From contig NZ_PGEZ01000002.1 in the NCBI RefSeq assembly GCF_002797495.1, positions 248,001 through 312,000 on the forward strand: a stretch of 64,000 nucleotides of DNA, read 5' to 3'. The notes beneath the pieces were generated by a model that saw only the letters and a list, made by a program, of their open reading frames with translations, did no database searches and had not been told where the DNA came from. Shown here piece after piece: positions 1-64,000 of this stretch. Made by a program: the position numbers and the translations under genes. Within the stretch, counting starts at the first letter, position 1. Each line of letters opens with the position of its first letter. The DNA is from Mumia flava. Its GTDB lineage: Bacteria > Actinomycetota > Actinomycetes > Propionibacteriales > Nocardioidaceae.

Positions 1-18
1 CGTGCGGTCGTTCGCCAT
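1..18 (-). CDS. tpiA: Start of triosephosphate isomerase (partial)
   Basis: Only the first six codons (MANDRT) are inside the window. On the minus strand an ATG follows the pgk stop codon after three bases, so the gene is translationally close-coupled to pgk. The identity rests on the conserved actinobacterial order gap-pgk-tpiA and on the MAN-type N-terminus usual for actinobacterial triosephosphate isomerases. The product would interconvert dihydroxyacetone phosphate and glyceraldehyde 3-phosphate in the cytoplasm. The visible sequence is too short for a family assignment by itself, so this is a context call. Confidence 0.5.
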
Positions 19-21
19 CCG

Positions 22-1212
22 TCAGCCCTCCAGGACCTGCAGGCCGGGAAGCGTCCGGCCCTCGAGAAACTCCAGCGAGGCTCCCCCGCCGGTCGAGATG
101 TGCCCGAAGTCGTCGTCGGCGAACCCGAGCCGGCGGACGGCGGCAGCAGAGTCGCCGCCGCCCACGACCGACAGGCCGTCGACCTCCGTCAGGGCCTGCG
201 CGACGGCCTTCGTACCGGCCGCGAACGCAGGGAACTCGAAGACGCCCATCGGGCCGTTCCAGAACACCGTGGCCGACGCGCGCACGCGGTCGGCGAACGC
301 GGACGCGGACACGGGCCCGATGTCCAGACCCATCTGGTCCGACGGCATCGCATCAGCGGCCACCGTGGTGGGCGGCGCGTCGGCGGAGAACGTCGGTGCC
401 ACCACGACGTCGCTCGGCAGCACGATGTCGACGCCGCTCTCCTCCGCGCGGCGCAGGTAGCCCTGCACCGTCTCGATCTGGTCGGACTCCAGCAACGAGG
501 AGCCGACGTCGTGGCCCTGGGCCGCCAGGAACGTGAAGACCATGCCACCGCCGATCAGCAGCGCGTCGGCCTTGTCCAGCAGGTTGTCGATCACGCCGAG
601 CTTGTCGGAGACCTTCGAGCCGCCGAGCACCACGGCGTACGGCCGCTGCGGGTCGGCGGTCAGCCGACGCAGGACCGACACCTCGGCCTCGACCAGGCCC
701 CCGGCCGCCGCGGGGAGCCGCTGCGCGAGGTCGTACACGCTCGCCTGCTTGCGGTGGACCACACCGAACCCGTCGGAGACGAAGACGTCCCCGAGCGCGG
801 CCAACCGATCGGCGAACGCACCCCGCTCGGCGTCGTCCTTGCTCGTCTCGCCGGCGTTGAAGCGGACGTTCTCGAGCAGCGCGACCTGCCCGTCGCCGAG
901 ACCCGTGACGACCTCCTGCGCCGAGGCCCCGACGGTGTCGGAGGCGAAGGCCACCGGCGACCCGAGGAGCTCCGCGAGCCGCTCGGAGACCGGACCGAGC
1001 GAGTACGCCGGGTCCGGCTCGCCCTTCGGCCGGCCCAGGTGGGCCATCACGGCGACCCGGGCCCCCGCGTCGGCGAGCCTCCGCAGGGTCGGGACGCTCG
1101 CCCGGACCCGCCCGTCGTCGGTGATCGTCGTGCCGTCCAGCGGCACGTTCAGGTCGCTGCGGACGAGCACGCGCGTCCCGCGCAGGTCGCCCAGGTCGTC
1201 GATGGTCTTCAC
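22..1212 (-). CDS. pgk: Phosphoglycerate kinase
   Basis: This 396-residue cytoplasmic enzyme transfers phosphate from 1,3-bisphosphoglycerate to ADP in glycolysis, reversibly. The N-terminus carries the substrate-binding RSDLNVPL segment (residues 18-25) and a basic AHLGRPKG stretch near residue 57. The C-terminal nucleotide-binding domain ends with the conserved [14 protein letters not shown] and [13 protein letters not shown] segments. The length is normal for bacterial Pgk. The start is a GTG at 1212, 31 nt downstream of the gap stop codon, and tpiA starts 3 nt after its own stop, so gap, pgk and tpiA look like one operon. Nothing in the sequence suggests damage. Confidence 0.97.
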
Positions 1213-1243
1213 GTGACTCCCGTGGATCGGCTCGCGGCGTCGC

Positions 1244-2356
<1,113 letters not shown>

Positions 2357-3343
2357 TCAGGCACCGTCGGCGAGCATCTCCTCGGTCAGGCTCGCCTCGG
2401 TGTCGGGGATCCCCAGCTCGGACGCCTTCTTGTCCGCCATCGCCAGCAGGCGGCGGATGCGTCCGGCGATCGCGTCCTTGGTCAGCACCGGATCGTGCAG
2501 CCGCCCCAGCTCCTCCAGGCTCGCCTGCTTGTGCTCGACCCGCAACCGACCGGCCGTGCTCAGGTGGTCGGGAACCTCGTCGGCCAGGATCTCCAGGGCG
2601 CGCTCCACCCGCGCGCCCGCCGCGACCGCGGCACGCGCGGAGCGCCGGAGGTTGGCGTCGTCGAAGTTGGCCAGACGGTTCGCGGTCGCCCGCACCTCCC
2701 GGCGCATCCGACGCTCCTCCCACGCCAGGAGCGACTCGTGCGCCCCCAGCCGGGTCAGCAGCGCGCCGATGGCCTCGCCGTCGCGGATCACCACGCGGTC
2801 CACGCCGCGGACCTCACGGGCCTTGCTCTGGATCCCCAGCCGACGGGCGGCCCCGACCAGCGCGAGCGCAGCCTCGGGTCCCGGGCAGGTCACCTCCAGT
2901 GCAGAGGAGCGCCCCGGCTCGGTCAACGACCCACGGGCCAGGAACGCTCCGCGCCAGGCGGCCACGGCGTCGCACGTCGCCCCGGAGACGACCTGCGGCG
3001 GCAGACCCCGTACGGGACGGCCGGCGCCGTCGACCAGACCGGTCTGCCGCGCCAGCGCACCGCCGTCGCGGATGACGCGCACGACGTACCGGGTGCCCTT
3101 GCGGATCCCGTTGCTCTGGAGCACCTGCACCTCGCCCACGTGGCCGTACACGTCGGCCAGGTCGGTGCGGAGCCGGCGCGCGGCCGCCCCGGTGTCCAGG
3201 TCCGCCTCGATCACGATCGCGCCGCCGACCAGGTGCAGTCCACCGCCGAAGCGCAGCATCGACGAGACCTCTGCCTTGCGGCAGCACGCCTTCGTCACCG
3301 AGGTGCTCGCGAGCTCGGACTTGACCTGTGCCGTCATCGCCAT
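2357..3343 (-). CDS. whiA: WhiA, sporulation/cell-division transcription regulator
   Basis: The 328-residue protein matches WhiA, a DNA-binding protein with a degenerate LAGLIDADG homing-endonuclease-like N-terminal half and a helix-turn-helix C-terminal half; in Streptomyces it works with WhiB on division genes. The family's N-terminal segment [20 protein letters not shown] is visible, as is the C-terminal [19 protein letters not shown] helix. The start at 3343 gives the typical [11 protein letters not shown] and has AGGAG upstream; a longer open frame to 3442 does not match the family. It sits between yvcK and gap, the conserved context. No sporulation is implied, since non-sporulating actinobacteria also keep WhiA. 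Confidence 0.95.
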
Positions 3344-3401
3344 CCGTCGCTCCTGTCCTCGTCCTCGTGCAGGCGCACACAGCCCCCGTGTGCCCTCCCG
3401 G

Positions 3402-4406
3402 TCACTGTAGCCGCGCGTCCCGAAGCGCTCCCGGGCGCGCACGCATCACGCGTTCGTACGCTCCCGCCAGGCGCAGCGGGTCGTGCCGCGCCGAACCGTC
3501 GCCGACGGCGAGCCGCTCGAGGACGAGCTCGGCCCCCATGATGGCCGCAGCCGCCCGCACCGCCGCGGGGTCACCGATCGCGTCGGCGTCGGCGAGCACC
3601 ACGTCCACCCGGAGATCGGGAGCGTGGTCGGCGATCACCTCGAGGTGCCGCTCCGGGGAGAACCCCTCGGTCTCGCCCGTCTGCGGCGCGAGGTTGAGGA
3701 CCAGCATCCGGCGCGCCGCGGTGTCGTGCAGGGCCTGGGAGAGCTGAGGGACGAGAAGGTTCGGGAGCACGCTGGTGAACCACGATCCCGGGCCGACGAC
3801 GACCCAGTCGGCGTCCCGCACGGCCCGGAGGACGTCGGGGCTCGCGGGAGGGTCGGTGGGATCCAGCCGCACCGCCAGGACCTCCGAGCGCGTGGTGGCG
3901 ACCGCAGCCTGGCCGCGGACGACCTCCATGGCGCCGGCCGCGGTCCGCACCGTCGCCTCGATGTCGAGCGGGATCGAGGCCATCGGGAGCACCCGCCCAC
4001 GGGCGCCCAGCAGCCGGCCGACCCAGTCCAACCCGTCGACGTGGTCGTCGAGCAGCTCCCAGAGCGCGGCGATCAGCAGGTTGCCGACGCTGTGACCGTT
4101 GAGGTCGCCTTCGGTGGAGAACCGGTGCTGCAGCACCTGCGCCCACGTCCGCCCCCACTCGTCCTCCCCGCAGAGCGCCGCCAGGGCCTGGCGCAGGTCC
4201 CCGGGAGGCAGGACGCCGAGCTCGTCGCGCAGACGCCCGGACGAGCCGCCGTTGTCCGCGACCGTGACCACGGCGGTGAGGTCCACCGGCAGGTAGCGCA
4301 GCGCGGACAGGCTCGCCGCGAGTCCGTGCCCCCCTCCCATCGCGACGACGCTGCGATGGTCTCCCGGAGCCTTCACCGGGCCCCTGCGCGGAGCTGCGGT
4401 GCTCAC
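3402..4406 (-). CDS. yvcK: YvcK-type gluconeogenesis factor / UDP-sugar-binding protein
   Basis: This 334-residue protein belongs to the YvcK/CofD-like family, which binds UDP-GlcNAc-type nucleotides and is needed for growth on gluconeogenic substrates and for peptidoglycan homeostasis in other bacteria. The glycine-rich N-terminal [17 protein letters not shown] and the following [12 protein letters not shown] motif are intact, as is [15 protein letters not shown] in the second half. The GTG start at 4406 overlaps the rapZ stop codon (GTGA), which fixes the start and indicates translational coupling. It lies 58 nt upstream of whiA. A larger open frame continues upstream to 5417 but only as a shadow of rapZ. 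Confidence 0.95.
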
Positions 4407-5272
4407 TCGCGCCCCAGGTCGCGGTGGATCACCAGGGTCCGCACGTCGTGGTCGCGCAGCCGGCGGCCGAGCTCCTCGGCCATCGCCACGCTGCGGTGCC
4501 GACCCCCCGTGCAGCCGATCGCCAGACTCAGGAATCGCTTGTTCTCGCGCACGAAACCGCCGGTCAGGGTGGCGAGCAGAGCCTCGTACTGGTCGAGGAA
4601 CCGCTTCGCGTCCCCCTGGCCCAGGACGTGCTCCCGGACCGCGTCGTCGAGACCCGACAGCGGACGCAGCTCGTCGATCCAGAACGGGTTCGGGAGGAAC
4701 CGCATGTCGGCCACCATGTCGGCGTCGACCGGGATCCCGTACTTGAAGCCGAACGAGACCACCGTCGCCCGCAGCGGGTGCTCGTCGGCGTCCTCGAACG
4801 CCGACGAGATCCGCGCCGAGAGCTGGTGGGTGTTGAGGTGGGTGGTGTCGACCACGAGGTCGGCGGTCGAGCGGAGCCCGCGCAACATCTCCCGCTCCAC
4901 CGCGAAGCCGTCGAGCAGGCGCCCCTCCGTGCGCAGCGGATGCGGGCGCCGCGCGGCCTCCTGCCGTCGGACCAGCACGTCGTCGGCCGCCTCGACGAAC
5001 ACGACCGTCGGGCGCAGACCCGACGCGCGGAGCGAGTCGAGCGCCCCCGAGAGCTCGGAGAAGAACACCTGCGACCGCGCGTCGACGACGACCCCCAGCT
5101 TGGTGGTCAGGTGGTTCTCGCCGAACAGGTCGACGGTGTCGTCGAGCAGCTGGGGAGGCAGGTTGTCGACCACGAAGTAGCCGATGTCCTCGAGCATCTT
5201 CGCGACCGTGCTCTTGCCCGCTCCGGTCATCCCGGTGACGAGGACCAGGTCCTCCACACCGCTGCGGCTCAT
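4403..5272 (-). CDS. rapZ: RapZ-family nucleotide-binding protein
   Basis: The 289-residue protein has an N-terminal P-loop domain with Walker A GMTGAGKS (residues 14-21) followed by [15 protein letters not shown], and a C-terminal domain with the conserved [14 protein letters not shown] segment. In Escherichia coli RapZ adapts RNase E to the small RNA GlmZ and controls glucosamine-6-phosphate synthase; the actinobacterial protein sits with yvcK and whiA and its target is not known from sequence. The ATG start overlaps the uvrC stop (ATGA) and its own stop overlaps the yvcK start, so uvrC-rapZ-yvcK form a tightly coupled run. Confidence 0.95.
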
Positions 5273-7254
5273 GTGTCCTCCTCCAGGATCTCCCCGGTCG
5301 TGGTGTTGATCGCCGGCGCCGCCGAGGGCTGCGGCGCCGCGAGCGCGTCGACCACTGCCTGCGCCGTCCGCGGACCGAAACCCGGGACCTGCGCGATCTC
5401 GTCGGCGCTCGCGGCACGCAGCTTCTTCAGCGAGCCGAACCGCTTCATCAAGGACTTCCGGCGCACCTCGCCGAGACCGGGGACGTCGTCCAGCGCGCTC
5501 TCCACCATCGTCCGTGACCGCCGACCGCGGTGGTGCGTGATCGCGAACCGGTGCGCCTCGTCACGCACCCGCTGGAGCAGGTAGAGGCCCTCGCTGGTCC
5601 GCGGCAGGATGACCGGATCCTCCTCGTCGGGGAGCCACACCTCCTCCAGCCGCTTCGCCAGGCCGCACAGCGGGATGTCGTCGACACCCAGCTCGCGCAT
5701 CGCCCGCGCCGCCGCCGCGACCTGGGGTGGTCCGCCGTCGACCACGACCAGCCCGGGAGCGTACGCGAACTTGCGCGGCTTGCCCGTGTCCGGGTCGACC
5801 AGCTGCGGACCCTCGGCCTCGCCGTCGGAGCCGATCTCGGGCTCCGACAGCGCGGCACGCTCGTCCAGGTAGCGGCGGAAGCGCCGCGTGATCGTCTCGT
5901 GCATCGCCGCCACGTCGTTCTGACCTTCGACGCCGCGGATCACGAACCGGCGGTACTCGCCCTTGCGCGGGAGACCGTCCTCGAACACCACCATCGACGC
6001 GACCACCTCCGTGCCCTGCAGGTTGGACACGTCGAAGCACTCGATCCGCAGCGGCGCCTCCGGCAGGTCCAGGGCCTTCTGGACCTCCTCCAGCGCGCGC
6101 GTCCGGGTGGTCAGGTCGCTCGCGCGCTTCGTCTTGTGGAGCGTCAGAGCCTGGGTGGCGTTGCGCTCGACCGTCTCCATCAGCGCCCGCTTGTCACCGC
6201 GTTGCGGCACCCGAACCGCGACCCGTCCCCCGCGCCGCTCGCCCAGCCACTCCGCGATCGTCGTCGCATCCTCGGGGAGCACCGGGACCAGCACCTCCCG
6301 CGGGATGCCGTCCGCCTGCTCACCGTCGTACAGCGTGACGAGGGCCCGCTCGACGAGCTCACCGACGCCGGCGTCGTCGGTCTTGTCGGCGACCCACCCC
6401 CGTCGTCCGCGGACCCGCCCGCCACGGACGGAGAAGATCTGCACGCCGACCTCGAGCGGGTCGTCGGCCAGCGCGATCACGTCGGCGTCGGTCGCGTCCC
6501 CGAGGACCACGGCGTTCTTGTCCAAGGCCTTGCGGAGCGCGTCGATGTCGTCGCGCAGCCGGGCCGCGCGCTCGTACTCCTGCTCAGCGGCAGCGGCCTT
6601 CATCTCCCGCTCGAGGCGCTTGATGTACGTCGTGGTGTTGCCCGCCATGAACGAGCAGAAGTCGTCGACGATCTCCCGGTGCTCCTCCGGTGTCACCCGG
6701 CCGACGCACGGCGCCGAGCACTTGCCGATGTAGCCGAGCAGGCACGGACGCCCGATCTGCTTCGACCGGTTGAACACGCCCTTCGAGCAGGAGCGCATCG
6801 GGAAGACCCTCAGCAGGAGGTCGACCGTCTCGCGGATCGCCCAGGCGTGGCTGTACGGGCCGAAGTAGCGGACGCCCTTGCGCTTCGCGCCACGCCCCAC
6901 CATCACCCGCGGGAACTCCTCGCTGCGGGTGATCGCGAGCCACGGGTACGACTTGTCGTCGCGGTACTTCACGTTGAACCGCGGGTCGAACTCCTTGATC
7001 CAGCTGTACTCCAGCTGGAGGGCCTCGACCTCCGTCGACACGACCGTCCAGTCCACACCGGCGGCGGTGGTGACCATCTGCTGGGTGCGCGGGTGGAGCC
7101 CGGCGAGGTCGGCGAAGTAGGACGACAGGCGCGAGCGCAGCGACTTCGCCTTGCCGACGTAGATCACCCGACCGAGCTCGTCGCGGAAGCGATACACCCC
7201 CGGAGCATCGGGAATCGACCCCGGGGCGGGTCGATAGGTCGCGGGATCTGCCAC
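5269..7254 (-). CDS. uvrC: Excinuclease ABC subunit C
   Basis: UvrC makes both incisions around a lesion in nucleotide excision repair. The 661-residue protein has the GIY-YIG domain at the N-terminus (PGVYRF and [14 protein letters not shown], about residues 20-45), a UVR motif that contacts UvrB near residue 210, an RNase H-like second nuclease domain ([26 protein letters not shown]) and a C-terminal tandem helix-hairpin-helix ending near [13 protein letters not shown]. An in-frame GTG at 7263 is possible, but a leaderless -10 box (TAGGGT, 7262-7267) lies exactly 7 nt before the GTG at 7254, so I prefer 7254. Its stop overlaps the rapZ start. Confidence 0.96.
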
Positions 7255-7267
7255 AACGCCCACCCTA
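7255..7267 (-). promoter_or_regulatory. Leaderless promoter -10 box of uvrC
   Basis: TAGGGT on the minus strand is followed by seven bases and then the GTG at 7254. The alternative GTG at 7263 would overlap the box itself. Confidence 0.6.
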
Positions 7268-7311
7268 CGAGCCGGCGCCGACAGCGCAGGGCGCGGACAC
7301 GCGTGCTCGGA

Positions 7312-7794
7312 CTACCCGAGGACGATCTCGTCCCCGGAGACCGACACCGCCACCGACGGGAGCGGCTCGGACGCCGGCCCGCCGAGCACGGATCCGTCCT
7401 CCGCGGAGAACTCGCTGTTGTGGCACGGGCACGTCATCGTGTCGTCCTCGATCAGGCTCACGATGCAGCCCTGGTGCGTGCAGACAGCGCTGAAACCCAC
7501 GAACTCGCCCTCGGTGGGCTGGGTGACGATGACCTTCTCGCCCTCGTACAGACGGCCTCCGCCGACCGGGACGTCCGAGGTGGAGCCAAGCACCGTGCCG
7601 CCGCCCCCGCCGCCGTCCGAGCCTCCGTCGGTCGTCGCCGGGTCGCTGGCCGCGTCCGACCTCGCACCCGAGCCGGAGCCGGTGGACCCGCTGGTGTCCT
7701 CGCCGCAGGCTGCCAGCAGGCTGGTCGCCACCGTGGCGCCGCCGACGACGGCGACCCCCTGGAGGACGCGACGGCGGTCGAGTGGCTCAGTCAT
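7312..7794 (-). CDS. Rieske [2Fe-2S] lipoprotein with Tat-type signal
   Basis: The 160-residue protein starts with a twin-arginine-like signal (DRRRVLQGVAVVGG) ending in the lipobox LAAC with Cys30, so it should be exported folded and lipid-anchored outside the membrane. After a Gly/Ser/Asp-rich linker, the Rieske domain shows CTHQGC (Cys105, His107) and CPCHNSEF (Cys122, His125), all four cluster ligands, plus Cys110 and Cys124 for the usual disulfide. Small Rieske lipoproteins of this form are common in actinobacteria, but their electron partner is unknown. It stands alone on the minus strand between uvrC and uvrA with its own ribosome site (GAAGGGA) before the ATG. Confidence 0.9.
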   Translation of the reverse strand: MTEPLDRRRVLQGVAVVGGATVATSLLAACGEDTSGSTGSGSGARSDAASDPATTDGGSDGGGGGGTVLGSTSDVPVGGGRLYEGEKVIVTQPTEGEFVGFSAVCTHQGCIVSLIEDDTMTCPCHNSEFSAEDGSVLGGPASEPLPSVAVSVSGDEIVLG

Positions 7795-7899
7795 GGAGTT
7801 CCCTTCGTGGGCGACGTCGTGCAGGGTTCAACGATCACGGCCGACCGGGGGTTCCCACAAGCCCGTTGTGCGTCGATCCGACCGCTTCGCGACCGCGGA

Positions 7900-11010
<3,111 letters not shown>

Positions 11011-11177
11011 GTGATCAGCCGCTTCCTGTCGGTCGGAGACTCCGGTGAATTCGGGCGAGACCGGACGCTCGAGCGTGCCTGACCCGCAGAAACAAGCCTA
11101 CCGAGCACCCCTGACAAGAACCGGTCGCGGACGGACCGGCGGTGACGCCGACGGCCCGGGGCTGGCAGGGTGTCTCC

Positions 11178-11894
11178 ATGACCTCCGCGAACGCGACGCC
11201 GCACGACGTGATCGATCTGGTCGACTCTCGGACCCAAGCGCTGCTCACCGACCTCGACGCGCTCAGCGCCGACGACCTCCGGGCGCCGTGCCTGCTCCCC
11301 GGCTGGACCCGCGCGCACCTCGTCACGCACCTCGCCCGCAACGCCGACGCCCTCGTGAATCTCTTCACCTGGGCCAACACCGGCGTCGAGACCCGGATGT
11401 ACCCGTCGCGGGAGCAGCGAGACGCCGACATCGAGGCCGGCGCGGCCCGCAGCACCGACGAGCTGCTGGACGACCTGACGGAGTCCTCCGTGCGGTGGAT
11501 CGTCACGGCCCGCTCGTTGCCCGACGAGGCATGGTCCGCCGTGATCGAGGGCGGTGCGCACAGCACGAAGTACCCCGCGACGTGGATCCCGATGATGAGA
11601 GCAGGCGAGGTGATCATCCACCACACCGACCTCGGCACCGGCTACGTGCCTGATCAGTGGCCGGCCGGGTGGGTGGGCCTCGCGCTGCGCGACGCAGCCA
11701 CGAACCTCAGCGACCGCGCCGGCGAGCCGATCGCCCTGCGAGCGACCGACTCCGGACTGGGGATCGGCGACGGCGGCGGCCGTACGGTCTCCGGGACGCA
11801 GGCCGACCTGCTGGCGTGGGTCACCGGGCGTGCGACCGGCCCCAGCCTGGCGACCGTCGACGGCGACCTCCCGACCCTCGGCGACTGGCGCTGA
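11178..11894 (+). CDS. Maleylpyruvate isomerase-family mycothiol-dependent protein
   Basis: The 238-residue protein belongs to the MDMPI/DinB-like family: mostly helical proteins that bind a divalent metal and use mycothiol as cofactor. The N-terminal GWTRAHLVTHLARNADAL segment (near residue 43) holds the conserved metal-binding histidine region, and a second histidine pair occurs at IIHHTDLGTGY. Substrate cannot be told from sequence; maleylpyruvate isomerase is only the best-studied member. I chose the ATG at 11178 over a longer open frame because CAGGGT lies 6 nt before it and the MTS start suits the family. A glyoxalase-II-like gene follows 30 nt downstream, so the two may form a thiol-linked pair. 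Confidence 0.85.
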   Translation: MTSANATPHDVIDLVDSRTQALLTDLDALSADDLRAPCLLPGWTRAHLVTHLARNADALVNLFTWANTGVETRMYPSREQRDADIEAGAARSTDELLDDLTESSVRWIVTARSLPDEAWSAVIEGGAHSTKYPATWIPMMRAGEVIIHHTDLGTGYVPDQWPAGWVGLALRDAATNLSDRAGEPIALRATDSGLGIGDGGGRTVSGTQADLLAWVTGRATGPSLATVDGDLPTLGDWR

Positions 11895-11924
11895 GGCCGA
11901 CCCTCGACCTGCGAGGAGACCACG

Positions 11925-12578
11925 ATGTCCTACACCGGCCACGTCACGGTCGGCGGCCCGCCCCAGGTCCGCGAGCTGGCCGACCTCATCATCACCAAGG
12001 TCGCGGTCGGCCCGATGAGCAACAACGCGTACGTCCTGCGGTGCCGGCACACCGACGAGCAGGTGCTGATCGACGCGGCGAACGACGCCGAGACCCTCCT
12101 CGAGACGATCGGTGAGGGCGGCCTCGCCCGTGTCGTCACCACGCACCGTCACGGCGACCACTGGCAGGCGCTCGCGGAGGTCGTCGCCGACACCGGTGCG
12201 CGATGCCTCGCGGGCCGCCACGACGCGGACGAGATCGGGGTCCCCGCGGACGATCTGCTCGACGACGGCGACGAGGTGCCGGTCGGCCGGTCGCGCCTGC
12301 GCGTGATCCACCTCGTCGGGCACACCCCGGGCTCGATCGCGCTGCTCTACGACGACCCCGACGGGATGCCGCACCTGTTCACCGGTGACGCGCTGTTCCC
12401 GGGCGGCGTCGGCAAGACCTGGTCGGCGGACGACTTCGCGTCGCTGATCGACGACGTCGAGCACAAGCTCTTCGACCGGCTCCCGGACGAGACGTGGTTC
12501 TACCCCGGTCACGGCGACGACTCCACGCTCGGGACCGAGCGGCCGTCGCTGGCGGAATGGCGTGCGCGGGGCTGGTGA
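11925..12578 (+). CDS. MBL-fold metal-dependent hydrolase (glyoxalase II-like)
   Basis: This 217-residue metallo-beta-lactamase-fold protein shows the metal-binding THRHGDHW motif (HxHxDH) near residue 70, a downstream GHTPGSIALL histidine, FTGDALFPGG with the bridging aspartate, and a late YPGHGDDS histidine, so the full set of metal ligands is present. These features fit hydroxyacyl-thiol hydrolases. Its position 30 nt behind a mycothiol-dependent isomerase makes a mycothiol-thioester substrate plausible, but that is inference. The ATG at 11925 has GCGAGGAG upstream. A GC-rich hairpin follows the gene at 12596-12630. Confidence 0.88.
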   Translation: MSYTGHVTVGGPPQVRELADLIITKVAVGPMSNNAYVLRCRHTDEQVLIDAANDAETLLETIGEGGLARVVTTHRHGDHWQALAEVVADTGARCLAGRHDADEIGVPADDLLDDGDEVPVGRSRLRVIHLVGHTPGSIALLYDDPDGMPHLFTGDALFPGGVGKTWSADDFASLIDDVEHKLFDRLPDETWFYPGHGDDSTLGTERPSLAEWRARGW

Positions 12579-12595
12579 ACCAGCGGACAGAGGAC

Positions 12596-12630
12596 GGCCC
12601 CGGGGGCGGTGGAAGCGCCGGCCCGGGGCC
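12596..12630. terminator. Hairpin between convergent genes
   Basis: GGCCCCGGG (12596-12604) pairs perfectly with CCCGGGGCC (12622-12630) over a 17-base loop. It follows the MBL hydrolase gene and faces the end of the membrane-protein gene on the other strand. There is no clear T-run, so the call is moderate. Confidence 0.5.
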
Positions 12631-12736
12631 TCGGAACGTCGGAGGCGAATCCGACAACCCGTACCGTCACACTACCTGCGCGGCCCGCTGGGCCGAAGTC
12701 GCGCGGCGGCGCCCGGCCGTACGGCCCGATGCCCGC

Positions 12737-13318
12737 TCAGGCGGCGACGGAGCGGCGGCGCCGCCTGACCTGGAGCTCGGCCAGCTCGTCGATCGACATC
12801 CGCAGGGTCGGGTTCGCCTCGGCGGCCACCTCGCCCGGCATGTCCGCCTCGGAGCCCAGCAGCGACTGCCAGACGGCCTCGTCGGCCGCGGCCTGCTGGT
12901 CCGCGACGGCCAGCTCCGCGACGGCCAGCTCCGCGACGGCCAGCGCAGGGGCGCCCTCGTCCGCGGGCACCGGCTCGGCCCCGGCGGCCGCGTCGTCCTC
13001 GGGAACGGCGGCCTCGTCGGCCCACTGGAGACGCAGGTGGTCGGCGGTCGCCACGACCAGCCGGTCCTCGCGCCGCTTGACCACGATCATCCAGAGCGCC
13101 TGCGCGCCGATGACGACCCACACGAGGTTCGCCGCGAACGCCGGCCAGATCCCGTTGAACGCAGCCACGCCGCCCATCAGCCCCGCACCCGTCAGGTTCG
13201 CCGTCTGATAGCGCGCCGACGAGGCGTTCCAGCGGCCCCGCGTGACGAGCAGGTAGGCGGCAGCACCGGCAGCAGCGCCGATCCAGCCGACCGTGGTGAC
13301 GACGTCGGTGACGGACAC
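12737..13318 (-). CDS. CBU_0592-like small membrane protein
   Basis: The 193-residue protein has three or more membrane segments in its first 90 residues, with the pattern YQTANLTGAG...NGIWPAFAANLVWVVIG seen in the CBU_0592 family of small bacterial membrane proteins, whose function is unknown. The C-terminal half is soluble, acidic and contains an AVAEL repeat from a 15-bp DNA repeat, then a short basic end. I start it at the GTG at 13318, preceded by a purine-rich AAGGGGG stretch, because residues before it are Pro/Arg-rich and unlike a membrane protein start. It diverges from the LysR gene across a 135-bp region. Confidence 0.75.
   Translation of the reverse strand: MSVTDVVTTVGWIGAAAGAAAYLLVTRGRWNASSARYQTANLTGAGLMGGVAAFNGIWPAFAANLVWVVIGAQALWMIVVKRREDRLVVATADHLRLQWADEAAVPEDDAAAGAEPVPADEGAPALAVAELAVAELAVADQQAAADEAVWQSLLGSEADMPGEVAAEANPTLRMSIDELAELQVRRRRRSVAA
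12901..12944. repeat. 15-bp in-frame tandem repeat
   Basis: CCGCGACGGCCAGCT occurs three times at 15-bp spacing from 12901. On the coding (minus) strand it encodes repeated AVAEL in the soluble tail of the membrane protein. Confidence 0.9.
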
Positions 13319-13441
13319 GGGAGGAACCCCCTTCGAGGGACGGGTGGGAGATGGTCGGTCCCGGTCGGCATCGACCGGGACGACCACCAGTCTGCGTGGC
13401 CCATGGGTTTAGAACAATCGACGCTTTCTTGATCGGCCATT

Positions 13442-13453
13442 TAGCATTGCTGT
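13442..13453 (+). promoter_or_regulatory. Leaderless promoter -10 box of the LysR gene
   Basis: TAGCAT is followed by six bases and the ATG at 13454. The upstream 13405-13450 stretch is distinctly A/T-rich for this genome and would also be the natural site for LysR autoregulation. Confidence 0.6.
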
Positions 13454-14362
13454 ATGCCGTCGATCGACCCCCGTCGTCTCGCGTTCCTGCTGGCCGTGCA
13501 CCGCACGGGCGGCATCCTGGCCGCCGCGGACGAGATGAAGATCACACCCTCGGCGGTCTCCCAGCAGATCGCGCGCCTCGAGTCCGAGGAGGGTGTGGAC
13601 GTCCTGGTGAGGGGTCCGCGCGGCGTCACGCTCACGCCCGCGGGGCGCGTCCTGGCCGAGGCTGCGGAGCGGATCGAGGCCGAGCTCGTCGAGGCCCGCA
13701 AGACCCTCGCCACACTCGGCGACGAGGTCTCGGGGCGGGTGTGGCTCGGCTCGTTCCCGACCGCCATCCAGGCGATCGTCGCGCCCGCCGTCGCCGCGCT
13801 GCGCGAGACGTACCCGGGCGTCGACCTCCTGGTGGACGAGCGCGAGCCCGCGGACGCCCTCCGGATGCTCCGGGCCGGCGATCTCGACCTCGCGCTCCTG
13901 GAGCACGACGAGACGACCCTCCCGACCACCCCGCGCGGGATGAACGACGTGCTCCTCCTCGACGACCCCTGGCGTCTCGTCATCCCCGCCGCGTACGCCA
14001 CGCCCACCCAGATCTCCGACCTCGTCGACGCCACCTGGCTCGGAGCCGATCCGGGGACGGCCGCCGCTCGCGCCCTCGGACGTCAGGCGGAGGCGCTCGG
14101 CACGACACTGCACACCCGGCACGGGTACGCGAGCTTCGAGGCGGCGTTCGCCTTCGTCGCCGCCGGCGAGGGGATCGCGATGGTGCCCTCCCTCGCTCTG
14201 CAGCGCGAGCTGCCGGCCGGCGTCGAGGTGGTCGCTCTCCCCGGCCTCGGCACCCGGCGGGTCGTCGTACGGCACCGCCAGAACCGCCGCGAGCCCGGCC
14301 TGGCGACCCGCGCGGTCCTGGACCAGCTCCTGGCGGTGGCCGCGTCGCTCGAGCAGGTCTGA
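13454..14362 (+). CDS. LysR-family transcriptional regulator
   Basis: The 302-residue protein has an N-terminal winged helix-turn-helix (RRLAFLLAVHRTGGILAAAD, then TPSAVSQQIARLE, about residues 8-45) and a periplasmic-binding-protein-like effector domain from about residue 90. This is a complete LysR regulator. Its ATG at 13454 follows a -10 box by six bases, suggesting a leaderless mRNA. It diverges from the CBU_0592-like membrane gene, which is the usual layout for a LysR target, although no target is proven. The effector cannot be deduced. A small conserved gene lies just behind it on the opposite strand, tail to tail. Confidence 0.93.
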   Translation: MPSIDPRRLAFLLAVHRTGGILAAADEMKITPSAVSQQIARLESEEGVDVLVRGPRGVTLTPAGRVLAEAAERIEAELVEARKTLATLGDEVSGRVWLGSFPTAIQAIVAPAVAALRETYPGVDLLVDEREPADALRMLRAGDLDLALLEHDETTLPTTPRGMNDVLLLDDPWRLVIPAAYATPTQISDLVDATWLGADPGTAAARALGRQAEALGTTLHTRHGYASFEAAFAFVAAGEGIAMVPSLALQRELPAGVEVVALPGLGTRRVVVRHRQNRREPGLATRAVLDQLLAVAASLEQV

Positions 14363-14379
14363 GCGGTCCCTCCCCCGCG

Positions 14380-14628
14380 CTAGGGAGCCGGGCGGAGCCG
14401 GGACGCCTCGACCCACTGCTCCACGAGCGTCCCCTCGCCCTGCTCCCCCGGCACGAACGCGACCCGCGCGACCCAGCCCCCGGACTCCCGGCGCCACTCC
14501 ACGACCAGACCCGGGTACGCGTCCGCCTCGTACCGGCCGAGCCGGACCCACACGTGCCGGACACCACCGCCCGTACGGGGAGCGACCTGCGGCGCCTCCC
14601 GCCCTGCGTACCGCCGATTGGTGCCCAC
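14380..14628 (-). CDS. Conserved small actinobacterial protein (GTNRRYA type)
   Basis: This short frame encodes 82 residues starting MGTNRRYAGREAP. The GTNxRYA opening is one I recognise from small, function-unknown actinobacterial proteins. The rest reads as a compact beta-rich domain (HVWVRLGRYEADAYPGLVVE, then an aromatic, acidic tail). The start is GTG at 14628: TATCCT on the minus strand lies six bases upstream, a leaderless arrangement seen repeatedly in this window. It is convergent with the LysR gene, 17 nt apart. A longer open frame through this region has no coding character. No function can be assigned. Confidence 0.65.
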   Translation of the reverse strand: MGTNRRYAGREAPQVAPRTGGGVRHVWVRLGRYEADAYPGLVVEWRRESGGWVARVAFVPGEQGEGTLVEQWVEASRLRPAP

Positions 14629-14640
14629 GGCGCCAGGATA
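14629..14640 (-). promoter_or_regulatory. Leaderless promoter -10 box of the GTNRRYA gene
   Basis: TATCCT (14635-14640, minus strand), then six bases, then GTG at 14628. Confidence 0.6.
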
Positions 14641-14763
14641 CGCTGGCATTCGAACTTGTGTTCGACAGCCTGAGGTATCCGGCGAACGCGTCGCGCGTCG
14701 AATTGCGGAGGAGGCCGCACGGGCAGAGTGTTGTCGGGCATCGTGCGCACCGAGGAGGTTGCC

Positions 14764-16220
14764 GTGACGACCGACCCCCAAGACGGACCCCCCTCGAGCG
14801 CCGGCACCGGCCGGGAGGGCGACGGCGGCACGGACAGCAGCACCGAGCTGCGACGGTTCATGACGCCGAGGCTGCTGCTGCTCTTCGTCGTCGGCGACAT
14901 CCTCGGGACCGGGGTGTACGCCCTGACCGGACAGGTGGCGGGCGAGGTCGGGGGCGCGGCCTGGCTGCCGTTCCTGGTGGCGTTCGCGATCGCGACGCTC
15001 ACCGCCTTCTCGTACCTCGAGCTGGTCACGAAGTACCCGCAGGCCGCCGGCGCCGCGCTCTACACCCACAAGGCCTTCGGCGTGCACTTCCTGACGTTCC
15101 TCGTGGCCTTCACGGTGATGTGCTCCGGCATCACGTCGGCCTCGACCGCGTCGCGGGTCTTCGCGCTCAGCTTCGACCAGGGGTTCGGGCTCGGGCTCCC
15201 GACGGGCGGCATCCTCGTGCTCGCCCTCGCGTTCATGATTCTCCTGGCGCTGATCAACCTGCGGGGCGTCGCGCACGGGGTGATGACGAATGTCGTGCTG
15301 ACCCTCGTCGAGCTGACCGGCCTGCTCCTCGTGCTCGCGGTCGGGGTGTTCGCGATGACCCAGGGTGACGCGGACTTCTCACGCGCGGTCGCGTTCGACA
15401 CGCCCGACGACAAGAACGTCTTCCTGGCCGTCACCACGGCGACGTCGCTCGCGTTCTTCGCGATGGTCGGGTTCGAGGACTCGGTGAACATGGCCGAGGA
15501 GACCAAGGACCCGGTCCGCACCTTCCCACCGATCATCCTCAGCGGGCTGAGCTGACGATCGCCGGCATCACGTACGTCCTGGTCTCGATCACGGCGGTGG
15601 CGCTGGTCCCGGTCGGCGACCTCGCGGAGTCCGAGACGCCGCTGCTGACCGTCGTGGAGATCGGTGCACCGAGCCTGCCGGTGGACGACATCTACCCGTT
15701 CATCACGATGTTCGCGGTCGCCAACACCGCGCTGATCAACATGCTGATGGCCAGCCGCCTGCTGTACGGGATGGCGCGGCAGCGCGTCCTGCCGCCGGCG
15801 CTCGCGCACGTGGGCCGGCGCAGCCGGACGCCGTGGGTGGCGATCCTGTTCACCACGGCGATCGCCCTGGGCCTCATCACCTGGGTGTTCGGTGCGAGCG
15901 AGAACGCCGTCACCGTGCTCGGCGGCACGACCGCGCTGCTGCTGCTCGCGGTGTTCGCGGTCGTCAACGTCGCCGTGCTGGTGCTGCGGCGGCACCACGT
16001 CGACTCCGACCACTTCCACGCGCCGACGGTGTTGCCGGTGCTCGGCGCGATCACCTGCGTGTACCTCGTGACGCCGCTGTCCGGGCGGGACGCAGCGCAG
16101 TACGAGGTGGCCGGCGTCCTGCTGGGCGTCGGCGTCGTGCTGTGGGCGACGACGTGGGTGCTGAACCGCGCGATCTACGGCCGCAAGACGTTCGTGCAGG
16201 ATCCCGGCGACCTCGAGTGA
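14764..16220 (+). pseudogene. APC-family amino-acid permease, frameshifted
   Basis: Two adjoining frames together encode one permease of about 485 residues. The first (14764-15555) starts at a GTG behind GAGGAGG and runs from GDILGTGVYALTGQVAGEV through the helix-6 region FFAMVGFEDSVNMAEETKDP, then stops right after PPIILSGL. The second frame picks up with LTIAGITYVLVSITAV and continues with hydrophobic helices to the stop at 16220. The break is a 5-bp tandem duplication, GCTGAGCTGA at 15546-15555; removing one GCTGA restores the family sequence SGLTIAG. The gene is therefore broken, or the base call is wrong. Substrate is unknown; the family imports amino acids or related amines. Confidence 0.85.
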
Positions 16221-16250
16221 CGGAGGCGGCCACGATCGCGGCCGCCTCCG
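16221..16250. terminator. Hairpin between convergent permease and transglycosylase genes
   Basis: CGGAGGCGGCC (16221-16231) pairs perfectly with GGCCGCCTCCG (16240-16250) over an 8-base loop, starting right after the permease stop codon. It probably serves both strands. Confidence 0.7.
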
Positions 16251-16266
16251 CCGGTCGGGCCGGTGG

Positions 16267-16728
16267 TCACCAGAACTTCTTGCGCCACCAGCGCGGGAAG
16301 TGCCCGATCGCGTTCTTCTTGGCGAGGCGGTCGCTCTTGCGGAAGCCCTGCCACTTGACGCGCTTGTGCTTGCCGCCCAGCCCCAGCTTGCGGGAGCAGG
16401 ACGGCCACGCGCCCCAGCCCTGGCCCTTGAGCACGCGCTCGGCGATCACGATCTGCTGACGGCGCTTGGCGTTGTCCGCGTACCGCGCGAACCGCTTGCC
16501 GCCGTAGCCGCGCCACGTGCTCGAGCTGAACTGGAGGCCACCGTGGTAGCCGTTGCCGGTGTTGATGTGCCAGCGCGCACCGGACTCGCACCGGGAGAGC
16601 TTCTGCCAGGTCCGGTCGCTCGCGGCGCTCGCAGCACCACCGGACGCAACCAGGAGACCGAAGGCGAGGGCGAGCGCAGCCAGGACCGAGACAGCCGCGC
16701 GCCCCACGTTCCGAGGGACGAAATGCAT
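16267..16728 (-). CDS. Rpf-like transglycosylase, secreted
   Basis: The 153-residue protein has a Sec-type signal (positive N-terminus, hydrophobic stretch 10-30, ASA-AS cleavage near residue 36) followed by a transglycosylase-like domain of the resuscitation-promoting-factor type: WQKLSRCESGARWHINTGNG carries the catalytic Glu48, then YHGGLQFSSSTWRGYGG and two cysteines. The end is basic and aromatic (HFPRWWRKKFW). Such enzymes cut peptidoglycan glycan strands and promote growth resumption. The ATG at 16728 has AAGGA upstream. The gene is preceded by a c-di-AMP riboswitch, as is common for actinobacterial rpf genes, so wall hydrolysis here is likely tuned by that second messenger. Confidence 0.9.
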   Translation of the reverse strand: MHFVPRNVGRAAVSVLAALALAFGLLVASGGAASAASDRTWQKLSRCESGARWHINTGNGYHGGLQFSSSTWRGYGGKRFARYADNAKRRQQIVIAERVLKGQGWGAWPSCSRKLGLGGKHKRVKWQGFRKSDRLAKKNAIGHFPRWWRKKFW

Positions 16729-16740
16729 GGTGAGTTCCTT

Positions 16741-16905
16741 CGCCACGCCTGCGAGGTGAGCTGTCGGGTTCGGGCGGAAGGTGCCCGGTCTCCCGGCGCG
16801 GGACGGGCCCGCACCAGGGAACTTCACCCCAGGAGCCACGGCGGCGCCGCGTCTCCGGAATTGGTTCCCCCACTCCCGCTCGTCGTTCCAGATCGGTTCG
16901 TCGGC
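16741..16905 (-). ncRNA. ydaO-yuaA (c-di-AMP) riboswitch
   Basis: On the minus strand, just upstream of the Rpf-like gene, the leader holds the landmarks of the ydaO motif in order: GTGGGGGAACC, then TGGGGTGAA after a GC-rich stem, and near the 3' end CCGAACCCGACAGCTCACC followed by TCGCAGGCG. The gene's ribosome site begins a few bases later. ydaO RNAs bind cyclic di-AMP and turn expression off; actinobacterial rpf genes are classic targets. The boundaries are approximate. I assign it by motif and context, not by a covariance search. Confidence 0.88.
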
Positions 16906-17080
16906 TCGGGGGCCGACCTTGCAGAGACGGTGCGTCCGGCCCGAGCGGGACTCGGCGTGGTCGAACGAACCTCCGCCAGGGTAAGCACCCGAATCAAGCC
17001 AAACCCGTCACATCGGACATCTCACGTGCCGCGTGTCGGTGCGGAGCACGCGGTCCGGCCGGCGTACGGCCCGGGTGGGC
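16906..17080. other. Promoter-side spacer upstream of the riboswitch
   Basis: This gene-free stretch lies between the riboswitch and the first repeat cluster. The minus strand has a T-rich segment around 16980-17005 that is the likely promoter zone for the Rpf-like transcript, but no clear -35/-10 pair can be picked. Nothing else is evident. Confidence 0.4.
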
Positions 17081-17189
17081 GGTGAGCTGGTTCCCACCCG
17101 GTCGCGGCGGAGGTGAGTGGGTTCCCACGCGGTCCCGGCGGAGGTGAGCTGGTTCCCACCCAACCCGGTCGCGTGGGAACCAGCTCACC
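17081..17189. repeat. Clustered 17-bp repeat, cluster 1 (three direct, one inverted)
   Basis: The 17-mer GGTGAGCTGGTTCCCAC occurs at 17081-17097, 17112-17128 (two mismatches, GGTGAGTGGGTTCCCAC) and 17143-17159, exactly 31 bp apart, and then inverted at 17173-17189 after a 13-nt loop. The third and the inverted copy form a perfect 17-bp hairpin. The 14-nt spacers between direct copies are themselves similar (xCGGTCxCGGCGGA). The cluster lies upstream of the DUF559 gene; a second cluster starts at that gene's stop codon. Confidence 0.95.
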
Positions 17190-17250
17190 GACGGCCGTAC
17201 GACTCGCCGCCCGCACCTGCGTTGGTCCACACGCTGCTGGTGTTGGGCGG

Positions 17251-17259
17251 TTGTCCACA
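17251..17259 (+). promoter_or_regulatory. Isolated DnaA-box-like nonamer
   Basis: TTGTCCACA is a perfect match to the actinobacterial DnaA box form. It sits 52 bp before the DUF559 start, with no partner boxes nearby, so it is not an origin. It could bind DnaA as a regulator or be chance. Confidence 0.35.
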
Positions 17260-17311
17260 GTCACGGCTCCGACGGTCCACACCGGATGCCGCCTGCGCCT
17301 GGAATGGACCC

Positions 17312-18256
17312 ATGCCAGCCCCGACGCCGGTCCCGCCCTGCCTCTCCGACGGCCCGTTCTCGTACCGACAGGCCCGCGAAGCCCGGCTCTCGAAGAAGGT
17401 CCTGCACGGCCAACGGTTCCGTCGGGTCTTCCCCGAGGTGTGGGTGCTGCGCGACCACGGGATGACCCTGCTGGACTGGATCACAGCTGCGTCGCTCGCC
17501 GTCCCCGATGACGCCCACCTGACCGACGCGGCGCGGATGGTCGCGCTCGGCTACGACGACCTGCCGTTCCGCCCGATCTGCTTCGTCCTGGAGCGTGACC
17601 ACCACGTCGACATCGACGGCATCCTCGTGCACCGGACACTCCGGCTGCCGCCGTGCGACGACATCGGAGTCACGCCTGCCGCGGCGTTCGTCGGGTGCTG
17701 TGCGCACGAGGCGATGATCGATCTAATCGCCCTCGGCGACTGGCTCGTGCGCCACGGCCACGCCTCCGTGCCCGAGATCGTCGAGCTCGCGACCGAGGAC
17801 GCCTGGCGGCCCGGGGCCGAACGCGCCCTCGAGGTCGTACGCCTGCTCGACCCGAGGGCCCGCTCACCCCGGGAATCGAAGCTGAGGGCGTGCCTCGTGG
17901 TGGCGGGCCTGCCGAAGCCCGAGTGCAACGTCGACCTCGTCGTCGACGACCGCAGACTCGGGTGCGTCGACCTCCTCTATCGCCGCTGGCTGCTCGTCGT
18001 CGAGTACGAGGGACGTCAGCACGCCGAGTCGCCGGAGCAGTTCGGCACGGACATCAGTCGGTACGAGGGGTTCCGCGACCACCACGTGGCGTACGTCCAG
18101 ATCACGAATGCGCGGTTCTCGCAGCCGCGAGCGACCGTCCTGCGGGTCTACCGGGCCCTCGTCGAGCGCGGGTACGACGGGCCGCGGCCGAAGTTCGGGG
18201 CACGGTGGCGCAACCTCTTCGCCCCGATCCCGGGTGCGCACTACCGCCGGCGGTGA
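17312..18256 (+). CDS. DUF559-type PD-(D/E)XK nuclease-like protein, repeat-flanked
   Basis: The 314-residue protein has an N-terminal region (YRQAREARLSKKVLHGQRFRRVFPEVWV) resembling the AbiEi-like winged-helix module often found in front of DUF559, and a C-terminal Vsr/PD-(D/E)XK-like domain: RESKLR with Glu188, VDLLY with Asp220 and VVEYEGRQH with Glu231, a complete candidate catalytic set. DUF559 proteins occur in many copies in Nocardioides-like genomes and are unassigned. The ATG at 17312 is the first family-consistent start. Its TGA stop (18254-18256) lies inside the first 17-mer of repeat cluster 2, and cluster 1 lies upstream, so the gene is framed by the repeat. Endonuclease activity is inferred from motifs only. 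Confidence 0.8.
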   Translation: MPAPTPVPPCLSDGPFSYRQAREARLSKKVLHGQRFRRVFPEVWVLRDHGMTLLDWITAASLAVPDDAHLTDAARMVALGYDDLPFRPICFVLERDHHVDIDGILVHRTLRLPPCDDIGVTPAAAFVGCCAHEAMIDLIALGDWLVRHGHASVPEIVELATEDAWRPGAERALEVVRLLDPRARSPRESKLRACLVVAGLPKPECNVDLVVDDRRLGCVDLLYRRWLLVVEYEGRQHAESPEQFGTDISRYEGFRDHHVAYVQITNARFSQPRATVLRVYRALVERGYDGPRPKFGARWRNLFAPIPGAHYRRR

Positions 18257-18329
18257 GCTGGTTCCCACGCGACCCGGCCGGCGGTGAGCTGGTTCCCACG
18301 CGACGTCACGTCGTGGGAACCAGCTCACC
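18252..18329. repeat. Clustered 17-bp repeat, cluster 2 (two direct, one inverted)
   Basis: GGTGAGCTGGTTCCCAC at 18252-18268 and 18283-18299 (31 bp apart) is followed after a 13-nt loop by the inverted copy at 18313-18329. The loop is itself partly self-complementary (GACG/CGTC). The TGA in the first copy is the stop codon of the DUF559 gene. The last bases are 26 bp from the terC stop on the other strand, so the hairpin could also terminate both genes. Confidence 0.95.
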
Positions 18330-18355
18330 GCCCGGGCGGCACAGCGCCTGCGCGG

Positions 18356-19345
18356 TCAGCCCAGGGTCTGGCGCCGGTCCTCGTCGCGCGTCTTCCACAG
18401 GCTGGCGACCGCGGTGATGCCGAGGACGACGATGATGACCGCGAGACTGAGCAGGGTCGGGACCTCGGGCACGTCCACGTGCTCGCCGCCGTTGATGAAC
18501 GGCAGCTCGTTCGTGTGCAGCGCGTGCAGGACCAGCTTGACCCCGATGAACGCCAGGATGATCGCGAGCCCGATCGACAGGTACACGAGGCGCTGGAGCA
18601 GCCCGCCGAGCAGGAAGTACAGCTGCCGCAGGCCCATCAGCGCGAAGATGTTCGCGGTCAGGACGAGGTACGGCTCCTGGGTGATGCCGTAGATCGCCGG
18701 GATCGAGTCCAGCGCGAACAGCAGGTCGGTCGACCCGAGAGCGAGGATGACGAGGAACATCGGCGTCAGGAAGCGCTTCCCGTCGATGTTCACCAGCATC
18801 TTCATGCCGTGGTACTCCTCGGTGACGGCGAAGTGCCGCTCCGCGAACCGCACCACGGCGTTGTCGCCGGCATCGTCCTCGTCATGAGCCCGGTAGCTCT
18901 TCACCAGGCCGTAGGCCGTGTAGACCAGGAACAGCCCGAAGATGTAGAAGATCCAGCTGAACTGGTTGATCGCGGCCGCCCCGAGCGCGATGAAGATCCC
19001 GCGGAAGATCAGCGCCAGGATGATGCCGATCATCAAGGCTTCCTGCTGATACACCCTTGGCACCTTGAAGCTCGCCATGATGATGATGAAGATGAACAGG
19101 TTGTCGACCGACAGGCTGTACTCGGTCAGCCAGCCGGTGAAGAACTCGAGGCCGTACTGGCCGCCGTGGAAGGACGACACCCAGATCCCGAACGCCACCG
19201 CGAGGCCGATGTAGACCGAGAGCGCGAGCCCGGCCTCCTTCATCGACGGCTCGTGCGGGCGGCGGGCGATGATGATCACGTCGAAGAGCAGGACGGCGAC
19301 GGTCACGCCGATCGTGATCCACCACTCCAGCGGTGTGACGTTCAT
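18356..19345 (-). CDS. terC: TerC-family membrane protein (manganese exporter-like)
   Basis: The 329-residue protein is a polytopic TerC/Alx-type membrane protein. The paired family motifs are visible: the first-half FTGWLTEYSLSVDNLFIFI with acidic residues in a helix, and the second-half STDLLFALDSIPAIYGIT, both typical metal-binding membrane segments. Members export Mn2+ or protect metalated exoenzymes. The ATG at 19345 has CGGAGGAAC upstream. A yybP-ykoY manganese riboswitch precedes it, which supports a manganese-linked role. The gene is convergent with the DUF559 gene and repeat cluster 2. Confidence 0.94.
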   Translation of the reverse strand: MNVTPLEWWITIGVTVAVLLFDVIIIARRPHEPSMKEAGLALSVYIGLAVAFGIWVSSFHGGQYGLEFFTGWLTEYSLSVDNLFIFIIIMASFKVPRVYQQEALMIGIILALIFRGIFIALGAAAINQFSWIFYIFGLFLVYTAYGLVKSYRAHDEDDAGDNAVVRFAERHFAVTEEYHGMKMLVNIDGKRFLTPMFLVILALGSTDLLFALDSIPAIYGITQEPYLVLTANIFALMGLRQLYFLLGGLLQRLVYLSIGLAIILAFIGVKLVLHALHTNELPFINGGEHVDVPEVPTLLSLAVIIVVLGITAVASLWKTRDEDRRQTLG

Positions 19346-19382
19346 GCGGTGAGGTTCCTCCGGTCGGATCGGTCCATCTGAC

Positions 19383-19500
19383 GCGGAGGTCTCTTCCGCC
19401 GCGCAGCACGACCCGGCCCGCGGCTCACCCGGCCGGACGCGACCGCAGCGCGGCCGGTCGTGATGACGACGGGGCGACGAAAGGAATACTCCCCTCCGCC
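19383..19500 (-). ncRNA. yybP-ykoY manganese riboswitch
   Basis: Read on the minus strand directly before terC, the leader opens with GGCGGAGGGGAGTATTCC, contains CCGTCGTCATCACGA and a GC-rich stem with CCGGCCGGGTGAGC, and closes with GGAAGAGACCTCCG, whose CCTCC pairs with the opening GGAGG. These are the hallmark elements of the yybP-ykoY aptamer, which binds Mn2+ and turns on exporters such as TerC, MntP and Alx. Boundaries are approximate. Confidence 0.87.
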
Positions 19501-19536
19501 GGTCATTCTGCCAGAGCGAGCCACAGCGTCCGGCGG

Positions 19537-19548
19537 TACGCTCCGGAG
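19537..19548 (+). promoter_or_regulatory. Leaderless promoter -10 box
   Basis: TACGCT (19537-19542), then six bases, then GTG at 19549. It faces the terC riboswitch promoter on the other strand. Confidence 0.55.
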
Positions 19549-20640
19549 GTGGTCAGCAGCGCGGGTCCAGGGCTGCGCATCGTCCTCAGTCCACCGCGCC
19601 TGGACCGCATCACCGAGCGCCACGTCACGGTCGTGACGCTCGACGAGGTCACACGCCGTGCGGTGTGGCGGATGCGCCGCGTGGCCTCGTCCTCCGAGGC
19701 AGCCGTCGAGACCCTAGCCTGGGAGCCGCACGACGACACGACCCCCGGCTGGTATCCCCAGGGTGTGACGGGGTCGCACGAGCCCGGCGCCTGCGAGGCC
19801 CGGGCTCGGCCACCGACCGGCGCCCACCTGCTCGTCGGGTGGTACGCGCCGGGCCGCGCCCGCCGCGACGGCGCGCGGGTCTCCGTCGTGGACCGTGACT
19901 CGCTCGCCTACGGGCATGTGCTGCTCGCACGTCCGGTCACGGTCGCCGGCCGCACGGCCGCGCGACTGCTCCCGGTGGCGACGCACGCCGGTGGGCTCGC
20001 ATGGGTCGGCCCGTACCTGTACGTGGCGTCGACCCGCCACGGCGTCGACGTGTTCGCGTGGACCCACCTGATCCGGGTCGCGCGCGGGACGATGCGTGCC
20101 GCCGACCGGCTCGCCTACGAGCACGTCCTCGTCTCGGTCGGCCGCCTCGAAGCGGTCGGGCGCGATCACGGCAGCCGCCTGCGCACGTCGTTCCTCTCGC
20201 TGGCCGACGACGCCGACGGACGGTGGCTCGTGTGCGGGGAGTACGGCCGGGTCGGCCAGTCGCAACGCCTGTGGCGCTACCGGCTGGACCCCGACCGGCA
20301 TCTCCCGGTCGTCGGTCATGACGGTGTCGCTCGTCCGCACGACCTCCGCGACGTCGGTGTCCCGCGGATGCAGGGGGCCGTGATCTCCAGCAGCCGGTGG
20401 GCGCTGTCGACCAGCCAGGGGCGCGGAAACCCCGGCGACCTGCTCGTCGGGCCCTTCGAGGACTGGGCGCGCCACCGGGGCCTGCTGCCGACCGGACCCG
20501 AGGATCTCACCCTCGACGCCGACGACACCGTGTGGACCCCCACCGAGTGGCCCGGATCGCGCCGGCTGGTGCGGATCGCGCTCCCCGCGGCCGGGATCAG
20601 CCCGCCCCGGCCGCCTGCATCTGACGCAGCTCCTTCTTGA
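19549..20640 (+). CDS. Conserved protein of unknown function (propeller-like)
   Basis: The 363-residue protein resembles an actinobacterial family, sometimes secreted, that reads like a beta-propeller: [52 protein letters not shown] and GVDVFAW recur as blade-like strands. No signal peptide is seen here, so it may be cytoplasmic. No catalytic motif stands out and I cannot give a function. The GTG start at 19549 is supported by a -10 box six bases upstream. The 3' end overlaps the end of uvrB on the opposite strand by 44 bp (20597-20640). Confidence 0.7.
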
Positions 20641-22705
20641 GGTCCCCGACCTCGTCGCGCAGGCGCGCAGCGACCTCGAACTGGAGCTCCTCCGCGGCCG
20701 CGTGCATCTGGGCGTTGAGCTGCTGGATCAGCTCGGCGAGCTCGGATGCCGCCATCGACGACGTGTCGACGGCAGACCCGTCGCCGGACGCACCCACGAG
20801 CGGCACCGGCGACTTGCCGCGCGACTGTGCCCGCCCCGATCCGACCAGCTGCTCGAGGTCCGCGTCCTCGCGCGCGAGCATGTCCGTGATGTCCGCGATC
20901 TTCTTGCGCAGCGGCGTCGGGTTGATGCCGTTCTCGGTGTTGAACGCCATCTGGGCCTCGCGTCGCCGGTTGGTCTCGTCGATCGCCTGCTCCATGGACG
21001 GAGTGATCGTGTCGGCGTACATCACGACCTGGCCCGAGACGTTGCGGGCGGCGCGCCCGATGGTCTGGATCAGGGACCGGCCGGACCGCAGGAAGCCCTC
21101 CTTGTCGGCATCGAGGATCGCGACCAGGCTCACCTCCGGCAGGTCGAGGCCCTCACGGAGCAGGTTGATCCCGACGAGGACGTCGAACTCCCCCATCCGC
21201 AGCTCGCTCAACAGCTCCACACGTCGCAGCGTGTCGACCTCGCTGTGGAGGTAGCGGGTCCGGATCCCGGCCTCGAGCAGGTAGTCCGTCAGGTCCTCGG
21301 CCATCTTCTTCGTCAGCGTGGTGACGAGGACGCGCTCGTTCTTGTCGACGCGGCCGCGGATCGCGTCGATCAGGTCGTCGATCTGGCCCTTCGTCGGCTT
21401 CACGATCACCTCGGGGTCGACCAGCCCGGTCGGTCGGATGATCTGCTCGACCACCGGGTGCTCGTCGTCGACCTTCGACATCTCGTACGGCCCCGGCGTC
21501 GCCGACAGGTAGACCGTCTGGCCGATCCGCTGGAGGAACTCCTCCCACTTCAGCGGCCGGTTGTCCATCGCCGACGGCAGCCGGAAGCCGTGCTCGACGA
21601 GCGTCCGCTTGCGGGACATGTCGCCCTCGTACATCCCGCCGACCTGGGGGACGGTGACGTGCGACTCGTCGACCACCAGCACGAAGTCCTCGGGGAAGTA
21701 GTCGAGCAGGCAATTCGGTGCGGAGCCGCGCTCGCGGCCGTCCATGTGGAGCGAGTAGTTCTCGATCCCGGAGCAGGTCCCGACCTGGCGGATCATCTCG
21801 ATGTCGTACGTCGTGCGCATCCGCAGGCGCTGCGCCTCCAGCAGCTTGCCCTGGCCCTCCAGCTCGGCGAGCCGCTCCGTCAGCTCGGTCTCGATCCCGC
21901 GCACGGCGGTCTCGAGCCGCTCGGGACCGACCGTGTAGTGCGTGGCCGCGCCGACGTACAGCTCGCGCTCGTCGCTGAGGACCTCGCCGGTCAGCGGATG
22001 CAGCGTCATCAACCGCTCGATCTCGTCACCGAAGAACTCCACCCGCACGGCGAGCTCCTGGTAGACCGGGAAGATCTCGAGGGTGTCGCCGCGCACCCGG
22101 AAGGTCCCGCGGGTCGCGGCGAGGTCGTTGCGGGAGTACTGAGCCGTCACCAGCGTGCGGAGCAGGGCCTCCCGGTCCAGCTCCGAGCCGACCTGGAGGT
22201 GGATCATGCGGTTCATGTACTCCTCGGCGGAGCCGAGGCCGTAGATGCAGGAGACCGTGGCGACCACGATCACGTCGCGGCGGGTCAGGAGGTTCCAGGT
22301 CGCGGAGTGGCGCAGCCGCTCGACCTCGTCGTTGATCGAGGAGTCCTTCTCGATGTACGTGTCCGTCTGCGGGACGTACGCCTCGGGCTGGTAGTAGTCG
22401 TAGTAGGAGACGAAGTACTCGACGGCGTTGTCGGGGAAGAGCTGGCGCAGCTCGTTGGCGAACTGTGCGGCGAGCGTCTTGTTGGGCTGCAGGACGAGGA
22501 TCGGGCGCTGCACGCGCTCGGCCAGCCAGGCGACCGTGGCGGTCTTGCCGGTGCCCGTGGCTCCGAGCAGCACGGTGTCCTGGTCGCCGCGCTCGACGCG
22601 CTCGGCCAGGGCCTCGATCGCCCGCGGCTGGTCGCCGGCGGGCTGGTAGTCGGAGACGACGCGCAACGGCGCCACCTGGCGCTGGAGATCGCTCAACGAA
22701 CGCAT
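20597..22705 (-). CDS. uvrB: Excinuclease ABC subunit B
   Basis: UvrB is the helicase-like damage verifier that accepts DNA from UvrA and recruits UvrC. The 702-residue protein has Walker A GATGTGKT, the beta-hairpin [16 protein letters not shown] that inserts between strands, a DESH helicase motif II, motif [11 protein letters not shown] and a C-terminal UVR domain ([20 protein letters not shown]) that pairs with UvrC. The ATG at 22705 gives the normal N-terminus [20 protein letters not shown]; the open frame continues upstream without family similarity. With uvrC and uvrA it completes the excision-repair set inside this window. Confidence 0.97.
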
Positions 22706-22773
22706 GGCGTCGAGCCTACGCCGGGGCGGTGACAGTTCCCGCGGGCCGACGGGAGGCGGGGCCGTACGGAGGG

Positions 22774-23406
22774 TCAGGCCCGAGCGCGACGCCGGCGCAG
22801 CAGAGGCACCGCGGCGACCAGCCCGACGGCGAGCACGGCGCCCGCGAGGGCCAGCATCGACGCCGAGCCACCGACCGAGTCGTCGCCGGCGGCCGGCGGC
22901 GTGGCCGCCACCGGCTGAGTCGCGGCGGACTCCGTCGGCTCGACCGTCGGCCCCGGGCGCGACGTCGTGGGGGCGGCCGTCGCGGTCGGGCGGTAGGCGG
23001 CGTAGTCGCTCGAGGACGCCTCCACCTCGGCGAGCAGGGCGTCGTCGACCGGCGCCGTCAGGCTGCACAGCGGGAGGGTGAACACGTCGTCGCCGGCGCC
23101 CTCGTCGGCGAAGACGACGTACTGCTGACCGGTCTCGAACGGCGGGGTCGCGTGCATCGCTCCGGGCTCCTCGACCGCGACCAGCGGGCCGACCTCGCCC
23201 TTGTACACGTCGGTGGCCTCCATCGTGACCACCCCGACGTCGGTCCCCGTCACCGTCGCCACGAAGACCGCGTCGACGTCGTCCATCCCCTCGCCGACCG
23301 TCTGCTCCGCGCAGCTGGTCGCGGGAGCAGGACCGGCAGCCAGGACCAGCCCCACGGCTCCGAGCGCAGCACAGACGACCAGCCGTACCGCCGAGGCGAC
23401 GATCAT
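22774..23406 (-). CDS. Secreted, membrane-anchored protein with TIMP/NTR-like domain
   Basis: The 210-residue protein has a Sec signal (residues 1-30, ending APATS-CAEQ), an extracellular beta domain with CAEQ...[39 protein letters not shown], and then a Thr/Pro/Ala-rich linker, one transmembrane helix (about 183-203) and a basic tail RRRRARA. The cysteine pattern and the VFVATVTG strand resemble netrin/TIMP-like OB domains seen in actinobacterial surface proteins. The function is unknown. The ATG has an AGGAGG ribosome site. It lies upstream of uvrB in the same direction, 68 nt apart, and diverges from the TetR gene. Confidence 0.7.
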
Positions 23407-23532
23407 CGGGAGGCCTCCTGTCTCGACACCGTGGGAGGCCTACGCTAGCGCGGACGGGGCCGGATCCGGGCACGGTGCCGTTGTTTCGGCGCGCGAAGTG
23501 CCGCCGTCCCCCCACGCGGGGCCCGTCGGAAC

Positions 23533-23545
23533 TAGACTCGCACGC
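23533..23545 (+). promoter_or_regulatory. Leaderless promoter -10 box of the TetR gene
   Basis: TAGACT (23533-23538) is followed by seven bases and GTG at 23546. Confidence 0.65.
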
Positions 23546-24253
23546 GTGGGAGAACAGCAAGCTGAAACGAGCGCGCCTCGTGCGCTGCGCGGAGCCCGGG
23601 CCACGGCAGCCCGTCGCCGCGCACGCGAGGACGACATCATCCGGGCGACCCGGAACCTCTTCGACACCGTCGGTGTCCGCGACGCACAGATCGAGGACAT
23701 CGCCCAGGCCGTCGGGATCAACCGGGCGATCATCTACCGCCACTTCTCCGGCAAGGAGGAGCTCTTCGCGCTGACGCTGGTCGGCTATCTCGACGAGATC
23801 GCCGAGGCGATGCGCGCGGCGGACGACGAGTCGAAGTCACCGCACGAGCGCCTGGAGGCGGTGGCCTCGGCGTTCCTCGACGAGGGTCACGAGAAGCCCG
23901 CGTTCGTCGACTGCGCCCTCGACCTTCTGAGCAAGCCCGGCCAGGAGCTGCTCGCCAGCGTCTCCGAGGGTGCGATGCTGCGCCTCGGGCGTGGCATGCT
24001 CGGACCCTTGAGCGCCTTCGCGCACGTGATCGAGGCAGGCCAGAAGACCGGCGACTTCCGGACGGCCGACTCGTACATGCTCGCGAACATGACCTACACG
24101 CAGGCGCTCGGAGCGCTGCAGTTCGCGCGCAACCAGCTGCTGGTCAGCGAGGGCGCCCCGGGCGTCCCGACCGTCAGCCGGGCGTCGTGGGACCTGGTGA
24201 AGTCGTACACGATCGACGCCGCGCACGCGATGGCCGTCGGCAACCGCGCCTGA
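23546..24253 (+). CDS. TetR-family regulator, likely of fatty-acid genes
   Basis: The 235-residue protein has an N-terminal TetR helix-turn-helix ([25 protein letters not shown] then [18 protein letters not shown], about residues 30-75) and a helical ligand-binding domain. The GTG start at 23546 is chosen because a -10 box lies seven bases before it. It is convergent with the fadA2-like thiolase gene, beyond which the divergent fadA2/fabG4 promoter carries the dyad GTAACT-N3-AGTTAC. Many TetR regulators of acyl-CoA metabolism bind such short dyads and release DNA on binding acyl-CoA. That it controls the neighbouring genes is inference from position. Confidence 0.9.
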
Positions 24254-24270
24254 GCGGACCGGACCTGGGA

Positions 24271-24313
24271 CGGCGGGGACCGCAGGCACGTCAGCGTGCC
24301 GCGACCCCCGCCG
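24271..24313. terminator. Bidirectional hairpin between tetR and fadA2
   Basis: A long stem centred on GGCACG-TCAG-CGTGCC extends outward, with small bulges, through CGGCGGGG and CCCCCGCCG. It lies between the convergent TetR and thiolase genes. Confidence 0.65.
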
Positions 24314-24325
24314 CCTCGGCCGGGC

Positions 24326-25630
24326 TCAGCGCTCCAGGATCGCCGTGACGCCCTGACCGCCGGCGGCGCAGATGGAGATCACGCCGCGCCCCCCGCCGTT
24401 CTCGGCGAGCAGCTTCGCGAGGTTCGCGACGATCCGGCCGCCGGTCGCGGCGAAGGGGTGGCCCGCGGCGAGCGACGAGCCCGCCACGTTGAGCCTGCTG
24501 CGGTCGATCGGACCGAGCGGTGCGTCCAGGCCGAGCCGCTCCTTGCAGAAGATCGGGTCCTCCCAGGCCTTGAGCGTCGTGAGCACCTGCGACGCGAACG
24601 CCTCGTGGACCTCGTAGAAGTCGAAGTCCTGGAGGGTGAGGCCTGCGCGCGCCAGCATGCGCGGCATCGCGTACGCCGGGGCCATCAGCAGCCCCTCCCC
24701 GCCGTCGACGTAGTCGACCGCGGCGGTCTCGTACCCGGTCAGGTAGGCCAGCGGCTCCCAGCCCTTCGCCTTCGCGTAGTCCTCCGACGCGAGCAGGACG
24801 GTCGAGGCGCCGTCGGTCAGCGGGGTCGAGTTCGCGGCCGTCATCGTCGCCGCGTCGCCCTTGCCGAAGACCGGCTTGAGCGTCGCGAGCTTCTCCAGCG
24901 ACGAGTCGGCCCGGAGGTTCTGGTCACGGTCGAGCCCGAGGTACGGCGTGATCAGGTCGTCCTCGAAGCCGCGGTCGTACGCAGCGGCGAGGTTGTGGTG
25001 CGACGTGACCGCGAGCTGGTCCTGCTCCTCGCGGCCGATCCCCCACTCCAGGGTCGTCAGCGCCTGGCTCTCCCCCATCGACAGGCCGGTCCGGGGCTCG
25101 GAGTTCTGCGGGATGCTGGGCACCAGGTCACCGGGGCGCACCTTGAGGAGCGCCGCGACCCGCTGCTTGACCGTCTTCGCGCGGTTCGCCTCGAGCAGCG
25201 CCTTGCGCAGGCCCTCCCCGACCCCGATCGGCGCGTCGGAGGTGGTGTCCGAGCCGCCGGCGATGCCGACGTCGATCGTGCCGAGGGCGATCTTGTTCGC
25301 GACCAGCACGGTCGCCTGGATGCCGGTGTCGCAGGCCTGCTGCACGTCGTACGCCGGGGTCTCGGGCGCGAGCTTCGAGCCGAGGACGGTCTCCCGCGCC
25401 AGGTTGAAGTCGCGGCTGTGCTTGAGCACGGCGCCGGCGGCGAACTCGCCGACCCGCTCACCCGCGAGCCCGTACCGGTCGACGAGGCCGTCCAGCGCCG
25501 CGGTCAGCATGTCCTGGTTGGACGCGTGGGCGTACGCCGAGTTGGACCGCGCGAACGGGATGCGGTTGCCGCCGATCACCGCCACCCGGCGTACGGACGC
25601 GGCGGAGCGCTTGGCGGACGAGGAAGCCAT
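24326..25630 (-). CDS. fadA2: Acetyl-CoA acyltransferase (FadA2-type thiolase)
   Basis: The 434-residue thiolase joins or cleaves beta-ketoacyl-CoA with CoA in fatty-acid metabolism. The nucleophile sits in QQACDTGIQA (Cys100), and the C-terminal EVHEAFASQ, GHPFAATGGR (His) and CAAGGQG (second Cys) motifs are intact. The ATG at 25630 has GAAGGAG upstream; a longer frame to 25651 adds an Arg-rich leader I reject. The gene diverges from fabG4 and the MaoC gene, the same layout as Rv0243-Rv0242c-Rv0241c (fadA2, fabG4, htdX) of M. tuberculosis, which I use for the name. Confidence 0.92.
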   Translation of the reverse strand: MASSSAKRSAASVRRVAVIGGNRIPFARSNSAYAHASNQDMLTAALDGLVDRYGLAGERVGEFAAGAVLKHSRDFNLARETVLGSKLAPETPAYDVQQACDTGIQATVLVANKIALGTIDVGIAGGSDTTSDAPIGVGEGLRKALLEANRAKTVKQRVAALLKVRPGDLVPSIPQNSEPRTGLSMGESQALTTLEWGIGREEQDQLAVTSHHNLAAAYDRGFEDDLITPYLGLDRDQNLRADSSLEKLATLKPVFGKGDAATMTAANSTPLTDGASTVLLASEDYAKAKGWEPLAYLTGYETAAVDYVDGGEGLLMAPAYAMPRMLARAGLTLQDFDFYEVHEAFASQVLTTLKAWEDPIFCKERLGLDAPLGPIDRSRLNVAGSSLAAGHPFAATGGRIVANLAKLLAENGGGRGVISICAAGGQGVTAILER

Positions 25631-25743
25631 CGGAATTCTCCTTCGGAGCACGTTCGGTGGAGCAGCGTGTGGTCGGGGGTGGTGTCATGGGGTCGTGGCC
25701 CAGGACCGGAGCAAACGGGATGCACCGTCTCTTCTCTCCAGCG

Positions 25744-25758
25744 GTAACTCTAAGTTAC
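25744..25758. promoter_or_regulatory. Candidate TetR operator in the fadA2-fabG4 divergent promoter
   Basis: GTAACT-CTA-AGTTAC is a perfect 6-3-6 dyad in an A/T-rich stretch between two divergent acyl-CoA genes, 52 bp before the fabG4 start. Its size and symmetry suit a TetR-family repressor, and one is encoded at 23546-24253. Confidence 0.6.
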
Positions 25759-25810
25759 GCTGAAGCATAGTTCCAGATACCCAGAGTATGTCGAGAGGCA
25801 GGACACACGC

Positions 25811-27154
25811 ATGAGCGACCGCTACCAGGATCTCGCCCACACCCCGGTCGGGAAGTTCTTGGTCAACAACCTCGGCCTGCCGAACCCGCCCCGGCTCGAG
25901 CGCTGGACCCCCGGCGCCCCCGTCGTGGACGGCACGGTCCTGGTCGCCGCGGCCGAGGGGAGCACGCTCGCCCCCGCCCTCGACGAGGCCCTCGCCGCGC
26001 TCGGCGTCGCCACCACCACCGCGGTCGCCGACGAGGAACGGGTCAAGGGCATCGTCGTCGACGCGACCGGCATCGACACCCCGGCAGGGCTCGACCAGAT
26101 CCAGCAGGCGCTCACCCCTGTGCTCCGCAGCCTGTCCGGGTGCGGGCGCGTCGTCCTCCTCGGGACGCCGCCGAGCGAGGCCGACACCGCCGGCCGCGCG
26201 ATCGCCCAGCGCGCGCTCGAGGGCATCAGCCGCTCCCTGGGCAAGGAGCTCGGCAAGGGATCGACCGCGCAGACCGTGTACGTCGCCGGGGGTGCCGAGC
26301 GGGCGATCGCCTCGACGCTCGCGTTCCTGCTGTCGCCGAAGTCCGCGTACGTGTGCGGTCAGGTCGTACGGATCGGCAGCGCCGGCATCGTGGAGGCGCC
26401 CGAGGTCGACCTCGACGCCCCGCTCGCGGGCAAGGTCGCGCTCGTGACCGGCGCGTCGCGCGGGCTCGGGCTGGCGATGGCCCAGACCCTCCACCGTGAC
26501 GGTGCAGCCGTGATCGGCCTCGACGTCGCACCTCTGGCCGACGACCTCCAGCGCGCCATGGCGTCGATCGACGGGGAGTCGATCGTGCTCGACATCACCG
26601 CGCCCGACGCGCCCCAGCGGATCGCGAGCTATCTCGCCGAGCACCACGGCGGCGTCGACGTCGTCGTGCACAACGCCGGCATCACCCGCGACAAGCGGCT
26701 GCGCAACATGAAGACCGAGAACTGGCACAAGGTGGTGGAGATCAACGTCGACGCCCCGGCGCGGATCACCGCCGAGCTGCTCGAGGCCAAGCTGATCCGG
26801 CCCGGCGGGAGCATCCTCGGCGTCTCCTCGATCGCCGGCATCGCCGGCAACAACGGCCAGACCAACTACGCCGCCTCCAAGGCCGGCGTGATCGGCTGGG
26901 TCGACGAGCTCGCGCCCCGTGTCGCCGCCGACCAGATCACCATCAACGCCGTCGCGCCGGGCTTCATCGAGACCGACATGGTCAAGACGATCCCCCTGAC
27001 GATCCGCGAGGCCGGGCGCCGGATGAACTCCATGGCCCAGGGCGGCCTGCCGATCGACGTGGCCGAGGCGGTTGCCTGGTTCGCGAACCCGGCGTCGGCC
27101 GCCGTCTCGGGCAACGTCGTGCGCGTCTGCGGCCAGAGCCTGCTGGGGGCGTGA
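25811..27154 (+). CDS. fabG4: High-molecular-weight 3-oxoacyl-ACP/CoA reductase (FabG4-type)
   Basis: At 447 residues this is the long FabG type: an N-terminal flavodoxin-like nucleotide-binding domain (about 1-200) fused to a classical SDR reductase domain. The second domain shows GASRGLGLAM, NAGITRDK and the catalytic YAASK with Tyr353 and Lys357. It reduces 3-oxoacyl thioesters with NAD(P)H. The same gene order as M. tuberculosis fabG4-htdX supports a CoA-linked, non-classical fatty-acid role. The ATG at 25811 starts MSDRYQDLAHTPVGKF. The stop overlaps or abuts the MaoC start, so both are cotranslated. Confidence 0.92.
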   Translation: MSDRYQDLAHTPVGKFLVNNLGLPNPPRLERWTPGAPVVDGTVLVAAAEGSTLAPALDEALAALGVATTTAVADEERVKGIVVDATGIDTPAGLDQIQQALTPVLRSLSGCGRVVLLGTPPSEADTAGRAIAQRALEGISRSLGKELGKGSTAQTVYVAGGAERAIASTLAFLLSPKSAYVCGQVVRIGSAGIVEAPEVDLDAPLAGKVALVTGASRGLGLAMAQTLHRDGAAVIGLDVAPLADDLQRAMASIDGESIVLDITAPDAPQRIASYLAEHHGGVDVVVHNAGITRDKRLRNMKTENWHKVVEINVDAPARITAELLEAKLIRPGGSILGVSSIAGIAGNNGQTNYAASKAGVIGWVDELAPRVAADQITINAVAPGFIETDMVKTIPLTIREAGRRMNSMAQGGLPIDVAEAVAWFANPASAAVSGNVVRVCGQSLLGA

Positions 27155-27156
27155 GG

Positions 27157-28047
27157 ATGGCGACCACCACCTTCGACCGGCCCCCGGCGACCCTGCCGCT
27201 CTACCTGCGCGCCGCCCTGCCCGCGCTCCCCGTCGTCGGCGGCCTGCCCGGCGTGAAGCATGCGAGCGGCTCCGTCCCCGACCTCACCCTGCGCCGCGCC
27301 GGCATCACCACGGACCTCGACCACCTCGCGGCGTACGGCGACGTGTGCGGGTTCGCGCTGCGCGGCACCCTTCCGGCGACCTATCCCCACATGGCGGCGT
27401 TCGGCCTCCAGATGGCGCTCATGGTCGACACGGCGTTCCCGTTCGCGCCGATGGGGCTGGTCCACCTCCGCAACACCATCGTGCAGCACCGTCCGATCGG
27501 CGTCGGTGAGCGCTACGACGTCGAGGTCCGGGCCGAGGACCTGCGCGACCACCCGAAGGGCCGCCTGATCGACCTGGTCACCACGGCCACCGTCGGGGAC
27601 GAGGTCGTCTGGGACGAGACCATGACACTGTTCCGGCGCGGCGGGCGGGGCGGCGCCGAGTCCAGCCCCGCGCCCCTGACCGACGTGGCCGCACCGGTCG
27701 GCGCGGCCCGCTGGCGGCTGCCCGCGGACCTCGGACGGCGGTACGGCGCGGTCTCCGGCGACCGCAACCCGATCCACCTGTCGAAGCTCAGTGCGAAGGC
27801 GTTCGGGTTCCCCCGCCAGATCGCGCACGGGATGTGGAGCCAGGCCCGGGCGCTCGCAGCGGTGGAGAACCGTCTCGGCGACACGTTCCGGGTCGACGCG
27901 GAGTTCCGCAAGCCGATCCTGCTGCCGACGACGGTGAGCTTCGGGACCCGCGAGGACGGCGACGGGCTGCTGCTCGGGATCACCGGGGCCCCGAAGGACG
28001 ACCGGCCGGGCCGCGAGCACCTGGTCGCGCGGGTGACCCACGCCTGA
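27157..28047 (+). CDS. MaoC-family (R)-3-hydroxyacyl thioester dehydratase (HtdX-type)
   Basis: The 296-residue protein is a double hot-dog-fold dehydratase. The C-terminal hot-dog carries the hydratase-2 signature SGDRNPIHLS with Asp202 and His207, followed by FGFPRQIAHGMWS; the N-terminal hot-dog is degenerate. It would interconvert 3-hydroxyacyl and trans-2-enoyl thioesters after FabG4. A GTG at 27151 overlaps the fabG4 stop as GTGA and could be the true start two codons earlier; I list the ATG at 27157 because it gives the plainer MATTT start. The match to the Rv0242c-Rv0241c pair is strong. Confidence 0.88.
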   Translation: MATTTFDRPPATLPLYLRAALPALPVVGGLPGVKHASGSVPDLTLRRAGITTDLDHLAAYGDVCGFALRGTLPATYPHMAAFGLQMALMVDTAFPFAPMGLVHLRNTIVQHRPIGVGERYDVEVRAEDLRDHPKGRLIDLVTTATVGDEVVWDETMTLFRRGGRGGAESSPAPLTDVAAPVGAARWRLPADLGRRYGAVSGDRNPIHLSKLSAKAFGFPRQIAHGMWSQARALAAVENRLGDTFRVDAEFRKPILLPTTVSFGTREDGDGLLLGITGAPKDDRPGREHLVARVTHA

Positions 28048-28102
28048 GGCGGGGTGCGGGGTCCGGCCACGCCCGCCGGCCGGAGGTCCTGGTCGCGCTC
28101 GG

Positions 28103-28966
28103 TCACCCGACCGGGCGGATCAGCCCCTCCTGGGCCGTGGACGCGACCAGCGTCCCGTCCTCGGCGTACAGGTTGGCGGTGGTGAAGCCCCGCGCTCCGG
28201 TCGCCGACGGGGAGCGCTGGTCGTACAGCAGCCACTGGTCGGCCCGGATCGGTCGGTGGAACCAGATCGCGTGGTCCAGCGACGCCGGCTGCACGTCCGG
28301 TGACGCCACCGTCAGCCCGTGCGGCACGAGCGAGACACCGAGCAGACTGAGATCCGACAGGTAGGTCAGGAGCGCGGCGTTCAGGACCGGGTCCGGGCCG
28401 AGCTCGCCGGCCGCACGGAACCACAGCCGCTGCAGACCCGGCACCGCCTCCTCGGACGGGTCGCCGTCGAAGCGGGTCCCGCCGACGTAGCGGACGTCGA
28501 GCGCCGACCACTCGCGGCTCCAGTGCTCGGCGGCCTGCCGGCTGAGCCCCGACAGCACCTGCGGCATCGTGGGGCTGTCGTCCGGCGACGGCACCGGAGG
28601 CATCCGGTCCTGGTGCTCGTAGCCCTTCTCGTAGCGGTGGAAGGACGCGGTCAGGTAGAAGATCACCCGCCCGTGCTGGCGGGCCGAGACCCGCCGCGTC
28701 GAGAACGAGCCTCCGTCGCGGATCCGCTCGACGTCGTAGACGATCGGGACGCTCGGGTCGCCGCCGAGAAGGAAGTACATGTGCGCCGAGTGCACCAGGC
28801 GCTCCGGCGCCACCGAGCGGGCCGCGGCCACGAGCGCCTGCGCTGCGACCTGGCCGCCGAACACGCGCTTGACGCCGCTCGCCGCGGGTTGCGATCCCCG
28901 ATAGAGGTCCTCCTCGAGCCTCTCGAGATCGAGCAGGGCGACGAGGTCAGCGATCGTGTTCGGCAC
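28103..28966 (-). CDS. tesB: Acyl-CoA thioesterase II (TesB family)
   Basis: The 287-residue protein has the two hot-dog repeats of TesB. Typical segments are FGGQVAAQALVAAARSV, YFLLGGDPSVPIVYDVERIRDGGSF, LDHAIWFHRPIRADQWLLYD with the catalytic Asp region, and AQEGLIR with the catalytic Gln at the C-terminus. It releases free fatty acids from acyl-CoA. The GTG at 28966 lies six bases after a GACGAT -10-like box, so the mRNA may be leaderless. It is convergent with the MaoC gene, extending the acyl-CoA theme. Confidence 0.92.
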   Translation of the reverse strand: MPNTIADLVALLDLERLEEDLYRGSQPAASGVKRVFGGQVAAQALVAAARSVAPERLVHSAHMYFLLGGDPSVPIVYDVERIRDGGSFSTRRVSARQHGRVIFYLTASFHRYEKGYEHQDRMPPVPSPDDSPTMPQVLSGLSRQAAEHWSREWSALDVRYVGGTRFDGDPSEEAVPGLQRLWFRAAGELGPDPVLNAALLTYLSDLSLLGVSLVPHGLTVASPDVQPASLDHAIWFHRPIRADQWLLYDQRSPSATGARGFTTANLYAEDGTLVASTAQEGLIRPVG

Positions 28967-28978
28967 GGCGTCATCGTC
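28967..28978 (-). promoter_or_regulatory. Leaderless -10-like box of tesB
   Basis: GACGAT (28973-28978, minus strand), six bases, then GTG at 28966. It is weaker than the other boxes because the first base is not T. Confidence 0.4.
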
Positions 28979-29019
28979 TCACGCGCCGAGCGGGCGGGCC
29001 GTGACCGCCCGACGTGGTG

Positions 29020-29946
29020 TCAGTCGCTCTGGTCGCGCCGGTCGAGCTGCGCCAGGAACTCCTCGACCTGGTCGCCGATCTCGTCGCTCGACGGCAGCTC
29101 GCTCTCGTCCAGCGGCAGCGGCTGCTTGGCGTCGCGGGTCATCTGGTCGTACTGCCGCTCGAGACCGGCGAGCACGTCACCGCCGTCCTGCTCCTCCACC
29201 TGCTTGTGGATGTCCGCGACCGTCTCCGCCTGCTGCACCCGCAGCTCCTCGAGGTCGAACGTCAGGCCGGTCCGCTCGCTCAGGGCCTCGAGCAGCGCCA
29301 CCGACGCGCTCGGGTACTCGACCTGAGCGACGTACTGGGGGACGTGGGCGACGTAGCCCACCGCATCGTGGCCCCACTCCCCCAGCCGCAGCTCGAGCAC
29401 CGACTGGATGCTCGCGGGAACGGCGACCTGCGCCCGGAACAGGTTCGAGCGGTCGAGCAGGTCGCGGCGGCTCGCGTGGTGCGTGATGACCGACGGCCGG
29501 GTGTGCGGCACCCCCATCGGGACGGCGCCGAGGCCGACCGTCAGCTCCACCCCGTACGCCTCGATCACGTCGTGGACCTCAGCGGCGAACTGCTCCCAGC
29601 GGAAGTCCGGCTCCGGGCCCGACATCAGCAGGAACGGGGCGCCGTGGTCGTCGCGCAGCAGCCGGACGTCGAGCCGGGGCTGGTCGTAGTCGCGGTAGTG
29701 GTCGCGGTCGAACAGCACCGCGGGGCGACGCGCCCGGTAGTCGTAGTAGTCGTCCAGGTCGAACTCGTGGACGATCTCGCCCTCCTCGGCGGCCTGGAGG
29801 TGCTCGACCGCGATCCGAGGGGAGGAGCCGGCGTTGAGGAAGCCGTCGAACGCGTAGACCAGCGTCGGCGTCACCGAGTCCGGGACCCCCGCCAGCGGGT
29901 CGGCGTCCCGACGAAAACGTGCGAAGAAACTGCTCAGACGACCCAT
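29020..29946 (-). CDS. PAC2-family protein (proteasome assembly chaperone-like)
   Basis: The 308-residue protein belongs to the PAC2 family, named after a eukaryotic proteasome assembly chaperone; actinobacterial members, such as Cgl0627 of Corynebacterium, are of unknown function though these bacteria have proteasomes. Typical segments are VTPTLVYAFDGFLNAGSSP near the N-terminus, LLMSGPEPDFRWEQF and LGAVPMGVPHTRPSVITHHA. The C-terminus is acidic, with a heptad-like stretch. The ATG at 29946 is preferred over the GTG one codon earlier because AGGAGG is then correctly spaced. A TAGGCT box at 30016-30021 (minus strand) may be its -10. Confidence 0.85.
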   Translation of the reverse strand: MGRLSSFFARFRRDADPLAGVPDSVTPTLVYAFDGFLNAGSSPRIAVEHLQAAEEGEIVHEFDLDDYYDYRARRPAVLFDRDHYRDYDQPRLDVRLLRDDHGAPFLLMSGPEPDFRWEQFAAEVHDVIEAYGVELTVGLGAVPMGVPHTRPSVITHHASRRDLLDRSNLFRAQVAVPASIQSVLELRLGEWGHDAVGYVAHVPQYVAQVEYPSASVALLEALSERTGLTFDLEELRVQQAETVADIHKQVEEQDGGDVLAGLERQYDQMTRDAKQPLPLDESELPSSDEIGDQVEEFLAQLDRRDQSD

Positions 29947-30067
29947 CACACACCTCCTAACGCCGTACGGCCGGGCCTGATTCCCCCGCTCGTCGCGGAG
30001 CAGGACCAGGCTCCCAGCCTACGTCCCCGCGTCCCGCGTCCGGACGCCGGGAGCCGCCGGCCGGGGA

Positions 30068-31930
30068 TCAGCCCAGGCGTTGCAGGGCGTCGGCCGCGAC
30101 GGCCTCGCCGGTCAGGCCCATCCGCTCCAGCAGCACCGCGCGCTTGGCGTGGTCGAAGAACTCCTGGGACACGCCGTGGACCCGGATCGGCGTCGTCACG
30201 GCAGCATCCGCCAGCATCTGCGCGAGCACGGAGCCCATGCCTCCGACCCGCCCGCTGTCCTCCACCGACACCACCAGGCGGTGCTCGGCAGCCGCATCCA
30301 CGAGCGCCGGGTCGAGCGGCTTGACCCACCGCGGATCGACCACGGTCACGCCGAGGCCGTGCTCGCGCAGGCGCTGCGCCGCATCCAGGGCCACGGCGGC
30401 CATCGGGCCCGCCGCGACGATCAGGACGTCGGAGTCGCCCTCCCGGGCCAGCACGTCGCAACCCCCGAGACGGTCGATCGCCTCGACGTCGGTGTCCACC
30501 GGGCCCTTCGGGAACCGCACCACCGTCGGCGCGTCGTCGACCGCGACCGCCTCGTTCAGCAGCTCGCGCAGCCGCGCGCCGTCGCGTGGGACGGCCAGGC
30601 GCAGCGTCGGGACGACCTGGAGGATCGACTGGTCCCACATGCCGTTGTGGCTCGGGCCGTCGTCGCCGGTCACGCCGGCACGGTCGAGGACGAACGTGAC
30701 CCCGCAGCGGTGCAGGGCCACGTCGAGCAGCACCTGGTCGAACGCGCGGTTGAGGAAGGTCGAGTAGATCGCCACGACCGGGTGCATCCCGCCGAAGGCC
30801 AGGCCGGCCGCGCTGGTGACGGCGTGCTGCTCGGCGATCCCGACGTCGAAGGTCCGCTCGGGGAACTTGTCGGCGAAGGCGTCCAGGCCCGTCGGCGACA
30901 GCATCGCCGCCGTGATCGCCACCACGTCGGGGCGCTCGTCGCCGATGCGGACGATCTCGTCGCGGAAGACCGAGGTCCACGACGCCGGCTCCACCGCGAG
31001 CGCCGTCCCGGTGAGCCGGTCGAACGCCTTCGCCTGGTGCATCTGGTCCTCTTCGTTCGCGACCGCGATGTCGTACCCGTGCCCCTTGGTCGTGAACGTG
31101 TGCACCAGCACCGGACCGCCGAACTGCTTGGCCTGGGTGAGCGCCTTCTCGAGCGCCTCGCGGTCGTGGCCGTCGACCGGACCGACGTACTTCAGGCCGA
31201 GGTCCTCGAACATCCCCTGCGGCGACAGCGCGTCCTTCAGGCCCTTCTTCATCGCGTGCAGGACCTCGTACGCCGTCTGCCCCACGACGTTCATGCTCGT
31301 CAGACGGTCGCGCACGGCCCGCAGCATCGGCTCGTAGCGCGGGTTGGTCCGCAGCGACGCGAGGTGGTTCGCGAGGCCGCCGACCGTCGGGCGGTACGAG
31401 CGCCCGTTGTCGTTCACGACCACCACGAGACGGCGGTCGGAGTCGGCGGCGATGTTGTTGATCGCCTCCCAGGCCATCCCGCCGGTGAGTGCGCCGTCGC
31501 CGATCACCGCGACCACGTAGTCGTCGCGGCCGGCCAGGGCGTTCGCCTTCGCGATCCCGTCGGCCCACGAGAGGCTGGTGGACGCGTGGGAGTTCTCGAC
31601 GACGTCGTGGTCGGACTCGGCCTGGCTCGGGTATCCCGACAGCCCGCCCTCGGTCCGCAGGCCGTCGAAGGCGCCGGCGCGGCCGGTCAGCATCTTGTGG
31701 ACGTACGCCTGGTGGCCCGTGTCGAAGACCACCCGGTCCGCCGGCGAGTCGAAGACCCGGTGGATCGCCATCGTGAGCTCGACCACGCCGAGGTTGGGAC
31801 CCAGGTGACCCCCGTGGGTCGCGACCGCGGCGATGATCCGCTCCCGGATCTGCTCGGCCAGCTCGTCGAGCTCGGCATCGGTCAGTCCGCGCAGATCGCT
31901 CGGCTGGGTGATGCGATCGAGCGTGGCCAT
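30068..31930 (-). CDS. dxs: 1-deoxy-D-xylulose-5-phosphate synthase
   Basis: Dxs condenses pyruvate and glyceraldehyde 3-phosphate in the first step of the MEP isoprenoid pathway, using thiamine diphosphate. The 620-residue protein shows [18 protein letters not shown], the ThDP-binding [16 protein letters not shown], the pyrimidine-domain [11 protein letters not shown] and a C-terminal transketolase domain ([16 protein letters not shown]). Length is normal. The ATG at 31930 has GGAGG just upstream; the open frame extends much further (to 32584) as a shadow. The gene is preceded by an inverted repeat that brackets a TAAGAT -10 box. Confidence 0.96.
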
Positions 31931-31945
31931 GGTCCTCCGTCGGGT

Positions 31946-31992
31946 GGGGGGTAGGGCTTCTGTCGATCTTAGGTCATCGAGCCCTACCCCCC
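31946..31992. promoter_or_regulatory. 13-bp inverted repeat around the dxs -10 box
   Basis: GGGGGGTAGGGCT (31946-31958) and AGCCCTACCCCCC (31980-31992) are perfectly complementary over a 21-nt loop. Inside the loop the minus strand reads TAAGAT, a good -10 for dxs about 36 nt before its ATG. The dyad could be a terminator for the upstream gene, which ends at 32002, or an operator over the dxs promoter. Confidence 0.5.
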
Positions 31993-32001
31993 GTTCCCCC
32001 G

Positions 32002-34431
32002 TCAGCGGTGGCCGTACCCCCGGCCCGGGTGGCCGCCACCGAGCAGCACGCGCGCGTTGCCGAGCCGCAGGAAGACCGTCTCGCCGGTGGCGTCCTGGAC
32101 TCCGTCGTTGTCGGTCACGGCGTACGCCCGCCCGTCTCCCCCGACGGTGAACCCTTCGAGCTTCTCCTGGGTCCAGCCGTGCGTCGCCTCCAGCTCCGGC
32201 AGGAGGTCGACCGTCCGGCGCGGCCGCACCATCGTGAGGCCGGCGCGCGCGGGCCGGGACGGCACGTCGACCACGACGACCCGCTTGAGCCGGGCGGACG
32301 GACCGTTCAGCTTGTCCCGCTCGATCACGGCGAGGGTGTCGTCGTCGAGCGCGGTGATCTCCGACAGGCCGACCCAGTCGCCGGACGCGTCCGTCGAGGC
32401 CATCGTGTAGCCGTACCACTGCCAGGTGCCGCCCGCGACGTCGTAGCGGCCGATCCGGGCGACGTCCGCGCCGTCGACGGTCGAGCCGGTGCTCGCCGGG
32501 TCCGTCCACAGCGGCCGCTGGACGACGGTCCAGACGTGCTCGCCCGAACGGTCGTTCGTGAGAGTGACCCCCTCCAGGCCCCACTTCCCGACGTGCGCCG
32601 CGATCTCCGCGGGGAGGGTGACACGCTCGCGGACCTCACCGGCCGCGTTCGTGCGGATCAGCTCGTTCTCCGGGCCGGTCTCCCCTTCGGAGGCGAGCCA
32701 GAAGCCACCCTGCTCGCGCGCGGCGACGCCCTCGATGTCGAGCTCGACCGGCGCCCCGGCCTCGGTGATCGGCAGGGTCCGCGTGATCAGCGCGGGCGTG
32801 CGCCGCGTGTCCACGGCGTAGAGCCGCGCGGGCTGTACGACGTTGTCGGCGGCGGTCCACAAGCGGCTCTTCGAGCGCGGATCGGCACTGAGCGCTCCCA
32901 GCGCATTCCATCCGATCGGGTTCCCGCGGTCGTCGGCGGACTCGATCGAGGGGAACGAAGGCGTGCGGCGACCGAGCTCGTACAGCGACACGGTCGCCCG
33001 CACGCCGTCGGCGGCGGAGTCCTCCTCGCTCGAGACCGCGAGCAGGTCGCGGCCGGGGATCGGCAGCAGGCCCTCGGGACCGTTGGTGGTGGGCAGGGAC
33101 TGCACGTAGCGCGGCTTCGCCGGATCGTCGACGTCGTAGACGGCGACGACGTTGGACCGCTCCGAGCCCACGAAGGCGTAGCGGGTGCGCCCGAAGGTCG
33201 CGACCGCGATGCCCTCGGGCTCGGCGCCCTTGTTGCCGGCACGGTCCTCGTTGTGGAGGCCGAGCCGCGTCACGATCCGCTCGAACGACGTGCCCGCGTC
33301 CCACACGACCCTGCCGTCGGCGGCGAAGACCGTCCAGCCGCGCGAGCCGCCGTGCCAGTCTCCCTCGTTCGCGGTCGCGAGGTGGTCGTCGTCGACCCAG
33401 GCGACCGCGTCGGGCTCCCGCACGACGTCGGTGAGGGTGTCGGTGAGGGCGATGTCGTCGTCCTCGGTCGCGTCCACGCCGTCCAGCGTCACCGAGCCGG
33501 CGGAGAACACCGACGTGATCTCACGGGACTCGAGGTCGACGATCGCGACCGCGTTGTTCTCCTGGAGCGTCACCGCGGCCTCGTCGCGGCCGTTGATCGC
33601 GACGTACTCCGGCTCGGGATCGGTCGGCTCGACCACGCCGGCCGCGACGAAGTCGGCGCGGGCCGTGCCGTCCGGCTCGGTCAGCTCGACCCGGTGGGCC
33701 TCCCACGCCGCCGGTGCACCGTCCAGGTCGAGGACCTGGAGGAAGCCGGCGGGCAGCTGCGGCAGGTCGCCCTCCTCACCACCCGCCGGGGTCGCCTCCT
33801 CGTCCCGCTCGTTCTCGATCGCGATGACGGCCCGGTCCCCCTCGCTGCTGATCGCGATCGAGTCGGGCTGACCACCCAGGTCCAGGCTGCGGACGCGGGT
33901 GCGGTCGGACAGCCGGACCACGTCGACGCGACCCGACGGGTTCGTGAAGGACTCGCTCGTGTTCACCACGACGAGCACGTAGTCGCCCACGACGGCGACC
34001 GAGGTGGGCTCGTCGTCGGCGTCGCCGAGCTCGGCGAGCGACAGCGTGCCGAGGCCCTCCGGAGCGTCGGGGTCGGCCAGGTCGACGAACCCGATCCGCT
34101 TGCCGGGCGCATCGGTGTAGACGAGGGTCCGCCCGTCGGGTGAGACCGACGAGATCTCCGCGACCGTCTCGGAGTCGGGGTCGACGTCGGCCGGGAGATT
34201 CTGGAAGACCGGGTACGTCGCGGTGCGGTCGAACACGGCCGTCGCGTGCGGCTTGCCGTGGCTGGGCTTGCCGTGGCTGGGCTTGCCGTGGCTGGGCTTG
34301 CCGTGGCTGGGCTTGCCGTGGCTGGGCTTGCCGTGCGCGTCGGCGGGACCGGACAGCATCGACGGGACGAGCGCGGCGGCGACGGCTGCGGCTGCGAGGC
34401 CGGCGGCGGTGCGGCGCGAGGTGCGGGACAT
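32002..34431 (-). CDS. Secreted choice-of-anchor/phytase-esterase-like protein
   Basis: The 809-residue protein has a Sec signal (residues 1-32, ending GPADA), then a HGKPS repeat run (about 33-62), a propeller-like middle ([42 protein letters not shown]-like [11 protein letters not shown]) and a C-terminal domain of the 'esterase-like activity of phytase' family ([49 protein letters not shown]). Such exported proteins are linked to phosphate or extracellular phosphoester metabolism, but the substrate is unproven. The ATG at 34431 has AGGAG upstream. The His-rich repeat may bind metal. Confidence 0.82.
34251..34335. repeat. 15-bp tandem repeat encoding HGKPS
   Basis: GCTTGCCGTGGCTGG is repeated five times without mismatch from 34251 to 34325, followed by a partial sixth copy. 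On the coding strand it encodes His-Gly-Lys-Pro-Ser right after the signal peptide. Perfect identity suggests recent slippage expansion. Confidence 0.95.
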
Positions 34432-34553
34432 GCTGCTCCTCAGGTGGGGGATGAACCTCCCGCACGCTCCCCGAACGAGACCAACGGTCGGCGAACGCCA
34501 CGTGAACGACGCCCGTCCCCGCCCGGAAGACTGCGACGCGACCGGACACCGGC

Positions 34554-35702
34554 TCAGTCGGACAGCGGACCCACCCGGACGTCCGCGATCTCGACACCGA
34601 GGACCGTGCCCACGGCAGCGGCCCCTGCCACGACGCTCCCCTCGTCAGGTGTCCGCTCCCCCGGCAGCGTCCGCACGTCCACAGCGACGCTCCGACCGGA
34701 CCCGACCGGACGCCACACCGCCGTGATCCGTCCGCCGTCGAGCACGACCGGCCAGCAGGCGCCGTTCACGCGGTTGAAGATGCGCGGCAGGTGCGCGGCG
34801 TCGACGAACCGGTCGCGGGTGGCGGGCGCGTACCCCAGCATCAGACCGTCGAACTCCGGCAGCAGACGGAGCCCCACGTCGTCGCGCTCGTCCGCGGGGG
34901 CGTCGGCGAGGTCGATCACCGGATCCTTGCCGTCCGCGAGCACGACGACCTCGTCCCCGAGCGCGGTGATCGCCCGGTCCACGGCGCCGAGCGTGTCACC
35001 CAGCCACCAGGCGACGTCACGCCGGGTCGCGGGGCCGTACGAGCCGAGATGCACCCGCACGAGCGCGGCGCGGGCCGCCTCCGGGGCGTCGTCGGCCCCG
35101 TCGACGGCGTCCGCGTACACCTCGCGCGCCCGGCGGTGCAGCGTGTCGGTGCGGGTGTGCCAGCGGCGGTCCGCGGGACGTCGGACCAGGGTGGGCACGC
35201 CCCAGACGACGTTGCGTCCGTGGCTGTCGACCACCAGCCCGGACCCCTCGCTCTCGTGATCGCTGAGCCAGGCCGCAACCCGGTCCACCAAGGAGTCGCG
35301 ATCGATCCAGCCGCCGCTCGCCAGCCGCTCCGTCTCCGCGCGGACGGCCGCGGCGTCGACCCGGTCGAGCCGCAGGGCCGTGCGGAGCGAGGCGTCGAGA
35401 CGGACACCGGAGACGGCGGCGCTCCAGGCGTGCTGTCGAGCGGTGGTGGTGTGCACCGTCCCGCGCAGCGTGGTGCCCTTCACGACCGCACCGCGCTCGA
35501 AGGCCTCCACGAGCGTCGCGTGCGCGATCCCCGGCAGCCGCGACGACGCGGTGAGGAACACCGCCCGCGGGACCTGGGTCTGGATCGGGCCGAGCCGCGC
35601 GAGGAGATCGGTCACGGCGGACTCGTCGCGTGCGCCGATCCGAGGGAACTGACGACCCAGCGTCCGCGCCGCCAGCTCCTCACGTGCCAGGCCGTGCCTC
35701 AT
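34554..35702 (-). CDS. AlkZ-like winged-helix DNA glycosylase candidate (HTH_42)
   Basis: The 382-residue protein belongs to the HTH_42 superfamily, which includes AlkZ, a glycosylase that unhooks DNA interstrand crosslinks in azinomycin producers, and AlkX/YcaQ. The N-terminal segment ends LGPIQTQVPRAVF; Gln41-x-Gln43 matches the catalytic QxQ motif of AlkZ. Further segments (KGTTLRGTVHTTTA, AAWLSDHE, GSYGPATRRDVAWWLG, RLLPEFDGLMLGYA) follow the family. Repair activity is inference from the motif. The start at 35702 has GGAGG about nine bases upstream and lies only 14 bp from the divergent HIT start. Confidence 0.8.
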   Translation of the reverse strand: MRHGLAREELAARTLGRQFPRIGARDESAVTDLLARLGPIQTQVPRAVFLTASSRLPGIAHATLVEAFERGAVVKGTTLRGTVHTTTARQHAWSAAVSGVRLDASLRTALRLDRVDAAAVRAETERLASGGWIDRDSLVDRVAAWLSDHESEGSGLVVDSHGRNVVWGVPTLVRRPADRRWHTRTDTLHRRAREVYADAVDGADDAPEAARAALVRVHLGSYGPATRRDVAWWLGDTLGAVDRAITALGDEVVVLADGKDPVIDLADAPADERDDVGLRLLPEFDGLMLGYAPATRDRFVDAAHLPRIFNRVNGACWPVVLDGGRITAVWRPVGSGRSVAVDVRTLPGERTPDEGSVVAGAAAVGTVLGVEIADVRVGPLSD

Positions 35703-35716
35703 GGTTCGATGCCTCC

Positions 35717-36154
35717 ATGCCTTCTGCCCAGCCGCCGGATCCGGGGTCCTGCGTGTTCTGCCGGATCGTCGCCGGCGAGCTCGATGCCCCGATCGTGCAC
35801 GACGGCGCGGACATGATCGGGTTCCTGGACCATCGTCCCGTCTTCAAGGGTCACGTGCTGCTCGCCCCGCGCAGCCACGTCGTCACGCTGCCGGACCTGC
35901 CCGACGCCCTGCTCACGCCGTACTTCACGCTCGTCCGCCGCGTCTCGGCGGTGCTCCCGGCCTCGCTCGGGGCCCAAGGCACGTTCGTGGCCGTGAACAA
36001 CGTGGTCTCGCAGTCGGTGCCGCACCTGCACACCCACGTCGTACCGCGGACGAAGGGAGACGGCCTGCGCGGGTTCTTCTGGCCCCGGACCCGTTACGCC
36101 GACGGCGAGGCCGAGCAGGTCGCCGCACGGATCCGTACCGCCCTCGAGTCCTGA
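35717..36154 (+). CDS. HIT-family nucleotide hydrolase
   Basis: The 145-residue protein is a histidine-triad hydrolase: CVFCRIVAGELDAPIVHD opens the fold and HLHTHVVPR holds the triad, which cleaves nucleotide-phosphoramidate or dinucleotide substrates. Two N-terminal cysteines (CVFC) may bind zinc, as in many HIT proteins. The ATG at 35717 gives the usual length; an upstream open frame overlaps the divergent AlkZ-like gene and is rejected. Only 14 bp separate the two start codons, so at least one mRNA must have a very short leader or begin inside the other gene. Confidence 0.92.
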   Translation: MPSAQPPDPGSCVFCRIVAGELDAPIVHDGADMIGFLDHRPVFKGHVLLAPRSHVVTLPDLPDALLTPYFTLVRRVSAVLPASLGAQGTFVAVNNVVSQSVPHLHTHVVPRTKGDGLRGFFWPRTRYADGEAEQVAARIRTALES

Positions 36155-36159
36155 CCGTC

Positions 36160-36223
36160 CCCGATTCGTCGGGTTGCGGCGCGAATCGCCCCGTCGTTTC
36201 CGTCCGCAGCTCGACGAATCGGG
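36160..36223. terminator. Long-loop inverted repeat between HIT and flavin reductase genes
   Basis: CCCGATTCGTCG (36160-36171) and CGACGAATCGGG (36212-36223) are perfectly complementary over a 40-nt loop, which contains a second small palindrome (GGCGCGAATCGCC). The genes on both sides end here, so it may terminate both, although the loop is long for a simple terminator. Confidence 0.45.
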
Positions 36224-36233
36224 CACGGAGAGG

Positions 36234-36752
36234 TCAGTCGGCGCGGCGGTAGCGGCCGCGCAGGTGGGTCAGCGGCGCGGGATCGTCGTCCGAGACGGTC
36301 ACCTGCTCGACCGCAGCGTCGACGAGCAGCGGCCAGCCGAGCGGTCGAGGCTCACCGGTGACCCGCGCACCGAGCCACCCGACCGAGCCGACCAGGACCG
36401 GGCCCCAGTCCGACTCGCTCCACTCCCCCAGACGGAACGGGCCCCCAGGAGCCGGCCCCGTCCCGGCGAACGGGTCGGCGAGGCCACGCTGGGCCCAGCC
36501 GAGCACGTTCACCACGAACGCCTCACCCGGCCGCAGCGTCTCCGCCAGGTCGGAGTCCTCGTCGACCAGCAGCGCGACCCGCGCCGGGTCGCCCTCGGCG
36601 ACCAGCACCGACGAGACCGTGAGACCGACGCGGTCGTCGCCCCGACCGGCGGTGACGACCGTGACCGGCTGCGCCAGCCGCCCGCGGAACCGCCGCAGCG
36701 GGTCGCGCTCGGGCTCCGGCGGCACGAACGGGTGCTCGGAGTGGATCGTCAC
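36234..36752 (-). CDS. Flavin reductase-like FMN-binding protein
   Basis: The 172-residue protein matches the flavin reductase-like split-barrel family: RFRGRLAQPVTVVTAGRGDDRVGLTVSSVL, EDSDLAETLRPGEAFVVNVLG and LGEW. It probably binds FMN and hands reduced flavin to a partner or reduces flavin with NAD(P)H. The GTG at 36752 is chosen because TAGGGT lies seven bases upstream (leaderless type) and it gives VTIHSEHPF; the open frame upstream to 37094 is only a shadow of the HTH_42 gene on the other strand. No partner oxygenase is adjacent. Confidence 0.85.
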   Translation of the reverse strand: MTIHSEHPFVPPEPERDPLRRFRGRLAQPVTVVTAGRGDDRVGLTVSSVLVAEGDPARVALLVDEDSDLAETLRPGEAFVVNVLGWAQRGLADPFAGTGPAPGGPFRLGEWSESDWGPVLVGSVGWLGARVTGEPRPLGWPLLVDAAVEQVTVSDDDPAPLTHLRGRYRRAD

Positions 36753-36765
36753 GGCGCCCACCCTA
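36753..36765 (-). promoter_or_regulatory. Leaderless promoter -10 box of the flavin reductase gene
   Basis: TAGGGT (36760-36765, minus strand), seven bases, then GTG at 36752. Confidence 0.65.
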
Positions 36766-36818
36766 CGGGCCGTACGACCGCACGCGCCGCTGTCGGTGGG
36801 CTCCGCCAGGATGGGTCC

Positions 36819-38006
36819 ATGCGGATCCTCGACGCGCAACGGCGTGCCCGGCTGGTCGCTCAGCACGCGCTCGGAGCCGAGCGGCCGGACAGCGTCGAGG
36901 CGGTCGTGCGGCGGGTGCTCGCGCTGCACGCGACCGACCCTGCGACGGTCTACCTCTCGGTGCTCGCCCGGCGCGCCGGCGCCGGGATCGACGACGTGCG
37001 CGCAGCGATGTACGAGCGACGCAGCCTGGTGCGCGTGCTCGCGATGCGCCGGACGTTGTTCGTGGTGGAGCGCGACGACGTGCCGATGGTCCACGCGGGA
37101 GCGTCGCTGGGCGTGGCCCGGACCCTGCGGACCCGCCTGGTGCGCCAGCTCGCGGATCTCCCGACCGACCCGGAGGTGCCCGACCCCGAGGCCTGGCTGA
37201 TCGACGTCGCCCGCGGTGTCGAGGCGTCCCTGGCCGAGCGCGGCACCGCGAGCGGGGCCCAGCTGGCGCAGGACGTGCCCGCCCTGCGGACCGCGTTCCT
37301 CCCGACCACCGACAAGCGGTGGGACGTCCGGCGCAACGCGACCTCACCGGCGCTGGCGTGGCTCTCCGCCGAGGGCGTGATCGTGCGCTCCGAGCCGCGT
37401 GGCGACTGGCGCTCGCGCCACCACGTCTGGGCACCGGTGACGGACTGGTTCCCCGAGGGCATCGAGGAGCTGTCCGAGCCCGACGCCCGCGCACGGCTCG
37501 CCCACCGGTGGCTCGCGGTCTTCGGGCCCGCCACCCTCGACGACCTCCAGTGGTGGGCGGGCTGGAGCAAGACCCAGACCCGCGCCGCCGTCGCGGCGCT
37601 CCCCGACGTGCGCGAGGTCGAGCTCGCGTGCGGGCCCGGGCTCGTGCTCGACTCGACCGACCTCGGGATCGGCGATCCCGACCCTGCCCGCGTCACCCTG
37701 CTCCCGGCGCTCGACCCGACCCCGATGGGCTGGAAGGAGCGCGGCTGGTTCCTGGGACCCCACGCCGACCGGCTGTTCGACCGCTTCGGCAACGTGGGTC
37801 CGACGGTGTGGAGCGGTGGCCGGGTCGTCGGTGGGTGGGCGGTCCGGCCGGACGGGGAGGTGGTCACCGCGCTGCTGGAGGACGTCGGAGGCGACGTCAG
37901 CGACGCGACGGACACGGAGGCGCAGCGGATCGCTGCTCTGCTCGACGGAGCGCCGGTCGTCCCGTCGTTCCCCACGCCGCTGGAGAAGGAGCTGCGGACC
38001 GCCTGA
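36819..38006 (+). CDS. Second HTH_42 winged-helix DNA-binding protein
   Basis: The 395-residue protein is another HTH_42 member, but with LHATDPATVYLSVLARR (His37-Ala-Thr39-Asp40) where the AlkZ-like paralogue at 34554-35702 has QTQ. Other family segments are MYERRSLVRVLAMRRTLFVV, WLSAEGVIVRSEPRGDWRSRHHVW and LLPALDPTPMGWKER. It therefore belongs to a separate branch, and a glycosylase activity is not supported by the catalytic motif. The ATG at 36819 follows CAGGAT by six bases, a leaderless-type arrangement. It ends 8 bp from the convergent ROK gene. Confidence 0.85.
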   Translation: MRILDAQRRARLVAQHALGAERPDSVEAVVRRVLALHATDPATVYLSVLARRAGAGIDDVRAAMYERRSLVRVLAMRRTLFVVERDDVPMVHAGASLGVARTLRTRLVRQLADLPTDPEVPDPEAWLIDVARGVEASLAERGTASGAQLAQDVPALRTAFLPTTDKRWDVRRNATSPALAWLSAEGVIVRSEPRGDWRSRHHVWAPVTDWFPEGIEELSEPDARARLAHRWLAVFGPATLDDLQWWAGWSKTQTRAAVAALPDVREVELACGPGLVLDSTDLGIGDPDPARVTLLPALDPTPMGWKERGWFLGPHADRLFDRFGNVGPTVWSGGRVVGGWAVRPDGEVVTALLEDVGGDVSDATDTEAQRIAALLDGAPVVPSFPTPLEKELRTA

Positions 38007-38014
38007 GCACGACC

Positions 38015-39244
38015 TCAGCCGACGACGGCCGCGCTCCCGACCCGCTCGGCCTCGGCAACCGCGTGCACGGGGTCGGCGAGGACGGTCGCGAACGCCAGCT
38101 CGCCCGCTCCGAACAGCACCGAGTCGCGCCCCAGGCCGGCCTGGAGCACCTCCGTACGGCGCGCGCTCGGGTCGAGGATGGCGTGCGCGCACTCGCGGTC
38201 GACCTCGGTCCGCACCGCCGGGTAGAGCGCGCTGAGCAACCCGCCGAGGATGACGACCTGCGGGTCGAAGATGTTGACGAGGTTCGTGATCCCGACGCCC
38301 AGCATCCGGCCGACGTCGCGCAGGGGCGTGGACGCGTTGCGCACTCCCTCCAGGAGCGTCGCGAGGTGGGCGATGTCGTGCGAGGGCGTGCCGAGTGCCT
38401 CCGCCACCGCCACCGCGCCGACCTCGGTCTCCCAGCAGCCGTAGCTCCCGCAGCGGCACCGCCGCCCGTCGGAGCGGACCCGCATGTGCCCGACCTCGCC
38501 GGCGTAGCCGACGGTGCCCAGCATCGAGCGGCCCCGGGTGACGAGGCCGCCGCCGACGCCGACGTCGCCGGACAGGTAGATCACGTCGGTCATCCCGCGT
38601 GCCGCACCCCGGGTGTGCTCCGCGAGGACGCCGAGGTTGGCGTCGTTGCCGATCGTGACCGGCAGCGCGCTCCCGAGACGCTGCGCGACGAGGTCACCGA
38701 AGGCCACCTCGTCCCATCCGAGGTTGGGCGCGGAGTGGATCCGTCGGTCGTCGACGGTGACGATCCCGGGGACGCCGATCCCGACACCCAGCAGGAGCGC
38801 CTCCTCCGCGGCGCTCGCGGCCACCGGTGCGGCCGTCTGCGCGATCAGGTCGACCACGACGTCGGGCGTCGCGCCGTCGGGGACGATCGCGATGCGCCGG
38901 TCGGTCATCGCACCCCCGAGGGAGATCCGCGCGACCTCCACGGTCTCGACCCGGACCTCGACCGCGAGCACGTACAGCTCGCGCGGACCCGGGCGTACGT
39001 GCAGCGACGGCCTGCCGGCGCCGGACCGCTCGCCGCGGGGGACGGACTGCGCAACCACACCGAGCCGCTCGAGCTCGGTGACGAGGGCCGCGATCGTCGA
39101 GCGGTTCAGGCCCATCCGGGTCGTGAGCGTCGCCCGCGACACGTCGCCGTCGTGGTGGACGTGACCGAGCAGCGTGCCGAGGTTGTGCCGGCGTACGGCC
39201 TCCTGATTGGCACCGCGGCCCGTCGGACGCTGCTGGAGCGGCAC
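38015..39244 (-). CDS. ROK-family transcriptional regulator
   Basis: The 409-residue protein has an N-terminal winged helix (SRATLTTRMGLNRSTIAALVTELERLGVV, about residues 36-65) and a ROK sugar-kinase-like domain with the zinc motif GHMRVRSDGRRCRCGSYGCWE and the phosphate-binding GDVGVGGGLV. ROK repressors (NagC, XylR) respond to sugars; the cognate sugar is not evident and no sugar operon is adjacent. The GTG at 39244 has GGAAGGA upstream. The gene runs in the same direction as aconitase but is separated from it by a strong terminator. Confidence 0.92.
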   Translation of the reverse strand: MPLQQRPTGRGANQEAVRRHNLGTLLGHVHHDGDVSRATLTTRMGLNRSTIAALVTELERLGVVAQSVPRGERSGAGRPSLHVRPGPRELYVLAVEVRVETVEVARISLGGAMTDRRIAIVPDGATPDVVVDLIAQTAAPVAASAAEEALLLGVGIGVPGIVTVDDRRIHSAPNLGWDEVAFGDLVAQRLGSALPVTIGNDANLGVLAEHTRGAARGMTDVIYLSGDVGVGGGLVTRGRSMLGTVGYAGEVGHMRVRSDGRRCRCGSYGCWETEVGAVAVAEALGTPSHDIAHLATLLEGVRNASTPLRDVGRMLGVGITNLVNIFDPQVVILGGLLSALYPAVRTEVDRECAHAILDPSARRTEVLQAGLGRDSVLFGAGELAFATVLADPVHAVAEAERVGSAAVVG

Positions 39245-39329
39245 GGTGACGTCCTTCCTGGCTCGACTGCGGCCGGGCGCCGCGATCGCCGTGACGCTAG
39301 CACGCGGAACGGGATTTCGTCACTGTCAC

Positions 39330-39372
39330 AACAAAACCGGGCCCGCCGCTCGTGAGGAGCGGCGGGCCCGGT
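39330..39372 (-). terminator. Rho-independent terminator of acnA
   Basis: On the minus strand ACCGGGCCCGCCGCTC, a five-base loop and GAGCGGCGGGCCCGGT form a perfect 16-bp stem (39336-39372), directly followed by TTTTGTTGT. This is the clearest intrinsic terminator in the window, 15 nt behind the aconitase stop. Confidence 0.93.
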
Positions 39373-39386
39373 CCGGACGCGGCAGG

Positions 39387-42191
<2,805 letters not shown>

Positions 42192-42314
42192 CGCCTCTCC
42201 TCGTCTGGGTCTTCCGTCGGGCCGTCGGCCGCGCGCGGGCGGGCCCGGCTCCGCCCTCTATCGTTGCGCGGTCGCGACCGCGATGCTCGGTCAGGATCGC
42301 CTAACCTCGCGATG

Positions 42315-42343
42315 TATCTCGATGTCAAGATAAACGTTATCAA
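42315..42343 (-). promoter_or_regulatory. acnA promoter with overlapping dyad
   Basis: Read on the minus strand, TTGATA (42338-42343) and GAGATA (42315-42320) are 17 bp apart, a good -35/-10 pair for acnA with a leader of about 115 nt. The imperfect dyad TATCTCGATGTCAAGATA (42315-42332) overlaps it and also contains TTGACA. A/T content is high for this genome. It is a candidate regulator site for aconitase. Confidence 0.6.
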
Positions 42344-42452
42344 ACTTCTTGGCCGCCCGGGCACGCGACACGAGTCGGTCTCGCGTGCCGGCACACCGGC
42401 GCCTGCGTTCGTACGCACGGGGGTGGTGCGGAACGCAGCGACCTGCGGTCGG

Positions 42453-42911
42453 TCAGGCCGTTCGGGTGAGAACGACGTACGGTCGCTCGTTCGCCGGCGA
42501 CTCGAACTTGTCGACCGCGCTGAACCCCAGGGCGTCGACGACCTTGAGCGCACGGACGTTGAACTCTGCAACCGTCACCCGGAACTGCGACGGCGCGAAC
42601 CGCGCGCGGGCGAAGTCCAGCGCGGTCGAGATCGCCTCGTGGCCGAGTCCCTGACCGGTCAGCTCGGGCCGCAGCCCGCCGCCGATGTCGAGCGCCCGGT
42701 CGTCGTAGGCGAACCCGGGCACCTGCCCCTCCGCTCCGTAGCACCGGTAGCCGATCAACCGCTCGGAGTCGACGAGCGCGAAGAAGCCGTTCGTCAGGTC
42801 GGTGAAGTGCTGCGGCTCCATGCCGGTGAGGTCGTAGCAGCCGTACGGCTCCGGATACCTCCAAGTGACGATGTCGTCAGCGTGCTCGGTCGTCAGATCG
42901 ACGATCTCCAC
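42453..42911 (-). CDS. GNAT-family N-acetyltransferase
   Basis: The 152-residue protein is a single GNAT domain: VEIVDLTTEHADDIVTWRY at the start, an acceptor-side DIGGGLRPELTG, the acetyl-CoA pyrophosphate loop GQGLGHEAIS, and a C-terminal FNVRALKVVDALGF. The GTG at 42911 is chosen because GGAGGAG is well spaced before it. The substrate is unknown; the YPEPYGCYDL segment is like acetyltransferases acting on small amines. It lies between acnA and repeat cluster 3, reading the same way as both flanking genes. Confidence 0.87.
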   Translation of the reverse strand: MEIVDLTTEHADDIVTWRYPEPYGCYDLTGMEPQHFTDLTNGFFALVDSERLIGYRCYGAEGQVPGFAYDDRALDIGGGLRPELTGQGLGHEAISTALDFARARFAPSQFRVTVAEFNVRALKVVDALGFSAVDKFESPANERPYVVLTRTA

Positions 42912-43053
42912 TCCGGCTCCTCCGGTCGGGGCTGGCGTCCGCGAAGCCATCCAAGCAGAGGTCGCCGACCGACGGTAGATCTTGACGGATCGCCTCCGAG
43001 CGCCTACGGCCGGACCGCGCGGGCGGCCCCGGAACACCCGCCGGCCCCAGGCG

Positions 43054-43215
43054 GGTGAGCTGGTTCCCACGCACGGGTGTTTGGTCGACAACGGCGGTGA
43101 GCGGGTTCCCACACACGGGTGTTCCGTGGACGACGGCGGTGAGCTGGTTCCCACGCGCGCGTGTTCCGTGGGAACCAGCTCACCGACGCCGGACCCCGGT
43201 GGGAACCAGCTCACC
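43054..43215. repeat. Clustered 17-bp repeat, cluster 3 (three direct, two inverted)
   Basis: GGTGAGCTGGTTCCCAC or a one-base variant lies at 43054-43070, 43096-43112 and 43138-43154, spaced exactly 42 bp, then inverted at 43168-43184 after a 13-nt loop and again at 43199-43215, 31 bp further. The 25-nt spacers between direct copies are alike (xCACGGGTGTTxxGTxGACxACGGC). It fills the gap between the large membrane protein gene and the GNAT gene, both minus strand. Flanks 42912-43053 and 43216-43264 show nothing else. Confidence 0.95.
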
Positions 43216-43264
43216 GACGACCGGACGGCGCGGGCGGGGGCGCGATCCCGCGCGACGGGTCGGG

Positions 43265-45856
43265 TCAGCGCAGGCGTCGGACGTACGCCGCGGTCGCTCG
43301 GGCATCGGACACCCGTGCCTCCCACGTCGCACCGACCGCCAGCAGCGCGACGCCGAGCACGCTCAGCGGGATCCAGCGCGGGACGTCGGCCAGGAACGGT
43401 CCGACCTGCCGCAGGACGAGGATCGTCACGAGCACGGATCCGACGACGAACGGGGCCTGCCACCGCGCGACGACCCCGAGCACCAGGATCGCGACGGAAC
43501 CCGCCGCCAGCAGCAGCCCGCGCAGGCCGACCGGGTCCTCGAGGGCACCGGGGAGGCTGGGCAGCGTCGCCAGGACGAGGCCCGGGAGAAGCACGACCGA
43601 CGTCCGAGACCCAGGCCTCCGCGCCATCACGACGCCGCCGGCCACCAGCAGCGCCACGGCGAAGGGCGCGGTGTAGACCTCGACGACGTCCACACCGGCG
43701 GCCGCGAGACGGAGCACGTACGCGACGCCGAGCAGCACGGAGCCCGCGAGCGCCGCAGGGCGCCGGTCCCGCGCGACCAGACCCGTCACGACGGCGCCGG
43801 CCCCCACTGCCGTCAAGGCGGCCGAAGCCGCCACGGGACCGGCGACGAGCGCGCCTGCGATCACCGCTCCCGAGCCGGACCAGCCGACGAACTCCCCGGA
43901 CTCGCGGACGTCGGCGGCGATCCCGCGGACCTGCGCCGACACGACGACCAGTGCCGCGGCCGCACCCGCCGCCGCGGCGATCCACGGAACAGGCGCGCCG
44001 AGCGCACCGGCGAACGCGGGAACGGCCGCGATCGCGAGGAGCGCCGCCCCTCCCACCACGACCCGGCGGACCGCACCCGGACGCGCCGCGACCGCGACGG
44101 CCGCCAGGCCGACCGCGCCGACCGACCAGGTGATCGCCGAGGCCCAGGCCGACCCGAGCGGCAGCAACGCACCGACGCCGACCATCACGACGCCCGCAGA
44201 GACCCAGGCGGTCCGGATCCGCGGCTCCTCCCCCACCAGTCCGGCAGCGCCGACGACTCCGAAGACCACGCCGGCGATCACCGCGACGAGCGCGACGACG
44301 AGCACCGGCGCCCCGATCACCACGAGCAGGACGCCGACCGTGACGGGAAGGAGAGCCGCCGCCAGCGTCCGCAGGGTGAGCGGAAGGACGACCGCGGCAC
44401 GGAAGCGCCACGCGGCGACCGTCAGCAGGAGCGCCGCGAGGCCGAGCAGGAGCCACACCGCGACCCAGGTCTCCAGCCCGTAGCGGGTGTCGAACCGCTG
44501 ACCGACGCCCGCCTCGAACCACGGCGACCAAGCCCGCGCGAGCGCCTCCACCAGCGACAGGGCGAGCTCCGCCAGCCCGGCGACGAGCCCGAGCGCGACC
44601 GGCACCACGGCCACACGGACGCCGATCCCCCAACCGCCGTGGACGACGTGGCCGAGGAGGGCCACCCCGACCGGCAGCAGCACCCACGACACCACCGCTG
44701 CGTCGATCCCGCTCGCCCCTGCGGGTGTCACCACGAGGAGCGCGACGGTGACGACCGCCAGCAGCGTCGCGAGGGACTGCGCACTGAGGACCACGCCGGG
44801 ATGCCGGGCGAGGACCCGACTAACCAGCCAGGCGACCCCCAGAGCAGCGACCGCCTGCACGACGAGCATCGCGCCGACCGGACCCGACCAGTGCTCGCGC
44901 AGGTCCGGCTCGCTCAGCAGGCCGACGACCAGCGTGAGCCACGCGACCGACTCGAGCACGGCGAGCGCGGCCGCGGAGGACCACGCCGCGACCTCGAGCC
45001 CCAGCACGACCAGTCCCACCATCACCAGCGCGGCGAGGAGCGCGACCGGAGTCCCCACCCACGTCGGCTCCACCTCCACGGCGGCCGGGAGGGCCAGACC
45101 CGCGACCAGGACCGCCAACCCGATGGCGACCTGGGCCGAGACCACCGTCGGGGCGACGCGACGGGACCAGAGCGCGACGCCGGCCGCAGCCAGGCCGACC
45201 ACGACCGAACCGGCCACCGCCACGGCCGCACCGTCCACGCGATCGAGCCCGAGCACACCGGCCTGGTCAGCGAGTCCGATCTCGAGGGCGGCGACCGCCA
45301 ACGCGACGGTCCACAACGCTTCCGACGTCCCGCGCAGCCGCCGACGGGTCGACCACGCAGCCGCGGAACCCACGGCGAGCAGGACGCCGGCCAGCACGGC
45401 CGTACGACCGGCCTCGGAGAGCACCGACCACGAGATCGCCACGAACACGAACGCCGCCACGACCAGGCACAGGGCACCCAGCACCAGCAGCACCGAACCG
45501 ACCGACGGCCCGCGCGCCCCGCTCGGCTCGGGCGCCCGCGGCTGCCAGGCCGGCTGCCAGGCGCCCGGAGGAGCGGCCGCGCCCGCCCGAGGTGCAACGC
45601 CCGGCGCCGCAACGCCCGGCGCCGCAGCACCCGGCGCCGCAGCACCCGGCGCGGTGTCCACGGACCCCGTCCGGCCCCGGCGGCGCACGTCGGCCTCCGA
45701 GCGCATCTGCGCGAGCAACCGGTCCGACTCAGCGAGGTGCGCGAGCAGATCCCTGGCCAGCTGCCCGGTCAGCTCCACACCGCACCGCGGGCACACGGGC
45801 GCCCCGGTCGCCGGCGCACCGCACCCCGGGCAACGCGCAGGATCGGCGTACGTCAC
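43265..45856 (-). CDS. Very large polytopic membrane protein (SCO7613-type)
   Basis: The 863-residue protein starts with a zinc ribbon (ARCPGCGAPATGAPVCPRCG, residues 8-27), a short helical segment (LARDLLAHLAESDRLLAQMRSEA), an Ala/Pro-rich linker from a 15-bp repeat, and then about 24 closely spaced hydrophobic segments to the end. This layout matches the actinobacterial SCO7613 C-terminal-domain membrane proteins of unknown function. The GTG at 45856 is chosen because the zinc ribbon begins directly after it; the frame upstream to 46864 overlaps the methyltransferase gene. No ribosome site is visible. It could sense or scaffold at the membrane, but no function can be assigned. Confidence 0.8.
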   Translation of the reverse strand: MTYADPARCPGCGAPATGAPVCPRCGVELTGQLARDLLAHLAESDRLLAQMRSEADVRRRGRTGSVDTAPGAAAPGAAAPGVAAPGVAPRAGAAAPPGAWQPAWQPRAPEPSGARGPSVGSVLLVLGALCLVVAAFVFVAISWSVLSEAGRTAVLAGVLLAVGSAAAWSTRRRLRGTSEALWTVALAVAALEIGLADQAGVLGLDRVDGAAVAVAGSVVVGLAAAGVALWSRRVAPTVVSAQVAIGLAVLVAGLALPAAVEVEPTWVGTPVALLAALVMVGLVVLGLEVAAWSSAAALAVLESVAWLTLVVGLLSEPDLREHWSGPVGAMLVVQAVAALGVAWLVSRVLARHPGVVLSAQSLATLLAVVTVALLVVTPAGASGIDAAVVSWVLLPVGVALLGHVVHGGWGIGVRVAVVPVALGLVAGLAELALSLVEALARAWSPWFEAGVGQRFDTRYGLETWVAVWLLLGLAALLLTVAAWRFRAAVVLPLTLRTLAAALLPVTVGVLLVVIGAPVLVVALVAVIAGVVFGVVGAAGLVGEEPRIRTAWVSAGVVMVGVGALLPLGSAWASAITWSVGAVGLAAVAVAARPGAVRRVVVGGAALLAIAAVPAFAGALGAPVPWIAAAAGAAAALVVVSAQVRGIAADVRESGEFVGWSGSGAVIAGALVAGPVAASAALTAVGAGAVVTGLVARDRRPAALAGSVLLGVAYVLRLAAAGVDVVEVYTAPFAVALLVAGGVVMARRPGSRTSVVLLPGLVLATLPSLPGALEDPVGLRGLLLAAGSVAILVLGVVARWQAPFVVGSVLVTILVLRQVGPFLADVPRWIPLSVLGVALLAVGATWEARVSDARATAAYVRRLR
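45594..45652. repeat. 15-bp in-frame repeat (Ala/Pro/Gly linker)
   Basis: Two copies of GCAACGCCCGGCGCC are followed by two of GCAGCACCCGGCGCC at 15-bp spacing from 45594. On the coding strand they give repeated GAAAP/GVAAP in the linker of the membrane protein. Confidence 0.9.
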
Positions 45857-45975
45857 GCGAGCAGTGTGGCGTACGGGCGGGGTCAGCCGTGGTGGCCACG
45901 CCGAGCGGTCGGACTCGGGAGCTGCGCGTCTCGATCGCTCGCTCCGCTCGCGCCTCGACGATCGGGAGAGGGCCG

Positions 45976-46047
45976 CACTCAGCCGACGGGCGCCAGCAGC
46001 ACTCAGCCGACGGGCGCCAGCAGCACTCAGCCGACGGGCGCCAGCAG
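45976..46047. repeat. Three perfect 24-bp tandem copies at the methyltransferase 3' end
   Basis: CACTCAGCCGACGGGCGCCAGCAG is repeated at 45976, 46000 and 46024. The copy at 46024-46047 contains the last codons and stop (LLAPVG-stop) of the methyltransferase gene; the other two lie downstream and repeat the same end. The rest of 45857-46026 holds a GC-rich palindromic stretch (GATCG ... CGATC) but no gene. Confidence 0.95.
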
Positions 46048-47289
46048 CGCCACGCACTCCACATGGTGCGTCATCGGGAACAGCGCGTACGCCTCCAGGT
46101 CCACGAGCTCGTACCCGACGTCGGCGAAGGTGGCCACGTCCCGGGCGAGCGCCGCGGGATCGCACGCGACGTAGACCACCCGGCTCGGGCCGAGGCCTGC
46201 GACGGCGCGCACCACGCGGGCGCGCGCACCCGTCCGGGGCGGGTCGAGGACGACCAGGTCGCGCTGCTCGGCGCGCTGCGTCAGCACCTTCGCGACGTCG
46301 CCGTTCACGACCTCGACCTGCGTACGGTCGTGCAGGTTGCGGCGCGCGTCGGCGGAGCCCCTCCGATCCCCCTCGACGCTGAGCACGGTGCCGGACGGGC
46401 CGACGTCGTCGGCGAGGAACGCCGTGAACAGGCCCACGCCGGCGTACAGGTCGGCCACCCGCTCCCCCGGCCGCGCCGCCGACATCCGCCGGACCGCGTC
46501 GACCAGGGTCGCCGCGGCCTGCGGGTGCACCTGCCAGAAGCCCGAGCCGCCGACCCGGAACTCGTGCGCGTCCACCCGCTCCCGCACCCAGGTCCGCCCC
46601 GCCACCCGCCGACCGTCGGCCACCAGCCCCGTCGCGTCGATCCTCGGGAGGCGCCCGTCCACGTCGTACGCCGCCGCGAAGGTGTCGCCCTCCGACGAGA
46701 CCGCGACCGCGACCCGTGACGCGGGCCAGCGCGAGTCCAGCACCGCCGGCAGGTCCGGCGACGCGATCGGGCACGCCGACAGCGGGATCACCTCGTGGGA
46801 ACGGTGCCGGCGAAGCCCCAGTCGACCCTCGTCGTCCGCCGCGAAGGTCACCCGCGTCCGCCACCGCAGTCCGTCGGCGTGCTGATCCCCCGACGGCCCT
46901 CGTACCTCGACGTCGCGCTCGATCCCGGCCAGCCGCGCGAGCTGCTCGCTCACCACCTCACCCAGCAGCCGACGCTGCGTCGCCAGCTCGACGTGCTGGA
47001 AGTCGCAGCCGCCGCAGCCGCCCGGACCCGACACGTCGCACCGCGGCTCGGTCCGGCCCGGCGCTGCCACCAGGATCTCGACCGCGTCCGCACGCAGGAA
47101 CCGGTCCCCCGTCCCGCCCTCGGTGACCCGGATCCTCACCCGTTCGCCGGGCAGCGTGTGCCGGACGAAGACGACCCGCCCGTCCCAGCGCGCCACGCAA
47201 TGCCCTCCGTGCGCGACCGCGCCGACGTCGAGCTCGACCTCGCGCCCGACCAGGCTCTCGGTGGTCCCGGGGTCGTCGTGAGCGCTCAC
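46027..47289 (-). CDS. RNA uracil-5 methyltransferase-like protein (TrmA/RumA family)
   Basis: The 420-residue protein has an N-terminal TRAM domain (VGREVELDVGAVAHGGHCVAR), a cysteine cluster for [4Fe-4S] (CDVSGPGGCGGCDF), the FWQVHP segment, SAM motif I VADLYAGVGLFTAFLA and the catalytic cysteine in YVACDPAALARDV. It should methylate C5 of a uridine in rRNA or tRNA using S-adenosylmethionine. The GTG at 47289 overlaps the stop codon of the permease gene (GTGA), so the two are translationally coupled, as in Rv2690c-Rv2689c of M. tuberculosis. The target site is not deducible. Its 3' end is triplicated as a 24-bp tandem repeat. Confidence 0.9.
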   Translation of the reverse strand: MSAHDDPGTTESLVGREVELDVGAVAHGGHCVARWDGRVVFVRHTLPGERVRIRVTEGGTGDRFLRADAVEILVAAPGRTEPRCDVSGPGGCGGCDFQHVELATQRRLLGEVVSEQLARLAGIERDVEVRGPSGDQHADGLRWRTRVTFAADDEGRLGLRRHRSHEVIPLSACPIASPDLPAVLDSRWPASRVAVAVSSEGDTFAAAYDVDGRLPRIDATGLVADGRRVAGRTWVRERVDAHEFRVGGSGFWQVHPQAAATLVDAVRRMSAARPGERVADLYAGVGLFTAFLADDVGPSGTVLSVEGDRRGSADARRNLHDRTQVEVVNGDVAKVLTQRAEQRDLVVLDPPRTGARARVVRAVAGLGPSRVVYVACDPAALARDVATFADVGYELVDLEAYALFPMTHHVECVALLAPVG

Positions 47290-49304
47290 GACTCGTCCCG
47301 TTCGCTGTACGAGCGGCCCTGCCGCACCTCGCCGGGCACCGGGCGCACCCGCTCGGGACCGCGCGAGCGCACCGAGCTGAGCTGGTACGGCACGCTCGTG
47401 ACGAGCACTCCGGGCATGAACAGCAGGCGCCCCTTGAGCCGCAGCGCCGTCTGGTTGTGCAGCAGCTGCTGGTACCACCGACCCACCACGTACTCCGGGA
47501 TGTAGACCATCACGATGTCGCGCGGGCTCTCCTTGCGGACGCTGCGGACGTACTTCGCGACGGTGCGGACCAGCTCGCGGTACGGGGCGTCGGCGACCAC
47601 CAGCGGGACCGGCAGATCGAGCTCGTCCCACTGGCGGACCAGACGCTGCGTCGCCTCGCTGTCGAGATCCACCGTGAGCGCCTCCAGCCGGTCGGGGCGC
47701 GACACCCGGGCGTACGCCAGCGCCCGCAGCGCAGGCTTGTGCAGCCGTCCGACCAGCACGATCGCGTGCACCCGCGACGGGAGCGTGACGTCGGAGTCGT
47801 CGACCGACAGCTCCTCGGCGACCAGGTCGTAGTGCCGGCGGATCCGACGCATCAGCACGTACACCACGGCCATCACCGTGATCGCGATCCACGCGCCGGC
47901 GAGGAACTTCGTCACCAGCACGACCACGAGCACGCTGCCCGTCATCGCCAGCCCGCAGGCGTTGACCACCCGGGAGCGCAGCATCCGACGCCGCTCGGCC
48001 GGGTCGGTCTCGGTGCGCAGCAGCCGGGTCCAGTGCCGCAGCATCCCGAGCTGGCTCATCGTGAAGGACACGAAGACGCCCACGATGTAGAGCTGGATCA
48101 GCTTCGTGACCTCGGCGTCGAACGCCACGATCAGCACGATCGCTCCGGCACCGAGCACGATGATCCCGTTGCTGAACGCCAGCCGGTCGCCCCGGGTGTC
48201 GAGCTGGCGCGGTAGGTAGCCGTCACGCGCGAGCACGGACCCGAGCACCGGAAAGCCGTTGAAGGCCGTGTTCGCTGCCAGGACCAGGATCAGGCCGGTG
48301 GTGAACACGACGGCGTAGAAGAAGAACGGCGCGTTGTCGAAGATCGCGCCGGCGAGCTGTCCGATCACCGTGTCCTGGACGTAGTTCTCACCGACCGGCA
48401 CCCCGTCGCGGCTCAGCTGCGTCGCGGGGTCCTCGGCGTAGCGCAGGTGCATGAGGTCCGCGAGGACGATGACGCTCATCAGCATCGTCACCGAGATCGT
48501 GCCCAGCAGAGCGAGCGTGGTGGCGGCGTTCCTGCTCTTGGGCCGCCGGAACGCCGGGACACCGTTGCTGATCGCCTCCACCCCGGTCAGGGCGGCGCAG
48601 CCCGACGAGAACGCCCGCGCCACCAGGAACGTCATCGCGATCGCGGAGACCGCCCCGACGTACGGCTCCTCGGCGACCAGGTCGAGGTCGGCGCTCTCGA
48701 CCATCGGGAGATCACCGAACAGGTAGCGCCCGAAGCCCCACACAGCCATCCCGAGGATGCTCAGCATGAACAGGTACGTCGGGACCGCGAAGGCCCGCCC
48801 CGACTCCTTCAGCCCGCGCAGGTTCGCGGCGACCAGCAGGGCGACCAGCACGCTCGCGCTGCTCGCCTCGTGGCCCTCCAGGAACGGCAGCGCAGCGCTC
48901 GCGTTCTGGACCGCCGAGGAGATCGACACGGCCACCGTGAGCACGTAGTCGACCATGAGCGCCGAGGCCACCGTCACACCGGCACGGGGACCGAGGTTCA
49001 CCGTCGCGACCTCGTAGTCACCACCGCCGCTCGGGTACGCGCGGACGTTCTGCCGGTACGAGGTGACGACCACGAGCATCACGACCCCGACGGCGATCCC
49101 GATCTTCCAGTTCAGCGCGTACGCCGACAGGCCGCCCATCGAGAGCACCAGGAAGATCTCGTCCGGTGCGTAGGCCACCGACGACAGCGCGTCGCTGGCG
49201 AAGACCGGCAGCGCGATCCGCTTCGGCAGCAACGTCTCGTCGAGCTGCGTGCTGCGCAGCTTCCGCCCGAGGATCGCCCGCTTGCCGAGCTCCGCTAGTC
49301 CCAC
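47286..49304 (-). CDS. APC-superfamily permease, KimA-like potassium transporter candidate
   Basis: The 672-residue protein has about 12 transmembrane helices from residue 35 to 475, with the motifs LPVFASDALSSVAYAPDEI and YPSGGGDYEVATVNLG that mark the KimA/APC group, and a long cytoplasmic C-terminal domain of about 190 residues. KimA of Bacillus imports K+ and is inhibited by c-di-AMP. Here two RCK proteins (CeoB, CeoC) are divergent, which favours potassium, though an amino-acid substrate is not excluded. TACGAT lies seven bases before the GTG at 49304, supporting this leaderless start. The order equals Rv2690c-Rv2692. Confidence 0.85.
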   Translation of the reverse strand: MGLAELGKRAILGRKLRSTQLDETLLPKRIALPVFASDALSSVAYAPDEIFLVLSMGGLSAYALNWKIGIAVGVVMLVVVTSYRQNVRAYPSGGGDYEVATVNLGPRAGVTVASALMVDYVLTVAVSISSAVQNASAALPFLEGHEASSASVLVALLVAANLRGLKESGRAFAVPTYLFMLSILGMAVWGFGRYLFGDLPMVESADLDLVAEEPYVGAVSAIAMTFLVARAFSSGCAALTGVEAISNGVPAFRRPKSRNAATTLALLGTISVTMLMSVIVLADLMHLRYAEDPATQLSRDGVPVGENYVQDTVIGQLAGAIFDNAPFFFYAVVFTTGLILVLAANTAFNGFPVLGSVLARDGYLPRQLDTRGDRLAFSNGIIVLGAGAIVLIVAFDAEVTKLIQLYIVGVFVSFTMSQLGMLRHWTRLLRTETDPAERRRMLRSRVVNACGLAMTGSVLVVVLVTKFLAGAWIAITVMAVVYVLMRRIRRHYDLVAEELSVDDSDVTLPSRVHAIVLVGRLHKPALRALAYARVSRPDRLEALTVDLDSEATQRLVRQWDELDLPVPLVVADAPYRELVRTVAKYVRSVRKESPRDIVMVYIPEYVVGRWYQQLLHNQTALRLKGRLLFMPGVLVTSVPYQLSSVRSRGPERVRPVPGEVRQGRSYSERDES

Positions 49305-49317
49305 GCGGGCGATCGTA
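49305..49317 (-). promoter_or_regulatory. Leaderless promoter -10 box of the permease gene
   Basis: TACGAT (49312-49317, minus strand), seven bases, then GTG at 49304. Confidence 0.65.
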
Positions 49318-49373
49318 GACCCGATCGCGGCCGTCGGCGCCGCGCGGACCCCGACGAGGCCGCGCAGCAGGTG

Positions 49374-49386
49374 TAGCGTCGCTCGC
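49374..49386 (+). promoter_or_regulatory. Leaderless promoter -10 box of ceoB
   Basis: TAGCGT (49374-49379), seven bases, then GTG at 49387. The two divergent -10 boxes are about 56 bp apart. Confidence 0.65.
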
Positions 49387-50055
49387 GTGCACATCGTGAT
49401 CATGGGCTGCGGTCGCGTCGGCTCCACGCTCGCCCGCAGTCTCGAGGCCCGCGGTCACGCGATCGCCGTGATCGACTCCAACCCCGACGCGTTCCGGCGG
49501 CTCGGGCCGAGCTTCGCGGGCATGACCGTGACCGGACTCGGGTTCGACCGCGACGTGCTGAGGCGCGCCGGCATCGAGCGGGCCGACGCCTTCGCCGCGG
49601 TCTCCTCGGGCGACAACTCCAACATCATCTCGGCGCGCGTCGCGCGCGAGCAGTTCGGCATCGACACCGTCGTCGCACGGATCTACGACCCCGGACGGGC
49701 CGAGGTGTACGAGCGGCTCGGCGTGCCGACGGTGGCGACGGTGACCTGGGCGGCCGACCAGGTCCTGCGCAAGCTCATCCCGGCCGGCGAGGAGCCGGTC
49801 TTCCGCGACCCGAGCGGCCAGGTCCGCGCCGACCAGCTGTTCGTGCCCGCCCCGTGGATCGGCCACACCATCGACCGGCTCGAGCGGGCCACCGGGGGCC
49901 GGGTCGGCTACGTGACCCGGTTCGGTGCGGCGATGGTCGCCGCACCCGACCAGGTGCTGCAGGAGGGCGACGTGCTGCACCTGTTCGCGTACGAGGCGGG
50001 CGCCGACGAGGTCTTCGCGGTCCTGGACCGCGGGCCGCGAGAGGAGGAGGACTGA
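49387..50055 (+). CDS. ceoB: TrkA-type potassium regulatory protein CeoB
   Basis: The 222-residue protein has an N-terminal RCK_N Rossmann domain (HIVIMGCGRVGSTLARSLEARGH, then an acidic turn VIDSNPDAF) and a C-terminal RCK_C domain (APWIGHTIDRLERATGG ... DVLHLFAYEAGADEV). It would bind NAD(H) or another nucleotide and gate a K+ transporter. The GTG at 49387 is chosen over a longer frame because a -10 box precedes it by seven bases. ceoC starts at the last base of the ceoB stop codon (TGATG). No TrkH-type channel is in the window; the adjacent KimA-like permease is the obvious partner. Confidence 0.92.
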   Translation: MHIVIMGCGRVGSTLARSLEARGHAIAVIDSNPDAFRRLGPSFAGMTVTGLGFDRDVLRRAGIERADAFAAVSSGDNSNIISARVAREQFGIDTVVARIYDPGRAEVYERLGVPTVATVTWAADQVLRKLIPAGEEPVFRDPSGQVRADQLFVPAPWIGHTIDRLERATGGRVGYVTRFGAAMVAAPDQVLQEGDVLHLFAYEAGADEVFAVLDRGPREEED

Positions 50056-50729
50056 TGCACGTCGCGATCGCCGGAGCCGGGTCGGTGGGACGCTCGATCG
50101 CCGCCGAGCTCCTCGAGAACGGTCACCGGGTGCTGCTGATCGACAAGAGCCCTCGCGCGATCAAGTCCGACGCCGTCCCCGAGGCCGAGTGGCTCCTCGC
50201 CGACGCCTGCGAGCTGTCCGCGCTCGAGGAGGCGCACCTGCAGCGCTGCGACGTCGTGATCGCCGCCACCGGCGACGACAAGGCCAACCTGGTCGTGTCG
50301 CTGCTCGCGAAGACGGAGTTCGGCGTCCCCAGGACGGTCGCCCGGGTGAACCACCCCGACAACGAGTGGCTGTTCAGCGACGAGTGGGGCGTCGACGTCT
50401 CCGTCTCCACACCGCGGATCATGTCCGCGCTCGTCGAGGAGGCCGTGACCGTCGGAGACCTGGTGCGGCTGTTCACCCTGCGCCACAGCAACGCGAACCT
50501 CGTCGAGCTGACCCTGCCGGACGACTCGCCGTACGTCGGCAGCCGTGCCGGGGACGTCCCGTGGCCGCGCGACGTCGTCCTCGTGGCGATCCTGCGCGAG
50601 CACGGCATCCAGATCCCGGAGGCGGACCGCTCCCTCGAGGCGGGTGACGAGCTGCTGTTCGTGGCAGCGCAGGAGTCCGAGGCCCAGCTCCAGCACCTGC
50701 TCGCCCCGGTGGAGCACCGCGAGCTCTGA
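50055..50729 (+). CDS. ceoC: TrkA-type potassium regulatory protein CeoC
   Basis: The 224-residue protein repeats the RCK architecture: HVAIAGAGSVGRSIAAELLENGH, VLLIDKSPRAI, DVVIAATGDDKANLVVSLLAKTEFG, and a C-terminal RCK_C domain near residues 130-215. It overlaps ceoB by one base (TGATG) and presumably forms a mixed RCK gate with it. In M. tuberculosis the pair was named ceoBC. The ligand (NAD(H), ATP or c-di-AMP in RCK_C) is not deducible here, but the nearby c-di-AMP riboswitch shows the messenger exists in this organism. Confidence 0.92.
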   Translation: MHVAIAGAGSVGRSIAAELLENGHRVLLIDKSPRAIKSDAVPEAEWLLADACELSALEEAHLQRCDVVIAATGDDKANLVVSLLAKTEFGVPRTVARVNHPDNEWLFSDEWGVDVSVSTPRIMSALVEEAVTVGDLVRLFTLRHSNANLVELTLPDDSPYVGSRAGDVPWPRDVVLVAILREHGIQIPEADRSLEAGDELLFVAAQESEAQLQHLLAPVEHREL

Positions 50730-50739
50730 GCGGACGGAC

Positions 50740-51489
50740 TCAGTCGCGCGGCTGGAGCGGCGGACGCAACGACAGGGCCTCGTCCGACAGGAGCCGGGCC
50801 GCCTCGGCCGGGTCCTCGATCGGCGTGTGGTTGCGCCCGAGCAGGTACGCCATCGCCGCGAGCGCCGCCACCTGCAGCGGCCACCCCATCGCGATCTTGG
50901 CCGTCCCGAGCAGCGCGACCTGGTCGGCGGCCCACAGCGGGTACTGGACGATCACCCGCAGCACGCACGGGATCGCCAGCAGCCAGGTCAGCTGCGCGCA
51001 CAGCCGCACCATCCGCTTGTCACGGCGCCAGCCCGTCAGGTCACCGGTCACGCTGCCGACGAGGTAGCCGACGAGCGGGTGGCCGACCAGGATCGTCAGG
51101 ATCAGCACCACGGCGTAGACGCCGTTGTAGATCAGGCCGGGCAGGAACGCGTCCCTCGCCTCCCCGCTGCGCAGCGCGAACACCGCGGCGATCCCGATGC
51201 CGAACAGCGAGTTGATCACGAACTGCGGAGTGCTGCGCTGCACGATCCGGACGAGCAGCGCCACCACCGCCAGCCCGCCGCCGATCCACAGCGAGCGCTC
51301 GAGGTCGCGGGTGATGATCCACGACAACGTGAAGCCGATCGTCGGGATCGCGGTCTCGACCATCCCCCGCACCCCGCCGAGCGCCTGGGCGAGCCGCGCC
51401 CGCACGACCTGCTCGACGGTGGCGTGCGTGGTCGGGGTCGACGGCCGCTCCTGCGCCGTGCCGTCCTCGGAGGTCGTCTCGTCGCTCAT
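50740..51489 (-). CDS. DUF3159 membrane protein
   Basis: The 249-residue protein has a soluble N-terminal segment (about 1-40) and six or so transmembrane helices; GMVETAIPTIGFTLSWIITRD, FVINSLFGIGIAAVFALRSG and LPGLIYNGVYAVVLILTILVGHPLVGYLVG are typical of DUF3159 (Rv2693c type), function unknown. The ATG at 51489 overlaps the stop codon of the OB-fold gene (ATGA). It is convergent with ceoC, 10 bp apart. A role in the ion-transport group is only suggested by position. Confidence 0.88.
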   Translation of the reverse strand: MSDETTSEDGTAQERPSTPTTHATVEQVVRARLAQALGGVRGMVETAIPTIGFTLSWIITRDLERSLWIGGGLAVVALLVRIVQRSTPQFVINSLFGIGIAAVFALRSGEARDAFLPGLIYNGVYAVVLILTILVGHPLVGYLVGSVTGDLTGWRRDKRMVRLCAQLTWLLAIPCVLRVIVQYPLWAADQVALLGTAKIAMGWPLQVAALAAMAYLLGRNHTPIEDPAEAARLLSDEALSLRPPLQPRD

Positions 51490-51842
51490 CGGCTCAGCTC
51501 GTATCGGGGGTTGTAGATCACGGTGGTGCCGTCGCGGCGTCCGAGGCGGCCGTGGGCCGTCAACGAACGGCCCGCGTCGATCCCGGTGATCCGTCGGCGC
51601 CCCAGCCAGACCAGCGTCACCGAGCCGGAGCCGTCGTAGAGCTCGGCCTCCAGAGCACACATCCCGCTGCGCGGACGCAGCGTGACCGTGCGGAGCTGAC
51701 CGTGCACCGTCACCCGGTCACCGATCCGCTGATCGGTGACCGGCCCGCACCCCGCACCGGCCGCCTCCTCACGGAGCTCCGCGGCCTCGGCACGGTCCTG
51801 CAGACCGGACAGGCGACTGCGCGCACGCTCCAGAAGGCTCAT
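51486..51842 (-). CDS. Small OB-fold nucleic-acid-binding protein
   Basis: The 118-residue protein has a short helical N-terminus and an OB-fold from about residue 40: GDRVTVHGQLRTVTLRP, ALEAELYDGSGSVTLVWLGRRRITGI, LTAHGRLGRRDGTTVIYNPRYEL. This matches Rv2694c and relatives, which resemble the tRNA-anticodon/RecG-type OB domain; no function is known. The ATG at 51842 lies six bases after a TAGGGT -10 box, so this is likely the first gene of a leaderless OB-fold/DUF3159 transcript. Confidence 0.85.
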   Translation of the reverse strand: MSLLERARSRLSGLQDRAEAAELREEAAGAGCGPVTDQRIGDRVTVHGQLRTVTLRPRSGMCALEAELYDGSGSVTLVWLGRRRITGIDAGRSLTAHGRLGRRDGTTVIYNPRYELSR

Positions 51843-51854
51843 GCGAACACCCTA
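51843..51854 (-). promoter_or_regulatory. Leaderless promoter -10 box of the OB-fold gene
   Basis: TAGGGT (51849-51854, minus strand), six bases, then ATG at 51842. Confidence 0.65.
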
Positions 51855-51882
51855 CGACCCGACGTCGCGACCCTCGCGGGGA

Positions 51883-52569
51883 TCAGGCCTTCTGCTCCAT
51901 CCGGACCGCACCCGCCGGCACGACCACAGGGATCTGCTCGCGCGGCGGCATCGGGTCGCCACCGCGGACGACCACGACCTCGCGGACCGCCTGCTCGAGC
52001 ACGCTGTCGTCGTCGGGCTCGGTCGCGAGCCGCCCCATGAAGGTGCCGCGGAGCAGCCAGCGCGGGCCGTCGATCCCGATGATCCGGGTGGTCTGCACCC
52101 CCTGCTTGCCGTCGGCGAGCTTCACGGGGACCTCGACCCGCAGCTCGGCCCCGAAGCTGCCGTCGCGCTCCTCGACCTTGCCACCGACCCGCCCGACCTC
52201 CGCGACGATCTCGGGGCGGACCTGCGACCACAGGCCGCCGGAGCGCGGAGCGGCGAACGCGCGCAGCTCGACGGCGCTCTCGTCGCCGCGCATCACGACC
52301 GCGGACGCGGCGCCGGTCTCGGGGTCGGTCGGGATCTGGAGGTCGAGCCCGACCCGCCCGTGCAGGACCATCGCACCGACGTCGACCCAGGTCGGGTCGT
52401 CCTCGGGGACCTCGCGCTCCGAGGAGTCCCAGGGACCGTCGCTGCGGTCGAACCGCGACGTGGCCGACGGCGTCTCCCCGACTGTCTCGGCCTCGGTCTC
52501 GGTCGCCTCCGAGCCGACCTCCGCCTCGCTGCCGGCGGACTCGGCCTTCTTGCTGCGTCGACCGAACAT
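51883..52569 (-). CDS. DUF3710 protein
   Basis: The 228-residue protein begins MFGRRSKKAES, then a low-complexity Glu/Ala/Thr-rich stretch (about 12-45), then the DUF3710 domain: SDGPWDSSE, VDVGAMVLHGRVGLDLQI, DGPRWLLRGTFMGRLA and VVVRGGDPMPPREQIPVVVP, close to Rv2696c. The function is unknown. I take the ATG at 52569 because AGGAAGGG is six bases upstream; an ATG two codons earlier is possible. It lies 61 nt downstream of dut in the same direction. Confidence 0.88.
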   Translation of the reverse strand: MFGRRSKKAESAGSEAEVGSEATETEAETVGETPSATSRFDRSDGPWDSSEREVPEDDPTWVDVGAMVLHGRVGLDLQIPTDPETGAASAVVMRGDESAVELRAFAAPRSGGLWSQVRPEIVAEVGRVGGKVEERDGSFGAELRVEVPVKLADGKQGVQTTRIIGIDGPRWLLRGTFMGRLATEPDDDSVLEQAVREVVVVRGGDPMPPREQIPVVVPAGAVRMEQKA

Positions 52570-52630
52570 GGTCATCCCTTCCTCGTCTCCTGGGCCCGGC
52601 GCTGCGCGACCAGCGTCGGCCCGGCCGCGA

Positions 52631-53083
52631 TCACGCGCCGGACGCCACGAACCCACCCGTCGAACCGTACCCCCCGGTCCCGCGGGCCGAGTCCGGGAGG
52701 GCGTCGACCTTGCGGAACTCCGCCTGCTCGACCTGCTGCACCACCAGCTGGGCGATCCGGTCGCCCCGCGACAGCACCACGGGCTCGCTCGGGTCGAGGT
52801 TCACCAGGCACACCTTGACCTCTCCACGGTAGCCCGCGTCGACCGTCCCGGGGGCATTCACGATGGACAGCCCGCAGCGGGCCGCCAGACCGGAGCGCGG
52901 ATGGACGAGCCCGACGTAGCCGGGCGGGAGGGCGATGGCGATCCCGGTCGGGACCACTGCACGCTCACCGGGCGCGAGACGCACGTCGACCGTGGTGCAC
53001 AGATCCGCTCCGGCATCGTGCGGATGGGCGTAGGCCGGCAGCTCCACGCCGGGCTCCAGACACGTGACCAGCACCTCGACCAT
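52631..53083 (-). CDS. dut: Deoxyuridine 5'-triphosphate nucleotidohydrolase
   Basis: The 150-residue trimeric dUTPase hydrolyses dUTP to dUMP and pyrophosphate, keeping uracil out of DNA. All five motifs are present in order: DAGADL (1), PRSGLAA (2), [13 protein letters not shown] (3), RGDRIAQLV (4) and [10 protein letters not shown] (5, closing the active site). The ATG at 53083 follows TAGGGT by six bases, a leaderless type. It precedes the DUF3710 gene as in M. tuberculosis. Confidence 0.96.
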
Positions 53084-53095
53084 GCAGCGACCCTA
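53084..53095 (-). promoter_or_regulatory. Leaderless promoter -10 box of dut
   Basis: TAGGGT (53090-53095, minus strand), six bases, then ATG at 53083. Confidence 0.65.
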
Positions 53096-53134
53096 CCGGC
53101 ACGCTGCGGCGTGGCCGCATGGCAACCTTGACGC

Positions 53135-53605
53135 ATGACGCGCGACGCCGCCGAGCCGTACTACCGCGAGACTCTCGGCGTCCCCGTCGGATGGTGGGTG
53201 GGCGCCGCCGCCGTCCCGGTCGTCGTGTGGTGGTCCCTCGTCCTGGCGGCCCCGGGATGGTTCGCGGCAGGCGCCGCGCTGGCCGTCGCGGTCGCCGTCG
53301 CGATCGCGCTGGTGCACTACGGCAGAGCCGCCGTGGAGGTCACGAACCTCCACCTCCGCGCGGGATCGGCACGCGTCCCGCTGGCCTACTGCGGCCGGGT
53401 CGAGGCACTCGACGCCGCTCAGACCCGGGCCCTCCACGGGCCGCAGGCCGACGCGCGCGCGTTCTTCTTCCTCCGCCCCTACCTCTCCACCGCCGTGCGG
53501 GTCGAGATCACCGATCCGCACGACCCGACGCCGTACTGGCTCGTGGGGACCCGGCACGCCGCTGACCTCGCCGACGCGATCACGGCCCGGCTGGCGCGCG
53601 GCTGA
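53135..53605 (+). CDS. DUF3093 membrane protein
   Basis: The 156-residue protein has two transmembrane helices near the N-terminus (VGWWVGAAAVPVVVWWSLVL and WFAAGAALAVAVAVAIALV) and a soluble domain with VEVTNLHLRAGSARVPLAY and RPYLSTAVRVEITDPHDPTPYWLVGTRH, the DUF3093 pattern (Rv2698). The conserved PYWLVGTRHP-like end suggests a folded beta domain. Function unknown. It diverges from dut. The ATG at 53135 has CAACCT six bases before it. Confidence 0.88.
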   Translation: MTRDAAEPYYRETLGVPVGWWVGAAAVPVVVWWSLVLAAPGWFAAGAALAVAVAVAIALVHYGRAAVEVTNLHLRAGSARVPLAYCGRVEALDAAQTRALHGPQADARAFFFLRPYLSTAVRVEITDPHDPTPYWLVGTRHAADLADAITARLARG

Positions 53606-53642
53606 GGCCGGGGCGGCCCCCGCCCGGTCGCCGAGGCGCTAA

Positions 53643-53663
53643 CGTTCGGTTCGGACCCGAACG
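53643..53663. promoter_or_regulatory. Short inverted repeat before the DUF4235 gene
   Basis: CGTTCGG (53643-53649) and CCGAACG (53657-53663) flank seven bases. It lies 38 bp before the GTG at 53701, in the gap after DUF3093, and could be a promoter element or weak terminator. Confidence 0.3.
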
Positions 53664-53700
53664 GGAGCCGCAACGGCTCCGCACCGACGAAGGAGACACC

Positions 53701-54048
53701 GTGGCGCGATCCCAGGCGTCCAAGGCGAAGGACAAGGCCAAGAAGAAGAGCAAGCCGGGCAAGGCCGCCTGGAAGCTGATGGACCGGGTCTCGACCCTCC
53801 TCTCCGCGATGGCGGCGGCGCAGGCCGCCTCCCTGGTCTGGCGCGCCGCCACCGGGCGCAAGCCCCCGACGGTCGAGGAGTCCCACCGGCCCGACATCAG
53901 CACGCGCGAGGCCGTGACCTGGGCGGTGCTCGCGGGTGCGGCCGCAGGGCTGATCAAGGTCGTCGTCCACCGTCAGGCCGTCAGCTACTGGGTCCGGTCG
54001 ACCGGCGAGCTCCCGCCGGGCATGAAGGGCCCCAAGCCGAAGGTCTGA
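53701..54048 (+). CDS. DUF4235 small membrane protein
   Basis: The 115-residue protein has a very basic N-terminus (KAKDKAKKKSKPGKAAWKLMD), then two membrane segments (about 35-52 and 76-90), and a C-terminal GELPPGMKGPKPKV. This fits DUF4235, common in actinobacteria and unassigned. The GTG start is preceded by AAGGAGACACC. It is an extra gene relative to the M. tuberculosis order at this point. A strong terminator follows. Confidence 0.85.
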   Translation: MARSQASKAKDKAKKKSKPGKAAWKLMDRVSTLLSAMAAAQAASLVWRAATGRKPPTVEESHRPDISTREAVTWAVLAGAAAGLIKVVVHRQAVSYWVRSTGELPPGMKGPKPKV

Positions 54049-54106
54049 CCGGCGGCACCACCCGGCGGCACGGCGAGACCGCCGAGGCCGGCTGCGACCG
54101 GACGCG

Positions 54107-54144
54107 ACGAAGCCCCCGGACCCTGAGGGGTCCGGGGGCTTCGT
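54107..54144. terminator. Bidirectional hairpin between DUF4235 and DUF4193
   Basis: A 17-bp perfect stem (54107-54123 with 54128-54144) closes a four-base loop TGAG; the core reads GAAGCCCCCGGACCC. It lies between convergent genes. Confidence 0.85.
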
Positions 54145-54208
54145 GTGTCGCTGGGCCGTGTTGGCCTGGTGCGTCCCCGTGAACGTCCCGCGCGCGGCGC
54201 GGCGCGGC

Positions 54209-54505
54209 TCAGGCGCAGTCGACGCAGATCAGCTGCTTGCCCTTCGTGTGAGCCAGCTGGCTGCGGTGGTGCACCAGGAAGCACGACGAGCAGGTGAACT
54301 CGTCGGACTGCCGGGGGACGACCTGCACCGAGAGCTCCTCGTGCGACAGGTCGGCGCCCGGGAGCTCGAACGACTCCGCTGCCTCGACCTCGTCCTCGTC
54401 GACCTTGCCCGAGTTCTTCTCGTGCCGACGAGCCTTGAGCTCTTCGATGCTGTCTTCCGACTGCTCCTCTTCCGTCTTGCGAGGAGCGTCGTAGTCGGTC
54501 GCCAT
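54209..54505 (-). CDS. DUF4193 zinc-binding protein
   Basis: The 98-residue acidic protein ends in a zinc-ribbon-like pair FTCSSCFLVHH...LICVDCA, with a helix-rich, Glu-rich N-terminus (MATDYDAPRKTEEEQSEDSI). This is the actinobacteria-specific DUF4193 family (Rv2699c), unassigned but very conserved; RNA polymerase or regulatory partners have been suggested for small actinobacterial zinc proteins in general, not for this one. The ATG has AGGAGGG upstream. Confidence 0.92.
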   Translation of the reverse strand: MATDYDAPRKTEEEQSEDSIEELKARRHEKNSGKVDEDEVEAAESFELPGADLSHEELSVQVVPRQSDEFTCSSCFLVHHRSQLAHTKGKQLICVDCA

Positions 54506-54608
54506 GAACCCTCCTCTAACGTCTCTCGTCCCGACCGGCGGCCGGGTTCATCCCAATTCGATAACTTCAGGCGCGCAGATTGTGCCACACGGAGAACCGC
54601 GACCCAAG

Positions 54609-55427
54609 TCAGAACCCACAAGCGCGCACGAGCGCGAAAAATTCCCCCGCGAACGCCGCCGGGGCCGCCATCGTCAGCCGCTCGTCCGGCTCACCGTCGA
54701 GGCCGGCCAGCTCGACGCCCGCCTCGTGGGCGATCAGGCCGCCGGCGGCCAGGTCCCAGGGCTGGAGGCCCTGCTCGACGTAGGCGTCCAGCCTTCCGGC
54801 CGCGAGTCCGCACAGGTCGAGTGCCGCCGATCCCGTGCGACGAACGTCACGGACGGACTCGAGCAGGCGTCCCACGGCGGCGGCCTGGCGCCGGCGTACC
54901 TCCAGCACGTAGTTGAAGCCGGTCCCGACCAGGGCCGAGGCCGCGCTCGGCGGGGGGACCGCCTGCAGCCGCCGGGCTCCGCGCGCCGGGCTCTCGCGCC
55001 GGAAGGCACCGTGGCCCCGCGTCGCGGTGAACTCCTCCCCGCGGACCACGTCGAGCACGCAGGCCGCCTCGACCACCTCGTCGACCCGGGCTGCGATGCT
55101 GACCGCGTACGCAGGGATGCCGTAGACGAAGTTCACGGTCCCGTCGATCGGGTCGACCACCCACACGACCGCCGAGCTGCCCTCCTCGAGGCCGCCCTCC
55201 TCGCCCAGGAAGCCGTCGTCGGGTCGCGCGCCGAGGAGGTGCTCGCGGATCACCCGCTCGGTGGCGCGGTCGATCTCGGTCACCGGGTCGGTGGGGCTCG
55301 ACTTGGTCGCCGCCACCTCGACGCGCCCCGGGCCGCGGTGCGTCCGGACGTACGCCGCGCCCGCGCGCGCTGCGGTGGAGGCGAGCGTGACGAGCGCCTC
55401 CGGGTCGGTCGTCGCGGCCTCGCTCAT
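54609..55427 (-). CDS. suhB: Inositol monophosphatase-family phosphatase
   Basis: The 272-residue protein has the metal-dependent phosphatase motifs of IMPase: GEEG ([10 protein letters not shown]), [12 protein letters not shown], and [15 protein letters not shown] near the end. In actinobacteria such enzymes supply myo-inositol for mycothiol and phosphatidylinositol, consistent with the mycothiol-type enzyme in this window, or act as inositol-like phosphatases. The ATG at 55427 overlaps the ferrochelatase stop (ATGA). In M. tuberculosis the corresponding gene Rv2701c (suhB) follows Rv2700 and Rv2699c. Confidence 0.92.
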
Positions 55428-56575
55428 CCGTCGGACCCGCAGAGGGCGGGACGGGCGCCGCGCGGGTTCGCGCAGCATCCCGCAGGGCAGACCGTCCAGG
55501 ACGGCGGGAGGGAGCCCACGACCGGTGGGTCGGGCTCCTCGTCGCGTGCCTGGGCGGCACGCTCGACGACGAGCTCGCGGATCGCCGCGACGAACCGGCG
55601 GTCGACACCGGGGGTCGGTACGCGGGCGAACCCGAGGCCGACCCGCTCCGCGGTCGCCCGGGCCTCCGTGTCGAGGTCGTAGACGACCTCCATGTGGTCG
55701 CTGACGAATCCGATCGGGACCACCACGACGGCGTCGACCCCGTCCTGCGCCAGCGCTTCCAGGTGGTCGTTGACGTCCGGCTCCAGCCACGGCACGTGCG
55801 GCGAGCCGGACCGCGAGCAGTAGACCAGGTCGTACGCGCGCTCCACGCCGCTGCGTGCTGAGACCGCGGCGGCGACGCTCGACGCGACGTCGCGGTGCTG
55901 CTCGACGTAGGCACCTCCGCCGTGCTCGGTGCCGTCGGCGACCCACCGGCCGCTGGCGTCGTTCATCGTGTCGGGGATCGAGTGGGTGACGAAGACGAGA
56001 CGAGCACCGTCGGCGTCGCGCCCCTCGCGCTCGAGCTGCTCGAGCGCGGCGACGGTCCCGTCGACGAACGGCGCCTGGAACCCCGGGTGGTTGAAGTAGT
56101 GCCGGATCCGCTCGAGCCGCGGCGCCTCCGCTCCGGTCGCCTCGACGGCGTCGGCGAGGTTCTCGCGGTACTGACGGCAGCCCGAGTACGACGAGTACGC
56201 GCTGGTGAACAGGCACACCGCCCGCCGTACGCCGTCGTCGCGCATCTGCGCCAGCGTGTCCGACAGGTACGGGTCCCAGTTGCGGTTGCCCCAGTACAGC
56301 GGAAGGTCGATCCCGTGGGTCCGCAGCTCGAGGCGGAGCACGGCGAGCAGGTCGCGGTTCTGGTCGTTGATCGGTGACCGCCCGCCGAAGCCGAAGTAGT
56401 GCTCGCCGACCTCGACCAGCCGCTCGCGCGGGATCCCGCGCCCTGCGGTGACGTTCTCCAGGAACGGCACGACGTCGTCCGGCTTCTCCGGTCCCCCGAA
56501 GGAGACCAGGAGGAACGCGTCGTACGGGCGGGTGTCCGGCGGTGTCACGACAGCGTCGTCGTCCCATCGATCCAT
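55424..56575 (-). CDS. hemH: Ferrochelatase (coproporphyrin ferrochelatase type)
   Basis: The 383-residue protein inserts Fe2+ into a porphyrin; in actinobacteria the substrate is coproporphyrin [16 protein letters not shown] (catalytic His) and [17 protein letters not shown] (catalytic Glu) are present, with [14 protein letters not shown] at the start. A mid-protein cysteine in [12 protein letters not shown] and a C-terminal cysteine cluster [11 protein letters not shown] fit a [2Fe-2S] centre as found in actinobacterial ferrochelatases. I take the ATG at 56575 (MDRWDDDAV); an ATG three codons earlier is possible. It overlaps suhB by four bases. Confidence 0.93.
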
Positions 56576-56675
56576 GGCGACCATCCAACCAAGCGCCGGG
56601 TTATCGTGCAGTCGTGGCCCCCGCCGGGGCCACCCGGAGGTTCCCTCCGCCACACTCGCCCAGGACGTACCTCCC

Positions 56676-57890
56676 GTGCTCGACTCCTACCGCCGGATCC
56701 TCCGGCTGCCCGGCGCGCTCGCGTTCACCGCCGCCGGCCTGCTCGCCCGCCTCCCGATGTCGATGCTCGGCCTCGGCATCGTCCTGCTCGTCTCGGCGCA
56801 GAGCGGCTCGTACGCCCGCGCGGGCGCGATCTCCGCCGCGGCTCTGGTCGCCTGCGCGGTCGGTGCACCGGTGCAGGGCCGGCTGGTCGACCGGCTCGGA
56901 CAGCATGTCGTGCTGCCGGCGACCGCCGCGGTGTTCGGGCTGGGGATCGGCCTCGGCCTGGTCGCGATCCACGAGGGCGCGCCCGACCCGCTCCCCCACC
57001 TCTGCGCCGCCGTGGCGGGGTTCGCACTGCCGCAGGCCGGCAGCATGGTGCGGGCGCGGTGGACCTACGTCGCACCCCCGTCGTCGATCACCACGGCCTT
57101 CGCGCTCGAAGCCGTGCTCGACGAGGTCGTCTTCATCGTCGGACCGGTCCTGGTGACGTTCCTCGCGACCGCGATCAACCCGTACGCCGGGCTCGTGGTC
57201 GCCGCCGTCGCCAGCGTCACGGGGTCCGTCGCGCTCGCCGCCCAGCGGCGCACGGAGCCGCGGGCCTCGCGGCGGGACAGCGGGGCAGCGGTGCGCGAGA
57301 AGCTGGCGTTCGGCGTGGTGGCGCCGGTCGTCGTGGCGTCCCTCGGGTTCGGGGTGCTGTTCGGGGCCGCCGAGGTCGTGACCGTCGCGGTCGCCGACGA
57401 GGCCGGCCACAAGGCGGCCTCGGGAGCCCTGCTCGCGGTCTGGGCCGCGGGCAGCCTCGTCGCCGGCTTCCTCGTCGGCGCCCTGCCCTCGCGCGTCCCA
57501 CCGGTCGTCCAGCTGCGCTGGATCACCGCGATGCTGACGCTCAGCGTCGTGCCGTTGCTGCTCGCACCGAACCTGTGGGTGCTGGCCGGTGCGCTGCTGC
57601 TGTCCGGCCTCGCGATCGCGCCGAGCATGGTGGCCACCACCCGGATCATCGAGCAGGGGGTTCCTCGCTCACGGCTGACCGAGGCGATCGGGTGGTTCAG
57701 CACCGGCCTGGCCAGCGGTGTGGCCCCCGGCGCGGCGGTCTCGGGGTGGGTCGTCGACACGTGGGGCGGATCGAGCGGCTACCTCGTGTGCCTGGGCGCG
57801 GGGGCGGCGGCGTTCGCCGGCTCGTGGGTGATCCGTCGACCGCGGCGGCCCGAACGGGTCACCGTCGCCGAGCCGGAGCCTGCTCAGTAG
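56676..57890 (+). CDS. MFS-type permease
   Basis: The 404-residue protein has 12 predicted transmembrane helices of the major facilitator type. The loop [15 protein letters not shown] carries the A-motif-like GRLVDR sequence after helix 2, and a second, weaker copy follows the central linker ([19 protein letters not shown]). The GTG at 56676 gives [17 protein letters not shown], a normal start; there is no clear ribosome site. The substrate is unknown; the short loops fit a drug or small-molecule exporter. It diverges from ferrochelatase. Confidence 0.85.
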
Positions 57891-58501
57891 CCGTCCATCC
57901 CGGGCGGCAGCGGAGCGTGCCAGTCCCGGCGCAGCGCGAGCAGGCGCCACCCGGTCGCCACCGTCGCCCCGCAGGCGATCACGGCCAGGTCGTCGAGCCC
58001 GAGCCGGACCGCGGCCACCGCCACCCCCGCGCCCGCCAGCGCCGGGAGCGCGTAGAGCTGCTCGCGGAGCACGACCGGGACCCGGCCCGCGAGGAGGTCG
58101 CGGATCACGCCGCCGCCGATCGCCGTCACCATGCCCATCAGCGCTGCCGAGACGGCGGGCAGGCCGAACTCGAGAGCCAGGACGGCCCCGGTCACGCAGA
58201 ACAGCCCCATCCCGGCGGCGTCGAACACCGCGATCTCCCGCTCGATCCGGCCGAGCCCGCGGTGGAAGCGGAACGCCACGAGCCCCGCGACGACGGGCAC
58301 GGCCAGGTAGCGCCAGTCCTCCAGGGCCGCCGGCGGGATCTGCCCGACCAGCACGTCGCGCAGGAACCCTCCGCCGAGTCCGGTCGCGGTCGCCAGCACG
58401 AGCACCCCGAACAGGTCGAGCGGCTTGCGCACGGCCACGAGCGCACCGGACAGCGCGAACGCTGCGACGCCCGCGAGGTCGACCGCCACGTACACGTGCA
58501 C
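57884..58501 (-). CDS. TRIC-channel / UPF0126-like membrane protein
   Basis: The 205-residue protein shows two similar halves of three helices: AAFALSGALVAVRKPLDLFGVLVLATATGLGGGFLRD and later AAGMGLFCVTGAVLALEFGLP then GMVTAIGGGVIRDLLAGRVPVVL. The repeated GGG-x-x-RD is the hallmark of bacterial TRIC/UPF0126 proteins, cation-channel-like. The GTG at 58501 is supported by TACGGT seven bases upstream; earlier in-frame GTGs overlap the box. It overlaps the end of the MFS gene by seven bases, tail to tail. Confidence 0.88.
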   Translation of the reverse strand: MHVYVAVDLAGVAAFALSGALVAVRKPLDLFGVLVLATATGLGGGFLRDVLVGQIPPAALEDWRYLAVPVVAGLVAFRFHRGLGRIEREIAVFDAAGMGLFCVTGAVLALEFGLPAVSAALMGMVTAIGGGVIRDLLAGRVPVVLREQLYALPALAGAGVAVAAVRLGLDDLAVIACGATVATGWRLLALRRDWHAPLPPGMDGY

Positions 58502-58514
58502 GTCCACGACCGTA
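58502..58514 (-). promoter_or_regulatory. Leaderless promoter -10 box of the TRIC gene
   Basis: TACGGT (58509-58514, minus strand), seven bases, then GTG at 58501. Confidence 0.55.
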
Positions 58515-58628
58515 GCCGCCCGGGAGGGGCCCGGCGACGACGGGTTCGGCGCGCTTGCTTGGATTGAACCCCGTCGCGACCGAGACTGGGGCGAAGACGA
58601 GGCGAGAGCAGGACCGGAGGAGGACCCG

Positions 58629-59690
58629 ATGCGTGACCTCACCGTCGTGGGGCTGAGCGAGGATCAGCGGTACGTGATCCTGCGCGGCGCCGTCGGTGAG
58701 CAGTACCGCGTCCCCGCCGACGACCGGCTCCGCGCCACCCTCAGGAACGACCGGGCACGACTCGGCCAGTTGGAGATTGCGATGGACAGTGCACTGCGCC
58801 CGCGAGACATCCAGGCTCGGATCCGCCGGGGAGAGTCGCCGGACGACGTCGCCGCGGCCGCCGAGCTGCCGGTCGAGCGGATCATGGCCTACGCCTACCC
58901 GGTGCTCGCCGAGCGCGAGCACATGGCGGAGCGTGCCCGCGGCGCCACCGTGCGCCGCAAGCACGCCCAGTCGAACGCGCTCACCCTCGGCGAGGCCGTC
59001 GACTCGAGCGTGCGCTCGCGCGGCAGCGACCCCGAGTCCGCCGACTGGGACTCCTACCGCCGCGACGACGGCCGCTGGACCGTGACGGTCGAGGCGGACG
59101 GGCTGCGCGGCAGCTACGTGTTCGACCCGGCCGGCCGGTACACGTTCGCGGAGGACGACGCGGCGCGGGAGCTGGTCGGCGACGTGCCCTCGGAGTCGGA
59201 GATGGCGATCGCCGACGCCGTGAGCCGTCCGGAGCAGGCCGTCGTGAACGGCGGTCCCGATGCTCGCGTGGCGTCGCTCCGGCAGGCGCGCGAGCGCAGG
59301 GCCGCGGCGGTGGCCGACGAGCCGTTCGGTGTCGGTGGCGCCCCCGCGGAGGAGCCGCGGACCTCGGCGTCCGGGCGCGGCGACGCTCCCGAGCGGGCCC
59401 GGGCCGAGCGCGACGCCGGCACGCGCGAGAGCGACGGCGACCAGCTGAGCCTGCAGGATCTCGCCGGACCGTCGGAGGAGGAGCCGACCCTGGAGCTCGG
59501 GGAGCCGGGTCGGTCGGCGGCGCGCGGCGCCGCCCAGGACCCGCCGGGACGGCCCGCGGGCGAGGCCGACCAGGCCGAGGGCGAGTCGGACGAGGCCGGC
59601 GAGGCGCCGCCGCGCAAGCGCAGCCCGCGCCGCAAGGAGCGCCGACGCGTCCCGTCCTGGGACGAGATCATGTTCGGCGACAAGGCCTGA
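58629..59690 (+). CDS. sepH: Septation protein SepH
   Basis: The 353-residue protein matches SepH (DUF3071), an actinobacterial protein that stimulates FtsZ assembly and is needed for regular septation. The N-terminal domain MRDLTVVGLSEDQRYVILRG...ALRPRDIQARIRRGESPDDVAAAA includes a helix-turn-helix-like segment. A long disordered, acidic region follows from about residue 185, and the conserved C-terminal tail RRRVPSWDEIMFG. The ATG has GGAGGAGG upstream. Confidence 0.93.
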   Translation: MRDLTVVGLSEDQRYVILRGAVGEQYRVPADDRLRATLRNDRARLGQLEIAMDSALRPRDIQARIRRGESPDDVAAAAELPVERIMAYAYPVLAEREHMAERARGATVRRKHAQSNALTLGEAVDSSVRSRGSDPESADWDSYRRDDGRWTVTVEADGLRGSYVFDPAGRYTFAEDDAARELVGDVPSESEMAIADAVSRPEQAVVNGGPDARVASLRQARERRAAAVADEPFGVGGAPAEEPRTSASGRGDAPERARAERDAGTRESDGDQLSLQDLAGPSEEEPTLELGEPGRSAARGAAQDPPGRPAGEADQAEGESDEAGEAPPRKRSPRRKERRRVPSWDEIMFGDKA

Positions 59691-59721
59691 GCCGCGTCGG
59701 CCGCCCGGCGCGAACGACGCC

Positions 59722-60087
59722 TCAGGAGGTGGGCTGGGTCGAGCTCAGCGTCACCGAGCCGCGGCAGATCTGCGCGACGTCGAACGCCTGACCTCCGGCC
59801 TTGAACGTGCCGTTCACCACGACGCGCACGGTCCGGACCTTCCCCGGGTTCCCGTCCGCGGTCGAGAGCATCAGCGTGGCGCTCGCACCGTCGGGGTTGA
59901 CGTCGATCGACCCGACGCCCGCGGTGACCGACTCCGTCAGCGGAGTGTTGTCGCCCTGGACGAGCACGGTCCCACCGTCGGCGACACCACGGCACGCGGA
60001 GTCGTCGGGCTCGTCCGACCCGCACCCGGTCAGGGCTGCCACCGAGACCACCGCCGCGATCATCCCCGCCGTCGCCCGTCCCGCCAC
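59722..60087 (-). CDS. Small lipoprotein of unknown function
   Basis: The 121-residue protein starts with a lipoprotein signal (MAGRATAGMIAAVVSVAALTGC, lipobox LTGC) and continues with a beta-rich domain: GGTVLVQGDNTPLTESVTAG, SATLMLSTADGNPGKVRTVRVVVNGTF, DVAQICRGSVTLSS, with two cysteines that may pair. No known domain stands out. The GTG start has GAGGAGG upstream. It is convergent with sepH and diverges from the NYN gene. Confidence 0.75.
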   Translation of the reverse strand: MAGRATAGMIAAVVSVAALTGCGSDEPDDSACRGVADGGTVLVQGDNTPLTESVTAGVGSIDVNPDGASATLMLSTADGNPGKVRTVRVVVNGTFKAGGQAFDVAQICRGSVTLSSTQPTS

Positions 60088-60224
60088 CGTGCCTCCTCGT
60101 CGATCCGCCTCGCGCCCACCCTAGCCGGACCCCGTCAGGACGGCTGCGCCCTGCTCGCGCCGCTCGGACCAGGGCACGGCCGACGGTGCCGTGTCGGCAA
60201 GACGCCGCGGATCCGTCGGCGTAC

Positions 60225-60236
60225 TAGCCTGACCGG
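60225..60236 (+). promoter_or_regulatory. Leaderless promoter -10 box of the NYN gene
   Basis: TAGCCT (60225-60230), six bases, then ATG at 60237. Confidence 0.65.
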
Positions 60237-61349
60237 ATGAGCCCCACGACGCGACCGAACCGGCACGCCATCCTCGTCGACGCGGGCTACCTCCTGGCGT
60301 CCTCGGCACAGGTGCTGGTCGGGACGTCGCTGCGACGGGCGATCGCGGTGAGCTGGGAGCGCCTGGTCACGGGGATCACGTCGGCCGTCGCCGAGTCGAC
60401 CGACACCGAGCTGCTGCGCGTGCTCTGGTACGACGCCACCAACACCCCGTCCCACCGCCTGATGTCGGAGGAGCACAACCTGATCTCGCTCCTGCCGGAC
60501 GTGAAGCTCCGCCTCGGGCGGGTCAACAACGAAGGGGCGCAGAAGGGCGTCGACACGCGGATCGCGCTCGACATGGTCAACCTCGCGCTGCAGGGCGCCG
60601 TGTCGGAGATCTACCTGGTCTCCGGCGACGACGACCTCACCGAGGCCGTCGACATGGCCCAGGACTACGGCGTCCGGGTCAGTCTCTTCAACGTGCCGAA
60701 CGACGAGGCCAGGATCGGGGTCCACGCCACCGCCATGAACCTCGCCCGCGTGGTCGACGACCGGCTGCGGATCCCGCTCGAGACCCTGCAGGGCGCGATC
60801 GGTCCGGTCCCGCGCCCGGTGCCCCGCCCCGCGGTCGCGGCGGCTCCGACCCCGGCAGCGGGGACCTCCGAGCCGACGACCGTCGGCGCGGGCGTCGCGG
60901 CGGGCACGGTGTCCGATGCCCGGACGGCCGCGCCGGAGACACCCGAGGTCGCCGTGGAGGCGACGCCGCCGCCGTTGCGGATCCCGACACCGGCCGAGGT
61001 CGCCCGGGTCCACAACGGGACCCCCACGTACGAGCCGCCGGCGGCGTCGATCGCCTACACCTCGGTCAGCGGGTCACCCAACCGCACCGGCCCGTACGAC
61101 CCGGACGCCGACCTGCGGGCGGAGATCCCCGACGTGGTTCGCACGGTGGTCCGCAACTGGCTGGACTCGGCGACGCAGACCGACGTCGCCTCCCTGGTCG
61201 CGACGAAGCCGACGATCCCCGGCGACGTCGACTCGACCCTGCTCACCGATCTGGTCGCGCGGGCCGACGACCGGCACCGCGTGCTCGAGACCGAGACCCG
61301 CTGGCAGCTGCGCGAGGCGTTCTGGGCGGAGCTCGACCGTCACGTCTGA
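60237..61349 (+). CDS. NYN/LabA-like PIN-fold ribonuclease candidate
   Basis: The 370-residue protein has an N-terminal NYN (LabA/PIN-like) domain: HAILVDAGYLL with Asp15, the central KGVDTRIALDMV and YLVSGDDDLTEAVD, giving the acidic residues of a metal-dependent ribonuclease. A linker rich in Ala/Pro/Thr (about 185-250) leads to a C-terminal helical region (RAEIPDVVRTVVRNWLDSA, LVARADDRHRVLETETRWQLREAFW) typical of the actinobacterial members. RNA cleavage is inferred from fold and motifs. The ATG follows a -10 box by six bases. Confidence 0.85.
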   Translation: MSPTTRPNRHAILVDAGYLLASSAQVLVGTSLRRAIAVSWERLVTGITSAVAESTDTELLRVLWYDATNTPSHRLMSEEHNLISLLPDVKLRLGRVNNEGAQKGVDTRIALDMVNLALQGAVSEIYLVSGDDDLTEAVDMAQDYGVRVSLFNVPNDEARIGVHATAMNLARVVDDRLRIPLETLQGAIGPVPRPVPRPAVAAAPTPAAGTSEPTTVGAGVAAGTVSDARTAAPETPEVAVEATPPPLRIPTPAEVARVHNGTPTYEPPAASIAYTSVSGSPNRTGPYDPDADLRAEIPDVVRTVVRNWLDSATQTDVASLVATKPTIPGDVDSTLLTDLVARADDRHRVLETETRWQLREAFWAELDRHV

Positions 61350-61386
61350 CCGTCGGTGTCGCGGCGAGCCGCTGCCGGCGAGGTGC

Positions 61387-62952
61387 TCAGCCGTCGGCCA
61401 GGGCGACCCGGGCCGCGTCCAGGGCGCGGGTCCGTGCGTCGGGGTCCAGACCGATCCGCGTCCGGCGGTCCAGCAGGTCGTCGACCTCGAGCGCACCCTC
61501 GTGGCGCACCGCGAACCGCAGCTCGGCCGCGGTCACCCCGGTGCCGTGCGCGACGGGGGCCGACCCGTCGGCACCGGTGGCGAGCACGGCCGTGGCCTCG
61601 GTGCCGTAGCGCCGGACCAGACGCGCCGGCGCGGCGACCCGCGCCAGAGCCTGCGGTGCCGCCGCACCGACCAGCGGCAGCGACCGGGTCCGGCACGGTC
61701 CCGCTGCGAGCCCGGCGGACAGCAGGGCGGCGTCGACCGCGTCCTGGGCCATCCGGCGATAGGTCGTGAGCTTGCCTCCGACCACCGAGACCAGACCGTC
61801 GCCGCGGGTCACGACGGCGTGGCGCCGGCTCAGGTCGGCGGTCGCCCCGGCGCCCACGTCGAGCAGCGGACGGAGCCCCGCGTACGTGCCGATGAGGTCG
61901 GACGGCTCCAGCGACGTGCGCAGCGCCCGTGACATCGTCGACAGCAGGAACGTGACCTCCTCGGCGCTGGCCTGCGGGTCGTCGGGCACCGGCCCGGGGG
62001 CGTCGACGTCGGTGAGCCCGACGATCACGCGGCCCTCCGGCGCCGGGAGGGCGAACACGAACCTTCCTCGAGCTCCCGGCACCGGCACCGTCAGCGCCGT
62101 GCGCAACCCGCCGAAGACCCGCTGGGGCAGGACGAGGTGGCTCCCCCGGCTCGGTCTCAGCACGATCGTCGGGTCGATCGCTCCGGCCCAGACGCCGGAC
62201 GCGTTCACCACGACCCGCGCGTCGAGGTCGATCACGTCGCCGCTCAGCTCGTCGCGCAGCCGTGCTCCGCGGCCCCCGACCTCGACGGCCGAGGTCCGGG
62301 TCAGGATCCGTGCGCCGTACGACGCCGCGGTGCGGGCGAGCGCCACGACCAGACGGGCGTCGTCGACCAGCTGGCCGTCGGTGTGCACGAGACCGCCGCG
62401 CAGGTCGCCCGTCCGTACGGTCGGCGCCAGGGCGACCACGGCGTCAGGCCCCACCCGCCGGGACCGCGCGAGGCGGCGGCGGCCGGTCCAGGCGGCGAGG
62501 CGCAGCCCGTCCCCCGCGAGGGTGCCCGCCCTCAGCAGTGCCGCCTGGCGGGCATCGATCTCGGCGGTCAGCGGGATCGTCTGCGTGAGCGGCCGGATCA
62601 GGTGAGGTGCGGTGCGCTCCATCAGGATCCCGCGCTCGACCGCGCTCTCGTGGGCCACCCGGACGTCGCCGGAGGCGAGGTAGCGCAGTCCGCCGTGCAC
62701 GAGCTTGGAGGACCATCGGCTCGTCCCCCACGCCAGGTCGTGGCGCTCGGCCAGGACGACCCGGAGCCCGCGGGAGGCGGCGTCGAGCGCCACGCCGGTG
62801 CCGGTCACGCCGCCGCCGACGACGATCAGGTCGACGGCCGGGCGCCGACGCAGTGCGTCGAGGTCGGCGGCCCGGCGGGCCGCGGACAGCGACGAGCCGG
62901 CTCGGATCCCGGCGGCCCGGCCGTCGGGTCCGTTGCGTCGGTGAGACATCAT
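61387..62952 (-). CDS. glpD: Glycerol-3-phosphate dehydrogenase, FAD-dependent
   Basis: The 521-residue flavoenzyme oxidises glycerol 3-phosphate to dihydroxyacetone phosphate at the membrane. The FAD motif VDLIVVGGGVTGTGVALDAA lies at about residues 40-60, followed by GTSRWSSKLVHGGLRYL and, later, GLRPLLDVG and GLVSVVGGKLTTYRRMA. The ATG at 62952 lies seven bases after TACACT, a leaderless type. The start codons overlap the dyad GTGAGACAT-C-ATGTGTCAC. The gene diverges from an AGPS-like flavoprotein, as Rv2249c (glpD1) and Rv2251 do. Confidence 0.93.
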   Translation of the reverse strand: MMSHRRNGPDGRAAGIRAGSSLSAARRAADLDALRRRPAVDLIVVGGGVTGTGVALDAASRGLRVVLAERHDLAWGTSRWSSKLVHGGLRYLASGDVRVAHESAVERGILMERTAPHLIRPLTQTIPLTAEIDARQAALLRAGTLAGDGLRLAAWTGRRRLARSRRVGPDAVVALAPTVRTGDLRGGLVHTDGQLVDDARLVVALARTAASYGARILTRTSAVEVGGRGARLRDELSGDVIDLDARVVVNASGVWAGAIDPTIVLRPSRGSHLVLPQRVFGGLRTALTVPVPGARGRFVFALPAPEGRVIVGLTDVDAPGPVPDDPQASAEEVTFLLSTMSRALRTSLEPSDLIGTYAGLRPLLDVGAGATADLSRRHAVVTRGDGLVSVVGGKLTTYRRMAQDAVDAALLSAGLAAGPCRTRSLPLVGAAAPQALARVAAPARLVRRYGTEATAVLATGADGSAPVAHGTGVTAAELRFAVRHEGALEVDDLLDRRTRIGLDPDARTRALDAARVALADG

Positions 62953-62959
62953 GTGTCAC
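62941..62959. promoter_or_regulatory. Dyad over the glpD start, candidate operator
   Basis: GTGAGACAT (62941-62949) and ATGTGTCAC (62951-62959) are complementary at eight of nine bases around one central base. It overlaps the glpD start codons and lies 54 bp before the divergent flavoprotein gene, a place where a repressor could control both. Confidence 0.5.
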
Positions 62960-62965
62960 AGTGTA
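62953..62965 (-). promoter_or_regulatory. Leaderless promoter -10 box of glpD
   Basis: TACACT (62960-62965, minus strand), seven bases, then ATG at 62952. Confidence 0.65.
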
Positions 62966-63012
62966 TCAGCGGGCCGACCGGCCCGTCCTCCCCACGACGA
63001 GCAGCGAGCGCC

Positions 63013-64000
63013 ATGACCGAGTCCGATCTCCCGCCCGTCCCGATGCTGCCCGGACGCTGGGGCGATCCCGCCCGCGCCGCCGAGCTGCCCGAGTCGCTGC
63101 GCGCAGCGCTGGCGGCGTTCGGAGTCTCCGCCCCGGGCGACCCCGTCGCCCTCGACGACGTCGCGCTGCCGGACCCGCTCGACGAGGCGCTCGCCGTACG
63201 GGTGCGCGCGATCGTGGGCGACGAGGGCGTGCGGCTCGACCGGGACGCCCGGCTCGCGCACACCCGCGGCTACTCGACCCCGGACCTGCTGCGGCTGCGC
63301 GCCGGCGACGCGACCCAGGCACCGGACGCCGTCGTGACGCCCTCCGACCACGAGACGGTCGTGGCCCTGCTCGAGCTCTGCGCCTCCGCCCGGATCGCGG
63401 TCGTGCCGTTCGGGGGCGGCACGAGCGTCGTCGGAGGCCTCGCACCGCAGCGCGGCCGGTTCGCCGCCGTGATCGCGCTCGACCTGTCCGCGATCGACCA
63501 TGCCGAGGAGGTCGACGAGGTCGCACGGACGGTCCGCCTCGGTGCGGGCCTCCGGACGGTCGCGGCCGAGGCCCACCTCGCCGCCCGCGGGTGGACCCTC
63601 GGCCACTTCCCCCAGTCCTACGAGGGCGCGACGATCGGCGGTCACGCGGCCACCCGCTCGGCGGGCCAGGCGTCGGCGGGGTACGGACGCTTCGACGAGA
63701 TGGTCGTCGGGCTGCGGCTGGCCACCCCGACCGGCACCCTCGAGGTCGGCACCGCACCCCGGTCGGCTGCCGGGCCCGACCTGCGCCAGCTGGTCCTCGG
63801 GTCCGAGGGTGCGCTCGGCGTGATCACCGAGGTCCGGGTCGTCGTCCGGCCCCGACCCGAGGCCCGGGTGTACGAGGGCTGGCGGTTCGCGAGCTTCGAC
63901 GCCGGGGTGGAGGCGCTGCGGTCGCTGGCCCAGGACGGTCCCCTGCCGACCGTGCTCCGGCTGTCCGACGAGGCGGAGACCGCCGTGAACCTCGCCGACC
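63013..64000 (+). CDS. AGPS-like FAD-binding oxidase (partial)
   Basis: The frame opens at ATG 63013 and runs off the window; about 329 codons are visible. It begins MTESDLPPVPMLPGRWGDP, then HTRGYSTPDLLRLRAGD and PDAVVTPSDHETVVALLELC, the PCMH-type FAD-binding loop VPFGGGTSVVGG and HFPQSYEGATIGGHAATRSAG. These segments match the alkyl-dihydroxyacetonephosphate synthase-like family (Rv2251-type flavoprotein). Such proteins use FAD; the ether-lipid reaction is not established for actinobacterial members. The divergent glpD, whose product handles dihydroxyacetone phosphate, suggests a metabolic link. Confidence 0.88.
   Translation, partial: MTESDLPPVPMLPGRWGDPARAAELPESLRAALAAFGVSAPGDPVALDDVALPDPLDEALAVRVRAIVGDEGVRLDRDARLAHTRGYSTPDLLRLRAGDATQAPDAVVTPSDHETVVALLELCASARIAVVPFGGGTSVVGGLAPQRGRFAAVIALDLSAIDHAEEVDEVARTVRLGAGLRTVAAEAHLAARGWTLGHFPQSYEGATIGGHAATRSAGQASAGYGRFDEMVVGLRLATPTGTLEVGTAPRSAAGPDLRQLVLGSEGALGVITEVRVVVRPRPEARVYEGWRFASFDAGVEALRSLAQDGPLPTVLRLSDEAETAVNLAD

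Follow-up and report, generated by a model that had tools for sequence, protein, structure and literature searches.

In Mumia flava, a gene for a nuclease-like protein is framed on both sides by clusters of one palindromic 17-mer, and the locus raises the question of how the repeats and the enzyme belong together. RAYT-REPIN is the textbook case in which a domesticated mobility enzyme keeps up a lasting pact with a population of very short repeats. We consider it probable that the Mumia locus is likewise an enzyme-repeat pair working like RAYT/REPIN, built on an unrelated nuclease with a homing-endonuclease fold. The window is the whole stretch of DNA analyzed, 64,000 nucleotides of contig NZ_PGEZ01000002.1 (positions 248,001 to 312,000). 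G000 denotes the Mumia flava genome of the window, and G001 to G005 are five congener Mumia genomes.

Repeat arrays at the nuclease gene

The gene and its arrays are listed in Table 1. The gene-flanking clusters lie where an earlier note on this DNA had placed them, and a pattern scan, shuffles and a genome control bear out their presence. The note's description of the downstream side (two direct copies 31 bp apart, then an inverted copy) is correct, and the first of these sites carries the TGA stop codon of the nuclease gene (18254-18256). The 13-nt loop described before the inverted copy is found in both gene-side clusters. For the three upstream direct copies and their inverted partner the 31-bp spacing of the direct copies stands, but the middle copy, GGTGAGTGGGTTCCCAC, is imperfect.

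Table 1. Coordinates of the nuclease gene and repeat arrays in the window
Feature	Position	Strand or order	Details
Gene of 314-aa protein P0001	17312..18256	+	AbiEi-like half ~3-180; Vsr/I-Bth0305I-fold nuclease half ~185-288
Upstream array of four 17-bp sites	17081..17189	+++-	spacing 31, 31, 30
Upstream sites	17081, 17112, 17143, 17173	+, +, +, -	17112 with 2 mismatches
Upstream convergent pair, putative dimer site	17143..17189		47 bp, 13-bp gap
Downstream array of three sites	18252..18329	++-	spacing 31, 30
Downstream sites	18252, 18283, 18313	+, +, -	
Downstream convergent pair	18283..18329		47 bp, 13-bp gap
Dispersed cluster of five sites	43054..43215	+++--	spacing 42, 42, 30, 31

With up to three mismatches allowed, the window holds 13 matches to the 17-mer, one of them isolated (25116), against an expectation of 0.19 and a maximum of 2 in shuffled sequence. 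The whole Mumia flava genome (4.40 Mb) contains 31 exact copies and 49 with at most two mismatches (reversed-pattern control, 0); at three mismatches the count is 79 versus 18 for the control. The shuffles in the window and the reversed pattern in the genome rule out chance repeats. Over the copies of the Mumia core scan the consensus is GCGGTGAG-N3-G-N-TCCCAC, in short form GCGGTGAG-N5-TCCCAC. Elsewhere in G000, six sites follow one another at exactly 41 bp and all five spacers are identical (C1:1161101-1161322; L122 9602-9823), a recent local amplification.

Predicted structure and conservation of the nuclease

Comparison of the predicted structure of P0001 with a list of fold families assigns an AbiEi antitoxin fold to residues 3-180. 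The nuclease half is predicted to be Vsr-like, which places it within the PD-(D/E)XK/Vsr fold and gives it the Vsr-like catalytic domain of an EDxHD homing endonuclease; the assignment is relative to that set list, and a family off it may fit as well. Residues E188, D220 and H237 are invariant and D247 nearly so, in the order of the EDxHD catalytic set as read from an alignment rather than a structural superposition. Foldseek alone returns nothing for P0001 at E 0.001 or better: its best row is a mitoribosomal chain (E = 0.0096), and I-Bth0305I follows at E = 0.24 with a probability of 0.99. Searches of P0001 against NCBIfam, PADLOC and the Pfam nuclease models gave no match; of 25 homologs, six match MTES_1575 and seven match DUF559. 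Given those homologs and the Vsr-like predicted fold, the DUF559 label of the earlier note is correct in substance, even though Pfam does not assign it to P0001 itself.

The gene has a Transglycosylas-domain (rpf-like, PF06737) gene on its left and a TerC (PF03741) gene as its other neighbor. Both belong to families other than the AbiEii nucleotidyltransferase, which is absent beside the gene, and no methylase occurs among the immediate neighbors. A c-di-AMP (ydaO/yuaA) riboswitch lies ahead of the rpf-like gene (16732-16895, minus strand).

Orthologs share the start position found in the window, and dN/dS is 0.15-0.41. The best other match to P0001 in the Mumia flava genome is 55 percent identical. 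In most segments P0001 is more diverged from the four congener orthologs than these are from one another. Residues 1-50 (17312-17461) form the lowest segment in the Mumia flava lineage, at 52-54 percent identity to congeners, and also vary among the congeners themselves (56-86 percent). This segment is a candidate reader of the variable bases in the site.

The gene and its repeats across Mumia

Orthologs 64-68 percent identical to P0001 occur in G001, G003, G004 and G005, and in all five gene-bearing species, G000 included, the gene lies between the same two neighbors. G002 contains no ortholog (best match 36 percent); 222 bp replace window positions 16885-18379, so that the gene and both arrays are absent from what is an empty site. 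This rpf-terC site is the one place where the gene is present or absent (G002 versus the five others).

An ortholog without flanking repeats, which the earlier note had named as evidence against a link, was sought and none was found: the downstream pair is present in 4/4 congeners and the upstream pair in the three that are readable. Downstream, a site supplies the C-terminal RRR-stop and is followed by its inverted partner in 5/5 species, with one mismatch in the G001 partner. Upstream, the pair is present in 4/4 readable species including G000, in some with a mismatched arm. Every readable flank carries a full inverted pair rather than a single terminal repeat. The upstream flank in G004 (L133, about 8700-9000) is unreadable, with runs of G and C and N; the assembly apparently failed where the repeat is expected.

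Matches to GGTGAGNNNGNTCCCAC number 51, 51, 28, 16 and 10 in the five gene-bearing genomes; G002 has 2, and the 52 genomes from other genera have 0-3. As in RAYT/REPIN systems, the gene is flanked by its repeats and repeat number follows gene presence, a correlation that is thin because G002 is the single gene-less genome in the genus (n = 1). In the fetched clusters, position 11 is T in 51/52 copies of G000 and G in 94/97 copies of the congeners. Convergent spacing is 30 in G000 (14/14), G003 (6/6) and G004 (14/14), 31 in G001 (13/13) and G005 (6/7), and 29 in the sole pair of G002. To judge from these sequences, the repeats of each Mumia lineage have changed in concert.

Paralogs and homologs with their own motifs

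The 17-mer is not linked to DUF559 genes in general, since it adjoins none of the four Pfam DUF559 matches of the genome, and the enrichment beside such genes, whose absence the earlier note had named as refuting, fails in that form. What does hold is that five of the six other DUF559-type genes in G000 (three of the four Pfam matches and two paralogs missed by Pfam) each have a distinct flanking motif of their own, unlike the 17-mer. Around paralog C1:1402575 the bracketing motif is GTGACGGAT-N13-ATCCGTCAC; G000 has it at five places, two of them at that gene, and the five congeners have it nowhere. A GATTTGACGC-type palindrome accompanies paralog C1:1218777 and a GATTTGTCGA-type palindrome paralog C1:2926983; palindromes of these types occupy 3 places in G000, 7 in G005, 8 in G003, 1 in G001 and none in G004 or G002, and bracket a G003 homolog on both sides. 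Shared flank motifs are also found at C1:73022 (score 26) and C2:895291 (score 32), and the short DUF559 match C2:451676 has no flank motif of its own (score 10). The gene at C2:895291 (L033) is a distant DUF559 gene with a different N-terminus, and its palindromic motif suggests that gene-motif pairing may reach beyond the P0001 family.

Flanks of homologs were scored by the best ungapped motif common to 450 nt upstream and 309 nt downstream, a score of at least 18 being taken as strong. Strong motifs were found for 35/57 homologs from relatives, 15/21 newly found records (Aeromicrobium, Nocardioides, Geodermatophilus, Microbacterium and others) and 19/27 homologs sampled over the class, 69/105 in all; the other 36 have no strong shared motif. 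The three sets may overlap in species and the relatives are interdependent. Controls reach the same score in 8/1,256 cases (cross-paired flanks, which include related genes, 3/456 and 4/270; random intervals in the same loci, 1/260 and 0/270). At a score of at least 14 the three sets give 43, 19 and 22, or 84/105 versus 54/1,256 controls. The relatives set comprises 60 gene models minus three pieces of a broken homolog (L109). Records L218 and L252, in which the gene runs off the record, were left out, and L211 (doubtful end) and L215 (in-frame stop) were counted; some further homologs have an internal stop. The nuclease family is matched in 68/118 sampled class genomes. Four genomes of one genus (G060, G098, G111 and G124; g36) contain 6-12 matches each, and the other listed genomes at most 6.

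Position and turnover of the dispersed clusters

AbiEi binds inverted repeats at its own promoter. The chief rival explanation is that P0001 is an AbiEi-like autorepressor with a regulon, in which the pairs serve as operators whose helical phasing allows cooperative binding and the nuclease half has an accessory role. The AbiEi fold, the phasing of the sites and the upstream array, which ends 122 bp ahead of the start codon, all fit such a regulator, as do the clusters that are kept in place among G001, G003, G004 and G005. We nevertheless regard this explanation as unlikely, given where the clusters lie and how they come and go. By gene calls from a home-made GC-frame method, 36/51 multi-copy clusters lie no more than 60 bp behind a called stop codon, and the contexts of all 58 clusters are 17 convergent, 22 co-directional, 11 divergent and 8 apparently inside genes. 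The site at the stop codon, present in 5/5 species, is ill-suited to an operator, and the nuclease residues are invariant.

Turnover points the same way. Among the 13 clusters fetched from G000, the two at the gene are the only ones with a two-sided counterpart among the fetched congener clusters; the 10 multi-copy clusters away from the gene have none, and one of them has a one-sided match. At the orthologous place of the 43054-43215 cluster, sites are absent in 5/5 congeners. Six more G000 clusters have no sites in the fetchable orthologous flanks (clusters 3 and 6 matched two-sided, four one-sided). In the other direction, window positions 27900-28230 lack a pair that G004 has between convergent genes. 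Turnover is slow: five of the 14 multi-copy clusters in G004, including one at the gene, have a counterpart at the same place in a congener. Inspection of the rpf-terC site, three dispersed clusters and one G004 pair resolved neither a target-site duplication nor clean insertion ends, so that "insertion" here rests on presence and absence.

Seven of the 58 fetched clusters are single sites. The G001 total reflects 12 clusters among those listed, with 33 copies by core scan versus 51 pattern matches, and two degenerate G000 places (C1:188601 and C1:1438381) fall outside the core-scan set. One comparison query comprised 3401/4141 bases, and matches were placed via the G000 rows. Four congeners (L164, L169, L183 and L193) each have one core match at the same conserved coding position, which we take as a coding coincidence. 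In G005, the place matched to the G000 cluster at C1:388k (L245, about 2370-2620) instead holds a paralog-type palindrome, CCCGATTTGGCGGG..., another palindrome family using that intergenic spot.

Site geometry and the hairpin question

Across the 58 clusters (149 copies, six Mumia genomes), neighboring sites are spaced 29-32 bp (72 pairs) or 40-42 bp (14 pairs). Spacings of 51, 53, 61, 62 and 92 were each seen once; 61, 62 and 92 are composites that contain decayed copies. Eleven spacings outside the 29-32 class cluster well beyond chance (0/100,000 simulations), though they were hand-picked, with decayed-copy composites left out, and copies within one cluster are interdependent. The phasing period is about 10-11 bp, with 10.5 bp not favored over 10 to 11. 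A convergent pair at 29-32 is found in 50/51 multi-copy clusters. Non-Mumia GTDB loci, chiefly from Aeromicrobium and with GGTGA and other inner bases, show direct spacings of 31 in 9/23 and 40-41 in 5/23 neighbor pairs, and convergent outer lengths of 46-47 in 8/13 (46-48 in Mumia). A geometry that holds while the sequence changes suggests spacing set by a protein, on one face of double-stranded DNA.

The earlier note had likened the repeats to palindromic REP elements. The dispersed inverted pairs bear this out, but the Mumia arms show no sign of selection for pairing and their spacing is phased, unlike RAYT hairpins. In 13/55 Mumia pairs the variable central pentamer is the same in both arms, versus 13.4 expected for random arms from the same genome. 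Together with the phasing, this chance-level agreement of the arms points to phased double-stranded sites rather than a hairpin in Mumia, where the arm comparison leaves an RNA or DNA hairpin unsupported as the selected form. For the GATTTGACGC family the picture is mixed, with no excess of arm complementarity in G005 and an excess in G003 (P = 0.011), and we confine the claim to the Mumia GGTGAG family for this reason. Many class-wide palindromes are long and near-perfect, and hairpin forms may occur elsewhere in the wider family.

These observations leave it improbable that the repeats arose by local duplication of transcription terminators or RNA hairpins and have an incidental link to the nuclease. 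Terminators would accord with the perfect 17-bp stems in the window and with the preference of clusters for the 3' ends of genes. They do not accord with arm pentamers that agree at the expected frequency, with direct copies that are phased as well as inverted ones, with gene-specific motifs on both flanks of homologs, or with an upstream array between divergent genes. Least probable of all is a single mobile element, homing-type or IS-like, made up of the gene and its bracketing pairs and leaving solo pairs as remnants: the joint absence of gene and arrays in G002 and the I-Bth0305I-type fold suit it, but the gene keeps the same neighbors in 5/5 species, has no second copy above 55 percent identity, and is flanked by a full pair on each readable side, and there is little sign of carriage by plasmids or phages, with two weak plasmid records and one partial phage record.

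A proposed mechanism

The proposal of the earlier note, a repeat-linked nuclease or a repeat that serves as its recognition site, is supported, and we infer binding or cutting of the repeat by P0001. In the model that we favor, the vertically inherited gene supplies a nuclease whose AbiEi-like half most likely grips the double-stranded 17-bp site. Two protomers would sit on a convergent pair, with arm starts 30-31 bp (three helical turns) apart, and the nuclease halves would meet over the 13-14-bp gap. Such a dimer fits with I-Bth0305I, which a passage of PMC3943268 reports to dimerize on a target of nearly 60 bp. A nick or cut at the gap could lead cellular repair to copy or amplify the site and to seed pairs elsewhere; solo pairs would then spread, mostly to places just behind genes, while the gene stays in place. 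Homologs appear to have done likewise, each with its own sequence.

More tentatively, we see a real possibility that, across the class Actinomycetes, a nuclease family with a homing-endonuclease fold spreads not its gene but the long double-stranded sites that it recognizes. Many members would each have a paired site of their own, about 30-70 bp long, enzyme and sites would change in concert within a genome, and the whole would form another enzyme-repeat symbiosis, evolved independently of RAYT/REPIN. Among the matches listed for open papers in PMC full text, none shows in its title or opening abstract lines a link between DUF559/MTES_1575 or AbiEi-type nucleases and palindromic repeats. Regulation by an autorepressor, if true, would make the system a variation on a known type.

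If the model is correct, a non-homologous system has the same life history as RAYT-REPIN, and such pacts arise more than once. An enzyme-repeat pact would also become open to simple double-stranded binding and cutting assays. The model offers a testable function for the large group of unannotated DUF559/AbiEi-like proteins counted above, and may account for one class of intergenic palindromes. Should the sites prove to be targets, the gene flanks would name the specificity of each nuclease, a help for nuclease and DNA-binding engineering; the family would amount to a natural library of long-site nucleases with the targets printed beside the gene.

Comparison with known systems

The P0001 gene differs from an IS element in not being multi-copy. 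It differs from AbiE toxin-antitoxin systems in having a nuclease half instead of an adjacent AbiEii toxin. MTES_1575 is described in a passage of PMC3710099 as a Vsr-type domain in a larger protein; unlike Vsr, DUF559 and REase_MTES_1575 nucleases, P0001 has no adjacent methylase, is fused to an AbiEi-like half and is linked to palindromes. Compared with EDxHD homing endonucleases such as I-Bth0305I, the gene lies outside any intron or intein and has sites on both sides, its product has an AbiEi-like N-terminal half, and solo sites are dispersed.

The closest likeness is to RAYT (TnpA-REP) and its REP/REPIN repeats. Passages of PMC8049555 and PMC8266576 describe RAYT as a vertical single-copy gene with dispersed inverted pairs that are more numerous where the gene is present. 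Together with parts of PMC3733652, they also describe a gene flanked by its own repeats and, where families coexist, repeat-specific enzymes. The Mumia gene too is single-copy and vertical, has its own flanking repeats and short inverted pairs dispersed between genes, and goes with more repeats in the genomes that hold it; coexisting families there have separate motifs. A canonical RAYT is ruled out, as the earlier note had foreseen in stating that the protein is not a tyrosine transposase: PF01797 (HuH/Y1 tyrosine transposase) has no match at E 0.001 in 6/6 Mumia genomes, and the control matches 5/14 known genomes. The GTAG tetranucleotide is absent at the repeat ends in the Mumia consensus and the flanking positions inspected; for GTAG repeats, PMC3733652 lists Proteobacteria, Cyanobacteria, Chloroflexi and PVC, and the word Actinobacteria does not occur in it. 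A further difference from RAYT/REPIN is that the Mumia family, by its geometry and by arms that do not covary, points to phased sites in double-stranded DNA. Because it has neither a Y1 transposase nor a GTAG tag, the Mumia pair is not a REPtron, but it appears to work like one.
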